From positions 8,804,001-8,868,000 of the forward strand of contig CP109468.1 of assembly GCA_036227345.1 (NCBI GenBank): DNA of 64,000 nucleotides. The letters run 5' to 3'. Source of the DNA: Streptomyces sp. NBC_01463 (lineage in GTDB: Bacteria > Actinomycetota > Actinomycetes > Streptomycetales > Streptomycetaceae). The notes beneath the pieces are model-generated. The model was not told where the DNA came from. It saw only the letters and a list, made by a program, of their open reading frames with translations, and ran no database searches. How positions within the stretch are numbered: position 1 is the stretch's first letter; the number at the start of each line of letters is the position of its first letter. Both the position numbers and the translations under genes were made by a program. Of this stretch, positions 1-64,000 are shown piece after piece.

Positions 1-1
1 C

Positions 2-1426
2 GGCTACTTCAACGGGGACGAGAACAGCGCGGTCTACCGCATCGAGAACGTCAGCGGCGGGCGGTCCCCGCTTGCCCAGGCCTCGGCCGACCGCACCTCC
101 GGCAAGGCCCCGCTCGCTGTGCAGTTCTCCTCGGCGGGAACCTCCGACCCCGATGGCGACCCGCTGTCCTACGCCTGGAAGTTCGGTGACGGCGGCACTT
201 CCACGTCGGCCAACCCCGCGCACACCTACACCGCCAACGGTCAGTACACCGCTGAGCTGACCGTCTCCGACGGCACCGGCCGGACGGCGACCGCATCCGT
301 CACCGTGACCGTGGGCAACACCGCGCCCACGGTGAAGCTGGAGCTGCCCGTCGACGGCAAGATCGTCGACCCGGGCGCCGCGGTGCCGTTCAAGGTGACC
401 GTCACCGACCCCGAGGACGGCACCATCGACTGCTCGAAGGTCAAGGTGACCTTCATCATCGGCCACGACAGCCACGGTCACCCGCAGACCTCGGCGACCG
501 GCTGCTCCGGCACCGTACAGACCATCGCCGACGGCGAGCACGACCCCAACGCCAACATCTTCGGCGTCTGGGACGCCGAGTACACCGACAAGGGCGCGAA
601 CGGGCAGCCCGCCCTGACCAGCCACGACGAGCACATCAGCCAGCCCAGCCACCGCCAGGCCGAGCACTACGGAGGCTCCGCCGGGGTGACGGTCGTCAGC
701 CACACCGCGGCCCACGGAGGCAAGACCGTGGGCAACATCGAGAACGGCGACTGGATCTCCTTCAAGCCCTACGCGCTCGACAACGCGACCAAGCTGACCG
801 CCCGCGTCTCCTCCGCCGGGGCGGGCGGCACGCTCGAAGTGCGCGCGGGCTCGCCCACCGGCACCCTGCTCGGGTCCGTGGCCGTTCCCGTCACGGGAAG
901 CTGGGAGACGTTCCAGGACGTCTCCACGAACCTGGCCAACCGCCCGGCCGGCACCACGACGCTGCACCTCGTCTTCAAGGGCGGCAGCGGAGCCCTCTTC
1001 GACGTGGACGAGTTCGCCGTCACCACCTCGGGCGTCACCGGTCCGCGGGAGGGCGCCATCACCGGCATCGGCGGCAAGTGCGTCGACGTGGCCGCCGGTG
1101 CGACGGCCGACGGGACGCAGATCCAGCTGTACACGTGCAATCAGACGGCCGCCCAGAAGTGGACCGTCGGCACCGACGACACCCTTCGCGCGCTCGGCAA
1201 GTGCATGGACATCAGCGGGGCCGGCACGGCCAACGGCACCAAGGTCCAGCTCTACGGGTGCAACGGCTCCGGGGCCCAGAAGTGGACCCCGCAGGCCGAC
1301 GGGACGCTGAAGAACCCGGCGTCCGGCAAGTGCCTGGACGCGGAGGGCGTGTCCTCCGCGGACCGCACCAGGCTCCACCTGTGGACCTGCGGCACCGGCG
1401 CCAACCAGAAGTGGATCCTGCCATGA
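2..1426 (+). CDS. Secreted sugar dehydrogenase-type protein, C-terminal part (PKD, CBM6, ricin-B lectin)
   Basis: The gene enters from the left edge, so only the last 474 codons are visible. The first residues (GYFNGDENSAVYRIENV) resemble the end of a glucose/sorbosone dehydrogenase beta-propeller. They are followed by a PKD domain (about residues 30-110), a CBM6-like carbohydrate-binding domain (about 220-345) and a ricin-B-type beta-trefoil (about 346-474) with repeated QKW and C-x-D motifs. This layout is known in extracellular PQQ-type sugar dehydrogenases that often also carry ThuA domains. The TGA stop overlaps the next gene's ATG (ATGA), so the two are probably translationally coupled. 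The enzymatic identity rests on the short N-terminal remnant and on context; the binding domains are clear. Confidence 0.8.
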   Translation, partial: GYFNGDENSAVYRIENVSGGRSPLAQASADRTSGKAPLAVQFSSAGTSDPDGDPLSYAWKFGDGGTSTSANPAHTYTANGQYTAELTVSDGTGRTATASVTVTVGNTAPTVKLELPVDGKIVDPGAAVPFKVTVTDPEDGTIDCSKVKVTFIIGHDSHGHPQTSATGCSGTVQTIADGEHDPNANIFGVWDAEYTDKGANGQPALTSHDEHISQPSHRQAEHYGGSAGVTVVSHTAAHGGKTVGNIENGDWISFKPYALDNATKLTARVSSAGAGGTLEVRAGSPTGTLLGSVAVPVTGSWETFQDVSTNLANRPAGTTTLHLVFKGGSGALFDVDEFAVTTSGVTGPREGAITGIGGKCVDVAAGATADGTQIQLYTCNQTAAQKWTVGTDDTLRALGKCMDISGAGTANGTKVQLYGCNGSGAQKWTPQADGTLKNPASGKCLDAEGVSSADRTRLHLWTCGTGANQKWILP

Positions 1427-3204
1427 GACGACGACCGGTCCGGCCTCTCGGCCGCCTCGCCTGCTGGGCCGCCTGCGGCCTGCTCGGCGCCGCGGCGCTG
1501 CCCACGGCTGTGGCGACCGCCACCCCCGAACCCGCCTCCACCGAGCTCCCGGCATCAGCCCCGGCGAAGGCCGCCGCCGCGGATCCCGCCTACGACGTGC
1601 TGGTCTTCTCCAAGACCGCCGGATTCCGCCACTCCTCCATCGACGAAGGCATCACCGCCCTGCGCGAGCTGGGCGCGGCCAACAACTTCACCGTCACCGC
1701 GACCGAGGACGCCGCGGCCTTCACTCCGGCCAACCTCGCCGGATACGAGGCCGTCGTCTTCCTCTCCACCACCGGCGACGTCCTCGACGCCACCCAGCAG
1801 ACGGCATTCGAGGGCTACATGGCGGCGGGCGGCGGCTACGTCGGCGTGCACGCGGCGGCCGACACGGAGTACGACTGGACCTGGTACGCGGGCCTGGCCG
1901 GCGCGCTGTTCCAGTCCCACCCGGCGATCCAGCCCGCCACGGTCAAGGTGGAGGACCGCGCCCACGACGCCACGGCCCACCTCGGCCCGACCTGGCAGCG
2001 TACCGACGAGTGGTACAACTACCGCACCAACCCGCGTACGTCGGCCCATGTCCTCGCCTCGCTCGACGAGTCCAGCTACAGCGGCGGCAGCATGAGCGGC
2101 GACCACCCCATCGCCTGGTGCAAGGACTACGCCGGCGGGCGCGCCTTCTACACCGGCGGCGGTCACACCGAGGAGTCGTACACCGACCCGGCCTTCCGCC
2201 GCCATCTGCTCGGCGGCATCCGCTGGGCGGCCGAACTGACCGAGGCCGACTGCCGTCCGGAGACCGGCTACACCACCCTCTACGGGACCGCGGGCACCGC
2301 CGGCTGGAAGCAGGCGGGCCCGGGCGCGTTCACCGAATCCGACGCCACCCTGACCTCCGGCGGCGGCCTCGGGCTCCTCTGGTACCAGGCCAAGGAGTAC
2401 ACGTCGTACTCCCTGAAACTCGACTGGCGCCAGGCGGGCGACGACAACTCCGGTGTCTTCGTGGGCTTCCCCGCCTCCGACGACCCCTGGTCGGCCGTCA
2501 ACAACGGCTACGAGATCCAGATCGACGCCACCGACACCCCCGACCGCACCACCGGCTCCGTCTACGGCTTCAAGTCCGCCGACCTCGCCGCCCGCGACGC
2601 GGCCCTGAACCCGCCGGGGGAGTGGAACACCTACGAGATCCGGGTCGAGGGCGAGCGCCTCCAGCTCTTCCTCAACGGCCGCCGCATCAACGACTTCACC
2701 AACACCGACCCCGCCCGCAGCCTCCAACAGGGCCACATCGGCCTGCAGAACCACGGGGACGGGGACGACGTCTCCTTCCGGAACGTCCGGATCAAGGAAC
2801 TCGGCGCCGCGTCCGGCCCCAGGGAGGGAGCCATCACGGGCATCGGCGGGAAGTGCGTCGATGTGGCCGCGGCCGCGTCGGCGGACGGCACGCAGATCCA
2901 GCTGTACACGTGCAATCAGTCGGCCGCGCAGAAGTGGACGGTCGGTACGGACAGCACGCTGCGGGCGCTGGGCAAGTGCATGGACGTCAGCGGAGGTGGT
3001 TCGGCGAGCGGCACCAAGATCCAGCTCTACGGGTGCAACGGTTCCGGCGCACAGAAGTGGACCGCGGGCGCCGACGGAACCTTGCGGAACCCGCAGTCCG
3101 GGAAGTGCCTCGACGCGGAGGGCGTCTCCTCCGCCGACCGCACCAGGCTGCACCTGTGGACGTGCGGCACGGGCGCCAACCAGAAATGGGTCCTCCCCAG
3201 CTGA
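1423..3204 (+). CDS. Secreted ThuA / DUF1080 / ricin-B lectin protein
   Basis: A 593-residue protein whose ATG overlaps the upstream stop. It has an arginine-rich start and a hydrophobic stretch with Ala-rich cleavage region (signal peptide, residues 1-35). A ThuA-like domain (about 56-270, starting YDVLVFSKTAGFRHSS) follows, then a DUF1080 concanavalin-like domain (about 282-463) and a ricin-B trefoil (464-593). DUF1080 proteins include 3-keto-disaccharide hydrolases/lyases, and ThuA relatives act in trehalose/sucrose 3-keto-sugar metabolism. With the dehydrogenase-type neighbour, a role in extracellular oxidation and cleavage of glycans is a reasonable inference, but the substrate is unknown. 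Its lectin domain differs from that of the preceding protein at 14 of 128 positions. Confidence 0.88.
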   Translation: MRRRPVRPLGRLACWAACGLLGAAALPTAVATATPEPASTELPASAPAKAAAADPAYDVLVFSKTAGFRHSSIDEGITALRELGAANNFTVTATEDAAAFTPANLAGYEAVVFLSTTGDVLDATQQTAFEGYMAAGGGYVGVHAAADTEYDWTWYAGLAGALFQSHPAIQPATVKVEDRAHDATAHLGPTWQRTDEWYNYRTNPRTSAHVLASLDESSYSGGSMSGDHPIAWCKDYAGGRAFYTGGGHTEESYTDPAFRRHLLGGIRWAAELTEADCRPETGYTTLYGTAGTAGWKQAGPGAFTESDATLTSGGGLGLLWYQAKEYTSYSLKLDWRQAGDDNSGVFVGFPASDDPWSAVNNGYEIQIDATDTPDRTTGSVYGFKSADLAARDAALNPPGEWNTYEIRVEGERLQLFLNGRRINDFTNTDPARSLQQGHIGLQNHGDGDDVSFRNVRIKELGAASGPREGAITGIGGKCVDVAAAASADGTQIQLYTCNQSAAQKWTVGTDSTLRALGKCMDVSGGGSASGTKIQLYGCNGSGAQKWTAGADGTLRNPQSGKCLDAEGVSSADRTRLHLWTCGTGANQKWVLPS

Positions 3205-3275
3205 GTGACCCGCTCGACACCGGCAACGGCGCGGAGGGCGCCGGTGCCGGGACCGGCCGCTCCCATGGGCCGGTG

Positions 3276-3314
3276 ACGGCGGCAGGGCACGACGCCGAAG
3301 CGCCCTGCCGCCGT
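3276..3314. terminator. Strong hairpin between convergent genes
   Basis: Perfect 13-bp inverted repeat: left arm ACGGCGGCAGGGC at 3276-3288, right arm at 3302-3314, 13-nt loop. It lies between the ThuA-lectin gene (ends 3204) and the leftward amine oxidase gene (ends 3379), so it probably acts as a bidirectional terminator. A weaker repeat (CACCGGC/GCCGGTG, 3218-3246) precedes it. Confidence 0.7.
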
Positions 3315-3378
3315 TCCTCGTCCACTTCTCCGACAAGCCGCTTGGTAAGGCCGTTGAGCCGGTCGGGACCGCCTCCCG

Positions 3379-4635
3379 TCAACCGTGCGCGAGATCGCCC
3401 AGTACTTCGCGGGCGGCCCGTGCTCCCGATGCCAACGCGCCTTGTACGGAGCCGGTCGCCCGATGGTCCCCGCAGACGTACCTGCCCGGTGAGAAGCGTG
3501 TCGTACGGCTCAGCGGCCAGGGTGGGTTCATCGCGGGCAGGGCCCTCTCGACCGTGTGGACGGCGATCTGCTGCCAGCGGCCGGTATCGGTGCCGTAGAG
3601 GTCGGCCAGCCGTCGAAGCACGGCCTCGCCCGCGCCGGGCCGGTCGGCGCCCAGGGCCGAGCTGGAGACGAGCGCGGTTCCGGGCGGGGCGTAGGTGGGT
3701 GCGACCTCGGTGAGCACGCAGGTGTTCAGTACGGTTCCGGCGCCGTCCACCACCAAGGTCGGCTCGGCCAGGGGCGAGCTCGCGACCGCGTGGTAGTACG
3801 TGGTCACCGTGCGGCCCTCCGGCACGGGCAGGCCGGGCAGCAGCCGGGCCGCCGCGGCGGCCTCCGTCGCCACCACGACGGATCCGGCCGGCAGCTCACG
3901 GCCGTCCGCCAGAAGCACCCCCGACGCGGTGACCCCGGCGACCGGTGTCTCCAGCCGGAGGACACCGTCGGGCAGACCGGCGGCCAGCTGGGCGGGAACT
4001 GCGCCGATGCCGTCGGCGGGCAGGCAGAGGGTTCCCCGGACCATGCTCCGCAGCACCATGTGGAAGAAGCGGGCGGAGGTCTCCAGCCGGTCCTCCAGGA
4101 ACACACCGGACAGGAACGGCCGCAGGACTTCGTCGACCGCCTTGGCCGAGAGCCCTGCGCGGGACAGGGCGTCAGCGGTGGAACGGTCCGGCCGCCCTTT
4201 GACGCATGCGGCAGGCAGCAGGGAGTCACGCGCGGCGAGCGCGGCCATCGCGGCCAGGTCCCGGCCCGTCAGAACCTTGCCGGGCAGCAGCGTTCCGGCC
4301 TTCTCCGGCCGCCGAGTCGGGTCGGCGAGAGAGACGGGACCGGTCGGCGTGTGCACGATGATGCCCGGAGTGAACGGCCGCAACCGCAGGCTCCGCAACG
4401 CCAGACGCCGCTTCACCTGTGGATAGGCGGTGTTGAACACCTGGAACCCGCGGTCCAGCAGAAACCCGTCCGCCCGGTCCGTGCGCATGCGGCCGCCCAC
4501 GCCGTCGGACGCCTCGAGAAGTGCCACCTGCTGCCCGGAGCCGCACAGATCCAGGGCGCAGGCCAGCCCGGCGAGGCCCGCTCCTACGACGACGACGTCC
4601 GGAGTCCGGCGATGCCGAGTGGTCATGTCCGTCAT
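3379..4635 (-). CDS. FAD-dependent amine oxidase / phytoene-desaturase-like oxidoreductase
   Basis: A 418-residue flavoprotein. The N-terminus has a Rossmann FAD motif (VVVVGAGLAGLACALDL) and the trailing E-A-S-D-G-V-G-G-R-M-R-T-D signature of the amine oxidase/protoporphyrinogen oxidase superfamily. The C-terminal CGD...GSVQGALASG segment is the second FAD contact of this family. The start at 4635 is chosen because GGAGG lies 9 bases upstream; another ATG follows at 4626. The substrate cannot be read from sequence; close relatives are annotated only as NAD(P)/FAD-dependent oxidoreductases. It is divergent from the lysozyme gene and convergent with the lectin genes. Confidence 0.85.
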   Translation of the reverse strand: MTDMTTRHRRTPDVVVVGAGLAGLACALDLCGSGQQVALLEASDGVGGRMRTDRADGFLLDRGFQVFNTAYPQVKRRLALRSLRLRPFTPGIIVHTPTGPVSLADPTRRPEKAGTLLPGKVLTGRDLAAMAALAARDSLLPAACVKGRPDRSTADALSRAGLSAKAVDEVLRPFLSGVFLEDRLETSARFFHMVLRSMVRGTLCLPADGIGAVPAQLAAGLPDGVLRLETPVAGVTASGVLLADGRELPAGSVVVATEAAAAARLLPGLPVPEGRTVTTYYHAVASSPLAEPTLVVDGAGTVLNTCVLTEVAPTYAPPGTALVSSSALGADRPGAGEAVLRRLADLYGTDTGRWQQIAVHTVERALPAMNPPWPLSRTTRFSPGRYVCGDHRATGSVQGALASGARAAREVLGDLAHG

Positions 4636-5089
4636 GTTCCTCTTCCTCCGGCACGGATCTGTGCACGGCGAAGGCGAATGCTCCCGCCTTCGCGTCAGCC
4701 TGGTGAACCACATCTGAGGCGCTCCTGAGCGGAATGCGCCGAGTGCGCGGAGCGCGTCGCCCCGACTCCTCGTGTGCGAGATGAACGGGCCGGCCTCACC
4801 ACCCCACCCGAACACGTTCCGTCCGCCGAATCCAGGCGACACCGCGGTCATGCACCCCCGGAAGATCTGCCCGGCGGAGCGCGACGGTGTACCCGCCGTT
4901 TGAAAATTTCTGCCGGGCGTCGGCCGTTCGTACAGCTCATCCGGACGGAAGCTGGTATAGACCACTAACGAAACGAGAAAACTATTTACCGCGCATGCGT
5001 TCCTGTGGCTCACTGTGTCGTGTTCGCGACAACTGGACGCGCGTAGACCGTCGCGGAACCGCATCTCCCCCCACAAGCAGGAGGCCGTC
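4636..5089. other. Intergenic region between amine oxidase and lysozyme genes
   Basis: A 454-base divergent intergenic region. It carries the dre-like site at 4951-4966 and about 120 bases of leader before the lysozyme TTG start. I looked for the c-di-AMP (ydaO-type) riboswitch found before some Streptomyces cell-wall hydrolase genes and could not recognise its conserved segments. No convincing short gene is seen. Confidence 0.6.
4951..4966. promoter_or_regulatory. Candidate DasR (dre) operator
   Basis: The sequence GCTGGTATAGACCACT differs at one base in the core from the palindromic Streptomyces DasR-responsive element TGGTCTAGACCA. It sits 124 bases upstream of the TTG start of the GH25 lysozyme. 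DasR is the GntR-type regulator of N-acetylglucosamine and chitin metabolism, so control of muramidase and NagZ-like genes by amino-sugar status is plausible. Binding is inferred from sequence only. Confidence 0.6.
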
Positions 5090-5971
5090 TTGTCGACCCG
5101 GAGCATCTCCCTCCAGTCCGTCCAGAAGAGACTCACCGCGGTTGGTGTCGTCGGTACGAGCGCCACGCTGTTGTTCGCCCTGATGTCCGGCACTGCGTCA
5201 TCGGCGCCCTTGCCGGACAGCCCCGTGCCGTACGGCAAGGGCTACATGGGCGTCGGTTACGTCCAGGACAGCGAGGACTTCAAACCGGACACCCGCCCAC
5301 TGCACCTCGACGCCGGGACGGACGCCGGCCTCAAGGCGAACCCCGAGGGCGTCGACGTCTCCAGCTGGCAGGGGGGCATCAACTGGAGCTCGGTCCGTGG
5401 CGCGGGCATCGAGTTCGCCTGGATGAAGGCGACCGAGGGCCTGACGTACAAGGACCCGACGTTCAGTGCCAACTACCTGAACGCCTACAACGCCGGTGTG
5501 ATCCGCGGCGCGTACCACTTCGCACGGCCGGACGTCTCCGGTGGCGCGGCGCAGGCCGACTTCTTCGCGAGCAACGGTGGCGCCTGGTCCCGCGACAACC
5601 TCACGCTCCCCGGCGTACTCGACATCGAGGGCAGCTGCTACGGCTACTCCCAGGCGGCCATGCGGCAGTGGGTCCTCGACTTCTACAACACGTACAAGGC
5701 CCGCACGGGACGTGACGTGGTCATCTACACCAGCCCGAGCTGGTGGAACTCCTGCACCGGGGGCTGGAACGGCATGTCCGCCCTCAGCCCCCTGTGGGTG
5801 GCGCACTGGACCACGGCCGGCAGCCCCAGCATTCCGGCGGGCTTCCCGTTCTGGACGGTCTGGCAGTACAGCTCCACCGGCGCGGTGAGCGGCGTCTCGG
5901 GCAACGTCGACCGCGACCGCTTCAGTGGTGACCGCTCCCGCCTGCTGGCTCTGGCCAACAACACCCCGTGA
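5090..5971 (+). CDS. Secreted GH25 lysozyme (N-acetylmuramidase)
   Basis: A 293-residue protein from the TTG at 5090, chosen because AGGAGG (5079-5084) is 5 bases upstream and because it gives a clean signal peptide (cleavage near SGTASSA, about residue 39). The GH25 fold begins at GVDVSSWQGGINW (catalytic-region Asp 89) and carries the DxE pair in VLDIEG (Asp178, Glu180). The AYHFARP and WTVWQYSS segments are typical of Streptomyces-type muramidases (Chalaropsis lysozyme family). It cleaves the MurNAc-GlcNAc bond of peptidoglycan outside the cell. The next gene encodes a NagZ-like enzyme, which could act on the released muropeptide sugars. Confidence 0.92.
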   Translation: MSTRSISLQSVQKRLTAVGVVGTSATLLFALMSGTASSAPLPDSPVPYGKGYMGVGYVQDSEDFKPDTRPLHLDAGTDAGLKANPEGVDVSSWQGGINWSSVRGAGIEFAWMKATEGLTYKDPTFSANYLNAYNAGVIRGAYHFARPDVSGGAAQADFFASNGGAWSRDNLTLPGVLDIEGSCYGYSQAAMRQWVLDFYNTYKARTGRDVVIYTSPSWWNSCTGGWNGMSALSPLWVAHWTTAGSPSIPAGFPFWTVWQYSSTGAVSGVSGNVDRDRFSGDRSRLLALANNTP

Positions 5972-6027
5972 TGCCGGTGCCGGTGCCGGACCGCGGTGAC
6001 CCTCCGGGTCGTGGCATCCGTGCGAGG

Positions 6028-6069
6028 GCGTGGGCCGGAGCGGCCGGACCCGGTCGCTCCGGCCCACGC
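6028..6069 (+). terminator. Hairpin after the lysozyme gene
   Basis: Perfect 15-bp inverted repeat (arms 6028-6042 and 6055-6069, core GTGGGCCGGAGCG) with a 12-nt loop. It lies 56 bases after the lysozyme stop and 53 bases before the next start. It is probably an intrinsic terminator, or an attenuator if the two hydrolase genes share a transcript. There is no T-run, as is common in Streptomyces. Confidence 0.65.
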
Positions 6070-6122
6070 GTTCCCTGCCGGGGTCCGGCCCGGTCCCACG
6101 ACCGTTCGTGAAGGAGCAAGCC

Positions 6123-7259
6123 ATGAGTGCGACACCACCCCTCAGCAGGCGCGGTGCCCTGGTCGCCGGAGCCGCGGCCCTGGCCGGCGGGCTGGGACTG
6201 GCCACCGGTTCGGAAGCGGCCGTGCGGATGCCCGAGAACGCCCGCCTCCGTGCCGCCGCCCTGTCGCCCCAGCAGCGCGCCGCGCAGTGCGTCATCCACT
6301 CCTACCCCGGACTCACGCCACCCGCCTCCCTGATGAGCGCCATCAAGGAAGGCCGCACCGCCGGCGTGATCTTCTTCGGGGAGAACATCGACAACCTGAG
6401 CCAGATCGAGAGCGTCATCCAGTCGATGAACGCGGCGCACGCCTCTTCGCCCGTGAAACAGCCGCTGCTCCTGATGACCGACCAGGAAGGCGGCGCCATC
6501 CGCCGCCTGCCCGGTGAGCCCGTCATGTCCGCCAAGGACGTCGGCGCCTCGGCCGACCCGCACCAGTGGGCCGACTTCACCGGCAGTGGTGCGGGCATGA
6601 ACCTGGCGGGCGTCGGCATGAACGTCAACCTCGCGCCGGTCCTCGACGTCTACCGCGCGGACGGCGACTTCACGGACCAGTACGAGCGGTCCTACAGCAA
6701 GTCCGCCGCAGCCGTGGCCAGTTGCGGATCGGCCTTCATCACCGCCCAGCAGAGTGCGGGTGTCGCCGCCACCGCCAAGCACTTCCCCGGCCTCGGCCCC
6801 GCATCCGCGAGCCAGAACACGGATCTCCGATCCGTCACCCTCACCACCTCCGCGGCGAGCCTCCGCAGCGTAGACGAGGCGCCGTACCGGGATGCCATCG
6901 CGGCCGGAACCAAGCTCGTCATGCTGTCCTGGGCCGTCTACACCGCCCTGGACTCCAGCCGGCCCGCCGGCCTCTCCCCGACCGTCGTCGGTGAGCTGCG
7001 CAACCGGCTCGGCTACACCGGAGTCACGATCACCGACGCTCTGGAGGCCGGCGCCCTCCAGTCCTTCGGCAGTACGTCGCAACGTGCCGTCCTGGCCGCT
7101 GCCGCGGGCATGGACCTCGTCCTCTGCTCCTCCCGCAGCGTCTCCCAGGGCGACGAGGCGGTGACCGCGCTGAGCGAGGCCCTGACGTCCGGCCGGCTCG
7201 ACGGCACCGCTTTCGACGCCGCCGCCGCACGGGTGAGCGCCCTTCGCGCCGGGCTGTGA
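6123..7259 (+). CDS. Secreted GH3 beta-N-acetylhexosaminidase-like protein (NagZ family)
   Basis: A 378-residue protein with AAGGAG (6111-6116) 6 bases before the ATG. A twin-arginine signal (SRRGALVAGAAAL) suggests Tat export. The GH3 N-terminal TIM barrel is clear: LLLMTDQEGG (residues 116-124), AKHFPG (218-223) and ITDAL with the expected nucleophile Asp305. NagZ enzymes remove GlcNAc from muropeptides using a loop His-Asp dyad in GHGD...DSH. Here that loop reads GLGPASASQNTDL and lacks the standard His, so activity or mechanism may differ. Its position after a lysozyme with a dre site suggests cell-wall recycling or scavenging. Confidence 0.85.
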   Translation: MSATPPLSRRGALVAGAAALAGGLGLATGSEAAVRMPENARLRAAALSPQQRAAQCVIHSYPGLTPPASLMSAIKEGRTAGVIFFGENIDNLSQIESVIQSMNAAHASSPVKQPLLLMTDQEGGAIRRLPGEPVMSAKDVGASADPHQWADFTGSGAGMNLAGVGMNVNLAPVLDVYRADGDFTDQYERSYSKSAAAVASCGSAFITAQQSAGVAATAKHFPGLGPASASQNTDLRSVTLTTSAASLRSVDEAPYRDAIAAGTKLVMLSWAVYTALDSSRPAGLSPTVVGELRNRLGYTGVTITDALEAGALQSFGSTSQRAVLAAAAGMDLVLCSSRSVSQGDEAVTALSEALTSGRLDGTAFDAAAARVSALRAGL

Positions 7260-7359
7260 GGGCTGGGAGGACCCGGGCCGGCCGGACAGGGACGCCAGGT
7301 GGCCTCCTCGGCAGCCGGCGCCTGCGACAGTCGCCGGTCTGCCTGGCGGCCTGGCGGTG

Positions 7360-7986
7360 TCAGCCCACCGTCGCGAGTGTGCGGACGCCGGGCCCTTCGA
7401 GTTCGCCCAGGACCGATCGGCGCCCGGAAACGGCGAGGAGCAGGGTGAGCGCGGGGCCGGTCACCGCCGGCCCTGTGCCGAGCGTCAGGTCGTCGTCGGT
7501 CGCCGTGAGCCGGACGCGGGCCACGAGTTCCTTGGCCCCGCCGAATGACGCCGGGGTACGGGTCTGCAGACGAAGCGATCGGACCACGGCTTCCGGCGGG
7601 TAGGTGCGGCTGAGCCCCAAGGGGCGGCGGATGTCCTCACCGTGGACGACCTCCTCCACCAGGCGGCTGTCGAGGGGGGCCGGCGGCGTGGACTTGCGCG
7701 GAGCCGCCCGACGGAGCCGCTCCAGGGTCTCCTGCGGCGTGGCCCCGCGCCGGCGCGCCACTCCCAGGGAGTTCTGACGGTCGAAGTCGAACCGTGCCCG
7801 GGCCAGGCCCACGACGAATCCCAGGCGCGTGGTCAGGGCCGTGTCCACCAGGTGGGCGACCACGTCGTGCACCGTCCACCCGTCACAGAGAGACGGTGTG
7901 GCCCACTGCTCGTCGTCGAGGTGCGCGAGGTCCTCGATCAGGGCCGCACGCTCTGTATGAACCATCGACCAGACGTCGACCGTCAC
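7360..7986 (-). CDS. TIGR03083 / maleylpyruvate isomerase-fold protein
   Basis: A 208-residue protein from the GTG at 7986, preceded by AAGGAG (7992-7997) at 5 bases. The N-terminal four-helix DinB/MDMPI-like fold is marked by ERAALIEDLAHLDDEQWATP, CDGWTVHDVVAHLVD and LVEEVVHGEDIRRPLG. These are hallmarks of the actinobacterial TIGR03083 family, which includes mycothiol-dependent enzymes, although most members are uncharacterised. A small C-terminal domain follows. The specific reaction is unknown. It is convergent with the NagZ-like gene and divergent from the ArsR-SRPBCC gene. Confidence 0.8.
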   Translation of the reverse strand: MTVDVWSMVHTERAALIEDLAHLDDEQWATPSLCDGWTVHDVVAHLVDTALTTRLGFVVGLARARFDFDRQNSLGVARRRGATPQETLERLRRAAPRKSTPPAPLDSRLVEEVVHGEDIRRPLGLSRTYPPEAVVRSLRLQTRTPASFGGAKELVARVRLTATDDDLTLGTGPAVTGPALTLLLAVSGRRSVLGELEGPGVRTLATVG

Positions 7987-8138
7987 GGCTTCTCCTTCGT
8001 CGATCACAGCGGCACGGATCCCGGGTTCCGTGATCCCGGGTTCTGCCACGTAGGACTGCCGGGGCTACTGGAACTCATCGCCCTGTACAGCCGCAGCCCG
8101 GACGCAGCCGGTGTGGGCCGACACAGCCGTCCGACGGC

Positions 8139-8167
8139 TTGACAGGCAACCAAATAGTTGCCAATTT
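8139..8167 (+). promoter_or_regulatory. Promoter with palindromic operator for the ArsR-SRPBCC gene
   Basis: A perfect -35 TTGACA (8139-8144) is followed by an inverted repeat GGCAAC-N6-GTTGCC (8145-8162) filling the spacer, with a weak AT-rich -10 (around 8162-8168). An ArsR-family protein bound here would block the promoter, so autorepression by the downstream gene product is the simplest reading. Confidence 0.6.
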
Positions 8168-8198
8168 GTAGGTGAGGGGGATCAGGGGGTCGGGTGGC

Positions 8199-8984
8199 AT
8201 GGACGAGGTGTTCAAGGCGCTCGCGGATGCGAGCCGGAGGCGGCTGCTGGACCGGCTGAACGAGCGGGCCGGGCAGAACCTGGTCGAACTGGGTGCGGGG
8301 CTGGGCATGACCAGGCAGGCGGTGTCCAAGCACTTGGCGGTGCTGGAGGGCGCGGGCCTGATCACGACGGTACGGCGTGGCCGGGAGCGGCTGCACTACC
8401 TCAATCCCGTGCCGATCCACGATCTGGCCGACCGCTGGATCGGCCAGTACGAGCGGGGCCGGATGGCCGCGCTCAGCAACTTGAAGCAGGCCCTGGAAGG
8501 AACGGCGATGAGCAAGCCCGAGTTCGTTTACACGATCTACGTCCACACCACGCCCGAGAAACTCTGGGAGGGGCTCACCAGCCCGGAGTTCCTGAAGCAG
8601 TACCACGGAGGCTGGGCACCCTCCTCCGACTGGAAGGTCGGTTCGAAGGTGCTGTGGCCGGTCGAGGAAGGCGGCGAACCGCAGGACCTCGGCCAGGTCG
8701 TCACCGCGGCGGAACCCGGCAAGCGGCTCGCCTACACCTGGCACACGCTGCAGCCGATGCATCAGGAGATGTTCGGCATGAGCGATGCGGAGTTCGCCGA
8801 GGCGGTCAAGGAACGCTCGACGGTCGCCTTCGACATCGAGCCCGCCGAGGTGGCGGAGGTGGGCGTCAAGCTGACCATCACCCACGACGGCTTCACCTCG
8901 GCCGACTCCAAGATGCTCGAGGGCGTCAGCGGCGGCTGGACCATGATGATGTCGGAACTGAAGACGATCCTGGAGAAGGACTGA
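8199..8984 (+). CDS. ArsR-type regulator fused to SRPBCC (AHSA1-like) domain
   Basis: A 261-residue two-domain protein. Residues 1-95 form an ArsR winged helix (DEVFKALADASRRRLLDRL; recognition helix GMTRQAVSKHLAVLE). Residues about 105-261 form an SRPBCC/AHSA1 ligand-binding domain (FVYTIYVHTTPEKLWEGLTS ... GGWTMMMSELKTILE). Such fusions occur in actinobacteria as presumed self-contained sensor-repressors. The ATG at 8199 is chosen because the winged-helix family start aligns there; an in-frame GTG exists at 8172. The palindrome just upstream is the likely autoregulatory site. The ligand is unknown. The next gene, facing it, encodes a VOC protein. Confidence 0.88.
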   Translation: MDEVFKALADASRRRLLDRLNERAGQNLVELGAGLGMTRQAVSKHLAVLEGAGLITTVRRGRERLHYLNPVPIHDLADRWIGQYERGRMAALSNLKQALEGTAMSKPEFVYTIYVHTTPEKLWEGLTSPEFLKQYHGGWAPSSDWKVGSKVLWPVEEGGEPQDLGQVVTAAEPGKRLAYTWHTLQPMHQEMFGMSDAEFAEAVKERSTVAFDIEPAEVAEVGVKLTITHDGFTSADSKMLEGVSGGWTMMMSELKTILEKD

Positions 8985-9140
8985 CCGCTCCGGTCCCGGA
9001 CGGGCCGGTGCCGAGGGCACACAGCTGACGGAGCATGCCCCGCCGCATCACCTCTGGCGATGTGTGCCGGCGCCGCGAAGGCTCCGCAGAAACCCGGCCC
9101 AACGGTTGACGTCCCCGGTGGGCCGGGTCCCGGCTGCCGG

Positions 9141-9923
9141 TCAGCCCATCCGGGGGTCCGGGGTGAGCAGCGCGAACACGGCGCCCGCCGGGTCCGCGAC
9201 CCAGGCGATCCGGCCGACCTCGGGCACGTCGGCCGCGGGCATCAGCACGGAGCCGCCGTTCGCCGTGACCGCTGCGGTGGTCGCGTCCGCGTCGAGGACG
9301 TGGAAGTACGGCACCCAGCGGGCCTTCTCGCCGTCGCCCGCAAGCGGGGCCGCCCCGCCGAAGGAGCCGTCCTCCTGGTCGCCGTCGGCGATGCTCAGCA
9401 CCCGGTAGGTCATGCCCGGCGCCTGCATCTCCGCCGAGCGCCAGCCGAAGACGCCCGCGTAGAAGCCGATGGCGGCCACCGGATCGGGCACGTGCAGCTC
9501 GGCCCAGATCAGCGTGTTCTCGGCCGATGCCACATCGAACCCGGCCGTGCGGCCGGGCTGCCAGCAGGCGAACTCGGCACCCTGCGGATCGGTGAACTGG
9601 GCAAGCCGGCCCTCGCCCATCACGTCCATCGGCTCCATCCGCACGCTGCCCCCGCCGTCGCGCACGGCGGCGGCGGTGGCCTGCACGTCGGGGGTGTGGA
9701 AGTGCAGCATCCACGCGGAGTCGGCGCCCTCCTCGGTCAGCTGACCGATCGCGGCGACAGTACGGCCCTCGCGCTGGAAGAATCCGTAGCCGCCTGCCTC
9801 CGGTCCGGCCGAGACGAACTGCCAGCCGAGTACGGCTCCGTAGAAGGCGGCGGCCGCGGGAACGTCGGGGCTGCCGAGGTCCAGCCAGTTGGGCGATCCG
9901 GTGCGGAAGTCGGTACCGAGCAT
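9141..9923 (-). CDS. Two-domain VOC (glyoxalase-like) protein
   Basis: A 260-residue protein with AGGAGA 8 bases upstream. It contains two tandem VOC modules (about residues 8-125 and 135-258), each with GSPNWLDLGSPD- or LIWAELHVPDP-type starts and an AVF/FFQREG-DPAGAVFALL-type end. This is the arrangement of the Streptomyces/Mycobacterium CFP30B-like family. VOC proteins bind metals or small hydrophobic ligands and include dioxygenases and resistance proteins; no function can be assigned. No operon partner is evident; the next leftward gene (kinase-MFS) ends 214 bases upstream. Confidence 0.85.
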   Translation of the reverse strand: MLGTDFRTGSPNWLDLGSPDVPAAAAFYGAVLGWQFVSAGPEAGGYGFFQREGRTVAAIGQLTEEGADSAWMLHFHTPDVQATAAAVRDGGGSVRMEPMDVMGEGRLAQFTDPQGAEFACWQPGRTAGFDVASAENTLIWAELHVPDPVAAIGFYAGVFGWRSAEMQAPGMTYRVLSIADGDQEDGSFGGAAPLAGDGEKARWVPYFHVLDADATTAAVTANGGSVLMPAADVPEVGRIAWVADPAGAVFALLTPDPRMG

Positions 9924-10136
9924 TGCGTGCTCTCCTGGGTGAGGTCCGGCGACGTGGCGTCGAACGCTACCCCCTGCTACTGGCCATTGCGCCGAGAGTG
10001 ACGCTCGACGCCCGCGTGTCCTGGAACACCGCCTGGATGCAGCAGATCATCAACAAGGGCCCGCCCCACGGAGAGACGCCGCCCCACGGGCTCGCGCGCC
10101 ACGTGCGCCGAGCCGGACGACTGCGCCCCCGGCCGC

Positions 10137-12614
10137 TCACCGGCCCGGGGGACGCTCCGTGGGTGCCTTGGAGGTGATCAGCAGACCGGTGGCGAGACAG
10201 GCGAGGGCCATGCCGCCGACCGCCCACCAGAGGGCGGTGGAGTAGGCCCCGAACAACACACTCGTCAGGTCGTCGGACGCCGACATATGACGCAGTTCGG
10301 CGACGAGAACGGCGCTGAGCAGCGCGTTGCCGAGCGTCAGGCCCAGTTGATGGCCCGCAGTGACGGCGGCGGAACGCTCACCGGAGAGTCCGGGGCCCGC
10401 GGTCGCGGTGGCGAAGACCGGCGGCAGGGCGAGACCGGTGCCGAAACCGGTGAGGAGCAGGGCGGGCAGCACCTGGGTGACGTAGGCGCCGTCCGGTTCG
10501 AGACGGGTCAGGAGCACCATGCCGAGGGCCGTGATCGCCAGCCCGCTCACGATCAGGCCGCGGGGCGCCACGCGGGGCAGCAACCGGGCGGACACCTGCG
10601 TGGAAGCGATGGCGACCGCGGCGGCCATGGGCAGAAAGGCCACACCGGCCGTGAGAGGGGAGTCGCCGCGGACGCTCCGCAGAAAGAACTCCACGACCGC
10701 GAACGAGGTCATGATTCCGAATCCGGCCAGCAGCACGGCCAGAAACGCGCCGAGGCGGTCGAGCCCCGAGGCGCCGGATTCCTGAGGGAACGGGGCCGTC
10801 CGGACCGTCTGCCGCAGCAGGAAGGCCGCGAGGAGGACCGTGCCCACCGCCAGCAGGGCCAGGACCAGCGGGTCGCTCCAGCCGCGCGGATCGGCCTGGG
10901 TGAGGCCGTAGGAGAGGGCGATGAGCCCACCGGTGCCGAGCAGCATCCCGGCGGTGTCCGGTCGGGCGTCCGTCCGCCCCGGACGCTCATGCACCAGGGT
11001 CGCCGCACCGATCAACGCGACGACGGCGAGGCCGGCGCCGGCGTAGAACGTGACGCGCCACGAGAGCGCGTCGAGCCAACCGGCGGTGAGAAGTCCCAGT
11101 GCCGAGCCGCCACCGGCGACGGCGGCGTAGATCCCGATCGCTCTGCCGCGTTCCTTGGAGCCGGCGAATCCGGTGCTCACCAGGGACAGCGCGGCCGGTG
11201 TGAGCAGCGCGGCGGAGGCGCCCTGGAGGAAGCGGGCCAGGAGCAGCTGCCCGGAACCGCCGGCTACGCCGGCGATCGCGGACGCCAGCACGCATCCGAC
11301 GAGGCCGATGACCAACACACGTCTGGGGCCTGCGCGATCCGCGAGATGCCCACCGATCAGCAGCAGGCCGCCGAAGGACACCGTGTACGCGGTGAACAAC
11401 GAGGTCAGGCCGTCGCCGCTCATCCCCAGGTCGGCCTGGACGGCAGGCGAGGCCATGTTGAAGGCCGTCGCGTCGAACAGCACCATCAGTTGCACCAGGG
11501 CGATCACCGCCAGCCCCCACCAGCGCAGGGGATGCGGCGGCGCCTCGTCCCGAAGGGCGGGGGAGGAGTGGGTGGGCCAGGTCCCCGGGGGCGGCGGCCC
11601 GAATCCCGGTGGCGGGGCGTGCTGCGCCGGGGCCGTCGGAGCGTAGGCGGGCGGCGGGGGCAGCGCGGCCTTGACCAGAAGGTCCGGGCGCACCTCGGGG
11701 GCGTCGACGGGCAGTTCGGGTGCGTAGTCCAGCAGTTGGGCCGCGTGGCGACCGAGTTGCGCGAGGACCGCGCCCGGCAGCCATTCCGCCGTCGAGTCCT
11801 GAGCGGTGCGCGCGGCCACCTCCTGGGGGGTGGGCCTCTTCGCGGGGTCCTTCTCCAGGCACGCGCGTACGAGATCGGCCAGGCTCGCCGGCACGCCGGT
11901 GAGGTCGGGCTCGTCCTCGGCGATCCGGAACAGATGGGCAGGCAGGCCGGTGTCGGCAGCGCCGAAGAGCAGACGCCCGGTGGCCGCGTGGACGAGGACC
12001 GCCCCCAGGCAGAAGATGTCGCTGGCCGGGGTGAGGTCGAGGCCGCGGACCTGTTCCGGCGACATGAAGCCCGGGGAACCGATCAACATGCCCGTGCGCG
12101 TGTGCAGGCTGTCCCCGGCGAGGCTGTCCATGGCCCGGGCGATGCCGAAGTCGATGACCCGGGGCCCGTCGACGGTGACCAGGACGTTGGACGGCTTGAG
12201 GTCACGGTGGATCAGACCCGCCTCGTGCACCGCCTGCAGAGCGAGGGCGAGGCGGTTGGCGAGAGTGCGGACCGAGTGCTCGGGCAAGGGGCCGAAGTCC
12301 TTGGAGACCACGGTGCTCAGGTCGGGGCCCGGGATGTACTGGGTCGCCACCCAGGGGACCGCGGCGTCGGGATCCGCGTCGAGCACCTCCGCGGTCCAGC
12401 GGCCGCCCACCCGGCGCGCGGCCGCCACTTCACGGGCGAATCGCCTGCGGAACTCCTGGTTCCCCGCGTACTCGGCCTGCACGACCTTGACGGCCACGGT
12501 GCGTCCGGCTTCGGACCGGCCCAGATAGACCAGGCCCATGCCGCCCTCGCCCAGCCGGGCGATCAGACGGTACGGGCCCAGCCGGGCCGGGTCTTCGGAG
12601 GTCAGAGGATTCAC
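10137..12614 (-). CDS. Ser/Thr protein kinase fused to a DHA2-type MFS transporter
   Basis: One uninterrupted 825-residue frame. Residues 12-270 are a complete Hanks-type kinase: glycine loop LGEGGMGLVY (21-30), Lys43, HRDLKPSNV (136-144), DFG (155-157) and SPGFMSPEQ (180-188). A Pro-rich linker (about 318-350) leads to an MFS transporter of about 14 helices (about 364-815), with motif A-like GGHLADRAGPRR and LDATAFN-like DATAFNMASPAV in helix 1. The kinase domain would be cytoplasmic, attached to the N-terminal side of the exporter. The GTG start has no Shine-Dalgarno, but TATCTT lies 7 bases upstream, so the mRNA may be leaderless. Substrate and phosphorylation target are unknown. The fusion is seen directly; assembly error is unlikely because the frame is continuous. 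Confidence 0.9.
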   Translation of the reverse strand: MNPLTSEDPARLGPYRLIARLGEGGMGLVYLGRSEAGRTVAVKVVQAEYAGNQEFRRRFAREVAAARRVGGRWTAEVLDADPDAAVPWVATQYIPGPDLSTVVSKDFGPLPEHSVRTLANRLALALQAVHEAGLIHRDLKPSNVLVTVDGPRVIDFGIARAMDSLAGDSLHTRTGMLIGSPGFMSPEQVRGLDLTPASDIFCLGAVLVHAATGRLLFGAADTGLPAHLFRIAEDEPDLTGVPASLADLVRACLEKDPAKRPTPQEVAARTAQDSTAEWLPGAVLAQLGRHAAQLLDYAPELPVDAPEVRPDLLVKAALPPPPAYAPTAPAQHAPPPGFGPPPPGTWPTHSSPALRDEAPPHPLRWWGLAVIALVQLMVLFDATAFNMASPAVQADLGMSGDGLTSLFTAYTVSFGGLLLIGGHLADRAGPRRVLVIGLVGCVLASAIAGVAGGSGQLLLARFLQGASAALLTPAALSLVSTGFAGSKERGRAIGIYAAVAGGGSALGLLTAGWLDALSWRVTFYAGAGLAVVALIGAATLVHERPGRTDARPDTAGMLLGTGGLIALSYGLTQADPRGWSDPLVLALLAVGTVLLAAFLLRQTVRTAPFPQESGASGLDRLGAFLAVLLAGFGIMTSFAVVEFFLRSVRGDSPLTAGVAFLPMAAAVAIASTQVSARLLPRVAPRGLIVSGLAITALGMVLLTRLEPDGAYVTQVLPALLLTGFGTGLALPPVFATATAGPGLSGERSAAVTAGHQLGLTLGNALLSAVLVAELRHMSASDDLTSVLFGAYSTALWWAVGGMALACLATGLLITSKAPTERPPGR

Positions 12615-12621
12615 GAGGAGT

Positions 12622-12642
12622 AAGATAGGCCAACTATCCTAT
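12622..12642 (-). promoter_or_regulatory. Candidate -10 and nested operator of the kinase-MFS gene
   Basis: On the minus strand TATCTT ends 7 bases before the GTG start, as expected for a leaderless promoter. Two nested inverted repeats overlap it: GATAG-N5-CTATC (12624-12638) and ATAGG-N8-CCTAT (12625-12642). I see no good -35. No regulator gene is adjacent, so a distant repressor or activator would have to bind. Confidence 0.4.
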
Positions 12643-12874
12643 GGCGGAGCGCGATCGGGAGAATTGTCACCGCAATCCTGGTCCGGCTGGGCGCCCTCTC
12701 CGCTGACATCCTCGAAGTGGCCTTCATTCAAAGCGACTTCGGATCGGGCGGTCGCTTGACCGTACTCACTGCGCCGGAACCCGCACCGCTCGCCCGCCCG
12801 CCTGTGTGGCCGGAGCCCCGGGTGTTCTTGGAGGCCCGGGGTAGGCGTGAGGGGAACAGAGCCAGGGAGGGAAG

Positions 12875-13315
12875 ATGGTGAAGGACACGTCGCTGCGCGC
12901 GGTGGGATGGGCACAATCGTTTCCGGTGTCGGAAGGAGTGCGGGCCGGCCGCCGCTGGACGCAAGGGCACCTGATGTCCCTGGAGTGGACCGAGAAGGCC
13001 CCCGACACAGTGGACGACATTCTGCTCAGCGTCTCGGAGCTGATCACCAACGCACACGTGCACGCGCACAGCGACGCCCAGCTGGTCCTCACCTGGGACA
13101 GTCACTGTCTGCACGTCAGCGTCCACGACTCGGACCCCGTTCCCCCTGCCAAGCGGGCGGAGGACCTCACGACGACGGGAGGACGGGGACTCGCCATCGT
13201 CGACGCCCTCGCCGACGGCTGGGCCACGCATCCGCAGGCGTCGGGAAAGACCGTCACCGCCTGCTTCGTGCCACCAGGGGCTCCGAAGCCCCGGCACGAC
13301 GGGGACGTCAGCTGA
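12875..13315 (+). CDS. ATP-binding protein, RsbW-like anti-sigma/HATPase family
   Basis: A 146-residue single-domain GHKL ATPase. It has the N-box (VSELITNAHVHA), a D-x-D-P segment (VHDSDPVPP) and the G-box (GGRGLAIVDALADGWA), all as in the very numerous Streptomyces RsbW-like proteins. A GGGAGGGA element directly precedes the ATG. These proteins act as anti-sigma factor kinases or anti-anti-sigma partners, but most are uncharacterised and this one has no sigma or antagonist gene next to it. It is divergent from the kinase-MFS gene, 260 bases away, so a shared regulatory region is possible. Confidence 0.85.
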   Translation: MVKDTSLRAVGWAQSFPVSEGVRAGRRWTQGHLMSLEWTEKAPDTVDDILLSVSELITNAHVHAHSDAQLVLTWDSHCLHVSVHDSDPVPPAKRAEDLTTTGGRGLAIVDALADGWATHPQASGKTVTACFVPPGAPKPRHDGDVS

Positions 13316-13319
13316 GCCC

Positions 13320-13336
13320 CGGGCCGAAGCGGCCCG
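13320..13336. terminator. Short hairpin after the RsbW-like gene
   Basis: Perfect 7-bp inverted repeat CGGGCCG-aag-CGGCCCG five bases past the stop, between convergent genes. Confidence 0.45.
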
Positions 13337-13418
13337 AGGCCGGAATCGGCTTCGGACATGACGCCCGCCCCTCTCGTGAGTGAGGCAGCCCGCGCACCGG
13401 CCCATGGCCACCGCCGAC

Positions 13419-13973
13419 TCATCGCGATCTCAGCTCGCGGCTCCCGGCTCGGTTCATCGCGATGTTCCGGATCTTCTTCCTGCTGCCCGCCTCGGCGAGC
13501 AGCGCGAGTACCGCGGGCGATGTCGAACCCTCGGCGAGGACGCGCTGCATCCAGTCCGTGACCTCCGACAGCTCGACCGGTGTCGGCACATGGCCGTCCT
13601 CGATGGACAGCAGGAACAGCCAGTCGTGGACGCGACGCCGGATGAACTCGCGGTACCCCTCCGTCTTGAGCGCGGCGATCTCCGGCAGCAGTCCGGCCGC
13701 CCACTGCCGGAACTCGGCAGGGCCGGTCACCTTCGTCGCGACCCCGTCCACCAGGGCGACCACGGCCGACTTGGACACCATTTCGAGGGGATCGCGCAGG
13801 ATCGTGGCCACGATCCTGCGATCTCCGTCGCGGCTGCGCGAGGAAGTGGTGACCAGCACGACGCGCCGGTACGCGGACGATCGCACGTGCTCGTCCGCGA
13901 CGGCATCGTCGACGTTCACGTCGAGGATGCCGGCCCCTGCGAGCAACTCGGCCACATCGGAATGCAATGTCAT
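13419..13973 (-). CDS. Hypothetical protein, 184 aa
   Basis: I do not recognise a family. The protein has no signal peptide or membrane segment. It begins MTLHSDVAELLAGAGILDVN and ends with a basic tail (RKKIRNIAMNRAGSRELRSR). The middle contains alternating acidic and basic helices (EFRQWAAGLLPEIAALK). A GGGGGAA element precedes the ATG. Codon use resembles the neighbours and the frame has clear GC3 bias, so it is probably a real gene. It is convergent with the RsbW-like gene; the rightward neighbour LtrA is on the same strand but separated by about 190 bases. Confidence 0.65.
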   Translation of the reverse strand: MTLHSDVAELLAGAGILDVNVDDAVADEHVRSSAYRRVVLVTTSSRSRDGDRRIVATILRDPLEMVSKSAVVALVDGVATKVTGPAEFRQWAAGLLPEIAALKTEGYREFIRRRVHDWLFLLSIEDGHVPTPVELSEVTDWMQRVLAEGSTSPAVLALLAEAGSRKKIRNIAMNRAGSRELRSR

Positions 13974-14162
13974 CGCTTCCCCCTTATTTCCCGTGCGGCG
14001 GGTGCCGTGGCTGGTGGTGAGAGGATTGTCGCCGAGGTCGAACGGCGGAGGTGTGCAGTGGGGCTGGGGACGGTGGCCATCACCGGGCAGCAGGAAACAT
14101 CGGCTCCGTGGTACGCCGGGCGCTGCGCGGCGAGGTGGGCAGCCTGAAACCAGCGGCAGTGA

Positions 14163-15389
14163 TCAGGTACGTCGTCGCGCCACATGCCCCAGCAGGCTCC
14201 AGCCCACCCCGGCGACCAGCAGCCACACCACTGCGACCGCGGGCAACCTGCCCCCGAAGGCTCCGAGCGTCAGCGACAGGGCGAGGGGCGGAAGCACGTG
14301 GCCGAGCAGTCCGCCCCAGCCGACCGGAACCTTCGCCGCCCGCCGCGACACCACCGCACCCACCAGACTGATCACCAGGTAGGTGGCGAAGCTCCCGCAC
14401 AGTACCCAGCGCACGTTCTCCGTCAGCTCGCCGTGGAGGTGTTCCATCGACGCGCCGAGGCCGGCGGCCAGGGCGGTGAGCGCGCCGTTGGTGACGCAGT
14501 GGAGCAGGAGCACCAGGCGCGGTGGAAGGGCGGACTCGCGCAGGTTCGGCACGCCGCCGTAGCCGCGCACGAGCGACAGCCACCAGATGGACACCAGCAG
14601 CAGGAATCCGGCGATTCCGATCGACCGCAGGGTGTGATCCCAGTCCGCCTCCGAGCCCACCGTCACGAGCTGGGCGACACCCTCGCCGAGCACGATGATG
14701 GTGAACAGGCCCAGCCGCTCACCGAGATGGACCGGATCGACGTGGGCCAGCGTGAAGTCGAGCCGCTGGCTGTCGCGTTCACTGATGCCGCCGCGCTTCT
14801 CGGCACGCCGCTCGACCGCGGCGCGGCGGGCCTCGGCATTCTCCTGGAGCTTGTGGGCGGAGAAGCTGAGCGTGGCCCACAGGTCGATGGCCAGACCCGC
14901 ACCCCAGAGCCAGTAACGCGCCCGGCCGTCCACCCAGATGGACACGATCCACGGCGTCACGCCCGCGCTGAACTGCGCGACGGGCCAGTCCACCAGCATC
15001 TGGCCGCGCCGCCGCCAAGCCCCGCTCGCCACGAAGCGCAGCACCACGTAGGTGACGGCGAACGCCCGCAGGTGCTCGCCCTCATGTACGCCCGCCACGG
15101 ACGCGGCCAGGACGGCCATGCCGAGCATGCCCAGCAGCATGGTCCGGGTGCGCGCCCGGTCACCGGCGACGTTCCCGTAGACCGTGAAGCACATCCAGAT
15201 CGTCCAGAACGCCAGATAGAGGAGCGTGAACAACCCGACGTCGGCCAGGGACGGCTCACCGTGCAGCACGTGCGCCAGCTGCGCCGTGCCGGTCACGACG
15301 ATCAGATCGAAGAAGAGCTCCAGCCATGTGGCATGGCGCTCCTCGGCCGTGGGCCGCTGCGAGGGTTCAGCTCTCTGTACATATGACAC
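14163..15389 (-). CDS. Low temperature requirement protein A (LtrA) family membrane protein
   Basis: About 408 residues with roughly 11-12 hydrophobic helices. The signature ATWLELFFDLIVVTGTAQLA near the N-terminus and the LGERLGLFTIIVLGEGV segment mid-protein define the LtrA family. It was named after a Listeria gene needed for growth at low temperature, but the transport or enzymatic role is unknown. The start is uncertain: GTG at 15389 fits the usual family length, while an in-frame GTG at 15455 would add 22 residues. Neither has a good ribosome-binding site. Confidence 0.82.
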   Translation of the reverse strand: MSYVQRAEPSQRPTAEERHATWLELFFDLIVVTGTAQLAHVLHGEPSLADVGLFTLLYLAFWTIWMCFTVYGNVAGDRARTRTMLLGMLGMAVLAASVAGVHEGEHLRAFAVTYVVLRFVASGAWRRRGQMLVDWPVAQFSAGVTPWIVSIWVDGRARYWLWGAGLAIDLWATLSFSAHKLQENAEARRAAVERRAEKRGGISERDSQRLDFTLAHVDPVHLGERLGLFTIIVLGEGVAQLVTVGSEADWDHTLRSIGIAGFLLLVSIWWLSLVRGYGGVPNLRESALPPRLVLLLHCVTNGALTALAAGLGASMEHLHGELTENVRWVLCGSFATYLVISLVGAVVSRRAAKVPVGWGGLLGHVLPPLALSLTLGAFGGRLPAVAVVWLLVAGVGWSLLGHVARRRT

Positions 15390-15495
15390 TTTGTCACCAT
15401 AATCGGCGCCCGTTCCGAGGGGTGCCCAGCCACGCCATCCGTCCCACGTGGCCACCGCGGCCCGCCCGTGTCGGGGAGCGGAGTGCGGAGGACCG

Positions 15496-16461
15496 TCAGT
15501 CCGTCGCGTTCAGTTCGTGCCACAAGTGCTCCGGGACCCCGTGCGTGAGGTGGGTGGCTGCCGAGGAGACCTCCGCCGGGGTGCGGAAGCCGGCGAGGAC
15601 GCAGGCGACGACCGGCTCGCGCAGAGGGAAGCAGAGGGCGGCGCGGGGGAGGGGGACACCGTGTTCCGCGCACCGGGTGGCGAGGGACCGGGCCCGGTCC
15701 AGGACGGCGGCGGGCACCGTGCCGTAGTCGTAGCGCCCGCCCGCTCCGGGGTGATCGGTGCTCAGCAGACCGGAGTTGAAGGGGGCCGCCGCGATGACGG
15801 AGACCTCACGCGCGGCGCACTCCGCGAGGAGCGGGGCGGCGGTGCGGTCGAGGAGGGTCCAGCGCCCGGCGACCATCACCACGTCCGGGTCGCCCTCGGC
15901 GACGAAGCGGCGCAGCGGTTCCACGCTGTTCATGCCGATCCCGATCGCGCCGACGACACCCTGCGCGCGCAGTTCGGTGAGGGCGGGCAGGGACTCGGCG
16001 AGGGCGGTGTCCATGTGTTCGTCCGGGTCGTGGACGAGAGCGAGATCGATGCGGTCGAGGCCGAGGCGTTCGAGGCTCGCCTCCAGGCTGCGCAGGACGC
16101 CGTCGCGGCTGTAGTCGGGGCGGCGGCGCAGTGTGCTGGGGACGGCGAAGCCGCCGGCGGCGAGGTCGGATCCGGTCGGTGACGGGTGCGGTTCGAGGAG
16201 GCGTCCGACCTTCGTGGAGACGGTGAACTCCGCTCGCGGGCGGGCCCGCAGGGCCGCACCGAGGCGGCGTTCGGAGAGCCCCAGGCCGTAATGCGGGGCC
16301 GTGTCGAAGTAGCGGACGCCCGCGTCCCAGGCGGCGTCCACGGCGGCGCGGGCGGTCTCCTCGTCGAGGGGGGAGTAGAGATTGCCGAGCGGGGCGGCGC
16401 CGAAGCCGAGCGGGCTGACTCTGACCTGGCTGCGGCCGAGGGTGCGGTGAGGGCTGGTCAT
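15496..16461 (-). CDS. Aldo/keto reductase, probable L-fucose dehydrogenase
   Basis: A 321-residue AKR with the full catalytic tetrad: Asp53 and Tyr58 in YFDTAPHYG, Lys84 in VSTKVGR and His144 in LALVHDPDEH. The family sequence is closest in style to D-threo-aldose 1-dehydrogenase/L-fucose dehydrogenase, which oxidises L-fucose to L-fucono-lactone with NAD(P)+. It is the last gene of the leftward fucose operon, 30 bases after the lactonase gene, with GGAGT 6 bases before the ATG. The substrate assignment is inferred from the operon; AKR specificity cannot be read from sequence alone. Confidence 0.82.
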   Translation of the reverse strand: MTSPHRTLGRSQVRVSPLGFGAAPLGNLYSPLDEETARAAVDAAWDAGVRYFDTAPHYGLGLSERRLGAALRARPRAEFTVSTKVGRLLEPHPSPTGSDLAAGGFAVPSTLRRRPDYSRDGVLRSLEASLERLGLDRIDLALVHDPDEHMDTALAESLPALTELRAQGVVGAIGIGMNSVEPLRRFVAEGDPDVVMVAGRWTLLDRTAAPLLAECAAREVSVIAAAPFNSGLLSTDHPGAGGRYDYGTVPAAVLDRARSLATRCAEHGVPLPRAALCFPLREPVVACVLAGFRTPAEVSSAATHLTHGVPEHLWHELNATD

Positions 16462-16491
16462 GGTGGACTCCGTACTCCGTACCGGGGGGAT

Positions 16492-17328
16492 TCAGTCGCG
16501 TACCGCGTACCACGCGGCCGCGTTGGTGCCGAGCACGGCGGCCCGGTCGGCGGGGGCGAGCGGGGCGAGGAGTTCCTCCGTGACGGCGAGGACCTCGTCG
16601 TACTCGGCGGTGAGACGGCACACGGGCCAGTCCGAGCCGAAGAGGACGCGGCGGGGGCCGAGCGCGCCGAGCAGAGTCGCCGCGTAGGGGGCGAGGGCGG
16701 TGGCGGGGCCGGTCTCCCCGGTACGGGTCAGGAGACCCGAGAACTTGACGGCTACGTTGGGGAGTTCACCGAGGGCCGTCATCGCTGCGGTCCACCCGGG
16801 GGCGGGGCGCGGCCCGATGACGGGGTTGCCCGCGTGGTCGAGGACGAAGCGCACATCGGGCAGCGCGCGGACGAGCGCGACGGTCGCTGTGAGCTGATCG
16901 GGGCGGACGAGGAGGTCGTACGCGAGTCCCGCCGCGCCGAGCGCGCGCAGCCCCTGCCGTACCTCGGGACGGGTGAACCACGCGGTGCCTGGTTCGTCCT
17001 GGACGTTGTGGCGCAGCCCGGTGAGGAAACGGCCGCCGGGCCGGCCGCGCAGCCGGTCGAGGGCGGCGGGCAGGTCGGGGTCGGTGAGGTCGCTCCAGCC
17101 GACGACTGCGCCGATGAACTCCTCCTCCTCGGCGAGGGCCAGGAGTTCGGGTGTCTCCCAGGGCTCGGGCACGGTCTGTACGAGGACGGCGCGGTCGACA
17201 CCGGCCGCCGCGAGCGCCGGGCGCAGGTCGGCGGGGTGGTAGCTGCGGTGCAGGACAGGGCTCTCGCGGGTCCAGGCGTGTTCGTGCCGGCCCAGGTCCC
17301 AGAGGTGGAAGTGGGCGTCGATGCGCAC
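16492..17328 (-). CDS. Amidohydrolase family 2, probable L-fuconolactonase
   Basis: A 278-residue TIM-barrel amidohydrolase of the COG3618 lactonase group. It has HxH at the N-terminus (His6, His8 in MRIDAHFHLWD), His165 in VLDHAGNP and Asp233 in FGSDWPV. COG3618 includes characterised L-fuconolactonases and L-rhamnonolactonases that open the sugar lactone to the acid. GTG start at 17328 with AAGGA 7 bases upstream. It lies between the mutarotase and aldo/keto reductase genes in one leftward operon, which supports the lactonase role. Confidence 0.83.
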   Translation of the reverse strand: MRIDAHFHLWDLGRHEHAWTRESPVLHRSYHPADLRPALAAAGVDRAVLVQTVPEPWETPELLALAEEEEFIGAVVGWSDLTDPDLPAALDRLRGRPGGRFLTGLRHNVQDEPGTAWFTRPEVRQGLRALGAAGLAYDLLVRPDQLTATVALVRALPDVRFVLDHAGNPVIGPRPAPGWTAAMTALGELPNVAVKFSGLLTRTGETGPATALAPYAATLLGALGPRRVLFGSDWPVCRLTAEYDEVLAVTEELLAPLAPADRAAVLGTNAAAWYAVRD

Positions 17329-17439
17329 GGTCGTCCTTCGGGCCGGCCCGTGCCGTGCGGCGGTGCGGGCGCGTACGGCACGGGGGTGTGCGGGTGGTGC
17401 GGGACGGGCCGGGGCCCCGGGGAGTGGTGCCCCCGGGCC

Positions 17440-17890
17440 TCAGTCCAGGTGGAAGACCTCTTCGGCGGGGCACCCAGGTCTCGCCGGACGCGGCGCTCTC
17501 CACCGGCTGCTGACAGGGGTCGGTCAGTTCCCACCAGCGGAGTGTGGCGGGGTCGGCCGAGATGAGTGCCTGGTCGGCGTCGTAGTCCTCGCCGTAGTAC
17601 TCCAGGTAGGAGAAGAGGAGTCCGTCGCGCAGGAAGATCGAGTAGTTCCCGATCCGGGCGCGCTTGAGGGTGGCGAGGACCTGCGGCCAGGCGTCGGCGT
17701 GCAGGGCGCGGTACTCGGCCTCCTTCTCCGGGCGCAGCCGGATGACGGAGGCGAAGCGGCGCACGCTACGAGGTGCGCAGGCCGTATCGGACCCGGTGTC
17801 CCCGGGCGTCGGGGCACCTGTCCCGGGTGCAGCGCCCCTGGCAGCAGTGGCGGATGCGGGAGCGGAGGGCTGTTCGGGCACGGCGCTCAC
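17440..17890 (-). pseudogene. L-fucose/L-rhamnose mutarotase (RhaM family) with an apparent frameshift
   Basis: The protein reads well from the GTG at 17890: a low-complexity Ala/Pro extension of about 35 residues, then VRRFASVIRLRPEKEAEYR, ALHADAWPQVL with the catalytic His, FSYLEYYGEDYDAD and WWELTDPCQQP. These are the hallmarks of the RhaM mutarotase family, which interconverts alpha and beta sugar anomers. After GETWVP the frame runs on into unrelated sequence. Dropping one base in the C4 run (17467-17470 as GGGG on the plus strand) restores AEEVFHLD and a stop at 17440, the usual family ending. This is either a real loss-of-C-terminus mutation or a homopolymer sequencing error. Its GTGA start overlaps the SDR stop. 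Confidence 0.8.
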
Positions 17891-18672
17891 CCTTCCTTGC
17901 GCAGGCGGAGGCCGTCCATGCCGCCGTCGACGGCGAGGGCGGTGCCGGTCGTGGAGGCGGCCGCGGGTGACACGAGGTAGGCGACCGCCTCGGCGACCTC
18001 GTCGGCCCTCACGAGACGGCCGTGCGGCTGGCGGGCGGCGAGGGCGGCCTGCTCGGCGGCGGGGTCGTCGGCGCTCGCGAGGAGCCGGCCGACCCACGGC
18101 GTGTCGGCCGTACCCGGGTTGACGGCGTTGACGCGGATGCCCTCGGGGAGCAGATCCGCGGCCATCGCGCGGGTCAGCGAGAGGATCGCGCCCTTGCTCG
18201 CGGTGTACAGGGCGCGCTGCGGGAGCCCGGCGGTCGCGGCGATGGAGCCGATGTTGACGACGGCGCCGTGCGCGGAGACGCGCAGCGCGGGCAGAACCGC
18301 GCGGGTGACGCGGACGAGGCCGACGACGTTGACGTCGAGCACGCGGTGCCATTCGGCGTCGTCGTTGTCCTCCACGGCACCCTGGGCGCCGATCCCCGCG
18401 TTGTTGACGAGGATGTCGAGGCCGCCGAGCACGCCGAGCGCCTCGGCGACGGCCGCACGGACCGAGGTGTCGTCGGCGAGGTCGGCGCGGACGAGTCCGG
18501 CCGTGCCTTCGGGGGCCTCGCCCGCGCGGTCCAGGACGACGACGCGGGCGCCGTGTGCGGTGAGGCGCAGGGCGGTCGCGCGGCCGAGGCCGGAGGCGCC
18601 GCCGGTGACGAGGGCGCGCAGCCCGGCGAGGGGAGCGGGGACGGTGGCGGTGGAGTCCGGGGCGGTGGTCAT
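17887..18672 (-). CDS. SDR oxidoreductase, probable 2-keto-3-deoxy-L-fuconate dehydrogenase
   Basis: A 261-residue classical short-chain dehydrogenase: TGGASGLG (residues 23-30) for NAD(P), NNAG (90-93), Ser143, and Y156-x3-K160 in LYTASK. In the non-phosphorylating L-fucose route an SDR oxidises 2-keto-3-deoxy-L-fuconate to the 2,4-diketo acid. The flanking FAH-family hydrolase makes that step the best fit, although L-fucose dehydrogenase is an alternative role for SDRs. ATG at 18672 sits one base after the upstream stop, so the genes are coupled. The stop overlaps the mutarotase GTG. Confidence 0.85.
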   Translation of the reverse strand: MTTAPDSTATVPAPLAGLRALVTGGASGLGRATALRLTAHGARVVVLDRAGEAPEGTAGLVRADLADDTSVRAAVAEALGVLGGLDILVNNAGIGAQGAVEDNDDAEWHRVLDVNVVGLVRVTRAVLPALRVSAHGAVVNIGSIAATAGLPQRALYTASKGAILSLTRAMAADLLPEGIRVNAVNPGTADTPWVGRLLASADDPAAEQAALAARQPHGRLVRADEVAEAVAYLVSPAAASTTGTALAVDGGMDGLRLRKEG

Positions 18673-18673
18673 C

Positions 18674-19516
18674 TCATGCCTTTCCGAGGGTCTGGCGCTG
18701 GCGGCCGAGGCCGTCGATCTCGACCTCCATGACGTCACCGGGGTGCAGGTAGGGCGTTTCGGGGCTGCCGAGTGCGACACCGGCCGGGGTGCCGGTGTTG
18801 ATGATGTCGCCGGGGCGCAGGGTCATGAAGTGGCTGAGGTAGCGCACGATCTCGTGGACGCCGAAGATCATGTCGTGCGTTCCGCCGTCCTGGCGGAGTT
18901 CGCCGTTGACCCACAGGCGCAGGCCGAGGGCCTGCGGGTCCGGCACCTCGTCGGCGGTGAGGAGCCAGGGGCCGAGCGGGTTGAAGGTGTCGCAGTTCTT
19001 GCCCTTGTCCCACTGGCCGCCGCGCTCCAGCTGGAACTCACGCTCCGAGACGTCGTTGCTGATGGCGTATCCGGCGATGCAGGCGTCGGCCGACGCCGCG
19101 TCGGGGAGGTAGCGGGCCTCGCGGCCGATGACGACGGCGAGTTCGACCTCGTAGTCCGTCTTGACGGAGGCGCGGGGGATCAGCACCTCGTCGTCCGGGC
19201 CGACGACGGTGTCCGGGGTCTTGAGGAAGACGATCGGCTCGCCCGGGACCTCGGCGCCGGTCTCGGCCGCGTGCTGACGGTAGTTGAGGCCGATACAGAC
19301 GATCTTGCCGATGGATACGAGCGGGGGACCGAAGCGCTCGACGGGACCGGTCAACTCGGGGAGCGAGCCGAGGTCGCGTACGGCGAGGGCGGTGGCGAGC
19401 GACGCCGGGGTGAGGTCGGCGCCGTCCAGCACGGGCGCCAGTTCACGCCAGGTGCCGTCCTGGCCGGAGACCACCGGCCGTTCCGCGCCGGGGGCGCCGA
19501 TGCGTGCGAGTTTCAT
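18674..19516 (-). CDS. Fumarylacetoacetate hydrolase family, probable 2,4-diketo-3-deoxy-L-fuconate hydrolase
   Basis: A 280-residue FAH-superfamily enzyme. It has SIGKIVCIGLNYRQHAAE, IVFLKTPDTVVGPDD, TDYEVELAVVIG with acidic metal ligands, and the conserved GDIINTGTPAGVALG end. FAH enzymes hydrolyse C-C bonds of beta-diketo acids. In the fucose route the product pair is pyruvate and L-lactate. It is the first gene of the leftward operon, with AAAGGA upstream of the ATG, and is divergent from the GntR gene across a 363-base control region. Confidence 0.86.
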   Translation of the reverse strand: MKLARIGAPGAERPVVSGQDGTWRELAPVLDGADLTPASLATALAVRDLGSLPELTGPVERFGPPLVSIGKIVCIGLNYRQHAAETGAEVPGEPIVFLKTPDTVVGPDDEVLIPRASVKTDYEVELAVVIGREARYLPDAASADACIAGYAISNDVSEREFQLERGGQWDKGKNCDTFNPLGPWLLTADEVPDPQALGLRLWVNGELRQDGGTHDMIFGVHEIVRYLSHFMTLRPGDIINTGTPAGVALGSPETPYLHPGDVMEVEIDGLGRQRQTLGKA

Positions 19517-19879
19517 CGCGGTCCTTTCGCAGGGAGGAGCGAGGGCTGTGAGCGAGGGGGACGCGCGGTCGTCGGGGAAGACGACCGGAGGCGTTGCCGG
19601 AGGGTGGACCGGAGGTGCGCCGGCGAAAGTGCGCCGGCAGGCGTGGCCGGCGGGCGTCGAGCGGCGTCATCCGGCGTACTTCGGTACGCCAGGACCATAA
19701 GAGTCTGATCCATTTGGCGCAATGCGGCCGATTGAAAGCCCTTTTGATGAGCCTATAATCCGTTTTGATCAGGTGACTAAAAGATTCTTTCCGCCACATC
19801 TTCCGAACGCGTAACGCAGATGCAATAGTTGCGGCGGCCGATGAACCTGATTAATCCATCACCACTGGAGGGGAGTGCC
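19517..19879. other. Divergent control region of the fucose locus
   Basis: A 363-base region between the FAH operon and gntR. It is notably AT-richer at 19690-19800 than its surroundings and contains the gntR promoter and TTTTGAT direct repeats listed separately. I did not identify a convincing promoter for the leftward operon. Confidence 0.6.
19732..19769 (+). promoter_or_regulatory. gntR promoter with TTTTGAT direct repeats
   Basis: TTGAAA (19732-19737), a 16-base spacer and a perfect TATAAT (19754-19759) make a sigma-70/HrdB-type promoter reading towards the GntR gene. TTTTGAT occurs at 19742-19748 (spacer) and again at 19763-19769 (near the start point). The copies are exactly 21 bases apart, so they lie on the same helix face. 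They are candidate operator half-sites for autoregulation by the GntR protein. Confidence 0.55.
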
Positions 19880-20701
19880 GTGGGAGCGCCGAGGCAGACG
19901 CCGGACGGGAGCCACGAACCGGGCCGTTACCGGCCCGGGTACGAACGGGTCGCGGAACAGCTGCTCAATCACATCGCCGAGCAGCAGCTCCGCCCCGGGG
20001 ACCGGCTCCCGACCGAGCAGAGGCTCGCCGAACTCCTCGGCGCCTCACGCAACGTGACGCGCGAGGCCGTCAAGACCCTCGCGGGGATCGGGAGGTTGAG
20101 CGTGCGGCGCGGCGCCGGCATCTTCGTGGCCGAGTCGGCCGGAGGCCTGGTGGACGGCGACCAGACCGTGCACTTCCGGCCGACCAGCATGGAGCACGTG
20201 CTGATGCTGCTCGACTACCGCACGGTGATCGAGACCGAGACCGCCCGTCGCGCGGCCTCGCTCGCCACCCCGCTGGAGGTGCGCGAGATCAGGAACAGCG
20301 CCACCACCACGGCGAGCACCGCGCGTGCCGGTGACGCCTACGGCTTCGCGGCGGCCGACGCGGCCTTCCACGACGCCGTCGGTGCGGCCGCGCACAACGT
20401 GTTCCTGCGGTCGAGCATCGGCAACATCCGCCGCCTGGCGTCCCAGTCCGACGTCCTGCTCTTCCACGGGGACGCGCCGGGTTCGCTGGACGTGGCGGCG
20501 GAGCAGCACCTCGCCATCGCCGAGGCCGTCGCCGCCGGCGAGGCGGAACGCGCCGCCGTGCTCATGGCCGAGCACATCGCCACGACCCGGCGGCAGTTCG
20601 AACGAAAGATCCGCGACCGGCTCTTCCACATGGACGAGCGGACGCAGCCGCCGGGATCACCCGGGCAGCAGGCCGACCCGCCCGCCGCCTCGGCCTCCTG
20701 A
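19880..20701 (+). CDS. FCD-type GntR regulator, probable repressor of the fucose genes
   Basis: A 273-residue regulator. The N-terminal winged helix (about residues 20-85) has RVAEQLLNHIAEQQLRPGDR and the GntR signature LPTEQRLAELLGASRNVTRE, followed by SVRRGAGIFVA. The C-terminal FCD all-helical ligand domain (about 105-245) carries metal/ligand positions in YRTVIETETARRAA, DAAFHDAVGAAAHN and AEQHLAIAEAV. GTG at 19880 is chosen because of GGAGGGG 6 bases upstream; an in-frame ATG at 19841 lacks one. Divergent placement at the fucose cluster suggests it senses an acidic intermediate such as fuconate; this is inferred. Confidence 0.85.
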   Translation: MGAPRQTPDGSHEPGRYRPGYERVAEQLLNHIAEQQLRPGDRLPTEQRLAELLGASRNVTREAVKTLAGIGRLSVRRGAGIFVAESAGGLVDGDQTVHFRPTSMEHVLMLLDYRTVIETETARRAASLATPLEVREIRNSATTTASTARAGDAYGFAAADAAFHDAVGAAAHNVFLRSSIGNIRRLASQSDVLLFHGDAPGSLDVAAEQHLAIAEAVAAGEAERAAVLMAEHIATTRRQFERKIRDRLFHMDERTQPPGSPGQQADPPAASAS

Positions 20702-21169
20702 GGCCCACCCACCACCGCGCGAGGGCGGCCCACCGGCCCCCGCGAGCAGCACGAGCCACCGCGGGCCGCGCGGGGCGCCCCGTCAGGACGGGGCGCCCCC
20801 GCCCGGCACGTACCCCCGCTAGCCACCCGCCCGGGGAGCCCGCACCACGAAAGGCAGCACCGCAGCCACACCTCGATACCGCCTAACAGCATCCCCCGTG
20901 GGGTGGCCCCTTCCGGGCCCTCGGCCCTCCCGGTCCGCGCGTGACCTGATCCGCGCCGCCGGCGGCCGTACAGCCCCTCCCCGCACACCGGTGTCCCGTT
21001 CCGGGACGGACGGACACCGGTCCTCGGCCTGAGCATCGCTCCGGCCACCTTCCCGGTGCCATGCCCCCGGCCGCCGCCCCCGCGGCCCCGGAGCGGCCGG
21101 CCCGGCCCCCAGACCCGGAGCCAGCCGCTCCGGGGTCCGGACAGCTTGTCCTTACGCGATGGGATACCC
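20702..21169. other. Intergenic region before the GH141-like gene
   Basis: A 468-base region containing the gntR terminator (20772-20799). The rest is very GC-rich, with several overlapping short repeats (for example GGGCC clusters at 20895-20930). CGAAAGGCAG near 20849 also occurs before the solute-binding-protein start. I see no clear promoter or short gene. Confidence 0.5.
20772..20799 (+). terminator. Terminator of gntR
   Basis: Perfect 13-bp inverted repeat (GGGGCGCCCCGTC / GACGGGGCGCCCC) with a 2-base apex, 70 bases after the gntR stop. Confidence 0.7.
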
Positions 21170-24100
21170 GTGTCCACACGCCCTGAGAACAACGCCCTGC
21201 CCACCAGGCTGCGAAGAGCCGCACTCGCCGCAGCACTCATCACCCCGGCCGCCCTCGTGCTGCCGCTCGCCCCCGCCGCCTCCGCGGCGCCCGCCGCGGC
21301 ACCGCGCCCGGCCCTGACCGTGCACGTCTCCCCGCACGGCAGCGACTCCGGGACCGGCACCGCCGCGCGCCCCTTCAAGACGCTCGAACACGCCCGTGAC
21401 CACGTGCGCACGGTCAAGAAGCGCGTGCACGGTGACATCCGGATCGAGCTGGCCGACGGCACGTACCGCCTCAACCGCACACTCGTCCTCGACTCCCGCG
21501 ACTCCGGCACGAACGGCTCCACCGTCACCTGGGCAGCCGCCCGCGGCGCGCACCCCGTGATCAGCGGAGGCAGGCAGATCACCGGCTGGCAGCCCGCCGA
21601 CGGCGACGGCAAGGTCTTCAAGGCACCCATCGGTGACCTCCAGGCCCGGCAGCTCTACGTGGACGGCGAGCCGCAGACCCGTGCGCGCACCGAGAACGAG
21701 TGGCCCGGCGGCTGGCAGAAGACGAAGACCGGCTACACGTTCACCGACGACAGCCTCACCCACCTCAAGCACCCCTCCGACCTGGAGGTCGTGAGCAGCT
21801 GGGGCTGGAAGCTGATGCGCTGCCCGGTGGAGTCGGTCAACGGCCACACCATGACCATGCGGCAGCCGTGCTGGAACAACGCGAACCTCCAGGAAGGCCA
21901 GGAGATCACCACTCCGACCTGGCTGGAGAACGCCCGCGAGCTGCTCGACACACCTGGCGAGTGGTACATCGACCACGCGGCCGGGGAGGTCTTCTACTAC
22001 CCGAAGCAGGGTCAGGACATCGGCCAGGCCGAGGTCACCGTGCCCACCGTGCAGGACCTCGTGGACCTCAACGGCACCGCGGCGGCTCCCGTCCGGGACG
22101 TCTCCTTCGACGGCCTCACCTTCTCGCACTCGACCTGGCTGGACCCCAGCTCCGACGAGGGCCACGTCGAGGGCCAGGCCGGCTTCCGGATGGTCGGCGC
22201 GGACAACCCCGACTTCGACTCGACCAGGCTCGACTGGAAGAAGACACCGGGCGCCGTCAACACCGGCTTCACCCGGGACGTCTCCTTCACCGGGAACACC
22301 TTCACGCACCTCGGCGCGGCCGGGCTCAACCTCAACACCGGCAGCCAGTCCACCGAGATCACCGGAAACGTGTTCCGGCAGATATCCGCGACCGGCATCC
22401 AGATCGGCGGCGTCGACTACTACGACGACGCCCACCCGGCCGACAAGCGCAACGTGGTCAAGGACACGACCGTCACCGACAACGTCGTGACCCGGGCCGC
22501 CGACCAGTACCGCGGTTCGCTCGGCATCCTCGCCGGCTACACCGACCACACCACGATCACGCACAACAAGGTCTACGACCTGCCCTACAGCGGCATCTCG
22601 GCGGGCTGGGGCTGGGGCCTGACCGACAAGGGCGGCAACCCCTCGTACGTCGGCAACGGCAAGGTCCCCGTCGCCACGACACCGACCACCAGCCGGAACA
22701 CCGTCATCTCGTACAACGAGATCGGCGACATCATGAAGCACCAGGCGGACGGTGGCGCGGTCTACACGCTCGGCGCCAACCCCGGCGGCCGGGTCAGCGA
22801 CAACTACATCCACGGAGTCCCCGAGCCCGCCTACGGCGCCGTCTACCACGACGAGATGAGCCGTGGCTGGACGAACACGAACAACGCGTTCTGCGGCGTG
22901 GCGTACCAGTGGATGCTGATGAACCACGGCATCGAGAACAACGCCTCCGGCAACTTCACGGACAACCAGGGCTACTCGGTCCAGGGCGGCAGCTTCGACA
23001 ACACCGTCCAGGACAACGTCAAGGTCGGCGGCTGCGACCAGCTCCCCGCCTCGATCGTGAAGAACGCCGGACTGGAGCCCGCCTACCAGCACCTCGACCC
23101 GGGTCCCGTCGTCACCGACCGCACTCCGCCCACCAGGCCCGGCGCACCCAAGGTCACGACGGATTTCCCGACCGTGGCCGATCTCAGCTGGGCCGCGTCC
23201 AAGGACGACAAGGGCGTCACCGGCTACACGGTCCACCTCGACGGCAAGCTCGTCAGCGCCTCCGGTTCCACCGCGGTCCGCATCGCGAACCTGAAGCAGA
23301 ACACCACCTACCGCTTCCAGGTCCGGGCCCGCGACGCGGCCGGCAACGAGTCCCCGTACAGCACCACCACCGTCGTACGCACACCCAAGGGCGACGACCT
23401 GGCGCTGGGACACCCCGCCACCGCCTCCTCGGACTCCGAGGGCAACACGCCGGCGAAGGCCGTGGACGGCGACCCGGGCACCCGCTGGGCCCAGGGCCTC
23501 GGCCTGCCTGACCCCTCCTGGATCCAGGTGGACCTCGGCGCCTCGTACGACGTCAACGGCGCCATCACCACCTTCGAGAAGAGCAAGGGCTACCGCTACC
23601 GCGTCGAGGTGTCGCCCGACGAGGTGCACTGGAAGCCGCTCGTCGACCGCACCGGTGCCGACACCACCGAGGCGACCGACTACGCGCATGCCACCACCCC
23701 CGTCACCGGCCGCTACGTCCGGCTCACCCTGACCGGCACCAGCGGCAACGGCGGCAGCATCTTCGACTTCCGGGTCTACGGCACGAAGGCGAAGGTCACC
23801 GACCGCACCGCCCCCACCGCGCCCACGTCCCTCACCGCGAAGGTCCTGCTCCCCGGCAGCGTCCGGCTCGACTGGCCGGCCGTCTCCGACGACAACGGTG
23901 TCACCAGCTATGCGGTCCTCCAGGACGGCAAGCGCGTCGCCGTCACGGGAGACACCTCGCTGCGGATCGACGGGCTCGCACCCGAGACCCGCTACACCTT
24001 CACCGTGACCGCGCGGGACGAAGCACTCAACACCTCGCCCGCGAGCCCGGAGGCGGTCGTCACCACCCCCGCCGACACCGACCTCGCCCTCCACAAGGAG

Positions 24101-24475
24101 GCCACCGCCTCCTCGGACTCCGAGGGCAACACGCCCGCCAAGGCCGTGGACGGCGACAACGGCACCCGCTGGGCCCAGGGCCTCTTCCTGCCGGACCCCT
24201 CCTGGATCCAGGTCGACCTCGGCACGAGCACCCCGGTCTCCGCGGTCGTCACCACCTTCGAGAAGAGCGGCGGCTACCGCTACCGCGTCGAGTACTCCGC
24301 CGACGGCAAGGAGTGGTCCACCTTCGCCGACCGCACGGACAAGGCCACCACCACCCAGACCGACAACGCCGTCGCCGAACAGCCGGTGGAGGCCCGCTAC
24401 CTGCGGCTCACCGTGACCGGCTCCAGCGGCAACGGCGCCAGCATCTACGAAATCCGCGCCTACGGCGGCTTCTAG
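21170..24475 (+). CDS. Secreted parallel beta-helix glycosidase, GH141-like (probable alpha-L-fucosidase), with two FnIII and two discoidin domains
   Basis: A 1101-residue protein with a signal peptide ending near PAASA (about residue 39). The catalytic right-handed beta-helix (about 50-640) starts VHVSPHGSDSGTGTAARPF and LADGTYRLNRTLVLDS, features shared with GH141-type enzymes that include alpha-L-fucosidases. FnIII (about 650-735), F5/8 discoidin (742-870), FnIII (877-966) and discoidin (968-1101) follow; the two discoidin copies share long identical stretches such as TASSDSEGNTPAKAVDGD. The fucose catabolic genes around it strongly favour release of L-fucose from glycans, but xylan- or pectin-directed activity is possible. 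GTG at 21170 gives the signal peptide; its ribosome-binding site is weak. Confidence 0.8.
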   Translation: MSTRPENNALPTRLRRAALAAALITPAALVLPLAPAASAAPAAAPRPALTVHVSPHGSDSGTGTAARPFKTLEHARDHVRTVKKRVHGDIRIELADGTYRLNRTLVLDSRDSGTNGSTVTWAAARGAHPVISGGRQITGWQPADGDGKVFKAPIGDLQARQLYVDGEPQTRARTENEWPGGWQKTKTGYTFTDDSLTHLKHPSDLEVVSSWGWKLMRCPVESVNGHTMTMRQPCWNNANLQEGQEITTPTWLENARELLDTPGEWYIDHAAGEVFYYPKQGQDIGQAEVTVPTVQDLVDLNGTAAAPVRDVSFDGLTFSHSTWLDPSSDEGHVEGQAGFRMVGADNPDFDSTRLDWKKTPGAVNTGFTRDVSFTGNTFTHLGAAGLNLNTGSQSTEITGNVFRQISATGIQIGGVDYYDDAHPADKRNVVKDTTVTDNVVTRAADQYRGSLGILAGYTDHTTITHNKVYDLPYSGISAGWGWGLTDKGGNPSYVGNGKVPVATTPTTSRNTVISYNEIGDIMKHQADGGAVYTLGANPGGRVSDNYIHGVPEPAYGAVYHDEMSRGWTNTNNAFCGVAYQWMLMNHGIENNASGNFTDNQGYSVQGGSFDNTVQDNVKVGGCDQLPASIVKNAGLEPAYQHLDPGPVVTDRTPPTRPGAPKVTTDFPTVADLSWAASKDDKGVTGYTVHLDGKLVSASGSTAVRIANLKQNTTYRFQVRARDAAGNESPYSTTTVVRTPKGDDLALGHPATASSDSEGNTPAKAVDGDPGTRWAQGLGLPDPSWIQVDLGASYDVNGAITTFEKSKGYRYRVEVSPDEVHWKPLVDRTGADTTEATDYAHATTPVTGRYVRLTLTGTSGNGGSIFDFRVYGTKAKVTDRTAPTAPTSLTAKVLLPGSVRLDWPAVSDDNGVTSYAVLQDGKRVAVTGDTSLRIDGLAPETRYTFTVTARDEALNTSPASPEAVVTTPADTDLALHKEATASSDSEGNTPAKAVDGDNGTRWAQGLFLPDPSWIQVDLGTSTPVSAVVTTFEKSGGYRYRVEYSADGKEWSTFADRTDKATTTQTDNAVAEQPVEARYLRLTVTGSSGNGASIYEIRAYGGF

Positions 24476-24482
24476 GGGAGCC

Positions 24483-24508
24483 GGGGGCCCGTCCCACGAC
24501 GGGCCCCC
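24483..24508 (+). terminator. Hairpin after the GH141-like gene
   Basis: Perfect 11-bp inverted repeat GGGGGCCCGTC / GACGGGCCCCC with a 4-base loop, 7 bases past the stop. It would reduce read-through into the dehydratase gene 52 bases further on. Confidence 0.7.
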
Positions 24509-24560
24509 ACCCCGCCGCCGTCATCGCGGACGCACAGGAAAGACGAGACGAAAGCCACTC

Positions 24561-25658
24561 ATGAAGATCACCAGCGTCGAAGTGCACCGGGTCGAGGTAC
24601 CGCCCGCCGACCCTCCCTTCCTGTGGCGGGAAGGGCTCGCCGGGAGCGCCCGGGTGGGCGACGGTGCGGTCCTGCACCTCGGGACCGACGAAGGTGCGGA
24701 AGGCGTCGCGCTGTTCGCCCGGCCGGGCGCGTACGCCATGCTGACGAGCCTCGTGGACGTGGTCTTCCGCGAGGAACTGCTCGGCGCGGACCCCTTCCAG
24801 CGCGAGTGGCTGTGGCACCGGGTCTGGGAGCTCGACCGCATCCACGAACTCCCGCTCCCGGCCCTGGGCCTCATCGACACCGCCCTGTGGGACCTCGCGG
24901 GCCGCTACTACGACGAACCCGTGTGGCGGCTGCTCGGCGGCTACCGCACATCGATACCGGCCTACGCCTCGACCTCGACCTTCGCGAACACCGAGGAGTT
25001 CCTCGACGTCGCCGACCAGAGCCTCGCGCTGGGCTACCGGGGCATCAAGCTCCACGCCTGGGGCGACGCCCGCCGCGACGCGGCACTCTGCCTCGCGCTG
25101 CGCGAGCACGTCGGCCCCGACGTCCCGCTCATGTACGACGGCTCCGCCGGCTTCGACCTCCCGGACGCCATCCACCTGGGCCGGGCGCTCTCGGAGGCGG
25201 ACTACCTCTGGTACGAGGAGCCGATGCGGGAGTTCAGCATCAGCTCCTACCGGCGGCTCGCGGAGTGCGTGGACATCCCGCTGCTCGTCGCCGAGACCTC
25301 CGACGGCGCCCACATGAACGCCGCCGACTTCATCAAGGCCGGGGCAGCCACCTTCGGGGTACGGGCCAGCACCAACCTGCGCGGCGGAGTCACCGGGGCC
25401 ATGCGCATCGCGCACCTCGCGGACTCCTTCCAGCTCCGCGCCGAGGTGCACGGCTCGGACCTGCCCAACCACCACCTGTGCATGGCGATCCCCAACACGA
25501 CCTACTACGAGTCCCTCGTGACCTCCGCGCACGTCGTGCGCGAGCGCCACGTGGATGCCGATGGCCTGGTGCACGCACCCACCGCACCCGGCATCTCCCT
25601 CCCGCTCGGTCTGGGTTACGGCAAGACGCTGGAGCCCTTCGTCGAAACCCCGCGCTGA
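24561..25658 (+). CDS. Mandelate racemase/enolase-superfamily dehydratase, probable L-fuconate dehydratase
   Basis: A 365-residue enolase-superfamily barrel. Metal ligands are visible as Asp193 (MYDGSAG), Glu219 (WYEEPM) and Glu245 (LLVAETSDG). The second-strand catalytic motif is K163-L-H165 (GIKLHAWG), not the KxK of textbook mandelate racemase, and His297 (AEVHGSD) fills the opposite base position. The usual Asp partner of that His is replaced in the VRASTNLRGG segment. MR-group enzymes dehydrate sugar acids. L-fuconate to 2-keto-3-deoxy-L-fuconate is the missing step here, so that role is inferred from context. It is followed by the ABC importer genes. Confidence 0.82.
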   Translation: MKITSVEVHRVEVPPADPPFLWREGLAGSARVGDGAVLHLGTDEGAEGVALFARPGAYAMLTSLVDVVFREELLGADPFQREWLWHRVWELDRIHELPLPALGLIDTALWDLAGRYYDEPVWRLLGGYRTSIPAYASTSTFANTEEFLDVADQSLALGYRGIKLHAWGDARRDAALCLALREHVGPDVPLMYDGSAGFDLPDAIHLGRALSEADYLWYEEPMREFSISSYRRLAECVDIPLLVAETSDGAHMNAADFIKAGAATFGVRASTNLRGGVTGAMRIAHLADSFQLRAEVHGSDLPNHHLCMAIPNTTYYESLVTSAHVVRERHVDADGLVHAPTAPGISLPLGLGYGKTLEPFVETPR

Positions 25659-25768
25659 ACGACGTGGGTGCCCCGCCCGCGCCCCCGTGCGGGCGGACAC
25701 CCCGGCGCCCGCCCCACCGGCGCACCGCCCCCTCACCGCAGACTCCCCGTACAACGAAAGGCAGGACA

Positions 25769-27160
25769 ATGAGGTCTCTCCGATCTGCCGGAGCCGGCCG
25801 GGCCCGTGCCACCCGCACCGCCGCCGCCGTGCTCTCCCTGACCGCCGCGGCGCTCCTCGCGGGCTGCGCCAGCGCGGACACCACCTCGGACACCGGCAGC
25901 TCCCCGGCCACGGCGAAGGACTTCAAGCAGGCCGAGCAGAAGGAGGGCTCGCAGATCACCGTGTGGGCCGACTCCACCCGGCTGCCCTCCGTCCAGGCGT
26001 ACCAGAAGGCACACCCGGACACGAAGATGAAGATCGTCACCTACGACGGCGGGGCCGACGGCTCCACCTACCTCCAGTCGAAGGTGCAGCTCTTCGACCG
26101 CACCGACAAGGGCTGGCCCGACGTCGTCTTCGGTTCCCCCACCGACGTCACCTGGGCCTCGCAGCCGACGAAGCCGGGCGCGCAGCCCTTCGCCGCGCCG
26201 CTCGACGACGAGCTCGTCCCCCGGGCGACCCTGGACGGATTCGCCAAGGGCTCCCTCACCCCCTGCGAGTTCAACGGTCACACGTACTGCCTGCGCAACG
26301 ACATCGCCCAGGTCGTCCTCTGGTACAACAAGCCGCTCATGGACAAGTGGGGCTACCAGGTCCCCACGACGTGGGAGGAGTACGAGGCGCTCGGCAAGAA
26401 GGTCGGCAAGGAGCACCCCGGCTACCTCGTCGGATCGGTCGGTGACACCAACTCGCACGAGTCCTACTTCTGGTCCACGAAGTGCCCCGCGTACCAGCTC
26501 ACCGAGCCCGACACGCTGCGCAGCAACCTCTCCGACAAGAACTGCACGCGCACCGCGAAGCTCCTCGACAACCTGATCGACGCGAAGGCCGTCACCACCA
26601 AGGGCTTCTTCTCGCAGGGCTTCGCGAAGAACAGCGGTGACAAGGTCCTGATGGCCTACGGCCCGTCCTGGTACGGCCAGTACCTCTTCAAGACCGCCTT
26701 CAAGGTCCCCTCGAAGACGATGGCCGTCGCGCCCCCGCTCAAGTGGCAGGGCGAGACCACCGCCAGCACCGGAAACGTCGGCGGCGGTGTGTGGATGGTC
26801 TCCTCGCACAGCAACAACCTGAAGGCGTCCACCGACCTCGCCACCTGGCTCACCACCTCGGACGAGAACCAGAGCGCCGCGCCGACCTACCCCGCGTACA
26901 CCAAGGCCGCCCAGGCGTGGCTGAAGAACCCGGCGAACAGCTCCTACTTCGCCGGTGACGTGAGCGAGGTCTTCCGGAGCGCCGCCGACGCGGTGTGGAC
27001 CGGCTGGTCGAACACGAAGTTCCCGGACGCCACCGCCTGGTCAAGCGCGGTGCTGCCCAAGCTGACCGAGGGCAAGAGCCTCACCTCGGTGCTGCCCGAC
27101 TGGCAGAAGGAGATCAGCAACGAGGCCAAGGCCGACGGATACCAGGTGACCAACGAATGA
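25769..27160 (+). CDS. ABC sugar importer, solute-binding lipoprotein
   Basis: A 463-residue cluster-1 type (COG1653) binding protein. The signal peptide ends in a lipobox LLAGC with the lipidated Cys33. The mature chain has ITVWADSTRLPSVQAYQ, WPDVVFGSPTDVTW, NDIAQVVLWYNKPLMDKWGYQVPTTWEEY and GGGVWMVSSHS, as expected for oligosaccharide or monosaccharide binders. ATG at 25769 with AGG-rich sequence upstream. The stop overlaps the first permease ATG. L-fucose or a fucosylated sugar is the likely ligand from context. Confidence 0.9.
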   Translation: MRSLRSAGAGRARATRTAAAVLSLTAAALLAGCASADTTSDTGSSPATAKDFKQAEQKEGSQITVWADSTRLPSVQAYQKAHPDTKMKIVTYDGGADGSTYLQSKVQLFDRTDKGWPDVVFGSPTDVTWASQPTKPGAQPFAAPLDDELVPRATLDGFAKGSLTPCEFNGHTYCLRNDIAQVVLWYNKPLMDKWGYQVPTTWEEYEALGKKVGKEHPGYLVGSVGDTNSHESYFWSTKCPAYQLTEPDTLRSNLSDKNCTRTAKLLDNLIDAKAVTTKGFFSQGFAKNSGDKVLMAYGPSWYGQYLFKTAFKVPSKTMAVAPPLKWQGETTASTGNVGGGVWMVSSHSNNLKASTDLATWLTTSDENQSAAPTYPAYTKAAQAWLKNPANSSYFAGDVSEVFRSAADAVWTGWSNTKFPDATAWSSAVLPKLTEGKSLTSVLPDWQKEISNEAKADGYQVTNE

Positions 27161-28098
27161 CCGTCCTGGAGACCCCCCGCGTCTCCACCGGCACTCCGCC
27201 CCGCGACGGCTCCGCGCCGTCGCGGCCGCGGGGCCGCCGGCTCAACGCGGGCTACTTCTTCGTCGCCGGATACACGGTGCTCCTGCTCGCCTTCGGCGTC
27301 TTCCCGACCGCCTACTCCTTCTACCTCGCCTTCACCAACGACCGGGGCCAGTTCACCGGCCTCAACCAGTTCACGAAGGTCGCCAAGGACTACCGGTTCC
27401 TGCCCGCCTTCGAGCACATGCTGGTCTACCTCGTGCTGTGGCTCGTGGTCCTCGTCGTTCTCGTGGTCCTCGTCGCGGTCGTCCTGCGCGGCCGCATCCG
27501 CCCCGGCACCTCCGCCCTGCTGCGCTTCCTCTACTACATCCCCGGCGCCCTCGCCGGGGTGGCGAGCGTCCTCGTCTGGCTCTTCATGCTCGACCCGGAC
27601 GTGAGCCCGGTCTCCTGGCTCCTCGAAGCCATGGGCATGCACTCCTTCGCGGCGGTGCTCGCACCGGGACACCTGCCGGTCATCCTCATGCTCATCGCCT
27701 TCTGGACCGGCGCGGGCGGCTGGATGGTCGTCATGTACGGGGCACTCAACAACATCCCCGACGAGGTCCTGGAAGCCGCCCGGATGGACGGGGCCGGACC
27801 CTGGCGCACCGTCTGGCACATCCAGATCCCCATGATCCGCCAGTGGATCGTCTACATGGCGATCATGGCCTTCGCCACCGGCACCCAGCTCTTCGTCGAG
27901 CCCCAGCTGCTCCAGACCGCGAGCCTCGGCCGCGTGAGCCCCACGTGGTCGCCGAACCAGCTCGCCTTCGTGTTCGCCTTCCAGCAGGGCGACTTCAACG
28001 GAGCGGCGGCCATCTCGGTCTTCCTGCTGAGCCTCGGTCTCATCGCCGCGGGTCTGCTGGTCGCACGCTCCAACCTGTTCTCCCTGGACGACAAATGA
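27157..28098 (+). CDS. ABC sugar importer, permease 1
   Basis: A 313-residue inner-membrane subunit with about six helices. The EAA loop that contacts the ATPase reads EVLEAARMDGAGPWRTVWHI (about residues 206-225). The start ATG overlaps the binding-protein stop (ATGA) and its own stop overlaps the second permease start, so the three genes are one translation-coupled unit. No ATPase gene follows. In Streptomyces such importers are commonly energised by the shared ATPase MsiK encoded elsewhere. Confidence 0.92.
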   Translation: MTVLETPRVSTGTPPRDGSAPSRPRGRRLNAGYFFVAGYTVLLLAFGVFPTAYSFYLAFTNDRGQFTGLNQFTKVAKDYRFLPAFEHMLVYLVLWLVVLVVLVVLVAVVLRGRIRPGTSALLRFLYYIPGALAGVASVLVWLFMLDPDVSPVSWLLEAMGMHSFAAVLAPGHLPVILMLIAFWTGAGGWMVVMYGALNNIPDEVLEAARMDGAGPWRTVWHIQIPMIRQWIVYMAIMAFATGTQLFVEPQLLQTASLGRVSPTWSPNQLAFVFAFQQGDFNGAAAISVFLLSLGLIAAGLLVARSNLFSLDDK

Positions 28099-29006
28099 CC
28101 GACATCCCCCTCGCCGCCCGCACCGGCCGGCTGGCACGCCCCTCCAAGTTCCTCTCGTTCGCGGTGATCGGCGCGCTCCTCGCGGTGCTGCTGGTCTTCT
28201 TCGTGCTGCCGGTCATCTGGCTGCTGCTCGCGCCCAGCAAGACGGCCGGACAGATCACGCACGACAACCCGCTCTCCTTCGGCTCCCTCGGCCAGATCGG
28301 CACCGCCTGGAAGCACCTGTTCGACTTCCAGGACGGCGTCATGGCGCACTGGCTGCTGAACTCGGCGATCTACAGCGGCGGTTCGCTGATCCTGACGCTC
28401 GCCGTCAGCATCACGGCCGGCTACGCGCTGGCACTCACCAAGTTCAAAGGCCGCAAGACGCTGCTCACCGTCACCCTCGTGACCATGATCATGCCGCAGG
28501 CGACGCTGGTCCTCCCCGTCTTCCTGGAGCTGAACAACTTCCACCTCATCGGCACGGTCTGGTCGGTGATCCTGCCCTTCTCGTTCTACCCCTTCGGCGT
28601 GTATCTCGTGTACATCTACTTCGGCAGCAGCCTGCCGCGCGACCTGCTCTCGGCGGCGCGCATGGACGGCTGCAACGAGTGGCAGCTCTTCACCAAGATC
28701 GCGTTGCCGCTGGCCAAGCCGGTCGTCGGGCTCGTCGCCTTCTTCAGCTTCGTGGGTAACTGGAACAACTTCTTCCTGCCCTACCTCGTGCTGCCGGACA
28801 GCGACCAGTTCCCGGTCCAGGTCGGCCTCAACCAGCTCCTCACCTCGACGCCGAGCTTCAACCCGGTCGCGGGCGCGGGCCTCAACATCACGATCCCCGA
28901 GCTGGCGCTGGCGATCGTCGTGGCGATCCTCCCGGTTCTCGTCCTCTTCCTCTTCTCACAGCGCACCCTCGTCTCCGGCATGCTCGCGGGAGCGACGAAG
29001 GAGTGA
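28095..29006 (+). CDS. ABC sugar importer, permease 2
   Basis: A 303-residue permease of the MalG type with about six helices. The EAA loop is LLSAARMDGCNEWQLFTKIA, and the preceding YPFGVYLVYIYF and following PVVGLVAFFSFVGNWNNFF segments are typical. It is coupled to permease 1 by an ATGA overlap and is the last gene of the fucose locus, followed by a terminator. Confidence 0.92.
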   Translation: MTDIPLAARTGRLARPSKFLSFAVIGALLAVLLVFFVLPVIWLLLAPSKTAGQITHDNPLSFGSLGQIGTAWKHLFDFQDGVMAHWLLNSAIYSGGSLILTLAVSITAGYALALTKFKGRKTLLTVTLVTMIMPQATLVLPVFLELNNFHLIGTVWSVILPFSFYPFGVYLVYIYFGSSLPRDLLSAARMDGCNEWQLFTKIALPLAKPVVGLVAFFSFVGNWNNFFLPYLVLPDSDQFPVQVGLNQLLTSTPSFNPVAGAGLNITIPELALAIVVAILPVLVLFLFSQRTLVSGMLAGATKE

Positions 29007-29018
29007 GCGCACGCCGCA

Positions 29019-29064
29019 GCGGCGGGTGTCCGAGCCCTCGGAGGGCGTCAGGAACACCCGCCGC
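29019..29064 (+). terminator. Terminator of the dehydratase-importer operon
   Basis: An 11-bp inverted repeat (29019-29029 / 29054-29064, core CGGCGGGTGT) encloses a smaller CCGAG/CTCGG hairpin. It begins 13 bases past the permease stop. Confidence 0.6.
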
Positions 29065-29156
29065 GTCGCGGCGTCCGAGCGCGGTGCCGACGACTCGTGG
29101 ACGAAGTCCGGTCGATCCCGCTGATCCGGTGCGCCGGCGCCCGATGCCAACGGACG

Positions 29157-29699
29157 CTAGACGGAACCGGGAGCGCCGGCCGGCGAAGCCTGTTGATACA
29201 ACGCCACCAGTACCCCGTGCACCGGCTGGTCCTCAGCGCCCTCCTCGGCCTCGTCGACGAGAGCGGCGAGGGCTTCGCCGAGCTCTCGCGCCTTCTCGGG
29301 ACTGAGCCGCAGGTGGCGCAGTGTCAGGTGGGGTTCCACGGGAGCGAGGTCCAGCTCCTGCGCCACCGCGGCGAGCATCGCGGCGGTGCCTGCCGCCCTG
29401 GGCTCGGCGACGAGCATGTGGCGGGCCGTGCGCTGGTAGTACTGCTCGGTGCCGCCGCGGACCTGGCGGGTCTCGGCGACGTGGATCAGCCCGGCATCGC
29501 GGAGCACCTTGAGGTGGTGGGCCACGTTGCCCTTCTTCGCGTCGAGCTGCGCTGCCAGCTGCCTGACGGTGGCAGGCCGGTGGCCCAGGGCGAAGAGCAA
29601 CCGCTGGCGCAACGGGTGGGAGAGCGCCGCGAACTGCTCAGGTGCGCCGATCTCCAGAACGTCCTCGGGAGGCGGCGGATAGGAAGGCTGATCGCGCAT
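29157..29699 (-). CDS. ArsR-like winged-helix regulator
   Basis: A 180-residue protein with an N-terminal winged helix (about residues 20-95): EQFAALSHPLRQRLLFALGH, recognition helix AKKGNVAHHLKVLRDAGL and wing VRGGTEQYYQRTAR. The C-terminal half is helical and acidic without a known domain. It is divergent from the S41 peptidase gene with only 57 bases between starts, so it probably regulates that gene and itself. The ATG has no strong Shine-Dalgarno. Confidence 0.82.
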   Translation of the reverse strand: MRDQPSYPPPPEDVLEIGAPEQFAALSHPLRQRLLFALGHRPATVRQLAAQLDAKKGNVAHHLKVLRDAGLIHVAETRQVRGGTEQYYQRTARHMLVAEPRAAGTAAMLAAVAQELDLAPVEPHLTLRHLRLSPEKARELGEALAALVDEAEEGAEDQPVHGVLVALYQQASPAGAPGSV

Positions 29700-29701
29700 A
29701 C

Positions 29702-29749
29702 CTAAAGTGTCTAAAATTGTTGACGCTTTCGCAAGGGTGGTGCTCTACT
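29702..29749 (+). promoter_or_regulatory. Leaderless promoter of the S41 peptidase gene with CTAAA repeats
   Basis: TTGACG (29720-29725), 18-base spacer, TCTACT (29744-29749), then 7 bases to the ATG at 29757, so the transcript probably starts at the start codon. Two CTAAA direct repeats (29702-29706 and 29711-29715) lie beside the -35 in the shared divergent region and could be operator half-sites for the ArsR-like protein. Confidence 0.55.
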
Positions 29750-29756
29750 CCCTGCC

Positions 29757-30662
29757 ATGACGACTCTGCCGAAGCTTCAGCCCGCCTCCGTCATCGACGA
29801 GACAGCCCGGCTGCTGACCGAGCACTACGTTTTCCCGGAGATAGCCGAGCAGCTCGCCGGCCTGCTGAAACGACGCCTCACGGAGGGCGCCTACGACGTC
29901 GGCGACGCCGGGGAACTCGCTCCTCTGGTCACCGCGGACCTGCAGTCCCTCAACGGCGACCGGCACCTGAGGCTGAAGCACCACGCCGACCCGGTGCCCC
30001 CGAAGCAGGGAGCGGCCACGCTGGACGCGATGCGGCGCGACTTCGACGCCTCGCTGGGCGGTGCGCCCCGGGTGGAACTGCTCGAAGGAGGCGTCGCCGT
30101 GGTGGAGCTGGCACCGATGCTGTTTCCGCTGGAGTGGGCCGCGGAGCCGCTGAGCGCCGCCCTCACCGTGGCCTCCCGCGCCCAGGCGCTGATCGTGGAC
30201 CTTCGCGGCAACCGGGGCGGCGACCCGGACACGGTCGCCTTCGTGTGCAGCTACCTCCTGGACGAGCGCACCCACCTCAACTCCATGTACTGGCGCGCGG
30301 GCGAGCGCAGCGAGCAGTCCTGGAGCCTGCCGTACGTCCCCGGCGCGCGCTTCGGCGGCAGCAAGCCCTTGTACGTGCTGTCCGGCACCAGCACGTTCTC
30401 CGCCGCCGAAGAGCTGGCGTACGACCTCCAGCAGCTCGGCCGCGCCGTGGTCGTCGGCGAGCGCACCCGCGGCGGCGCGCATCCCTGCCAGGGCTGGACC
30501 GTGCACCCGCACCTGGAAGCCACCGTCCCGGTCGGCCGTGCCATCAACCCGGTCTCCGGCACGAACTGGGAGGGCACCGGTGTGCAGCCGGACGTCCCGT
30601 GCGCCGCCGATGACTCCCTCGACCACGCACACGCGATGGCCCTCGCCCGGCTGGCAGGCTGA
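29757..30662 (+). CDS. S41 family (C-terminal processing/IRBP-like) peptidase
   Basis: A 301-residue protein without an evident signal peptide or PDZ domain. The N-terminal helical cap (VIDETARLLTEHYVFPEIAEQL) and the catalytic part with ALIVDLRGNRGGDPDTVAF and LSGTSTFSAAEELAYDLQ (nucleophilic Ser in the FSAAEE motif) match the IRBP-like branch of family S41. The C-terminus GTNWEGTGVQPDVPC is also typical. It is probably a cytoplasmic or membrane-associated peptidase; the substrate is unknown. Confidence 0.86.
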   Translation: MTTLPKLQPASVIDETARLLTEHYVFPEIAEQLAGLLKRRLTEGAYDVGDAGELAPLVTADLQSLNGDRHLRLKHHADPVPPKQGAATLDAMRRDFDASLGGAPRVELLEGGVAVVELAPMLFPLEWAAEPLSAALTVASRAQALIVDLRGNRGGDPDTVAFVCSYLLDERTHLNSMYWRAGERSEQSWSLPYVPGARFGGSKPLYVLSGTSTFSAAEELAYDLQQLGRAVVVGERTRGGAHPCQGWTVHPHLEATVPVGRAINPVSGTNWEGTGVQPDVPCAADDSLDHAHAMALARLAG

Positions 30663-30807
30663 CCCGCGCACACCTTCGACGGTCCCCTTCACACGGGGAG
30701 ACGGCGCTTGCGGCGCACGTCCGGCCGCGTCGTTTCATTCGTATGAAGAATCTGCCGCCGTGCGCCGCCCGTCGGGGACCGCGGGCGCAGCCCTCGGTCC
30801 CCGGTGA

Positions 30808-31629
30808 TCAGGGCTGTCCGCCGCGCTCCAGCGGGATCCTCTCCCCGGCCTCGACCGCCACCGGCAGCCGGTTCTCCGCGGGCGGCAGCGGGCAGGTCGC
30901 CAGGTCCGTGTAGGCGCAGGGCAGGTTCGCGGCCCGGTTGAAGTCGAGGCCCACCCTGCCCTCCCCGTCAGGGGCTGCGACCTGCAGGGACCGGTTCGCC
31001 GCGTACGTGGTCACACCCGAGGTCCGGTCCGTGAACAGCACCGAAAGGCTGCCGGGATCCCTGCCGTTGAACGCGGTGAGCCGGTGCACCGCACCGCCCA
31101 GTGCGAACTCGATCCGGCCGGGGGAGTCGTAGACGTGCTCCAGGCCCTCGACCGCCGCGCCGACGGTCACCTGGCGTGGTTCGTCGAAGGGGACGAAGTG
31201 TCCGGTGACGAGCCAGCGGGGGTCGGGGGCGTAGACGGGGGTGCGGGTGAAGGCGGTGCGCAGTGCGTTCCCGGGGTGGCGGGGCCGCAGGATGTCGTGC
31301 CCGCCGCGCTTGGCGACCTCGATGACCGCGTCACCGAAGCCGGCGTTCACGCCGGTGCGCTCGGCGAGGACGCCGAATTCGTACCGGCCGCGGACCGCTG
31401 TGCCGTCGACGGTCAGCTCCTCGCCCTCCGCCAGGTCGACCACCACCCCGTCCGCCGAGGTCGACCAGACTCCGGGGGCGTCATCGAAGCGGGTCGGTTC
31501 GCTGCTCAGCCAGTGCAGGCTCGTGATCGCGAGGAACCCGTGCGGTGCGGCGAGTACCGCCTCGTGGGCGCGGTGCCACTGCTCCCATTCTTGGACGAAA
31601 CTCACCCGGTCGATGTCCTGGACGGTCAT
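30808..31629 (-). CDS. DUF1684 family protein
   Basis: A 273-residue protein. Characteristic DUF1684 stretches are HEAVLAAPHGFLAITSLHWL, the central GGHDILRPRHPGN-like segment, and DFNRAANLPCAYTDLATCPLPP near the C-terminus. The family is widespread in actinobacteria and of unknown function. ATG at 31629 with GGAGT upstream. It is divergent from the leader peptide and monooxygenase genes. Confidence 0.82.
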   Translation of the reverse strand: MTVQDIDRVSFVQEWEQWHRAHEAVLAAPHGFLAITSLHWLSSEPTRFDDAPGVWSTSADGVVVDLAEGEELTVDGTAVRGRYEFGVLAERTGVNAGFGDAVIEVAKRGGHDILRPRHPGNALRTAFTRTPVYAPDPRWLVTGHFVPFDEPRQVTVGAAVEGLEHVYDSPGRIEFALGGAVHRLTAFNGRDPGSLSVLFTDRTSGVTTYAANRSLQVAAPDGEGRVGLDFNRAANLPCAYTDLATCPLPPAENRLPVAVEAGERIPLERGGQP

Positions 31630-31764
31630 GTCCACTCCTCGGTGTGCGCTCATGGGCCGGGCCCGACTGCCCGGCCGGCGTACTGCCGCATCATGCAACT
31701 CCCCGGGGCCCGCGCCCCATTCCCGGATCGGTCACCGGATCCTGACCGGTCCTCTGGCACGGCA

Positions 31765-31793
31765 TTGTTCAACGCGAGCCGAACGGCTAACGT
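31765..31793 (+). promoter_or_regulatory. Promoter of the leader peptide/monooxygenase unit
   Basis: TTGTTC (31765-31770), 17-base spacer, TAACGT (31788-31793). Transcription would begin about 55 bases before the leader peptide. Confidence 0.45.
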
Positions 31794-31855
31794 GAGCCGA
31801 AATCACTGGCATCAGCAGCAGATCCCGAGCTGCTGACCGGGCCGAGGGATGCGAG

Positions 31856-32005
31856 GTGACCGGCATGCAGACGCGAGCGACCGACGAGCGCGACGGCGCC
31901 GTGCCGCACCACGGCGGGTCCTTCGAGCTGCGAGTGGCCCGGCGCCATGTCGACCTCCTCCGCGTGAGCAGCGCGCTGTGTCCGAGGACCTCCACCGGCC
32001 GCTGA
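31856..32005 (+). CDS. Putative cysteine-type leader peptide
   Basis: A short frame of 49 codons from GTG 31856, or 46 from ATG 31865. Its C-terminal half RRHVDLLRVSSALCPR matches the small actinobacterial putative leader peptides (R-x-x-V/I-D-L-x-R-V-x-S-x-x-C pattern) found before sulfur-assimilation and related genes. Such peptides are thought to couple translation at Cys codons to downstream expression. GAGGG lies 8 bases before the GTG. The next gene is an LLM flavin monooxygenase, a family used to desulfonate organosulfur compounds. The regulatory role is inferred. Confidence 0.65.
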   Translation: MTGMQTRATDERDGAVPHHGGSFELRVARRHVDLLRVSSALCPRTSTGR

Positions 32006-32351
32006 CCGCGCCCCGGCCGTCTCCGTTTCCGCCGTCGAACGTGGAGACCTGAACGCGCCTCACGCGTCCCGCCACGCCATCCACCCTCGCACCCACCCGG
32101 CTTGACGCCTGTCGCGACGCCCGTGGTCCACGACTGCCGCGTCCGGCTTGGCGGGCCTGCCGGGGTGTGGGTGTGTGCGTGCCGCACTGGTCCCGGACGG
32201 CGCGGCCGCCGCGTCCCAACGCGCTGATCGCGCCATTCACTCCGGCTTCCAGGCCATCGGGCGCCACCGCCGTCCCACGCCTGCTCACGTCCCACTCGCG
32301 CCCACGTCCCGTAGACGCCTTGCTGAACCGACTTCAACCGGAGGCAGTTCC

Positions 32352-33464
32352 ATGTCTGACCACGCGGCCGGCCGTCCCGGCCTGCACCTCGCCCTCGAGG
32401 TGGACGGCGACGGCACCCACCCTGCCGCCTGGCGCCACTCGGGGCGTCCACCCGGAGCGATCCTGGCTCCCCGGGCCCTGCGGGACGTGGTCGCCGCAGC
32501 CCAGGAGGCGGGCTTCGCCCTCGCCACCTTCGACGACTCGCCACTCCCGCCCGCTACGGGTCCGGGTGCGGCCGGACGGGTGGAGGCCGGAACCCGGGCG
32601 GCGTACGTCTCGCAGCTGACCGACCGCATCGGGCTCGCCCCCACCCTCCACGTCACCACCACGGAACCGTTCCACCTGGCCACGCAACTGGCCAGTCTCG
32701 ATCACGCCTCGCGCGGCCGGGCCGCCTGGCTGGTCGGTGCGGCGGCCGGCGCGGACGACCTCGCCACCGTCGGGGGAGAGGCGCTTCCCGCCGCCGCGCA
32801 GCTCCGTGAGACCGCCGACGTCGTCGACACCGCCCGCGCCCTGTGGGACTCGTGGGAGGACGACGCGGTCATCAAGGACGTCGCGACCGGCCGGTTCCTG
32901 GACGCGGACCGGGTGCACCACATCGACTTCGAGGGCGCCTCCTTCACCGTCAAGGGCCCCCTGATCACGCCGCGTCCACCGCAGGGCCAGATCGTCGTCC
33001 TGGTCCCGGACGCACTGGACGCCGACGCGCGCGCCGACGTGGTCCTGGTCGGGCGCCCCGACGCCGCCGCATTGGCGGCCCGCGCGGCGGAGGCCAGGGC
33101 GGCGGGCGCGCCGCTGGTGTTCGCCGAGGTGGAGGTGGTCCTCGACGCGGACACACCCGCCACCGACCGGCTCGCCGCGTTGAACGAAGCGGCGGACTGG
33201 CCCGAGTCCGGACGGCTGCGCCATGTCGGCTCCGCCGAGGCACTGGTGCAACTGCTCCGCGAACTCGCCGAATCGGTCGACGGTGTCAGGCTGCACCCCG
33301 CCGTACTCGCCGTTGACCTGCCGGTCCTGACCGAACATGTGCTGCCGGCCCTGGCCGCCGCCGGACTGCATCGCGCACCCCGGCCCGGCAACACCCTGCG
33401 CGAAACGCTCGGTCTTCCCCGTCCCGCCAACCGGTTCGCCGCCGCGGCGGCCGCGAGCTCCTGA
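32352..33464 (+). CDS. LLM-class flavin-dependent monooxygenase 1
   Basis: A 370-residue luciferase-like protein. The N-terminal half has the bacterial-luciferase barrel pattern: LRDVVAAAQEAGFALATFDDS, LTDRIGLAPTLHVTTTEPFHLATQLASLDHASRGRAAW and LRETADVVDTARALWDSWEDDA. The C-terminal half is less conserved and lacks parts seen in its larger neighbour, so it may be a divergent partner. GGAGG precedes the ATG. It is 10 bases from monooxygenase 2 in the same operon, behind the cysteine-type leader peptide. Confidence 0.82.
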   Translation: MSDHAAGRPGLHLALEVDGDGTHPAAWRHSGRPPGAILAPRALRDVVAAAQEAGFALATFDDSPLPPATGPGAAGRVEAGTRAAYVSQLTDRIGLAPTLHVTTTEPFHLATQLASLDHASRGRAAWLVGAAAGADDLATVGGEALPAAAQLRETADVVDTARALWDSWEDDAVIKDVATGRFLDADRVHHIDFEGASFTVKGPLITPRPPQGQIVVLVPDALDADARADVVLVGRPDAAALAARAAEARAAGAPLVFAEVEVVLDADTPATDRLAALNEAADWPESGRLRHVGSAEALVQLLRELAESVDGVRLHPAVLAVDLPVLTEHVLPALAAAGLHRAPRPGNTLRETLGLPRPANRFAAAAAASS

Positions 33465-33474
33465 GGTGAGTGCC

Positions 33475-34845
33475 ATGAACGAACGCAACCCCGAAGCCCA
33501 CGTTCACCTCGGTGTGTTCTTCACCGGCGTCGGTCCCCAGCTGATCTGGTCCGACCCGGACGCGCCTTCGCACACGGCGATCGAGACCTTCGTCGAGATC
33601 GCCCAGACGCTCGAACGCGGCCTGTTCGACGCGTTCTTCCTCGGCGAGGGGCTCCGGGTACGGGAGAACCGCGGCCGGGTCTTCGACCTGGACGTCGCCG
33701 GCCGCCCCGACGCGATCACCCAGCTGTCCGCGCTCGCCGCGGTGACCGAGCGGATCGGTCTCGTGGCGACGCAGAACACCACCTACAACTACCCGGCCGA
33801 CCTGGCCCGCAGGCTGGCGAGCCTCGACCTGCTGTCCGAGGGGCGGGCCGGATGGAACATCGTCACCACCGACAACGCCTGGACCGGGGCCAACTTCCGC
33901 CACGGCGGCTGGCTGGAGCACGAGCGCCGTTACGAGCGTGCCGGACAGTTCGTCGATGCGGCAAAGGAGCTGTGGGCTTCCTGGGCGCCGGACGCGGTGG
34001 CGGCCGACGGGCGGGCCGCAGGATGGGCCGGGCCGGGCGCGATCAGCCCGGTGGAGCGGGACAGCGACCTCGTACGATTCCGCGCCACGGCCACTGTGCC
34101 GGGCAGCCGTCAGGGGCGCCCGGTGCTGTTCCAGGCCGGGGACTCGGACGGGGGCCGGGAACTCGCCGCCCGTCACGCCGACGTGGTGTTCTCCGCCAAC
34201 ACCGAGTACGGGAAGGCGGTCGCCTATGCCGCTGACCTGCGCGACCGGCTGGCCCGCCACGGCCGCTCACCGGAGTCGCTGCGGATCCTGCCGGGTGCGA
34301 GCCTCGTCCTCGGCGACACCCGGGCGGACGCGGAGGAGAAGGCGCGCTGGGTGCGCGACGAGCAGGTCAACGGCCCGCGGGCCGTCGCGTATCTGGAGCA
34401 GTACTGGGGCACCGATCTGTCCGCCTACGATCCGGACGGCCCGCTCCCCGGCATCGAGCCGGTGGAGGGGGAACTCGACCCCTCTCGCGGCACGATCGCG
34501 ATCGAGCTGCGCAGCGGGAAACTGGCCCTCATCCGGAAGTGGCGAGAGATGGCCGCCGAACGCGGCCTGTCGATCGTCGAGCTGGTGCGTGAGGTGTCCC
34601 CGGGCCACCCGACGTTCGTCGGGACCCCCTCGACGATCGCCGACGAATGGGCCCACTACGTGCGCACGCGTGCCGTCGACGGCTTCAACCTGCTCCCGCA
34701 TCTGCTGCCGGCGTCGATCACGGACATCGTCGACAAGCTCGTCCCGGAGCTCCAGGAGCGGGGCGTGTACCGCACCGCATACAGGGGCACCACCCTGCGG
34801 GACCACCTCGACCTGCCCCCGCTGCCCGCCGCCGGCACTGTCTGA
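33475..34845 (+). CDS. LLM-class flavin-dependent monooxygenase 2 (NtaA/SnaA/DszA-like)
   Basis: A 456-residue FMNH2-dependent monooxygenase of the NtaA/SnaA/DszA/DmoA type. Family features include VHLGVFFTGVGPQLIWS, FDAFFLGEGL, TERIGLVATQNTTYNYPADLARRLASLD, GRAGWNIVTTDNAW and HPTFVGTPSTIADEWAHYV. Relatives oxidise organosulfur or aminopolycarboxylate compounds with reduced flavin supplied by a separate reductase; no reductase gene is nearby. The leader peptide upstream hints at sulfur acquisition. Confidence 0.88.
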   Translation: MNERNPEAHVHLGVFFTGVGPQLIWSDPDAPSHTAIETFVEIAQTLERGLFDAFFLGEGLRVRENRGRVFDLDVAGRPDAITQLSALAAVTERIGLVATQNTTYNYPADLARRLASLDLLSEGRAGWNIVTTDNAWTGANFRHGGWLEHERRYERAGQFVDAAKELWASWAPDAVAADGRAAGWAGPGAISPVERDSDLVRFRATATVPGSRQGRPVLFQAGDSDGGRELAARHADVVFSANTEYGKAVAYAADLRDRLARHGRSPESLRILPGASLVLGDTRADAEEKARWVRDEQVNGPRAVAYLEQYWGTDLSAYDPDGPLPGIEPVEGELDPSRGTIAIELRSGKLALIRKWREMAAERGLSIVELVREVSPGHPTFVGTPSTIADEWAHYVRTRAVDGFNLLPHLLPASITDIVDKLVPELQERGVYRTAYRGTTLRDHLDLPPLPAAGTV

Positions 34846-34864
34846 CGTACCCGGAGACGACGAA

Positions 34865-34908
34865 ACCACCGCGCCTCGCGCCCACAGAAGGGCGCGGGCC
34901 ACGGTGGT
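34865..34908 (+). terminator. Terminator of the monooxygenase operon
   Basis: A long two-part hairpin: outer ACCACCG/CGGTGGT (34865-34871 and 34902-34908) and inner perfect 7-bp CGCGCCC/GGGCGCG with loop acagaa. It starts 20 bases after the stop. Confidence 0.7.
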
Positions 34909-35084
34909 GCCGCCGTCGGTGACATAGGAGGCGCGGGCGGCGCCAGGGTCTTCAGCCGGACATCGCCCGCCGCGGCAACCCGCCTACGTTCCCTCTCAGC
35001 GTGCCGGAACCGCCTTACGGCCGAATCCGCGTCGACAGGAAAGAGACCGGCGCCGACGTCACCTATCTCGTTGAGGCCGCCGGC

Positions 35085-36566
35085 TCAGTGGCCCACCAGC
35101 ACGGTCGGGTCCGCGTTCTTGACCTTCCTGCGCGGCAGGAAGGCGGCCGGGGCCAGGCAGAAGGCGATCAGGACGGTCGCCACCAGGAACACCGAGGCGA
35201 ACGCGTCACCCATCTGTGCCTGAATCCCGGAAGGCGTGGTCGCGTCGACGTCCTTGAGGCCGTTGGTGAGGAGCACCGAGAAGAGGGCGGTGCCGATCGA
35301 GGCCGCGACCTGCTGGACGATGTTCATCAGCGTCGAGCCGCGGGCGACGTTGTGGTCCGTCAGAGTCGCCAGCGCCGATGCCATGATCGGCATCATCGAG
35401 GCACCCATTCCGAGGCCCATCACGAAGAGCGCGGTGATGATGTACGCGTAGGACGTGTCGGAGGCCAGCTGCGTGAACATCCCCATGCCGACCGTGATCA
35501 CCGCGATGCCGGTCAACACGATCTTGCCGGGGCCGATCCGGTCGGCGAGCATGCCGGCGATCGGCATCGTGATCATCGCCCCCACGCCCTGCGGTGCGAG
35601 GAGGAGTCCGGAGTCCAGCGCCGACTCGCCGCGCACCTGCTGGAAGTAGAGCGGGAACAGCAGGCTGGCGCCGAAGAACGCGACGGCGAACAGCGACATC
35701 GCGATCACCGAGATGCTCATGTCCCGGTTGAGGAACAGGCGCAGGTCGACCAGCGGGTGAAGGTTGCGCCGGTGCAGGGCCCACGGCACGAACGCGATGA
35801 TGAGCACCAGCCCTATGCCTGCGGGAACCAGCACCTTGGCGGCCCAGACCGTTCCGGTCTCGGGTATGGACGAGACGCCGTACAGGAAGGTCGCGAGCCC
35901 CGGCGAAAGCATCACCATGCCGAGCCAGTCGAAGGTCTCCGACGGCTGCACACGGTCCTTGGGCAGAACGATCGCCGCATAGGCCAGGGCGATCGCACCG
36001 ATCGGTACGTTGATCAGGAAGATCCAGTGCCACGAGGCGGCGTCGATCAGCCAGCCACCGAGGATGGGACCGAAGATCGGGCCGAGCAGCATCGGGATGC
36101 CGAGTACTGCCATCACCCGGCCGACCCGCTCGGGGCCCGCGGCACGCGTCAGGATCGTCATGCCGAGAGGCATCAACATGCCGCCGCCGAGGCCCTGGAG
36201 GACGCGGAACGTCACGAGCATCTCGAGCGAGGTGGCGGCAGCGCACAGCGCGGAGCCGGCGGCGAACAGCACGATCGCCAGGAGGTAGAGACGTTTGGTG
36301 CCGAACCTGTCGGCCGCCCAGCCGGTGAGCGGGATGACGCTCGCCAGAGCCAGGGTGTAGCCCGTCATCGTCCAGGCCACCTGGGCCGAGGTCGCGTGGA
36401 ACTCCTTCTGGAACGTCTGCAGTCCGACCGACACCACCGTGATGTCGAGGATCGACATGATCCCGCCCAGCACGATGACGCCGGCCACGAGGAGAACGCT
36501 CTTGTCCAGGCGGTCTTGGGAGTCGGCCTTGGGGGGACTGCTCTCGCTTTGTTGTGAAGCGGTCAC
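35085..36566 (-). CDS. DHA2-family MFS multidrug exporter
   Basis: A 493-residue protein with about 14 predicted helices. Motif D1 and antiporter features are visible: MSILDITVVSVGLQTF in helix 1, GWAADRFGTKRLYL (motif A), LGIPMLLGPIFGPILGGWL (motif C) and a long central loop LHRRNLHPLVDLRLFLNRD. This is the EmrB/QacA (DHA2) proton-antiporter family. GTG at 36566 with AAAGG 9 bases upstream. No regulator gene is adjacent, but an imperfect palindrome lies upstream (36739-36759). Confidence 0.9.
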   Translation of the reverse strand: MTASQQSESSPPKADSQDRLDKSVLLVAGVIVLGGIMSILDITVVSVGLQTFQKEFHATSAQVAWTMTGYTLALASVIPLTGWAADRFGTKRLYLLAIVLFAAGSALCAAATSLEMLVTFRVLQGLGGGMLMPLGMTILTRAAGPERVGRVMAVLGIPMLLGPIFGPILGGWLIDAASWHWIFLINVPIGAIALAYAAIVLPKDRVQPSETFDWLGMVMLSPGLATFLYGVSSIPETGTVWAAKVLVPAGIGLVLIIAFVPWALHRRNLHPLVDLRLFLNRDMSISVIAMSLFAVAFFGASLLFPLYFQQVRGESALDSGLLLAPQGVGAMITMPIAGMLADRIGPGKIVLTGIAVITVGMGMFTQLASDTSYAYIITALFVMGLGMGASMMPIMASALATLTDHNVARGSTLMNIVQQVAASIGTALFSVLLTNGLKDVDATTPSGIQAQMGDAFASVFLVATVLIAFCLAPAAFLPRRKVKNADPTVLVGH

Positions 36567-36897
36567 TTCTCAACCTTTCCAGGGAAAGACAGAACCATCC
36601 CGGTCGTCTGGCCCGTCCACGCCCTGGAGCTGCCGGATGGCCGCGACCGTCGTGGAGCCTTGCTCAAACGGGAGACTTCAGCCCTGTTGAGGTCGGAATG
36701 CAACCGGGCGCCCCCACCCTCACACCGGACTACATGATGGTTCGGAAAACCGATGAACCTTTATTGAGCAGGACCGTACCACCCGCTGTTCCGCCGGCAT
36801 GAGGCCGGTAATGGGGTGTGCGCAGGCAGGCACGTCGGAGCCCGGTCGAGGCCTTCCGCTGTGCAGACGGGAGTGGTGACGTCGGTGGGGCGCCGGC
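36567..36897. other. Upstream region of the DHA2 exporter
   Basis: 331 bases. The AT-rich part around 36735-36775 includes the imperfect inverted repeat GGTTC-N11-GAACC (36739-36759) with an inner CGG-aaaa-CCG, a plausible repressor site about 170 bases before the exporter start. No gene is recognised. Confidence 0.45.
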
Positions 36898-37569
36898 TCA
36901 GCCGAGCGGGTCGGTGGTGTCGCGCAGGGTGGCCAGGACCGGGGCGTACATGCGGGCCTTGATGGTGCCGAGGGTGTCGCCGGCCTTGTTCACCTGTGCC
37001 TGGGCGATCTCGATCGCGGTGGAGCGCACGGCTTCCTCGGTGAGGGCCTGGTCGACGATCCCGGCGGCAGCGGCGTCGGCGCCGCCGTAGCGGTGGGCGG
37101 TGAGCATGGCCTTGTGCGCGGTCTGCGGGGCCAGGCGGGACTGGATGAGCGCGGACATGCCGGGAGTGAAGGGGATGTTGATGTCGGCTTCGGGCAGGCA
37201 CCAGTAGCCGCGGTCGGCGCGCATGACACGGAAGTCGTGGGAGAGGGAGAACATCGCACCGGCGGCGAAGGTGTGCCCCTGCAGCGCGGCGACCGTGACG
37301 ACCGGCAGCGAGAGCATCCGTGCGAACAGTTCGTGGACGGAGGCGACGTACTCCTGGTGCTGGTCGGCGTGGGCGAACAGCCAGTCCAGGTCGAGCCCGT
37401 TGGAGTAGAACTTGCCGGTGGCTGCGGTGACCAGGGCGCGAGGGCCTTCCGCCTTCTCCACCTCGTCGAGCGCGGCGGCGACGGCGGTGAGCCAGTCGGG
37501 ATGGAAGCGGTTCTCCCCGTCTCCGAGGTCGAGGACGAAGACGTTGTCTTGGCGGTCGAGTGAGGGCAT
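36898..37569 (-). CDS. Enoyl-CoA hydratase/isomerase family protein
   Basis: A 223-residue crotonase-fold protein, slightly shorter than typical (about 260). Oxyanion-hole segments are TAATGKFYSNGLDLDWLF and LQGHTFAAGAMFSLSHDFRVM, followed by ADINIPFTPGMSALI. The sequence style, including FYSNGLDLDW, resembles peroxisomal-type delta3-delta2-enoyl-CoA isomerases more than classical hydratases. It would act in fatty-acid or acyl-CoA turnover. AAAGAGA precedes the ATG, and a palindrome at 37601-37618 is 32 bases upstream. Confidence 0.85.
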   Translation of the reverse strand: MPSLDRQDNVFVLDLGDGENRFHPDWLTAVAAALDEVEKAEGPRALVTAATGKFYSNGLDLDWLFAHADQHQEYVASVHELFARMLSLPVVTVAALQGHTFAAGAMFSLSHDFRVMRADRGYWCLPEADINIPFTPGMSALIQSRLAPQTAHKAMLTAHRYGGADAAAAGIVDQALTEEAVRSTAIEIAQAQVNKAGDTLGTIKARMYAPVLATLRDTTDPLG

Positions 37570-38240
37570 GACGTCTCTTTCGTGACTGGTCAGGTCGGGT
37601 CAGGTCAGATCTGGCCTGATGTGAGGTGATCCGGGTCGAGGTCTGCGGGCTACGCCTTGGGTCGGAACGCGGGATCGGTACTCGGGCGGTCATGCAGGGG
37701 GTGGAGGAGAGGGTCGTCGATGGGGGAGTGGTGGCAAGCCGGACCCGAGGGGCTCGGCGACGGGCGAGGACGCGGTCGATGCCGGTCGCGCTCGCCTCGT
37801 ATCTCCGTGGCAGCACAGTGGCGCCGAGAACCTGGTCGCGGCCGTCACTCCTGCGGGGTTGCGGGGCCTCACGGTCCCACCACCCTTCCGACCGAATGTG
37901 CGGGGCCCACTTCAACTGTCCCTACCTGCCGGTAACTTATGGGGTCTGTCGTGGGGTACGCAAGAGGGGTGGCGGCATGGGTGGGATCCGTTCCGTGGAT
38001 CGTTCGGCTCTGGCGGAGTCGCATGCGTACGGAAAGGGCTCGGCGGCGAGGGTGATTGCGGGCCTTGTCTCCTGCGACGCAGGGCGCTTCAGAAGCCAGG
38101 TCGCGGGGTCGGCGCGGCCGCCGACGTCGGCGCAGCGCAAGGGTCGCCGGGCCTGCCGTGACGGGCGAACGCCGGCTGAGCTGCCGGCATGGATCCGGTG
38201 GTGCGGTCGGCCGTGATGCGCGACCTGAACCGGCCCCGGA
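37570..38240. other. Gap upstream of the enoyl-CoA hydratase gene
   Basis: 671 bases with no recognised gene. It carries GGTCAGGTC-type direct repeats and the 18-bp imperfect palindrome at 37601-37618, and a GCCGGC-N6-GCCGGC repeat at 38171-38188. All open frames there are short and lack family features. Confidence 0.5.
37601..37618. promoter_or_regulatory. Imperfect palindrome upstream of the enoyl-CoA hydratase gene
   Basis: CAGGTCAGATCTGGCCTG has a perfect CAGATCTG core and matches its reverse complement at 16 of 18 positions. At 32 bases before the ATG it could overlap the start of transcription and serve as a repressor site. Confidence 0.4.
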
Positions 38241-38684
38241 TCAACGGTCGAGCTGCTCGGGAAGCACTCCGTTCAGCCATCGCTTCAGGAACTCGTCGAC
38301 CGAAGGGGCTGCCCACCTGCGGCTGTCCGTCTCGTGCTCCCAGAGGAACACCTGATCATGTTGCCCGGGGACGAGGACGATGCCGAACAGATCGCCATTA
38401 CCCGGGATGTCCGAGAAGAAGACCAGTTGATCGAAGGCCATGTACTGGTCGGAGAAGGAGCGCCGAAGCTCCAGGTTCGTCTGAATGATCGTTTCGAGCG
38501 GCGACACCAGATGAAAGCCGTCCTCGCCCAGGATGCCGTTGCTCTCCCGCAGCACCGAGGCCAACATGTCCGGCAGCGGGTGCCCAAGGAGTTCGACGGC
38601 CTCGCGCAGCGCGTCATCCGTAGCCGGAGCGGTGAACCCGACCTCGTCCGTGCCGGCGTGCTGAGTGATCAACTCGTTCCACAT
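38241..38684 (-). CDS. SMI1/KNR4 family protein
   Basis: A 147-residue protein of the SMI1/KNR4 (SUKH) fold. It shows LREAVELLGHPLPDMLASVLRESNGI, GFHLVSPLETIIQ, YMAFDQLVFFSDIPGNGDLFGI and VFLWEHETDSRRWAAPSVDEFLKRWL, all in family order. SUKH proteins often act as immunity proteins against polymorphic toxins, but many Streptomyces copies are isolated, as here: no toxin gene is next to it. ATG at 38684 has a poor ribosome-binding site. Confidence 0.85.
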   Translation of the reverse strand: MWNELITQHAGTDEVGFTAPATDDALREAVELLGHPLPDMLASVLRESNGILGEDGFHLVSPLETIIQTNLELRRSFSDQYMAFDQLVFFSDIPGNGDLFGIVLVPGQHDQVFLWEHETDSRRWAAPSVDEFLKRWLNGVLPEQLDR

Positions 38685-38852
38685 CGGTCGATGATCGTAT
38701 CGATCGTCGGGGAAGGCAATGCAACCGCAAGCACCCGGCGGGGCGTGCCCGTGTCGTGCCCGCGCGGTCCGGCCTCCGCGTTCACGCTGCGCGCAATTCG
38801 CCGGCGGCGGAAGTGCCCGGACATTGTCCGGCCCCCACGCTAGCGTCGAGCC

Positions 38853-39572
38853 ATGGAACTCACCCAGGTCACCCCTGCCATCTGGCAGTTGGCCTTCCCG
38901 GTCGGACACGTCCACTTCGTGCGCCTGCCCGACGGTTTCGGCCTGGTCGACACCGCCATGCCGGGTTCGGCACCCGCGATCCTGGATGCTCTGGCGCGGC
39001 TCGGCGGCCGGGCGCAGGACCTGCGGCAGATCGTGCTCACGCACTCGCACATCGACCACATGGGCTCGGCCGCGGACCTCGTTGAGGCCACCGGCGCTCG
39101 CGTCCTCGCCGGAGCCGTGGACGCCCCGTTCATCCGCGGCACGGCGCCCGAACCCCAGCCCGTACACACCGGCCCGGAACGCGCGCTCCACGAGCAGATC
39201 GTGGCGGGGTTCTCCGAGGCGTACGGCCAGCCCCTGAAACATGTGGCGGTGGATGTGGAACTGCACGACGGAGGCAGCATCGAAGGCTGGGGCGAGCCCG
39301 TCCAGGTCCTGCACGTGCCCGGACACACCCCGGGAAGCATCGCGCTGCACCTCCCTTCCAGTGGAGTCCTGTTCCCGGGCGACATCGTCGCCACCGCGCA
39401 GGGGCGGGCGATCCTCGGTCCGTTCAACGTGGACAGGCAGCAGGCCATCGCCTCCTTCAGGCGGCTGGCCTCACTGGAGGTGGAAGCACTGTGCGTCCCG
39501 CACGGCGAGCCGGTGCTGAAAGGTGCGAGCGAGGTGCTGCGGGCGGCGACTCCGGAGAAGGACTGGGTGTGA
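38853..39572 (+). CDS. MBL-fold metallohydrolase
   Basis: A 239-residue metallo-beta-lactamase-fold protein. The di-zinc motif THSHIDHMG gives His64, His66, Asp68 and His69; further ligands lie in VPGHTPGSIAL and FPGDIV, and VPHGEPV closes the site. This is the general glyoxalase II/lactonase-like class; substrate unknown. It is divergent from the SMI1 gene and convergent with marR. Confidence 0.88.
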   Translation: MELTQVTPAIWQLAFPVGHVHFVRLPDGFGLVDTAMPGSAPAILDALARLGGRAQDLRQIVLTHSHIDHMGSAADLVEATGARVLAGAVDAPFIRGTAPEPQPVHTGPERALHEQIVAGFSEAYGQPLKHVAVDVELHDGGSIEGWGEPVQVLHVPGHTPGSIALHLPSSGVLFPGDIVATAQGRAILGPFNVDRQQAIASFRRLASLEVEALCVPHGEPVLKGASEVLRAATPEKDWV

Positions 39573-39587
39573 GCCGAGCTCATCCGC

Positions 39588-40100
39588 CTACTGCGACCGG
39601 GACGGCGGAGGCGGTGTCACCGAGTCCTGATCCCTCAGGTGGCTGTCCATGGCGGTGTTCAGGTCGGCCATGAACGTTTCGAACCGTTCCAGGAGCTGGG
39701 GCGGGTAGTGCGACATCGCGGCGTCGAGGCGCTGGGAGAGCGGGTCGAAGAACTCGTCCGCTCGTTCCTGGATGTGCGCGCCGCTGCGGAGTGTGACGAC
39801 GCGCCGGTCGGAGTGCTCGCGGGTGCGTGTGATGTGCCCCGCCGCTTCGAGGCGGTTCAGGAGTGCGGTGGTGGCGCCCGTGGACAGGGAGATCCGCTCG
39901 CTCAGCCGGGCCGGCGACAGGGGAGTGCCACGCTCCTCGGCGGCGGCGATCTCCAGGACCGCGGTTGCGTCGGTGGAGTGCAGGTCCAGCCAGGCGGCGA
40001 AGCGCCGGCCGAACTCGGCGTAGTGGCCGCCGTAGATCCTCAGCGATTCCATCAGCCGTTCGCGCTGCTCCGCGACGCTGTCGCGCACGGCTTCCTCCAT
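39588..40100 (-). CDS. MarR family regulator
   Basis: A 170-residue MarR-type winged helix: LDLHSTDATAVLEIAAAEERG, LSPARLSERISLSTGATTALLNRLEAAGHITR and the wing SDRRVVTLRSGAH. The C-terminal helix and Pro/Ser tail are typical. ATG at 40100 has GAAGGG upstream; an in-frame TTG at 40154 is less likely. It is divergent from a DHA2 exporter gene 111 bases away, the classic arrangement for a drug-responsive repressor of an efflux pump. Confidence 0.88.
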   Translation of the reverse strand: MEEAVRDSVAEQRERLMESLRIYGGHYAEFGRRFAAWLDLHSTDATAVLEIAAAEERGTPLSPARLSERISLSTGATTALLNRLEAAGHITRTREHSDRRVVTLRSGAHIQERADEFFDPLSQRLDAAMSHYPPQLLERFETFMADLNTAMDSHLRDQDSVTPPPPSRSQ

Positions 40101-40147
40101 GCCTCTGCCCTTCTTCCCTGCCGTGCGGTCCGCACAGTCGCTTCGCT

Positions 40148-40176
40148 TTGACAACCTACCGCCATCACTTTACCTT
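40148..40176 (+). promoter_or_regulatory. Promoter of the MarR-linked exporter
   Basis: A consensus -35 TTGACA (40148-40153), 17-base spacer and TACCTT (40171-40176). Related TTACCTTCA- and TTACTTCACC-like elements follow at 40169-40198 and could be the MarR site. Confidence 0.6.
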
Positions 40177-40211
40177 CATCGTGGAATTACTTCACCATGG
40201 AGGTATCTGGC

Positions 40212-41714
40212 GTGCGTGACCCATCTCCCACCCCCGACGAGACGACCGAGCCCTACCGGTGGCGCTGGCTGATCCTGGCAGTGATGATCGTCGCGGAGAT
40301 CATGGATCTCCTGGACGCCTCGATCGTCAACGTCGCCGGACCGGACCTGGAGAAATCGCTCGGGGCCGGTTCCGTCGGACTGCAGTGGGTGATCGGCGGC
40401 TACGCCCTCACCCTGGGCGCCGGCCTCGTGCTCGGAGGCCGGCTCGGCGACCGGTACGGCCGGCGTCGGATGTTCCTGATCGGCCTGGCCGCCTTCACCG
40501 CGGCCTCGCTTCTGTGTGCGATCGCGCCGAACATCGAGTCGCTGATCGCCTTCCGCCTGCTGCAGGGCATCGCCGGAGCGATGCTGCTGCCCCAGGGCCT
40601 GGGCCTGCTGCGGGAGAACTTCTCCGGCCCCGAGCTCACCAAGGTCTTCGCGATCTTCGGACCGGTCCTCGGTCTGGGCGGCATCATCGGCCCGGTCCTG
40701 GGCGGCTTCCTCATCGAGGGCGACTTCTTCGGCCTGGGCTGGAGGTCGGTGTTCCTGGTCAACCTGCCCATCGGAATCGCGGCGCTGGTCGTCGCCGCGA
40801 AGTTCGTGCCCAGGAAGGCGGGCGACCGAACGGTACGGGTCGACATGACCGGGGCCGCCCTGGTCGTGATGTCCTGCGCCCTGCTGGTGCTGCCGCTGAA
40901 CCAGGGACAGGAGAACGGCTGGCCGCTGTGGACGTGGCTGTCCATGGCCGCCTCGGCGATCGGTTTCGCCCTCTTCGCCCTCCAGCAGCGCCGCACGGCC
41001 GCCGCGGGCCGCGAGCCGCTGGTGACCCCGGGCCTGCTCCGCAAGCCGGCCTTCACCGTCGGCCTCAGCGGAATCGCTCTGTTCTTCGGCGGACTGATCG
41101 GCACCCAGCTCGTGCTGACCCTGTTCCTCCAGATCGGCCGGCACTTCACCGCCGGTGAGGCGGGACTCGGCAACCTGCCCCTCGCGGTGGGCACCGCGAT
41201 CGGGGGCGCCATCAGCGGAGCGTTCCTCGCGGACAGGATCGGCCGCAAGGTGCTGCAGATCGGACCACTGATTCAGCTGTGCGGCGCCGCCGTGCTGTGG
41301 TTCGAACTGGACGGCCTCGACGCAGCCTCGTTCTCGATCTGGGACATCGTTCCCGGCGTGGCGGTGGCGGGCATCGGCGCCGGCATGGTGATCGCCGCCC
41401 TGTTCAGCTTCATCCTGGCCGCAGTCGACGACGACGAGATCGGATCCGCCTCCGGTGTCCTTTCGGCGGTCCAGGCGGTCGGCGGCTCCATCGGCGTCGC
41501 GGTCTTCGGCTCGGTGTTCTTCGCCCGGGCCGAGACCGGTGACTTCACCGGCGGCTTCCACCGCGCGCTGATCGTCCAGGCATGTCTGCTGCTGGTCTTC
41601 CTCGCCATCACCTTCCTGCTGCCCAAGAACGCCCGTCCTGAAGAAGAACAGCACGGCATTGCACCTGAGGCCGCTGCCGGCGGCTCCGTCACCAAGCAGC
41701 ACCTCACCGCGTGA
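40212..41714 (+). CDS. DHA2-family MFS exporter
   Basis: A 500-residue 14-helix transporter. It has IMDLLDASIVNVAGPDLEKSLG in helix 1, LVLGGRLGDRYGRRRMFLIG (motif A), FGPVLGLGGIIGPVLGGFLI (motif C) and ADRIGRKVLQIG. GTG at 40212 is preferred over ATG 40197 because GGAGGT (40199-40204) lies 7 bases before it. Regulation by the divergent MarR protein is likely; the exported compound is unknown. Confidence 0.9.
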   Translation: MRDPSPTPDETTEPYRWRWLILAVMIVAEIMDLLDASIVNVAGPDLEKSLGAGSVGLQWVIGGYALTLGAGLVLGGRLGDRYGRRRMFLIGLAAFTAASLLCAIAPNIESLIAFRLLQGIAGAMLLPQGLGLLRENFSGPELTKVFAIFGPVLGLGGIIGPVLGGFLIEGDFFGLGWRSVFLVNLPIGIAALVVAAKFVPRKAGDRTVRVDMTGAALVVMSCALLVLPLNQGQENGWPLWTWLSMAASAIGFALFALQQRRTAAAGREPLVTPGLLRKPAFTVGLSGIALFFGGLIGTQLVLTLFLQIGRHFTAGEAGLGNLPLAVGTAIGGAISGAFLADRIGRKVLQIGPLIQLCGAAVLWFELDGLDAASFSIWDIVPGVAVAGIGAGMVIAALFSFILAAVDDDEIGSASGVLSAVQAVGGSIGVAVFGSVFFARAETGDFTGGFHRALIVQACLLLVFLAITFLLPKNARPEEEQHGIAPEAAAGGSVTKQHLTA

Positions 41715-41900
41715 GTCCGGCCCGGGGAAGGCGTACGACGAGCGGCCCGGTCAGCCCGTACGGGTTCGGGCCGCCGTCGTAGGGCGGAGCGGCTCAGGCC
41801 ACCGAGTGAGCGAACATCCGGCGGTGAGCGGACTCGACGATGACGGCCTGGTTCGTCCTCGTCCGGGAGGTCTTCGGCGGAAGACGTTTCCCGTAGCCGG

Positions 41901-42575
41901 TCAGGACGCCTGCTGCGCCGGCTTCGGCTCACCCGGGTTGACGACGACGACTCCCTCGCCTTCCAGCTTGAGCTGGACCGCCTCTCCGGAGCCGCCCTTC
42001 AGCATGGAGCCGATTCCCTGCGAACGGTGCAGCGACGTGCTCAGCCGCGGGGTCCACGCGACGACCGCATCGGTGTCCACGAACACTGGTGCGTGCGGGG
42101 AGACCGGCAGTACCAGGGGGATGCCCGCACTGCTCAGCGCCAGTCGGCCGCTACCGGTGAAGGCGCAGTTGAAGAGGCCGCCACCCGCCATCCCGGCGCC
42201 CTTCACCGTGGTGATGTCGTAGCTCAGCGAGGCGTCGAAGCACAGTACGTTCTTGCCGTTGACCGTCAGGCCGTTGTTCTCGTCCACGTCGATGAGGAAG
42301 CAGTGGGCCGCGTCCGAGGCGAACCACGCCTCGCCCTCGCCGGTCACCCTCATGAGAGCCAGGCCTTCCCCCGTGACGGCGCGCTTGAGGAAGTTGCCCA
42401 CGCCCTGGCCCTTCCGCTCGAACTCCAGGGAGCCGCGCCAGGCGACCATCGTGCCCTGGCGTGCGTATGCATCGCCCTTGACCGCGTACCGCACCGCCAT
42501 CGGGTTCTGTTGCGTGAGACCGAGGGTCTCGGCCGGCTGGATGATGTTCTCGGGATCGAAGAGATTTCGTTGCAT
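41901..42575 (-). CDS. AIM24 family protein
   Basis: A 224-residue beta-rich AIM24/TerD-like (DUF124) protein. It begins MQRNLFDPENIIQPAETLG, and contains VKGDAYARQGTMVAWRGSLEF, GEGLALMRVTGEGEAWFA and FNCAFTGSGRLAL, all family landmarks. The fold is a trimeric biogenesis-type beta-prism of unknown biochemical role; Streptomyces carry several paralogues. ATG at 42575 is chosen because the family start aligns there. Confidence 0.85.
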   Translation of the reverse strand: MQRNLFDPENIIQPAETLGLTQQNPMAVRYAVKGDAYARQGTMVAWRGSLEFERKGQGVGNFLKRAVTGEGLALMRVTGEGEAWFASDAAHCFLIDVDENNGLTVNGKNVLCFDASLSYDITTVKGAGMAGGGLFNCAFTGSGRLALSSAGIPLVLPVSPHAPVFVDTDAVVAWTPRLSTSLHRSQGIGSMLKGGSGEAVQLKLEGEGVVVVNPGEPKPAQQAS

Positions 42576-42868
42576 GAGCCTCGGGTGCCCCCACCGCAAC
42601 CACGCAGTCACGGACGGGCGAACTCCGCTTAGGGCTCGCAGAGAACCAAGGTGTTGCACACCGTCGACGAGGTCGTCTGCCTGGGGCCTGATCGGCTCCT
42701 GCCCGATCCTGGTCCCGATCAGCCCTCGCCCGGGGTGGGAAGGCCCGTCGAGACCATCCCGCCACCGGGGACCACGAGGCGTTGGCCGTGCGCCAGAGAT
42801 CCGCACCCCATGCAGTCACCGGCATCACGGGTGTGGGCTCCCGTGCCGCATGTCGCCCCCCCCCGCCG

Positions 42869-43504
42869 TCAGGAAGCGGCACGCTTCACGTGGTGGACCA
42901 GCCACGACAACAGGGCGTCCAGGTCCGCGGCGGCCGACAGCACCCGGTCGACCGCCTCGGGGGTGTGCAGCCACTCCTCGCAGCCGAGATCGCGGGCGGC
43001 GATCAGTGAGCGGTGGCGCAGCAGGTCCGCACGGGGATGATCCGTCGGCCAGCCGCGCGGGGGACGCTTCATCACGTCCCCGGAGATGTCGTAGCCCTTC
43101 TTCCGCAGCTCGTCGACGATGGCGGACAGCTCGCGACCGCTGCCCTCGGAGGCAACGGCCGTGCGGAACGTGTCCACCTGGCCGGGGTCGGGGTACCACC
43201 AGGCGCCCTGGATCCGCAGGCCGTCCAGAGAGAACCGGAGACCGATCTCGATCTTGCGGCCGAGCCGGATCACCGCACTCTGGTGCTGCCACCACCAGGA
43301 GTCGGTGCGGTAGTGCCAGACGGAGAAGTCCTCGTACGTGGGGACGGCGTCCGCGAGCTCGTTGAGCAGGGCGATCATCGGCTGCCGGACCAGGCGTTCG
43401 CGGTCCGCGCGGAGGCGCTCGCGGGTCGCCTGGGCCGGTTCGCCCTGGAGCTGCCACAACACGTCCATGGCCTGCTCCGGCCATCCGGTGAACTGGTCGC
43501 GCAT
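42869..43504 (-). CDS. DUF2461 family protein
   Basis: A 211-residue protein resembling DUF2461/TIGR02453. It shows the ATRERLRADRERLVRQPMIALLNEL helix region, a central beta part FSLDGLRIQGAWWYPDP, and the C-terminal VMKRPPRGWPTDHPRADLLRH signature. Function unknown. There is no Shine-Dalgarno; TATCCT lies 6 bases before the ATG, so a leaderless transcript is possible. The next gene downstream on this strand is the AIM24 gene. Confidence 0.72.
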   Translation of the reverse strand: MRDQFTGWPEQAMDVLWQLQGEPAQATRERLRADRERLVRQPMIALLNELADAVPTYEDFSVWHYRTDSWWWQHQSAVIRLGRKIEIGLRFSLDGLRIQGAWWYPDPGQVDTFRTAVASEGSGRELSAIVDELRKKGYDISGDVMKRPPRGWPTDHPRADLLRHRSLIAARDLGCEEWLHTPEAVDRVLSAAADLDALLSWLVHHVKRAAS

Positions 43505-43574
43505 GCGCGGAGGATAGCTCACCGGTGGGCCCGGCGGGCCATCACGCCCGGTGTCCTGTGACGGCGGGGCCCGG

Positions 43575-44300
43575 TCACACGTCGCCGAGGAACCCGGGGT
43601 CGGACGGCCCCATCTGCCGGGCGAAGTCCGCAGCGACTCCGACGACCTCACGCATCGGCACAGGTCGCCGACTCGTCGCCGCGAGATCGTCCCGCGCCTC
43701 CTTGCTCCAGAGGAACGGATACACGGAGATGCCCTCACCGAAGGCCAGGGCCGCAGTTTCCTCACGCCAGCCGGGCCATCGCAGGCCGTCGTAGAACGTC
43801 TCCAACCGGCCCGACAGCAACCAGGAAACCCATCCGGAGTGGCCCATTTCCATCGCTTCCCACTCAAGGGTGTCGGGAGCGAAGTAGGTCATCTGCCCGG
43901 GCCCTCCAGGCCGGCCCGCAGCCGCAGGATCACCACCGTTCAGCGCGAACACCCCACCCACGACGTCATGGCCGACGACCAGACCCGTCGCGGGGTGCCA
44001 GACCGGATCGAAGCCGGCGGGGAAGCGGTTGGTCGTCCCCAGGCTCGGGAGCCCTCCGCTGATGACCGAACCCCCACCGAACACCCGCATCCATCCGTTG
44101 TCGACGAGCAGCCCGCCGGTGTTCAACGCCAGAGCACCCAGCATCGAACGCGCCGTGACCTGCAACTGCAGAAGACATCGGCGGCCCTCGTCAACATCGA
44201 CCGGCAGCGCCTGAACGGGCACGGAGCTTGCCGAAAGCATCTCCTCAAGCTCCCGCCACGCCGGATCATCCACATTGACCAACTCGTCGATCTCTCGCAT
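43575..44300 (-). CDS. DUF2625 family protein
   Basis: A 241-residue cytoplasmic protein matching the DUF2625 pattern: MREIDELVNVDDPAWRELEE, LGALALNTGGLLVDNGWMRV, YFAPDTLEWEAMEMGHSGWV and FYDGLRWPGWREETAAL. Function unknown; members occur beside SMI1-type and toxin-immunity genes in other bacteria. The ATG at 44300 aligns with the family start; an in-frame start at 44336 would add 12 residues. Confidence 0.8.
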   Translation of the reverse strand: MREIDELVNVDDPAWRELEEMLSASSVPVQALPVDVDEGRRCLLQLQVTARSMLGALALNTGGLLVDNGWMRVFGGGSVISGGLPSLGTTNRFPAGFDPVWHPATGLVVGHDVVGGVFALNGGDPAAAGRPGGPGQMTYFAPDTLEWEAMEMGHSGWVSWLLSGRLETFYDGLRWPGWREETAALAFGEGISVYPFLWSKEARDDLAATSRRPVPMREVVGVAADFARQMGPSDPGFLGDV

Positions 44301-44420
44301 CCCAGGATGGTCGCACCTCCCTCGGCGCCTCAGCACCTCATCACGGGCTCGGCCACGTGCCGGCCTGGAGCCGTTCGCGGAGGGTTCGTCAACCGGCGTG
44401 CGACGGGGTTCGCGTCCGGG

Positions 44421-45059
44421 TCATGTGGCATCGGGGTGCACGATCTGAAGGATCAGGAGCAGAGCCAGTACCCCGAAAGTTGCTCCCGCCGAGATGCCGA
44501 GAACGGTGGCTGCGCGGCTTCCGCGTCTGAGGGTTGCGCCGAGCCGTCCCGCGAACAGGCCGATGACGCTGTCCCAGGTGAGGCCCACCAGCAGGAAGAT
44601 CACGCCGAGGGTGAGGAACTGCACGCCGGTCGGACCGTTCCCAGGTCGCACGAACTGCGGCAGAAACGCGGCGAAGAACACAATGATTTTGGGGTTGGTG
44701 AGGTTCGTGAGGACAGCCTGCCCCAGGATTCGCCGATCCGAGGGCGCGGGTTGCGCGACAAGGCCGGACTGCCTGGCAGTTCGCAGAGTGGTGATCGCGA
44801 GCCAGGTCAGATAGGCGGCTCCACCCAGGCGTATCACGGTCAGAGCAGCCGGTGTCGACTGCAGCAGGAAGGCCAGCCCGAGCGAAGCCGCCGTGACATG
44901 CACGACCATGCCGAGCGACATCCCCAGAGCGGAGAGCACGCCGGCGCGGGGACCCCGGTCCACGGCAACCGCGACGATGTACGCGTTGTCGGGCCCGGGA
45001 GGGACCGTGACCAGCAGCACTGCCGTGAGATATCCGGGGAGAACCGCGGGATCGATCAC
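44421..45059 (-). CDS. LysE family amino-acid/threonine exporter
   Basis: A 212-residue membrane protein with about six helices. The LysE/RhtB features are LLVTVPPGPDNAYIVAVAVDRG near the N-terminus and NLTNPKIIVFFAAFLPQFV in the middle. It would export a small amino acid or related solute. GTG at 45059 is preferred because GGGGTGG lies 6 bases upstream; a TTG at 45095 is also in frame. It is divergent from the CGNR gene across the periodic operator at 45074-45151. Confidence 0.86.
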   Translation of the reverse strand: MIDPAVLPGYLTAVLLVTVPPGPDNAYIVAVAVDRGPRAGVLSALGMSLGMVVHVTAASLGLAFLLQSTPAALTVIRLGGAAYLTWLAITTLRTARQSGLVAQPAPSDRRILGQAVLTNLTNPKIIVFFAAFLPQFVRPGNGPTGVQFLTLGVIFLLVGLTWDSVIGLFAGRLGATLRRGSRAATVLGISAGATFGVLALLLILQIVHPDAT

Positions 45060-45073
45060 GTCAAACCACCCCT

Positions 45074-45151
45074 GTAACGCGTAGAATGTTTTCAATACGT
45101 TACGTCATGTCAATGAAGCGTGCAACGCATAGGTCCCACCCTTCGCGTTAC
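45074..45151. promoter_or_regulatory. Four GTAACG half-sites at exact 24-base intervals
   Basis: GTAACG (45074-45079), CGTTAC (45098-45103), GCAACG (45122-45127) and CGTTAC (45146-45151) alternate in orientation and are each separated by exactly 18 bases. They fill the whole divergent promoter region between the lysE-like and CGNR genes and end 9 bases before the CGNR ATG. The arrangement suggests cooperative binding of a dimeric or oligomeric regulator, most simply the CGNR protein itself. Confidence 0.6.
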
Positions 45152-45160
45152 GGTGGGGAC

Positions 45161-45757
45161 ATGGTGATGATGATCGAGGCGATGCCGCTGGAGACGTTGG
45201 CCGCACTGGTCAACGAGTGGGGTACCGCCCCGCGCGTCGCGGACGGCCGCGGAGGACAGGCGTATCCGAACTGCGCGGGTATGGCCGAGCGCCTTGCCGG
45301 TCTGATGCCGGTCAGCGCTGTGCTCACCGAACGGGAACTGGCGGAGACCGCGGATCGCCTGCATCCCGTGTTCGCCACTCCCGATCTCGCCGAGCGCGCC
45401 CGGCTGATCGCTGCGCTTCTGACGGACACCGCAGTCCGTCCGACCGTGCGGACCATGACCGACCGTCTGCAGCCCGGATGGTTCGTCGAGGCGAGCGGGA
45501 ACGCGGTCCTCGCCTCCGCGGCCATCACCCTGCGCCAGTACCTCTCCGACCACAGTGCTGAGCGGCTCGGCCTGTGTACCGGACGCCGATGCGCCGACGT
45601 CTACATCGACGCATCGCCAGGGGGCCGGCGCCGCTTCTGCTCCGTCACCTGCCAGAACCGCGCGCGCGTCGCGGCCTTCCGCAGCCGGCAGACAGAAGAG
45701 ACCTCCCGCACGACAGCCAGCCGGACAACGAGGGCTCCGCGAACCGATGGGAGCTGA
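45161..45757 (+). CDS. CGNR zinc-finger regulator (ABATE domain)
   Basis: A 198-residue protein of the actinobacterial ABATE/CGNR family. The N-terminal helical part contains LAALVNEWGTAPRV and ELAETADRLHPVFATPDLAERARLIAALL. The C-terminal CGNR finger reads GLCTGRRCADVYID...RRFCSVTCQNRARVAAFR with four Cys. Such proteins are proposed stress- or ligand-responsive transcription factors. Several closely spaced starts exist (ATG 45161, GTG 45164, ATG 45167); GTGGGGAC supports 45161-45167. It probably controls the divergent LysE exporter. Confidence 0.86.
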   Translation: MVMMIEAMPLETLAALVNEWGTAPRVADGRGGQAYPNCAGMAERLAGLMPVSAVLTERELAETADRLHPVFATPDLAERARLIAALLTDTAVRPTVRTMTDRLQPGWFVEASGNAVLASAAITLRQYLSDHSAERLGLCTGRRCADVYIDASPGGRRRFCSVTCQNRARVAAFRSRQTEETSRTTASRTTRAPRTDGS

Positions 45758-46183
45758 CCGGAGGCGGGGTTGGGGCGCTGAAGCAGCGTCCCCGGCCATG
45801 ACTGGCCGGTATCCCATGCGGTGAGTGCGGTGAGCGCCCTGGGGCGACGGCGGGCCTCTCGGGGCACGAACGTTCCTTGGTCGAGCCTCAGGCATGGGAC
45901 CAGGCCGCGTGCGTCGTGGAAGGCCGGCCCTTCGTCTGCCCATCCATGGTGAATGCCCGAACGGCGTTCCGGGCGGAGTACGAGAGTGCCCGAGGCGCGC
46001 AGGAGGCCGGGCTTTGTCTCGATGAGCAGGGCCGTGGCAGGGCCAGGGTTGTCGGCGTCGTTGCGGCACGGACAGGCCGCGGTGCCTGATCATCGGTCTC
46101 ACGGCGACTTCCTCGATAACTTCCGAGAATCAGGGAAGCCGGAGCGATACGTGTAAATCATCCGCCGTACGTGAGGAGCTGTC
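45758..46183. other. Gap without recognised gene
   Basis: 426 bases after the CGNR gene. Open frames of up to 70 codons occur but show no family features. GTGAGGAGC at the right end is the ribosome-binding site of the following small gene. Confidence 0.5.
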
Positions 46184-46492
46184 ATGACCACCTTTTTCAT
46201 CACCGTGCCCGGAACCTTTGTCGCCGGCATCACGGACACGTCCCGCGCGACTCTGGAGGGCAAGCTGGCCGGTCAGCACACGGACCTGAGCGAGAGTGAA
46301 GGGCTCGACCTGCTCAGCGTCAACGATGACGGCACCTTCTCCATCCGCCTCGAAGTCGAGGCCGGGGACCGGTACCAGGCGGAGCTGGATGCCGTGGGGC
46401 TGGTATCCCGCGCCCTGCGGGAGACGGGGTTGGCGGAGGAGGACGCACCGTTGGGGACGCCTGCCGTCACCGGGATCGACAGCGACCTCTGA
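46184..46492 (+). CDS. Hypothetical protein, 102 aa
   Basis: A small acidic protein with GAGGAG 6 bases before the ATG. It starts MTTFFITVPGTFVAGITDTSR and ends APLGTPAVTGIDSDL; no membrane segment or signal peptide. Predicted alternating strands and helices suggest a compact alpha/beta fold. Strong GC3 bias supports expression. I do not recognise the family. Confidence 0.65.
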   Translation: MTTFFITVPGTFVAGITDTSRATLEGKLAGQHTDLSESEGLDLLSVNDDGTFSIRLEVEAGDRYQAELDAVGLVSRALRETGLAEEDAPLGTPAVTGIDSDL

Positions 46493-46642
46493 CAGTGGGT
46501 CAACAGCCAGCCCCACGTGCACGTCCACCTCTTCGATCACGTCCCGGTCCACGCGCCCAGTGGGCTCGTGCGGCCGAAATTGTCGTGCTCGGACCAATCC
46601 TTTCCGTCGGCGGCGACGAATAGACGACATCAGCGACCGAAC

Positions 46643-46669
46643 GCGGTTCCGATTGCGTACTGGAACCGC
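46643..46669. promoter_or_regulatory. Inverted repeat before the CHRD gene
   Basis: Perfect 8-bp arms GCGGTTCC (46643-46650) and GGAACCGC (46662-46669) with an 11-base spacer, 19 bases before the GTG start. It could be an operator or an mRNA hairpin next to the ribosome-binding site GGAAGGGG. Confidence 0.4.
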
Positions 46670-46688
46670 CGGAAGGGGATGCGTTTAC

Positions 46689-47516
46689 GTGATACTCCGC
46701 CGTTCAACTCGTTGCACCGCTCTGCTGGTTGTGCCCGCCGCACTGACCCTCGGGATCTCCGTACCTGCCATGGCGCACGACGGCCATGTCGCGGGCGACA
46801 CCACGAAGGCCGCAGACGGCGACACGTACCAGATCGACCTGGCGCAACTGAACGACTCCGGAGCGAGTGGCACGGCCTTGGTGAGCGTGGAGGGCGACAA
46901 GCTCACCGTCAAGATCGAGGCCGAGGGCCTGGTCCCGGGCATGCCGCACGCCCAGCACATCCACGGCTCGACCGACGGCCATGACTTCCGCTGCCCGGAC
47001 AAGAGCGCGGACAAGAACGGCGACGGCATCATCACCACCGCCGAGGGCCTGCCGATGTACGGAGACATCAACATCTCCCTGACGACCAAGGGAGACACCT
47101 CCAAGGGCAGTGGCCTCGCCGTCGACCGGATGCCCGTGGCGGACAAGGACGGCAAACTGAGCTACTCCCGGACGATCACCGTCTCGCAGGCCGTCGCCGA
47201 TCACATCAAGGATCTGCACGTCGTCCAGCACGGCATCGACCCGAACGGCAACGCCAAGTACGACTTCGGCAAGGGGAAGAGCGAGCTCGACCCGAAGCTT
47301 CCGCAGGAGGCCACGGCTCCGGCGAGCTGCGGCATGGTCAAGGGGGCTGCCGTCGGCTCCATGCCCGTGGGCGGTGTCGAGACCGGCAGTGGGTCCACCG
47401 AGGGCGTGGAGGCGCCCGGTCTGCTCGCAGCGGGTGGCGCGGCCGTCCTTGCCGCAGGTGGGCTGTTCGTACTGCGCCGCCGGACGCGCCCGGCATCGGT
47501 CCGGCACGACAGCTGA
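46689..47516 (+). CDS. Secreted, membrane-anchored CHRD-domain-like protein
   Basis: A 275-residue protein with a signal peptide (cleavage near VPAMA). The CHRD-like beta domain covers about residues 40-210 (YQIDLAQLNDSGASGTALVSV, GMPHAQHIHGSTDGHDFRCP). A calcium-loop-like DKNGDGIITTAEG sits in the middle. The C-terminus has a Gly/Ser/Thr-rich linker, a hydrophobic helix (LLAAGGAAVLAAGGLFVL) and a basic tail RRRTR, the topology of a sortase substrate. However, I see no LPxTG. GTG at 46689 is supported by GGAAGGGG. The class F sortase gene follows 54 bases downstream. Confidence 0.8.
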   Translation: MILRRSTRCTALLVVPAALTLGISVPAMAHDGHVAGDTTKAADGDTYQIDLAQLNDSGASGTALVSVEGDKLTVKIEAEGLVPGMPHAQHIHGSTDGHDFRCPDKSADKNGDGIITTAEGLPMYGDINISLTTKGDTSKGSGLAVDRMPVADKDGKLSYSRTITVSQAVADHIKDLHVVQHGIDPNGNAKYDFGKGKSELDPKLPQEATAPASCGMVKGAAVGSMPVGGVETGSGSTEGVEAPGLLAAGGAAVLAAGGLFVLRRRTRPASVRHDS

Positions 47517-47570
47517 GTCTTCGCACCGATCGACGCCCCGTAACAGCCGGACGCAGGGACAGGTGAAGCA

Positions 47571-48269
47571 ATGAAGGGCACACGCGACGACGGCGAGCAC
47601 CGCACGATGTCCGGGCGGCGCAACGTCACGATCGCCGTCACCGCTGTCGCCCTCCTCCTGACCGGTGGGCTGTTGCTGGCTCTGGGAACCAGCCGGCAGC
47701 AGCCCACCCCGCCTCCTGCCACCGACAAGGGCCGGGCGGTCGCCACCGCACAACCCACCGCGCAGCCGGACCCGCCCGCGACATCATCGGCCGCGCCGGA
47801 CACCGCGGCTCTGTCCGTATCCCGCCCCGTGAGCATCGCGATCCCCTCTCTCAAGGTGTCCTCGACACTGGAGATGCTCGACCTCGGCAGGAACCGGGCC
47901 ATGGAGACCCCGCGGGACCCGGCCAAGGCCGGCTGGTACCGCCCTGGAGCCGCTCCCGGAGCGACCGGCCCCGCCGTGATCGCTGGGCATGTCACGTGGA
48001 ACGGCACCCCTGGGGTGTTCTTCGCGCTCGGCCGGCTCGACCCCGGCGACCGGATCGACGTCAGGCGCGCGGACGGGCGAACCGCTGAGTTCACCGTCGA
48101 CCGAACCGCCCGCTATCCCAAGGACCGGTTCCCCACCGTCGAGGTCTACCGCAATGTCGGCCGCGCCGAACTGCGCCTGATCACGTGCGGCGGCGACTAC
48201 TCCAAGAAGGACAGCCGCTACACCGACAACGTCGTCGTCTACGCCACGCTCACCGGCAGCCACACTTAG
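47571..48269 (+). CDS. Class F sortase
   Basis: A 232-residue sortase. It has an N-terminal membrane anchor (TIAVTAVALLLTGGLLLAL, about residues 20-38), a Pro/Ala/Thr spacer and the catalytic beta-barrel from about 85. Catalytic residues are visible: His140 (AVIAGHVT), Cys206 (LRLITCGG) and Arg216 (KKDSRYTDN). Class F sortases are typical of actinobacteria and act as transpeptidases or hydrolases on cell-wall sorting signals. Its natural partner is probably the preceding CHRD protein. Confidence 0.9.
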   Translation: MKGTRDDGEHRTMSGRRNVTIAVTAVALLLTGGLLLALGTSRQQPTPPPATDKGRAVATAQPTAQPDPPATSSAAPDTAALSVSRPVSIAIPSLKVSSTLEMLDLGRNRAMETPRDPAKAGWYRPGAAPGATGPAVIAGHVTWNGTPGVFFALGRLDPGDRIDVRRADGRTAEFTVDRTARYPKDRFPTVEVYRNVGRAELRLITCGGDYSKKDSRYTDNVVVYATLTGSHT

Positions 48270-48409
48270 ACATCGTTTGGTGTCTGTGACGTGTGAACGG
48301 CCTTGGGCTGTTCAGCTCGTGGGGCCTGCGAGGCCACCGACACCGGGAAGCTTGCGAGTTCGGTGCGATGCTCGCCCACCACGCGTCTTGGGTGGCCGTG
48401 GGGCCGCCG

Positions 48410-49207
48410 TCAGGTGGAGATGTTGCCGAGGAAGTCGAGATGGAGCGCGGACCATTCCTCGGGGCGCTCGGCGAAAGGCAGGTGCCCCGTGGGGAGCTCG
48501 GCGTACTCGGCACCCGGGATCGTGTCTGCGAGTTGCCGGTGGTGGGAGGGCGTGACCAGTTGGTCGAACGTGGTGGAGATGATCAGGGTCGGCACCGTGA
48601 CGGCAGCCAGGTCTTCGCGGACGTCAACCTGATCGATAAGCAGGTCCAGCTGTCCGAGTGTGCCGGGCGGGATCGTGGTCGCGGTGGTCTTCAAGGCAGT
48701 GTCGAGGTCGTCCTGACCGATGGCCTCCAAGGCAGGGGCGCTCAGCCCGATCAGGGACACGAACGCGGCCAGACGTTCGAGGTCGCCTGAGCGGAGCAGG
48801 TCGCGCCAGAGCCGGGCAGCCAGCAGGAACCGTGGATTGGGGAGGGCGAAGCCGGCTGTCAGGACGAGGCCGGTGACGCGGTCGGGGTGGCGGGTGGCGG
48901 CGCGGATGGCGACCGGGCTGCCGAGCGAATATCCGGCGATGGCGAAGGTGTCCACGTTCTCCTCGACGGCGGCGGCGACCAGGGCGTCGGCGAGGACGTC
49001 CAGATCGAGGGGGGCTTCGGCGCGGAGGGTGCGGCCGGTGCCGGGATAGTCGGGCCCCACGACAGTGTGGTGAGCCGCGAGACTCGCCAGGATGGGGCCG
49101 AAGTTGGCGTCGATGCCGCCGCCGGCACCGTGGGCGAGCAGCAGGCCCGGGCCGGTGCCGCGCACGATGCGGCCAAGGGAGGAAGAGGGCAGAGCAGTTG
49201 AGGACAT
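48410..49207 (-). CDS. Alpha/beta hydrolase
   Basis: A 265-residue alpha/beta hydrolase. Oxyanion strand LLLAHGAGGG, nucleophile elbow GYSLGS (Ser nucleophile), an acid near STTFDQLVTP and His in TGHLPFAERPEEW form the expected triad. Substrate unknown. It lies 33 bases after the MFS stop on the same strand, so the two probably form an operon controlled by the MerR site. Confidence 0.87.
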   Translation of the reverse strand: MSSTALPSSSLGRIVRGTGPGLLLAHGAGGGIDANFGPILASLAAHHTVVGPDYPGTGRTLRAEAPLDLDVLADALVAAAVEENVDTFAIAGYSLGSPVAIRAATRHPDRVTGLVLTAGFALPNPRFLLAARLWRDLLRSGDLERLAAFVSLIGLSAPALEAIGQDDLDTALKTTATTIPPGTLGQLDLLIDQVDVREDLAAVTVPTLIISTTFDQLVTPSHHRQLADTIPGAEYAELPTGHLPFAERPEEWSALHLDFLGNIST

Positions 49208-49240
49208 GGGGGATGTCTCTCCTTCGAGTTCTCAGGGGGG

Positions 49241-50470
49241 TTACGGGGTGGAGCGGGTCAGCGGGGTGCGTGGCTGAGCGTGGCGGCGCCGGGCAGCAGT
49301 GGCGGCGAGGCCGACGGCGGCGAGTGTCACCAGCGCGCCGATCCACGGCAGGTCGTCGAGTGAGAAGCCGGCGGTGACGGCTTGGCCGCCGAGGGTGGAG
49401 CCGGCTGCGACCCCGAGGTTGAACGCGGAGGCGCTGACCGCCGTGGCCAAGGTGGGTGCTTTGGGGGCGGACGCCAGTGCGCGGTCTTGCAGCAACGGGA
49501 TCACGGCGGCGGCGATGACACCGAGGACGAGTACGGTGGCAGCGGCCGCCCAGCGGCTCTGGCCGGTGAGCGTGAAGGCGGCCAGCACCGTGGCCAGTGC
49601 ACCAAGCAGCGCGCACAACGCTGCCCACGGAGCGCGGTCGGCCAGGCGGCCGCCGAGGACGTTGCCGACTACGGAGCCCAGGCCGAAGAGCGCGAGCAGC
49701 ATGGTGACCCCGGAGGCGGTGAACCCGCTCACTTGGCGCAGCAGCGGGGCAATGTAGGTGTAGGTGGTGAACAGGCCGGCCTGCGTGACCACGATGATCG
49801 CCAGCACGACGGCCACTTTGGGCTTGAACATCTCCCGGACCTCGCTGCCGGGACGGCCGGCTGTCTCCGGTGCCGCCGGACGGACCAGCACAGTGGTGGC
49901 CGTGAGGATGGCGGCGCCCAGGATGGCGATGCCGGCAAAGGTGGTACGCCAGCCATAGTGATCGCCGATCCAGGTACCCAGTGGAGCGCCAAGAACCGTG
50001 GCGAGGTTCCAGCCCGCTGTGATCACGGCGATGGCACGCCCGCGGTGCCCTGCCGGAACCGCGGTTACCGCGATCACCAACGCCGTCGCGAAGATGGTGC
50101 TGTGCGTCAGAGCGGTCAGCATCCTTGCCGCTGCCAAGACGCCGAACCCTGTGGCCAGCGCTGCGGCGGCGTTGCCTGCGACGAACACGCCCAGCAAGAT
50201 CGGCAGTGTGCGGTGGCGGGCGATGCCCAGCATCCCCAGGGTCACCAGAGGCCCAGCGACGGTGACGACCAGGGCGTACACCGTCACCAGCGCTCCGACG
50301 GTCGGCAGTGGACGGTGCAGATCCGTTGAAAGCTCCGGCAGCAGCCCGACCATCACCCACTCCGCGGTCCCCACCACGAACACGCAGGCGGTCAGCAGAG
50401 CCAGTACCGCGCGCCGCCGCACCGGCGCGGGCGGGATGGCGGTCAGCGAGACCGCGCTGTTCGTCGTCAT
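49241..50470 (-). CDS. MFS transporter (DHA1/AraJ-like)
   Basis: A 409-residue transporter with 12 predicted helices. Features are AEWVMVGLLPELSTDL in helix 1, GMLGIARHRTLPILLG, TAVPAGHRGRAIAVITAGWNLATVLGAPLGTWI (motif C region) and NVLGGRLADRAPW. It resembles chloramphenicol/sugar efflux proteins. The ATG lies only a few bases from the predicted start point of its MerR-type promoter, so the mRNA may be leaderless. The exported substrate is unknown. Confidence 0.88.
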   Translation of the reverse strand: MTTNSAVSLTAIPPAPVRRRAVLALLTACVFVVGTAEWVMVGLLPELSTDLHRPLPTVGALVTVYALVVTVAGPLVTLGMLGIARHRTLPILLGVFVAGNAAAALATGFGVLAAARMLTALTHSTIFATALVIAVTAVPAGHRGRAIAVITAGWNLATVLGAPLGTWIGDHYGWRTTFAGIAILGAAILTATTVLVRPAAPETAGRPGSEVREMFKPKVAVVLAIIVVTQAGLFTTYTYIAPLLRQVSGFTASGVTMLLALFGLGSVVGNVLGGRLADRAPWAALCALLGALATVLAAFTLTGQSRWAAAATVLVLGVIAAAVIPLLQDRALASAPKAPTLATAVSASAFNLGVAAGSTLGGQAVTAGFSLDDLPWIGALVTLAAVGLAATAARRRHAQPRTPLTRSTP

Positions 50471-50478
50471 GCGATCGA

Positions 50479-50509
50479 CGCTAAAGTCTCACACCAATGT
50501 GAGAGTCAA
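50479..50509 (-). promoter_or_regulatory. MerR-type promoter of the MFS/hydrolase operon
   Basis: On the minus strand TTGACT (50504-50509) and TTAGCG (50479-50484) are 19 bases apart, the elongated spacer typical of MerR-controlled promoters. A perfect palindrome TCTCACA-CCAA-TGTGAGA (50487-50504) fills the spacer. The MerR protein encoded to the right is the likely activator. Confidence 0.75.
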
Positions 50510-50529
50510 CGCGGTGAGGTGCAGGTCAC

Positions 50530-50886
50530 ATGCGCATGGGAGAGATGGTCCGGCGAACCGGCGTCAGCGAACGCCTGCTTCGCTACTACGAGGAACAGGG
50601 ACTGCTCCACCCGAACCGGCTCCCCAGCGGCTACCGCGTCTACAACGACGTCGACATCGACACGGTGCAGCGCATCCGCAGCCTGCTGGCCGCCGGCCTG
50701 TCCACGGCGGTCATCGCCAGGATCCTGCCTTGCGTCTGCACCGACGGGCCGACCCTCACCCCCGTGTGCTCCGACACCATCACCGAGCTACGGCGCGAGC
50801 GCGAACGCATCACTCACGCCATCAACGAGCTGCACGCTTCGCGAACCATGCTCGACACCGTCATCGCCGCAGCCCCGGCAACCTGA
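50530..50886 (+). CDS. MerR family regulator
   Basis: A 118-residue MerR protein: winged helix MRMGEMVRRTGVSERLLRYYEEQGLLHP, second wing YRVYNDVDIDTVQRIRSLL, then a coiled-coil dimerisation helix and a short C-terminus. Three Cys occur (PCVCTDGP and PVCSD), but their spacing does not clearly match a known metal sensor. It is divergent from the MFS gene it probably activates. Confidence 0.9.
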   Translation: MRMGEMVRRTGVSERLLRYYEEQGLLHPNRLPSGYRVYNDVDIDTVQRIRSLLAAGLSTAVIARILPCVCTDGPTLTPVCSDTITELRRERERITHAINELHASRTMLDTVIAAAPAT

Positions 50887-51665
50887 ACCGCACCTGGAAA
50901 CGATCCACATGGGCACGGGAAGCAATCACCGCAGCCCTTCATGTCAGTCCCGGACCCACACCTGGTCCTTCAGCGTCAACCCCCGAAAGACGTCCGAAGC
51001 CGACCACTTAGGCACCGGCAGTGACAGGTGGGCCCTCGCCATCCCCGGGCGCTCGGTCAGCAGGGCGGCGAGATCGACCAGTGCCGCACCCGAACGGGTG
51101 AAGTCGCGGCTGCATTCGCCCGCGTCCAATCCGCAAGCTCTGCGTCTTCGAATGACAGATGGAGCGGGCTTCTCGGCGAGAGGCCCGCGTCAACGCTCGG
51201 GACCGGGTTCGTGACCTGGCAGGATCCGGCCCCGGGCGTGCACCACCCCACGCGTGCACCGGACCTGTCGGCGGTACTCGGCCACCACAGGACCGCGCCC
51301 CGGAGCCGACGCCGTCGGCCCCTGTTCGCGGCCCGAGGAGCCGGAACTCCTTTGGCGACGACCGCCGTTCGGTGCGCAGGTCTCGTCCCGGCCGAAGTTC
51401 TCCTCTCGTCGGGCCGGAGCGGGATCAGCGGTCTGCCAGTGCCTGCAGCTGGCAGACCGCACCACCGTCCTGATGGCGTCGGCACAGAGCAATGCGTACG
51501 GGAGTGTGTGAACCCCGGGGCACGTGGGTCGAGATGAGCGCACCGACGACACGAAGGTCTTGGGGGAGAGACGGATCGCAGGCCCGCGTTCTGAGCGATC
51601 TCCACTCGGCGGGCCCGCGCCGGCATTCTGGGGGCGGCTGGGTGATCTGTCTGTCGGCCGGCGTG
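50887..51665. other. Gap with a possible gene remnant and a perfect hairpin
   Basis: 779 bases without a confident gene. A leftward 61-codon frame (50944-51129, ending SASDVFRGLTLKDQVWVRD) reads like real protein sequence with good GC3 bias and may be the C-terminal remnant of a gene. A perfect 12-bp hairpin lies at 51428-51460. The rest shows mixed frames. Confidence 0.45.
51428..51460. repeat. Perfect 12-bp inverted repeat
   Basis: GCGGTCTGCCAG (51428-51439) and CTGGCAGACCGC (51449-51460) with a 9-base loop TGCCTGCAG. It stands alone, more than 200 bases from the nearest confident gene, so it is not an obvious terminator. Confidence 0.6.
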
Positions 51666-52097
51666 TCAGCTGGTGTGGCCGGTGGACATCAGCAGAGGCG
51701 GCACCATGTACGTTCTACCGGACGCGTTCTCAGGCAGCGGTACCCAGGTGAGACCTGTCATCCGGGGACAGTCACAGCCGAGCCCGTCGTCCATGCCGAG
51801 GACGGGCTCGCCCGGTGCCACGTCCATGCGGTAGCAAGCAGTCCATCCTGACGGGTACGGAACGTCGTACACGTATCGCACGGACATCGCGGCCAGGCCG
51901 GTCTCTTCGGCCACTTCGCGGATCACCGCGTCCTCCGGTGACTCGCCGGGCTCGATACCGCCTCCCGGAAGTGTCCAGTACTCCTGTCCGTCGTGGCGGC
52001 CCGATGGACCCATGCCTCGCTCACGCACCATCAAGACATGCCGGTCCCGAATGATCACCGCTGCCACCCGCCGCCTCCCTGTCACAGGACCGGTCAT
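51666..52097 (-). CDS. NUDIX hydrolase
   Basis: A 143-residue NUDIX protein with a complete NUDIX box: GGGIEPGE-x7-REVAEETGL, matching G-x5-E-x7-R-E-U-x-E-E-x-G-U. It would hydrolyse a nucleoside diphosphate-linked compound; specificity unknown. Its ATG overlaps the stop of the upstream XRE gene (ATGA), so the pair is co-translated. Confidence 0.9.
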   Translation of the reverse strand: MTGPVTGRRRVAAVIIRDRHVLMVRERGMGPSGRHDGQEYWTLPGGGIEPGESPEDAVIREVAEETGLAAMSVRYVYDVPYPSGWTACYRMDVAPGEPVLGMDDGLGCDCPRMTGLTWVPLPENASGRTYMVPPLLMSTGHTS

Positions 52098-52459
52098 GCC
52101 GGATCCGCCGGCGCCCCTTCAGCGGTTCCAGCGGACGAACACCCACTCTCCGGCCTCGGATGCGACACCGAACAGCTGGGGAGCTGAGTCTGATCGGGTA
52201 CGGCCTCCAGGGGGTCAGGCGGAAGCTCGAGATCCGTCAGATCGCGCGACGCGGGCACGATACTGCCCGGCATCCAGCCGAGAACCTCCTCGAAGCGGCG
52301 GGCCGCGATGGGAACCGGAGGTTGTCCGCGATCACTCTCGTGGAGCCTGATAGTTGCCTGACTCAACCCGGTGCGATGCGCAAGCTCCCTCACGGAGATG
52401 TTCTCGGCTTCCCGGAACTCGATGAGAGCCTTCGCCAGGCGTTCTGATTCTTCGCTCAT
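52094..52459 (-). CDS. XRE-type helix-turn-helix protein
   Basis: A 121-residue protein with a lambda-repressor-like HTH near the N-terminus (AENISVRELAHRTGLSQATIRLHE) and an acidic, Pro-rich C-terminal tail without known domain. The ATG at 52459 gives the usual XRE length. Its stop overlaps the NUDIX start. A paired regulator and NUDIX enzyme could form a small nucleotide-responsive unit, as in NrtR systems, but NrtR is a fused winged-helix type and differs from this. Confidence 0.8.
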   Translation of the reverse strand: MSEESERLAKALIEFREAENISVRELAHRTGLSQATIRLHESDRGQPPVPIAARRFEEVLGWMPGSIVPASRDLTDLELPPDPLEAVPDQTQLPSCSVSHPRPESGCSSAGTAEGAPADPA

Positions 52460-52716
52460 GACCCAAGGATTCCGCATCGCTGACGTTCGGTCAGCGGCCG
52501 GGTTGATCCGTACCCAACTCGCCCTTCCCGCTGCTCCTTCAGGAGCCGAGAGAGCTCTCGGTCGCCGGCTCGGAGCTTGTCTTGCGGGGCAGGTTTCGGG
52601 AGCTCGGTGCAGCAGGTCAGGGCGGCGGCCATGGCCAGGCTTCGGCTCCGTCAGGCGTTGCCGCATCACGTGCGGGACCTTGAGACCACGAGCAGCCCAT
52701 GGCAGGCTCATGTCGC

Positions 52717-53301
52717 ATGATCGATGAGTTCGTGAAAGACAACCTGCACGGGAGACTGCGGCGGGACCGCAAGGCGCTGCTCTGGAAACTCGACGGCTTG
52801 TCCGAATACGACGCCCGCCGACCTTTGACAGCGACCGGGACCAACCTCCTCGGCCTGGTCAAACACGTGGCCACCGTCGAGGCCAGGTACTTCGGCGAGG
52901 TCTTCGACCGCCCTTCCCCGGAACCGCTTTCCCGATGGCAGGACTCCGACGGCAGCGATCAGTGGGCGACTGAGGACGAGACCCGCGATCAGATCATCGC
53001 GTTCTACCGGCGTACGTGGGAACACTCGGACGCGACGATCAACGAGCTTGCCCTCGATGCCCCCGGCCATGTGCCGTGGTGGCCGGAGCCCTATCTCAAC
53101 ACGAACCTGTTCGCCGTCATGGTCCATGTCCTCGGCGAGTCCATCAGGCATGCCGGTCATGCCGACATCCTGCGCGAGGGCGTCGACGGCCGGACCGGGT
53201 TGCGGCCCGAGAGCGAGCAGCCGATCGACGAGGAAGCCCGTGCGGCGTACTGCGCGAAGATCGAGCAGGCCGCCAGGTCGGCCGCACCCATCAAGGCGTA
53301 G
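52717..53301 (+). CDS. DinB/DUF664 family protein
   Basis: A 194-residue four-helix DinB-like protein. It shows LLWKLDGLSEYDARRPLTATGTNLLGLVKHVATVEARYF (His in the first metal site) and VMVHVLGESIRHAGHADILRE (His pair), with YCAKIEQAA at the end. This is the actinobacterial DUF664 group, putative metal- and thiol-dependent enzymes. Function not established. ATG at 52717 aligns with the family start. Confidence 0.85.
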   Translation: MIDEFVKDNLHGRLRRDRKALLWKLDGLSEYDARRPLTATGTNLLGLVKHVATVEARYFGEVFDRPSPEPLSRWQDSDGSDQWATEDETRDQIIAFYRRTWEHSDATINELALDAPGHVPWWPEPYLNTNLFAVMVHVLGESIRHAGHADILREGVDGRTGLRPESEQPIDEEARAAYCAKIEQAARSAAPIKA

Positions 53302-53436
53302 AGGATTCTCATGTGACTTGATGTTCGTGCAGGCGATCTCGCGCCGTCTCCTGGTGCGAACCGCTCACAGCATTCGTAGCCACTGACTTCGCGTTCTCGA
53401 CGGAGCGCAGCGCGTCTGCTCGGCTAGGGTGCGACC

Positions 53437-53976
53437 ATGGCCACCGCCCGCGCCCGCGAACCCGTCCTGTTGGATCCCAAGGGCCCGGTGATCACAGCGA
53501 TCGCGTGCACCGTGGGCGCGGTCCTGTTCCTGGGTGCGGGAGGGGCCTTCGTCTATGTCGGCGTCCACACTGTTGCCGACCTCGACGAGCCCGGCGATGG
53601 GTGGGTGTGGGCTGGCGCCGGCCTCGCCCTGGCCGCGGCGTTCGTCGCCTGCGTCGGGATGTCCACCATCCTTTCCGCCCGCGAGGAACGACGGGCGACG
53701 CTCCAGCTGGCCGCCCTCGGCGTCGACGCGACGGCCCTGGTTCTGGCAGTCGCCTCCGCCCCGCCGACCAACGACGACCACTACCAGGTCCGGCTCTTGA
53801 TGCGTATCAGCGGCCCCGGTTTCGAACCCTTCGAGTGTGCGAACGAAGTCCTGAAGTACCGGTTCGGCAGCGCCACTCAGGGGACGGTGCTGCCCGCCCG
53901 GGTCAATCCGGCCACTCGCGCATTCACCATCGAGCGACCTCCTGCGCCTCCGGCCCCTGCAACCGGAAGCGCATAG
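53437..53976 (+). CDS. Two-helix membrane protein, DUF3592-like
   Basis: A 179-residue protein with two hydrophobic helices (VITAIACTVGAVLFLGAGGAFVY and WAGAGLALAAAFVACVG-like, about residues 18-70) and a C-terminal beta domain. That domain contains ATALVLAVASAPPTNDDHYQVRLLMRI and GTVLPARVNPATRAFTIE, in the style of DUF3592. Function unknown. TAGGGT lies 6 bases before the ATG, so a leaderless transcript is possible. Confidence 0.7.
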   Translation: MATARAREPVLLDPKGPVITAIACTVGAVLFLGAGGAFVYVGVHTVADLDEPGDGWVWAGAGLALAAAFVACVGMSTILSAREERRATLQLAALGVDATALVLAVASAPPTNDDHYQVRLLMRISGPGFEPFECANEVLKYRFGSATQGTVLPARVNPATRAFTIERPPAPPAPATGSA

Positions 53977-54243
53977 CGAGGACGCGGTGCCCTGCCGGTA
54001 GCAGCAGCGGCGTACCAGGCCGATGTCATCGATGACGGCCGCCTTCGAACCGCGTCGCGGTGCTCACCGCACCCTGTGCGCAGGTGGGCCGATCTCGACG
54101 AGCGTCACCGTGACCAGCTCGCCTTCATCGACGAGCTGATCCGGGGAGCCGTTCGGCTTGTCAGCCAGATCTCCTAGAGATGAAGGAACCCCCGCAAACG
54201 TGGGGATGCCTCGCGGACGGCGCGGCCTGGTGCCGGCCCCGCG

Positions 54244-55533
54244 TCAGTACACCGTGTCCTGCTGGTCCGGTACGACGCTGCCGTCGCCACGCCGCACGGG
54301 GCCGAACGTGCCGTCTTGCTCGGTGTAGGCGGCGGACGAGCAGGGATAGGCCGTGGTCCTGCGGGGCAGCGGCTCGATGAACATCGGGTTCACGACCCAG
54401 CGGCCGTCGGCGTTGTCGTAGGCGCGGCACATCACCTCGTTCTTGTTGCGGTTGAGCACGAGGTGCGCGCCCGTGGCGTCGCCGACGAACGTCACGTCGG
54501 TGTCGGCGTCACCACCGCCGAGCGTGATCCGCCGGTGGGGGGCCTGCTGGTTCCAGGCGGCCCGGCCCTTGATCCCGTAGATCTCCTGATTGATCCAGCA
54601 ACGCTTGCCGTCGATGTACGGGATGGCCTCGCCCTGGGTGACACCCACCCCGCCGCAGCCCTCGTTCCTGGTCGTGATGCGGCCCTTGGCGTCGAGCACG
54701 GAGCGGATGGCGACGGTGTGCGCGCGGTCGATTCCGATACCGCGCGACCAGACCTCGGTGACCGGCTCGGAACCCGCCGAGACGATCCAGACGTCGAATC
54801 CGGCCTTCTGCAGCGTACGGACGAGGTCACGTTGCTGTTCGTAGTACCGGACGTAGGCCGGAAGGACGTGGGTGCCGACGGTGCGGGTCGCACCGACAGG
54901 CGCGGCGAGGGCCTCCGTGCGGGCGGCCGCGGTGTACGCGCGCAGTTCGGGGACGGTGTGTCCGGCGAACAGTTGGGGCACCCAAGCGTACTGCGGGACG
55001 GTACGGCGGTGGTTCCACTTCCCCGCGAAGGCGGCCTCGCCGCTCATCGTGGTGCCGTCCTCACGGATCTGGAGGATCTCGTCGGCGCAGCGGGCGTTGG
55101 TGGAGGTGGGCAGGGGCGCTCCCACCGCGACGTCGGTGCCACAGGCCTGGGTGAGGGCCCTGTTCGCGGTGTCGGTCAGCCACTTGCTGGTGTCCTTCCA
55201 GCGGGCGGGCCGAAGGATCTTGTCGTGCCGCAGGGACCAGCTGATGGTGGCATCGGTGACGTCGTTCTTGGTGATGGTGTTGTCCCAGTCGAACGCCGCG
55301 ACCGGGCGCGGCCCGCCCCTGCCGTGGCAGGTGCCGCGCTCGTCGATCACGCGCTGCAGCTGGGCCCGGTTGCCGCCGTACCAGGGGAGATCGTCGGAGA
55401 GTTGGGGGCAGCGGGCCGTCGGCGTCACGGACGAGCGACCGGCCGGGGCGGCGGCCACGGGGCCGGCTGCGGCCGCGACCGCGAGTACGGCCGTCACGGC
55501 TGAGGTCCACGCGAGAACAAGTCGGGTACGCAT
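54244..55533 (-). CDS. Secreted HAD-superfamily phosphatase-like protein
   Basis: A 429-residue protein with an N-terminal signal peptide (MRTRLVLAWTSAVTAVLAVA, cleavage near PVAAA). HAD motif I is AAFDWDNTITKND (Asp82, Asp84) and motif IV is ADTDVTFVGDATGAHLVLN; a long cap region lies between. Secreted HAD proteins with this layout are related to phosphocholine phosphatase-like enzymes, but the substrate is not determined. ATG at 55533 gives the signal peptide. The downstream region holds a small solitary hairpin. Confidence 0.8.
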   Translation of the reverse strand: MRTRLVLAWTSAVTAVLAVAAAAGPVAAAPAGRSSVTPTARCPQLSDDLPWYGGNRAQLQRVIDERGTCHGRGGPRPVAAFDWDNTITKNDVTDATISWSLRHDKILRPARWKDTSKWLTDTANRALTQACGTDVAVGAPLPTSTNARCADEILQIREDGTTMSGEAAFAGKWNHRRTVPQYAWVPQLFAGHTVPELRAYTAAARTEALAAPVGATRTVGTHVLPAYVRYYEQQRDLVRTLQKAGFDVWIVSAGSEPVTEVWSRGIGIDRAHTVAIRSVLDAKGRITTRNEGCGGVGVTQGEAIPYIDGKRCWINQEIYGIKGRAAWNQQAPHRRITLGGGDADTDVTFVGDATGAHLVLNRNKNEVMCRAYDNADGRWVVNPMFIEPLPRRTTAYPCSSAAYTEQDGTFGPVRRGDGSVVPDQQDTVY

Positions 55534-55965
55534 GCGAGTGGACCGTACATCAATGTTTCGGTGATGTAGAGGGGGCACGCTCCACTCCGTGGACGCGAGC
55601 TGAGGGGCAGTCACCCCCTGCTACTCGGGGTGTTCAGCGGTCGCCAGGCCGGCAGGCAGCCACCTCTGGCCGGCCTCGCGGCGGGCGGTGCGGAGGTGCT
55701 GATCACGAACCTGCCGGCGGTGCATTCGAACCAGGCCTCTCGTGCGTCTGACAACGAGGATCCGCCTGGCAGCCGACAACTGCTGTCACCCGCTGGCCTT
55801 CGACCACGGTCGAGCGGTGCATCAACAAGCAGGAACCGGCGTGCGAGCAGCGGGCCTGGCACCGGCGTGGCCTGGGCGGCGAGTTCCGGCGCCCGGGCTG
55901 AGGAGAAGCCGGTCCGGCCGGATCGGGATCTGATCCGGCCGTCCGGGACGGTTTCCTCGGTGTCG
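55534..55965. other. Gap between two secreted-enzyme genes
   Basis: 432 bases with no recognised gene. A CACCCC/GGGGTG inverted repeat (55612-55632) is present. Both neighbours read leftward, so this contains the HAD gene promoter and the end of the metallohydrolase transcript. Confidence 0.5.
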
Positions 55966-58032
55966 TCAGTCGCTGTAGACGCCGACCTCTTGGAGCGAGT
56001 AGCCCCACTTGGTTCCGCGCTCCAGGCCGTGGATGCGTACGTAGCGCGCCTGAGCCTGGGCGGGCCATGCTGTGTCCAGCCCGCCGTCACCGGAGGCCGT
56101 GGACCATGCGGTCTGCCAGTTCTTGCCGTCCTGCGACAGCTCGATGCGGTACGACTTCGCGTATGCCGCCTCCCAGTCGAGAGTCACGCGCTTGATCGGC
56201 TTCGCGGACCCGAGGTCGATCCGCAGCCACTGGTCGTCCGTCCACTCACTGGCCCAGCGGGTGCCATGGTCTCCGTCCACGGCCTGACCGGGGGCGAAGC
56301 TGACGACCGGATTCCACCACTCCGACGTGGACGCCGAGGCGGCCGAACCCGAGGCCAGATTTACTCCGGACCGGTGCTTCTCGGCGTTCCCCCAGGTGCG
56401 CAGATACGACTCGGCTCCCGTGAAGAGGTCGTCCACGACTTCCTGGCCGCCGACGATGCGGATGTCCTCGATCCAGTCCGGGACTGTGCCGTAGTGCGCC
56501 GCGCCGTCCGTGTTGAAGTCCCACGTGCGCTCGCCGGTGGTCTGCCTGTCGATCACCGAGCCGCCGTCCGTGCTGCGGAAGGGGTACTCCACCGGGTTGG
56601 GGACGCTCCCGCCCCGCGGGGCCGGCCAGCCGCCGACACCGTTCATGTCGGTGCCGTAGCCGTAGCCGACCTGGTACTTCTCGCGCAGCGCGTTCGTACG
56701 CTCGGCCTCCGCGCTGAACGCCGCGGAGCCGCTCATGTACTGGGCGGCGAACCCGCCGAGCTTGTAGAGCCGTTCGGTCCAGCCCAGGTCCATCCAGCTG
56801 TGCGAGGAGACGGCGCCCGGGTACGACTCGGACTCCAGGACATCGAAGGCCTGATCCGCGGCCTTGACGCTCATGTGGTCGAGTTCCAGCATCATGTGGC
56901 GCTTCATCATTCCGCGTACCGCGTATTCACCCAGGCTGGTCAGCCCGCGGGTGTTGCACTGCGCGCCCGAGGCGTACGTGGGGACGGCCACCCCGCTCGG
57001 CAGCAACTTCTGCGCCTCCGCCGCCACGGCGTTTCCGATGGGGTTGTCATGCTGAGGGCCTCGGCAGGTCTCCGTCTTCCAGAAGGTGCCCGTCGACAGG
57101 AACTGGCCCACGTTGATCGCCGTACCGAGTGCGCCGGAGTCGTACCGCACCCCGCACAGGGCGTTGTCGAACTTGTGGCACAGGAACATGCTGCTCACGC
57201 CCAGCTCGTGCAGTTCGTCCAGGCCGCGGTCGATGTCCTCCTTGCTGCACTGCGCGATGTCCAGGATCTGCTTGCAGCCGAACGGCTCGGATGTCTCGAC
57301 CCCCAGGACGACGGCCAGCTTGCCCTGCTCGATGACCGCGCGGGCCTGCGCGCTGCTGGTGATGATCCGGAACCAGCCTTTGCCCGGGCCGCCGTACATC
57401 TTGTCGATGAAGGCCTGCATGTCGTACGACTTCTTCGCCTCGAGACGGATGGCGGTCATCTCGTCACAACCGCGGTCCTTGAAGAAGTAGACCGAGCAGA
57501 TCACGCCGTTGGTGACGAGGTCGTTGACCAGCACCCGCTGGCCGCCGCGCCAGGCCCGCTCGATATTGGCGTAGTAGTTCTGCTGGTGGGTCAGCGAGTC
57601 GTGGGCGGGCCAGTCCCTGAAGGTGGGCCACCCGGTCGGGTCGTGCCTGCCGTCGCCACCCTTGGTGATGAAGTCGAAGACGGCGAGCGAGCCGTCGGGG
57701 TAGTGCTCGGGGCAGTCCTTGAGCGCATCGGCGACGCCCTGCTCCGAGAACGGCTTGCCGCAGATGAGCCGCCCGCCGAAGCCCTCGTTGGCCATGATGT
57801 GGTCGTGGGCGTCGACGAAGCCTCGTACGCGCCCCTGGGTGTCGGTGCCCTTGAAGGGCTCACCCGTGACGTTGATCTGTGCGTCGGGCTCGGGCCGCGA
57901 GGTCGGGTTCCACCAACCGGGGTCGGGCTCCGCCGCGGAGCTGGGCATCGGGCCGAGGACCAGGGACAACACGGCGAGGAGCAGCGACACCACCGTGAGG
58001 GATCTGAATCTGCGGCGCGGAGGTCGAGCCAT
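55966..58032 (-). CDS. Secreted metallohydrolase-like protein with C-terminal discoidin domain
   Basis: A 688-residue protein with a basic N-terminus and signal peptide (cleavage near MPSSA). The catalytic part (about residues 60-540) begins FVDAHDHIMANEGFGG with an HxH-like metal site. It continues with WPAHDSLTHQQNYYANIERAW, MMLELDHMSVKAADQAFDVLE and GAVSSHSWMDLGWTE, which resemble membrane dipeptidase/amidohydrolase metal-ligand positions. A C-terminal F5/8 discoidin domain (about 545-688) ends SLQEVGVYSD. Similar Streptomyces proteins are uncharacterised. ATG 58032 follows GGTGATGG; GTG 58041 and ATG 58038 are alternatives. Confidence 0.78.
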   Translation of the reverse strand: MARPPRRRFRSLTVVSLLLAVLSLVLGPMPSSAAEPDPGWWNPTSRPEPDAQINVTGEPFKGTDTQGRVRGFVDAHDHIMANEGFGGRLICGKPFSEQGVADALKDCPEHYPDGSLAVFDFITKGGDGRHDPTGWPTFRDWPAHDSLTHQQNYYANIERAWRGGQRVLVNDLVTNGVICSVYFFKDRGCDEMTAIRLEAKKSYDMQAFIDKMYGGPGKGWFRIITSSAQARAVIEQGKLAVVLGVETSEPFGCKQILDIAQCSKEDIDRGLDELHELGVSSMFLCHKFDNALCGVRYDSGALGTAINVGQFLSTGTFWKTETCRGPQHDNPIGNAVAAEAQKLLPSGVAVPTYASGAQCNTRGLTSLGEYAVRGMMKRHMMLELDHMSVKAADQAFDVLESESYPGAVSSHSWMDLGWTERLYKLGGFAAQYMSGSAAFSAEAERTNALREKYQVGYGYGTDMNGVGGWPAPRGGSVPNPVEYPFRSTDGGSVIDRQTTGERTWDFNTDGAAHYGTVPDWIEDIRIVGGQEVVDDLFTGAESYLRTWGNAEKHRSGVNLASGSAASASTSEWWNPVVSFAPGQAVDGDHGTRWASEWTDDQWLRIDLGSAKPIKRVTLDWEAAYAKSYRIELSQDGKNWQTAWSTASGDGGLDTAWPAQAQARYVRIHGLERGTKWGYSLQEVGVYSD

Positions 58033-58855
58033 GGCCATCACCCACTTTGATTGACATGTCCACTGAAGTTACTGACGAGTTATCAGAATCGCGACCACCG
58101 CCGGCACAGTCAACGGTCCGGACAGATAAACATGAGGATTTCTCAACTTTCCTGAACCCGCCTACGTGCTGGGCCGGTTGGAGTTGATCGAGTATCGAAG
58201 TCGAGTGGCGGGAGGGGTGCTGAGGTGCTGCTGACCCAGCACGTTCACGACGGCATTCGTGTCCGCGTGGAACTGATGGGTACTGCCGACGGGCGTGCCG
58301 GTCCCGGCGCCACCGCTCGATGCGCCGGCTGTGTTCCGGCACGCGATGGCGCACGCCGCTGATCTCGTCACGGGCCGATGCAAGCGCGCTCGCGGCTCGG
58401 CACACGTAAGGTCGGCGCGGCCGAGACACAGGAGATCTCGCGGTCGGCCACACCTTCGTGCGGGCGTACGGGGCCACGGAGTCCTTCGGGACCGGTTCGC
58501 CGATCGGCGACCGTGCATCACGGGATCCGATGCGCAACGGTGATGAGATCCTCGCGGGCCATGCTGGACAGCATCCGCACCGCCAAGCTCACGGTGGACA
58601 TGGTGGCGTTGTCCATCGGGGCCGTCACGACTGGTTGACCGTGCTGGTGGAGTTTGGTCCGAGGGCTGCTGCCGAGCAGTGAGTGCGTGCCGCGCAGCCG
58701 GAGGAGATCCATCCGCTTCGGGGAGGACATCCCGTGGAGCGTGCGTGGGTGCCGAGCGGCGGGGTACCGGATGTAACTCCTGCCGCAATCTCAGTCAGCG
58801 CGCTTTTCGCGTGCGGTTGCTTGCGGCCCGAAACGACAGAAGGCCCGGGGACTGG
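58033..58855. other. Gap before the antiporter gene
   Basis: About 820 bases. The part next to the metallohydrolase gene (58050-58150) is AT-richer and probably holds its promoter. A leftward frame around 58518-58640 (ending STVSLAVRMLSSMAREDLIT) reads like a short protein remnant, but no family is recognised. Confidence 0.45.
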
Positions 58856-60115
58856 ATGACGTTGGCGCACGGCATATACGTGGCAGCAGGCATTGGTATC
58901 CTCCTGGCCGCAGTCCTCCCCCCGGTGGTGCACCGGCGTCCGTTCTCCCTTCCGATGGTGTTCCTGATCGCGGGCGCCGCGGCGGTCCTGCTGCCGCTGG
59001 GCGTGCCCGTCGTGGACCCCGTACGTGACCGGGTCTGGGTCGAGCATGCGACGGAGGTCTGCGTGATCGTGTCGCTGATGGGCGCGGGTCTGGCGATCGA
59101 CAGGCCGTTCGGTTGGCGTGCGTGGGCAGGAGCCTGGCGTTTCGTGGGTGTTGCCCTTCCGCTCACCATCGCCGCCATGGGGGTCCTGGGCTGGTGGCTC
59201 ATGGACTGGCCCCCGGCGGTGGCCCTGCTGCTCGCGGCGGCGCTGTCGCCCACCGATCCTGTGCTGGCCGCCGAAGTACGGGTCGGGGAGCCCACGAGCG
59301 GCGAGGACGAGGAGGACGAGGAGGAGGTGCGGTTCACGCTGACGTCCGAGGCCGGTCTCAACGACGGCCTGGCCCTGCCGTTCGTACTCGCCGCCATAGC
59401 GCTGGCGACCGCGGCCGGTGATGGCTGGTCCGCGGACTGGATCGGTCACTGGCTGCTGGTCGACGTACTGCTGCGAGCAGCCGTCGGGCTGATCGCGGGA
59501 GTGGCCGTCGGCCGTCTGCTCGGCTGGCTGTTCTTCCGCTCCCCACACGTGCGCCTCTCGCACCAGATGGAAGGATTCACGGCCCTCGGCGCCACCTTCA
59601 CCGCCTACGGGGTCACCGAGTTGGTACACGGATACGGCTTCCTCGCGGTGTTCGTCGCGGCCTGCACCATCCGGACCGCCGAACGCAGCCACGGGTACCA
59701 CCAAGTGCTGCACGGCTTCAGTGAACAGATCGAGCGACTGCTGACCGCCGTGCTGCTCTTTCTCCTCGGCGGCTACCTGGTTGCCGACGGACTGTCGGTC
59801 CTCGGTCCGCGCGAAGTTCTCCTGGGAATCGTCCTCATCATCGTGATCCGCCCGCTCGCCGGTGCTGCCGCCCAACTGGGGTTTCCGGTCGGGCGGCGCG
59901 AGCGAGCGGTCACGGCCCTGTTCGGCATCCGGGGGATCGGATCGCTCTTCTATCTCGCGTACGCGCTGGGAGAGGGGCCGTTCAGCAGGTACGCCGACGA
60001 GCTGTGGGCGGTTGCGGCGTTCACGGTCCTCGCCTCGGTGCTCCTGCACGGCGTGACCGCCACGCCTGTGATCAGGTACCTGGACCAACAGGGTTCCCGG
60101 AGTCCGCGGGCATAG
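58856..60115 (+). CDS. Cation/proton antiporter (CPA1/NhaP-like)
   Basis: A 419-residue membrane protein with about 12 helices. The CPA1 landmarks are ALSPTDPVLAAEVRVGEP, TSEAGLNDGLALPFVLAA and RRERAVTALFGIRGIGSLFYLAYAL. An acidic cytoplasmic loop (GEDEEDEEEV) follows the TDP motif. It would exchange Na+ or K+ for H+. ATG at 58856 follows GGGGAC; the long upstream extension of the frame lacks hydrophobic or conserved sequence. Confidence 0.9.
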   Translation: MTLAHGIYVAAGIGILLAAVLPPVVHRRPFSLPMVFLIAGAAAVLLPLGVPVVDPVRDRVWVEHATEVCVIVSLMGAGLAIDRPFGWRAWAGAWRFVGVALPLTIAAMGVLGWWLMDWPPAVALLLAAALSPTDPVLAAEVRVGEPTSGEDEEDEEEVRFTLTSEAGLNDGLALPFVLAAIALATAAGDGWSADWIGHWLLVDVLLRAAVGLIAGVAVGRLLGWLFFRSPHVRLSHQMEGFTALGATFTAYGVTELVHGYGFLAVFVAACTIRTAERSHGYHQVLHGFSEQIERLLTAVLLFLLGGYLVADGLSVLGPREVLLGIVLIIVIRPLAGAAAQLGFPVGRRERAVTALFGIRGIGSLFYLAYALGEGPFSRYADELWAVAAFTVLASVLLHGVTATPVIRYLDQQGSRSPRA

Positions 60116-60358
60116 CGCGGGTCTCGGCGAGCGAGTTCCGGGCCGAGGCATGGAGGCCGGGACCCGCTGCGTACCTCAGGTCACCGGGAGTCGCCTCGCC
60201 CTGCCTCTCGGCAGGGGTGTGTACGAGGCCGACCGGGTAATCGTGACCGTTCAGCACCTGCTGCGGGAACGCGCCGAGACTTGAGCCCTGGGTGAGGGCG
60301 CCGACCGCATTCCGGCCCGGGGGATGTCTTGCGGGTCAGGCCGCGTAGCCTCGACTGC

Positions 60359-60772
60359 GTGCCTCGCTCTTCGAAGAAGCCCCGCCGGTTGGTCGCCGAC
60401 GGACGTGTGTACATGTGGACAGTGCGTCACAGCCACCGAAAGGACCAGGACGGGCGGTCCGTGGACTGTCGCCAGACCCTCACCCTGTCCCCCCAGCCGG
60501 CCGGCACCTGTGGCTGGCTGCGCATTGTCTTTGACGAGGGCCCCGGCCGATACGTTCCTGGCGGGGCGCCCCTGGGCTCGGGGGACGTGGGCTTCATCCG
60601 CGGGCCGGATCTGAACCTGCACGAGCCGGGTGCCGTTCGGGCCCTGCTCGATGTGGTGCTGGCCCGTGGCTGGCAACCGGAGGAGCGGAAGCCGGTGGAG
60701 GTCGACGGCTGGTCCCTGCTGGAGGCCGCAGCTGCGGCGCGAGCCGAGGACGCCGGCGCCGAGGGATCGTAG
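60359..60772 (+). CDS. Hypothetical protein, 137 aa
   Basis: A small soluble protein from the GTG at 60359. It begins PRSSKKPRRLVADGRVYMW and contains TVRHSH-x-R-x6-DCRQTLTLSP, WLRIVFDEGPGRY and LNLHEPGAVRALLDVVLARGW. This architecture is common in Streptomyces hypotheticals of unknown role. TAGCCT lies 7 bases before the start, compatible with leaderless transcription. Confidence 0.68.
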   Translation: MPRSSKKPRRLVADGRVYMWTVRHSHRKDQDGRSVDCRQTLTLSPQPAGTCGWLRIVFDEGPGRYVPGGAPLGSGDVGFIRGPDLNLHEPGAVRALLDVVLARGWQPEERKPVEVDGWSLLEAAAAARAEDAGAEGS

Positions 60773-61083
60773 AGGGATGACTGGTCGCCAGAAGGGCGAG
60801 TGGCTCCGCTCACGGGTGATGGTCTGGTTCGACTTCTGTCAAGGGGAGCAGGAACGCCTCGTTCGGGAGGCCGCTCCCTGGTCTGACCTGCGGACACCGG
60901 ACACGGACTCCTCCGGAGTCGGGTGTAGCCGCTGACGTCACGGAAGAGAAGCGCAGAACTTGGGACAGTCCCGGCGGGGGGCGTCAACTGTTGACCCCGT
61001 CAGTCAGGTGGAGCGACCGGGCAGCCACCGCCGGTGCGACGGGGCACCTCTTCTTCAAGGCGCCCCGTCGCTCGCTCAACTCT
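60773..61083. other. Short gap before the ICL/PEPM gene
   Basis: 311 bases. A 53-codon frame from ATG 60777 overlaps the end of the hypothetical gene region but shows no family features. The right end contains a terminator hairpin. Confidence 0.5.
61037..61070 (-). terminator. Terminator of the ICL/PEPM gene
   Basis: Perfect 9-bp inverted repeat CGACGGGGC / GCCCCGTCG (61037-61045 and 61062-61070) with a 16-base loop, 14 bases beyond the leftward gene's stop. Confidence 0.6.
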
Positions 61084-61845
61084 TCAGGGAGCCCACGGCG
61101 CGAGCATGTCCTTCATCGCATCGGTCATGGCGAACTGCAGCAGCGGGCCGTAGGTGATCCGGCCTACACCTAGACGCCGGAAGCGCTCGAGATCGTGCTT
61201 CACGGGATGAGCCGTGGAGTTCACGGGAATGGTCACGGCCCCGGTCACGGCGGTGAGCAGATCGTCGTCGTCCTGAATGCGCACGGGGTAGACGCTGTCG
61301 GCGCCCGCCTGCTCCATGGCCCGCAACCGCTCGACCGCCTCGTCGAGGACGTCCGAAGGGCGTTCCGCGTGCAGGAAGAGGTCGGTGCGTCCGTTGACCC
61401 AGACAGGAACCCCCGCGTCGTCGGCCGCCGCGCGCAGGCCGGCAATGTACTGTGCGTGCTCCTGCGTGCTGCGCACGCGGCCGCCGTCGGAGTGGACGGT
61501 GTCCTCGATGTTCAGCCCAACGCCGCCGGCCTCGATGAGTCCGGCGATGAGGTCCGCGGGCTCCTGTCCGTACCCGGCCTCCAAATCGACCGAGACCGGG
61601 ACGTCGACCGACGCGACGATCTGTCTGACGGCAGCGAGTACCTCCTCGAAGGTCTGCCCCTCGTGGTCGTCGGCCCCTCGGGAGTCGGCGAGCGGATGAC
61701 TGCCGATGGTCAGCGCGGAGAACCCGGCATCGGATGCCGTCCGCGCTGACCAGACGTCCCACACGGTCGGCAGTACGAGCGGCTTGTACTCGGCGTGCAG
61801 TTGATTGAGGCGTTGAGCGCGCTCAACGGTGGTGCGCAGGTCCAT
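61084..61845 (-). CDS. Isocitrate lyase/PEP mutase family protein
   Basis: A 253-residue ICL/PEPM TIM-barrel enzyme. It shows LVLPTVWDVWSARTASDAGFSALTIGSHPLA, VSVDLEAGYGQEP, GGVGLNIEDT (Glu-Asp metal region), NGRTDLFL and GRITYGPLLQFAM. Members cleave or rearrange C-C or C-P bonds (oxaloacetate hydrolase, 2-methylisocitrate lyase, phosphonopyruvate enzymes); which one cannot be told. The expected KKCGH nucleophile loop of lyases is absent. TAGCGT 7 bases before the ATG suggests a leaderless mRNA. Confidence 0.87.
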   Translation of the reverse strand: MDLRTTVERAQRLNQLHAEYKPLVLPTVWDVWSARTASDAGFSALTIGSHPLADSRGADDHEGQTFEEVLAAVRQIVASVDVPVSVDLEAGYGQEPADLIAGLIEAGGVGLNIEDTVHSDGGRVRSTQEHAQYIAGLRAAADDAGVPVWVNGRTDLFLHAERPSDVLDEAVERLRAMEQAGADSVYPVRIQDDDDLLTAVTGAVTIPVNSTAHPVKHDLERFRRLGVGRITYGPLLQFAMTDAMKDMLAPWAP

Positions 61846-61904
61846 GGCGAGCACGCTACCCCCGGATGGCCACAGACAACGTGATCTCCCCGTCCATCTC
61901 CTCG

Positions 61905-61960
61905 GCGCCGGACGGATCTCCCGCCACTCGGTCTTCGTCAGATCCGCGCTGTACGTTCGG
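61905..61960 (-). pseudogene. IS5-family transposase N-terminal remnant
   Basis: The leftward frame reads TYSADLTKTEWREIRP, the start of IS5-type transposases with a DUF4096 domain (pattern Y-x-x-D-L-T-x-x-E-W). It then runs into unrelated sequence. Only this short anchor is preserved. Confidence 0.5.
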
Positions 61961-62159
61961 CGCCCCTGCCCGGCTGATCGGCTGCGTTCCCGTGCCAGTG
62001 CGTGGGCTGAGCGGCCGGTCACCTCGATGTCAACGGCGTTGTTGACCACCTCGCCGGCGAGCCAACGGTGGATGAGTCTCATGTGCTCGGACTCCCGGGC
62101 CCCATCTCCGAAGCTGATCCCGCACCTGTCCGCAGGACGAGAGGGTCTCAAGTCGCTGT

Positions 62160-62460
62160 GGCGGGACGGGACTCATGGAGAATTCCATCGCGACGAGGCC
62201 GTCGGCCCGCCGTCTGGCGAGGCAGAGCGAGGCCTGCTTGCGGTGCCTTCCCTGGGCGATCCCTTGTCGTAGTGGGTCCGCGATGTCGGGTCGCCCAGGG
62301 AGGTGAACGCGGCGAGGGAGAGGGCCCGTTCGAGCTCCTTGTTTCCGCGTGTGGGTGGTTGTTCGCCGCGGATCGAGCGGCCGGAACTGCGGGTCGTGGG
62401 GCGAGTCCGGCGCAGGCGGCCAGGCCGGCGGTCGGGAAGGGGCTGCCGTCACCGGCATCG
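62160..62460 (-). pseudogene. IS110-family transposase C-terminal remnant, frameshifted
   Basis: Reading leftward across three frames gives LAACAGLAP, then GNKELERALSLAAFTSLGDP, SRTHYDKG, and QGRHRKQASLCLARRRADGL. This is in the order of the C-terminal transposase_20 domain of IS110/IS116 elements. At least two frameshifts separate the pieces, so it is non-functional. Confidence 0.7.
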
Positions 62461-62639
62461 AACCCTCGCTCCGAGCGTACGTCAGGTCTTGATCTCGTCC
62501 CGGAATCTCTTCCCGGAAGGGGGCGGGCCCGCGCTGCGCTGCGACGGGGCAGGCGGGGCATCCGCCCTCCGCCGACTGTTGGCCGGCCATGTCGCACCAG
62601 TCAGGGAAGGGGTCGGAGGGGCCGCTGTGCGGTGTTCCG

Positions 62640-62800
62640 CCCATCTGTTCACGCACCGGGCCGCGACGCCGACGGCCGACGAAACTGCACGCGGACAGGG
62701 GCTACGACTGCGATCACCTGTGCCGATGGCTCCGCTGTCGTGGAGTCCGCCATCGCATCGCCCGCAAAGGCGTCGAGTCCCCGCATCCGTCGTTCACCTC
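62640..62800 (+). pseudogene. IS5-family transposase DDE-region remnant
   Basis: The rightward frame contains RRRPTKLHADRGYDCDHLCR followed by WLRCRGVRHRIARKGVESP, matching the last catalytic region of IS5-type transposases (pattern A-D-R-G-Y-D). The following HR-x3-ER segment is lost. It lies opposite in orientation to the N-terminal remnant. Confidence 0.65.
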
Positions 62801-62845
62801 GCAGACCGGTGCGAGAACCTGCGCCCACCCCTGGCGAAGAATTTC

Positions 62846-62857
62846 TACCACGTGGTA
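62846..62857. promoter_or_regulatory. Palindrome upstream of the aminoglycoside-phosphotransferase-like gene
   Basis: Perfect 12-bp palindrome TACCACGTGGTA, 96 bases before the ATG, in a locally AT-richer stretch. It may be a repressor site for the downstream gene. Confidence 0.4.
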
Positions 62858-62952
62858 AGTATTTGTGGACGCTCGCAGCCGCCCGCGCGTCGGGGGTCTC
62901 GTCCCTTCTCTCGCACAGAAGCCACCGACTCGCCATCAACGAAGGAATGATC

Positions 62953-63939
62953 ATGGAGAGCATCACCAAGAACAGGCAGTCTCCCGAGGTGCTGCGCGCC
63001 ATGATCGAGCGTGCCTACGGAGCGGGGCAGGTCCCGGCCGGGGACGGATGGGCGAGTGAGCTGGGGCACGGGTGGTTCAACGTCGCCTACCGCATCCGCC
63101 TGCGCGACGGCGCCGAGGTCGTCCTGAAGATCGCCCCGCCGCCCGCTGTGGAGGTGATGACCTACGAGCACGGCGCCATGTCGATCGAACTCACCACGCT
63201 GGACCTGCTGCGAACACGGACCGCCGTGCCGGTCCCCGCCGTCGACTTCGCCGACCGGAGCCGCGAGCTGTGCGACGCCGACTACTTCTTCATGCCGTAC
63301 ATCGACGCCGACAACCTCGGCATCATCGCCGAGTCGCTTCCCGCGGCCGAGCGAGATGACCTGATGGCGCAGCTCGGCGCGTTCAACCGGGAGATCAACT
63401 CCGTCCGCGGTCCGCACTTCGGGCCGCTGGCCGGACCTGGCCATGCCACCTGGCGGCAGGCGTTCACCACGATGATCGAGAACGTGCTCGTCGACGGCGA
63501 GCGCCGTGGCGTCGACATCGGCTGGGAGTACGGCACCGTGCGCGCGGCCATTGCCGCGCACGCCGACAGCCTCGACGAGGTCACCGAAGCCCGTCTGGTG
63601 GAGTGGGACCTGTGGGCCAGCAACGTCATGGTCCGCGACGGCAAGATCATCTGCATCATCGACCACGAACGCGCCTTCTACGGCGACCCCTTGATCGAGG
63701 CCGGCTTCACCGGCTCCCAGATGGCCGCCTTCGGTGACCCGGCACCCTTCATGCACGGCTACGGACACGGCGAGCTGACCGGAACCGAGCAGACACGCCG
63801 CCGCCTGTACTGCCTCTACCTGGCACTGATCATGGTCATCGAAACCGTGTACCGCGGGCACACCGACACCGAGCAGTACGACTGGGCGCGCCCCCGCCTC
63901 GACGAGGCCATGGCTCTGCTCGGCCGCACCCGCCGGTGA
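62953..63939 (+). CDS. Aminoglycoside phosphotransferase-fold (APH/ChoK) protein
   Basis: A 328-residue kinase-like protein. It has an N-lobe with Lys59 in VVLKIAPPP, a catalytic loop VEWDLWASNVMV (Asp219, Asn224) and the metal-binding IIDHERAFYGDPL (Asp237). The usual HGD-L is replaced by EWD-L, which is uncommon. C-terminal helices follow. Substrates of this family include aminoglycosides, macrolides, homoserine and choline; none can be inferred here. GAAGGA (62941-62946) six bases upstream favours ATG 62953 over 62947. Confidence 0.85.
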   Translation: MESITKNRQSPEVLRAMIERAYGAGQVPAGDGWASELGHGWFNVAYRIRLRDGAEVVLKIAPPPAVEVMTYEHGAMSIELTTLDLLRTRTAVPVPAVDFADRSRELCDADYFFMPYIDADNLGIIAESLPAAERDDLMAQLGAFNREINSVRGPHFGPLAGPGHATWRQAFTTMIENVLVDGERRGVDIGWEYGTVRAAIAAHADSLDEVTEARLVEWDLWASNVMVRDGKIICIIDHERAFYGDPLIEAGFTGSQMAAFGDPAPFMHGYGHGELTGTEQTRRRLYCLYLALIMVIETVYRGHTDTEQYDWARPRLDEAMALLGRTRR

Positions 63940-64000
63940 CCTCCGCGCAAGCGGTTCCCGTAACCGACCACACGACCCGGCTCGGCACCGACCCGATAGG

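Follow-up and report, generated by a model that had tools for sequence, protein, structure and literature searches.

The window, a stretch of 64,000 nucleotides from Streptomyces sp. NBC_01463, carries a gene whose single polypeptide joins a Hanks-type Ser/Thr kinase, through a Pro-rich linker, to a membrane part of the major facilitator superfamily (MFS) (Table 1). The frame, as read in the window, is unbroken from its GTG start and has zero internal stops. It is the single full-length fusion of its genome and lies at 8.81 Mb, near one end of the 9.01-Mb contig. The TATCTT box next to the GTG suggests a possible promoter and leaderless transcription and translation; a scan for the sigma-70 consensus upstream of the gene returned zero sites. 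Elsewhere in the window, two stand-alone MFS genes (35193-36482, minus strand, and 40224-41528, plus strand) match the fused MFS weakly (25 and 31% identity).

Table 1. Features of the kinase-MFS fusion gene, in window coordinates.
Feature	Position	Strand	Basis
Kinase-MFS fusion gene, 825 aa	10137..12614	-	GTG start; stop 10137-10139
TATCTT box, 7 nt ahead of GTG	12622..12627	-	Exact TATCTT near start in 5/20 relatives shown
Hanks-type Ser/Thr kinase domain, residues 15-267	11814..12572	-	Pfam Pkinase; 16 invariant positions
Conserved kinase tail, residues 268-300 (EWLPGAVLAQLGRHAAQLLDYAP)	11715..11813	-	Alignment
Variable Pro-rich linker, residues 301-360	11535..11714	-	Alignment
PAYAPT (PxYxP motif in linker), residues 322-327	11634..11651	-	PxYxP in 178/191 fusions
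DHA2-type MFS domain, 14 helices, residues 364-812	10179..11525	-	AlphaFold2 model, Pfam, Foldseek EfpA
D381 of TM1, aligned with DHA2 coupling Asp (QacA D34)	11472..11474	-	Alignment
Residues 646-648, TM9 end, stop point of short members	10671..10679	-	MFS-model match, AlphaFold2 helices

The kinase domain is intact. It matches Pfam Pkinase with 130.9 bits (cut-off 31.7), and its sequence has the kinase fold, catalytic Lys, HRD, DFG and APE-type Glu expected of the Hanks type, from which kinase activity is predicted. Sixteen kinase positions were checked, including K43, E62, H136-R137-D138, K140, N143, D155-F156-G157 and T172/T174 of the activation loop, and none varies among the 191 listed relatives, which agrees with the preliminary description, where all catalytic residues were said to be present. 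The best NCBIfam model for residues 1-295 is AfsK (NF053615), which covers the kinase part only and scores 291.6 against a cut-off of 1300. Over the whole window protein, Pfam reports only kinase-type and MFS families, with no PQQ repeats and none of the SLC5, STAC or histidine kinase domains of the CbrA type.

The membrane part matches Pfam MFS_1 over residues 371-762 (135.6 bits, cut-off 33.4), and the AlphaFold2 model places 14 helices between residues 364 and 812, as expected of the 14-helix MFS proteins of the DHA2 class. The confidence of this model (mean pLDDT 61.6) is uneven: pLDDT is mostly 70-93 in the membrane part and mostly below 50 in the kinase part, so that the kinase model is not usable. 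The top four Foldseek matches of the model are EfpA structures, with TM-scores by target of 0.83-0.85, and QacA was also matched. Among NCBIfam models, EmrB (TIGR00711) is the best for the membrane part, at 143.6, below its cut-off of 230.2. The window protein reaches neither curated family, AfsK nor EmrB. The absence of the Pro of motif C was considered as a sign of lost antiport and then dropped, as the aligned stretch of EfpA also lacks it. The unbroken frame, Pfam and the AlphaFold2 model thus bear out the architecture first described, i.e., a Hanks kinase, a Pro-rich linker and an MFS part of about 14 helices in one polypeptide.

Among the matches listed, we collected 191 non-redundant kinase-MFS relatives, 139 full-length and 52 shorter. 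In the first protein search, the best 120 of 5541 matches all carry kinase and MFS Pfam marks; those with a named organism come from Streptomyces, save one from Peterkaempfera. The matches listed in the genome scan add Kitasatospora (L034), Streptacidiphilus (L018) and one record labelled Microtetraspora (L031). At a threshold of E 1e-130, which may miss diverged or short members, 9 of 51 genomes drawn within the genus had a match, and 8 of these 9 matches span kinase and MFS; an order-wide draw matched 1 of 50 genomes, the window's own. Pooled over distinct genomes, the draws give 9/85 within the genus and 0/15 outside. By these sequence comparisons, the fusion is a genuine Streptomycetaceae family. 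The gene is accessory and its neighbours are not conserved: across the gene neighbourhoods of 28 fusion loci, no gene family besides the fusion recurs in more than 3 of the 28. Hence, no partner gene hints at the ligand or the target. The preliminary description had named a frame break or assembly error, or a lack of orthologous fusions, as findings that would speak against it. None was observed: the frame is unbroken, and the 139 full-length and 52 short relatives listed share the layout, which refutes an artefact of assembly or annotation. We found nothing in support of such an artefact, and its likelihood is negligible. Two records deserve mention. The L031 record, labelled Microtetraspora glauca, holds a Streptomyces-like short fusion (kinase 86%), by transfer or because the record is mislabelled, and in L012 (7983-8609 and on, plus strand) the reading frame of a long-type fusion is interrupted behind the first part of the kinase, through decay or a sequence error.

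Related kinases carry other modules, or none. We scanned nine of them that lack the MFS with Pfam: one has OpuAC (L035), two have DUF4328 (L037, L038) and six have no further family. In L035 (7992-10049, plus strand), the partner of a kinase 76% identical to the window kinase domain is OpuAC, a binding domain of the glycine-betaine type, and in L037 (7764-9860, plus strand) and L038 (7923-9923, plus strand) the kinases are joined to multi-helix DUF4328. The linker of the fusions is variable except for the PxYxP motif, directly followed by Thr in 166/191 listed fusions. Of 10 non-MFS kinases, 9 lack this motif, and in the remaining one a similar string occurs at a position remote from the linker. 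The motif could act as a phosphosite or in docking.

The lengths of the 191 listed fusions fall into two classes, 139 long (815-903 aa) and 52 short (608-673 aa), with zero intermediates. In 50 of the 52 short members, the match to the MFS model stops just past TM9, at position 274-288 of a model longer than 470 positions; the remaining two have an additional weak MFS match further on. TM10-14 are thus absent in 52/191 listed fusions, and a structure model of the short form, of low confidence (mean pLDDT 55.2), has nine membrane helices. We sought the second MFS half downstream of five short loci (L021, L024, L025, L026 and L031, each at about 8000-10000, plus strand) and found no positive-scoring forward frame within 4 kb. 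L024 also has a separate, almost complete MFS gene on the opposite strand, some 1.6 kb beyond the short fusion. L026 is from Streptomyces sp. ISL-43, a strain that also has a long-type match (L012). In a kinase tree of 139 rows (all 52 short members, one in three of the 139 long ones, P0001 and 40 loci), one branch (SH-aLRT 91) sets the short form (57 of the 139 rows) apart from all other rows, which amounts to a single change. Comparisons between short members give NG86 dN/dS values of 0.56-1.07 in the membrane part. Ordinary alternating access is difficult to reconcile with a conserved half-carrier, unless the half-carrier pairs with itself or with another protein.

We compared rates of change using reciprocal-best genes between the window genome and those of Streptomyces sp. 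or43 and Streptomyces sp. TSRI0281 (27 own loci, 30 per other genome). The NG86 values are rough in GC-rich DNA, with a bias that is common to all parts compared. Relative to or43, dN is 0.028 in the kinase (dS 0.34) and 0.156 in the fused MFS (dS 0.32); for the stand-alone DHA2 genes of this genome pair (16 pairs), the median is 0.037 and the maximum 0.106. Relative to TSRI0281, the kinase has a dN of 0.063 and the fused MFS 0.297, and the stand-alone DHA2 genes (8 pairs) have a median of 0.084 and a maximum of 0.129. Hence, the kinase is nearly frozen and the fused MFS changes at 3.5-4.2 times the median stand-alone DHA2 rate in the same genome pairs. For comparison, the C-terminal parts of single-helix kinases have dN of 0.208, 0.369 and 0.184 in or43 and of 0.396, 0.331 and 0.326 in TSRI0281, two or43 kinase pairs (60 and 46% identity) having been set aside as not orthologous. 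The fused MFS is above all 24 stand-alone DHA2 pairs and slightly below all six kinase tails, and in its evolution it thus resembles a sensor more than a transporter. Among the long members, the mean share is 89% for the kinase, 60% for TM1-6, 54% for TM7-8 and 51% for TM9-14.

Variation in the membrane part leans towards the outside. With helix sides assigned on the basis of an inside N-terminus, the mean entropy of outer and inner helix halves is 1.56 vs 1.06 in the 139 long members (p = 2e-8) and 1.41 vs 1.02 in the 52 short ones (p = 6e-4); it is 0.237 vs 0.216 in the 120 listed stand-alone relatives (p = 0.15). The latter family comprises the own-genome relative of highest identity (42%) and its listed members (n = 120). 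Because the families differ in depth, it is fairer to compare the ratios, 1.47 for the long fusions and 1.10 for the stand-alone relatives. One direct pair shows a clear outer bias (60/187 vs 35/186, p = 0.004); in the second, the bias does not reach significance (76/187 vs 60/186, p = 0.11). The L100/L142 pair (195 codons) is within the 16 rate pairs and was excluded from the side count (15 pairs).

The residues involved in transport coupling are unevenly kept. In QacA, D34 of TM1 contacts R114 and Y63, according to the relevant passage of PMC10425836. By alignment, these three correspond to D381, R461 and Y410, and the window protein has them all (TM1 Asp, TM4 Arg and TM2 Tyr). Residue 381 is acidic in 85/139 long members, leaving 54/139 without the TM1 carboxylate, and the TM1 Asp is found in 120/120 listed stand-alone relatives. 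Acid, Tyr and Arg occur together in 80/139 long members, and in 17/139 every helix core is free of acidic residues. Arg461 is lost in 18 of the 54 long members lacking the TM1 acid vs 1 of the 85 having it (p = 7e-8, which is too strong since the rows are related). On the MFS tree, the acid/non-acid state changed 11 times, with at least six changes forced by well-supported branches. Asp381 is kept in 51/52 short members, the clade least able to transport, so this residue may have a structural or sensing role. On the cytoplasmic side, G421, D426, R489 and D553 are each present in 139/139 long members. Having retained its coupling residues, the window protein may still transport.

How can these observations be reconciled? 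One could think of a functional exporter under the control of its own kinase, where an intracellular cue would lead to phosphorylation of the linker or of cytoplasmic loops and thereby switch efflux, and where fast change would reflect new drug substrates. The complete 14-helix fold of the AlphaFold2 model, the coupling trio of the window protein and of 80 long members, the conserved Thr of the linker motif and the fact that the nearest solved relative, EfpA, is a pump are all consistent with it. We nevertheless regard it as unlikely, given that the short clade lacks TM10-14, that many long members are devoid of the TM1 acid and some of any acid in a helix core, and that the stand-alone exporters of the same genomes are far slower in every pair. 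The MFS part could also be functionally independent of the kinase, either as a decaying passenger or as a mere membrane anchor. Its high dN, the dN/dS values between short members and the loss of the entire C-terminal half in the short clade would fit such a state. Yet the frame, the helices and the four cytoplasmic-side residues are retained in all long members, there are no intermediates between the two length classes, and a single helix suffices as an anchor, as in the kin kinases, which makes this account improbable.

The reading that we favor, with a probability of roughly one half (0.52), is that of a transmembrane Ser/Thr receptor kinase, or transceptor, whose sensor is a DHA2-type MFS fold. 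It is favored by the asymmetry of rates, the extracellular bias of variation, the half-MFS clade, the lost TM1 carboxylates, the swapped modules and the conserved linker motif, and suggests that the MFS part often serves the kinase as a sensor, not as a pump. The preliminary description had proposed a transporter-receptor kinase; its receptor side gains from these data, and the coupling between the two parts is putative. A small, probably lipophilic molecule would bind in the cavity of the MFS, coming from outside or from the membrane. The inward/outward rocking of the carrier would then be relayed through G421, D426, R489 and D553 and would alter kinase packing or dimerization across the linker. 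The kinase would autophosphorylate at T172/T174 and then phosphorylate cytosolic targets. Some members, perhaps including the window protein, may still transport and be true transceptors; others look sensor-only.

Several observations count against the receptor kinase. The window protein has the D381/Y410/R461 trio, as do the many long members with acid, Tyr and Arg, and the short clade, the least transport-capable, retains Asp381 almost throughout. In both genome pairs, the fused MFS is slightly slower than the kinase tails, and fast change can also result from relaxed constraint, as the dN/dS values of the short members' membrane part illustrate. Finally, for the second genome pair the outer bias falls short of significance, and the 28 loci give no neighbour hint. 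Overall, the initial observation was right and its interpretation is plausible, strengthened by the sequence comparisons but not proven. More tentatively, and at somewhat less than even odds, Streptomycetaceae Ser/Thr receptor kinases may have turned the DHA2 exporter fold (nine helices in one clade) into a fast-diversifying ligand sensor, wiring a near-constant kinase to many chemical inputs, with many members no longer pumping. A Ser/Thr fusion that comes both with a full and with a half carrier, in antibiotic makers, would allow a direct test of the passage from carrier to receptor, and could show which small molecules antibiotic-making bacteria sense.

The architecture already has names. 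NCBI calls some members "bifunctional serine/threonine protein kinase/MFS transporter", and TCDB has a class 2.A.1.34, "Sensor Kinase-MFS Fusion" (SK-MFS), of unknown substrate, with one S. coelicolor member counted in the table of PMC3924187. The likeness to this class is by name only, as a kinase-MFS fusion, the kinase type being unstated there; the half-MFS form is unmentioned in that table passage. Our searches of open-licence papers found no experimental study of the Ser/Thr kinase-MFS type; the words MFS, transporter and bifunctional do not occur in PMC9600765, and "facilitator", "permease" and "efflux" each occur 0 times in the main text of PMC1262709. The system is thus under-described, as proposed, in terms of experimental work in the literature searched, but not in terms of its architecture.

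Transporter-kinase fusions are called rare in the relevant part of PMC13022988, where the case with a structure, CbrA of Pseudomonas, is an SLC5-STAC-histidine kinase whose carrier motions are proposed to reach the kinase. The window protein likewise has transporter and kinase in one chain, i.e., the layout of a transceptor in the broad sense. It differs in order and type: CbrA has an N-terminal SLC5, a STAC linker and a histidine kinase, whereas here the Ser/Thr kinase comes first and the DHA2 carrier last. The membrane part finds its best match, by structure and by PDB sequence, in EfpA of Mycobacterium, a DHA2-type proposed lipid transporter that has no kinase; identity across the Foldseek alignments is 27-29%. 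AfsK and other Streptomyces receptor kinases also have an N-terminal kinase and a C-terminal sensor-like part, which in AfsK consists of PQQ repeats (PMC1262709, in the part on this protein) and here of an MFS domain. Another parallel is found in the Ser/Thr kinases with solute-binding domains (S. coelicolor, PMC1262709; OpuAC in L035), which combine a kinase with a transport-derived binding module, carried on a single helix rather than being a polytopic carrier. The fusion is a variant of the transceptor idea, not a new category. What is new here is the near-frozen kinase with a fast MFS, the extracellular-leaning variation, the half-transporter clade, the lost TM1 carboxylates and the other modules on kin kinases. 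Among these, it is the half-transporter clade and the sensor-like evolution that would surprise a specialist.
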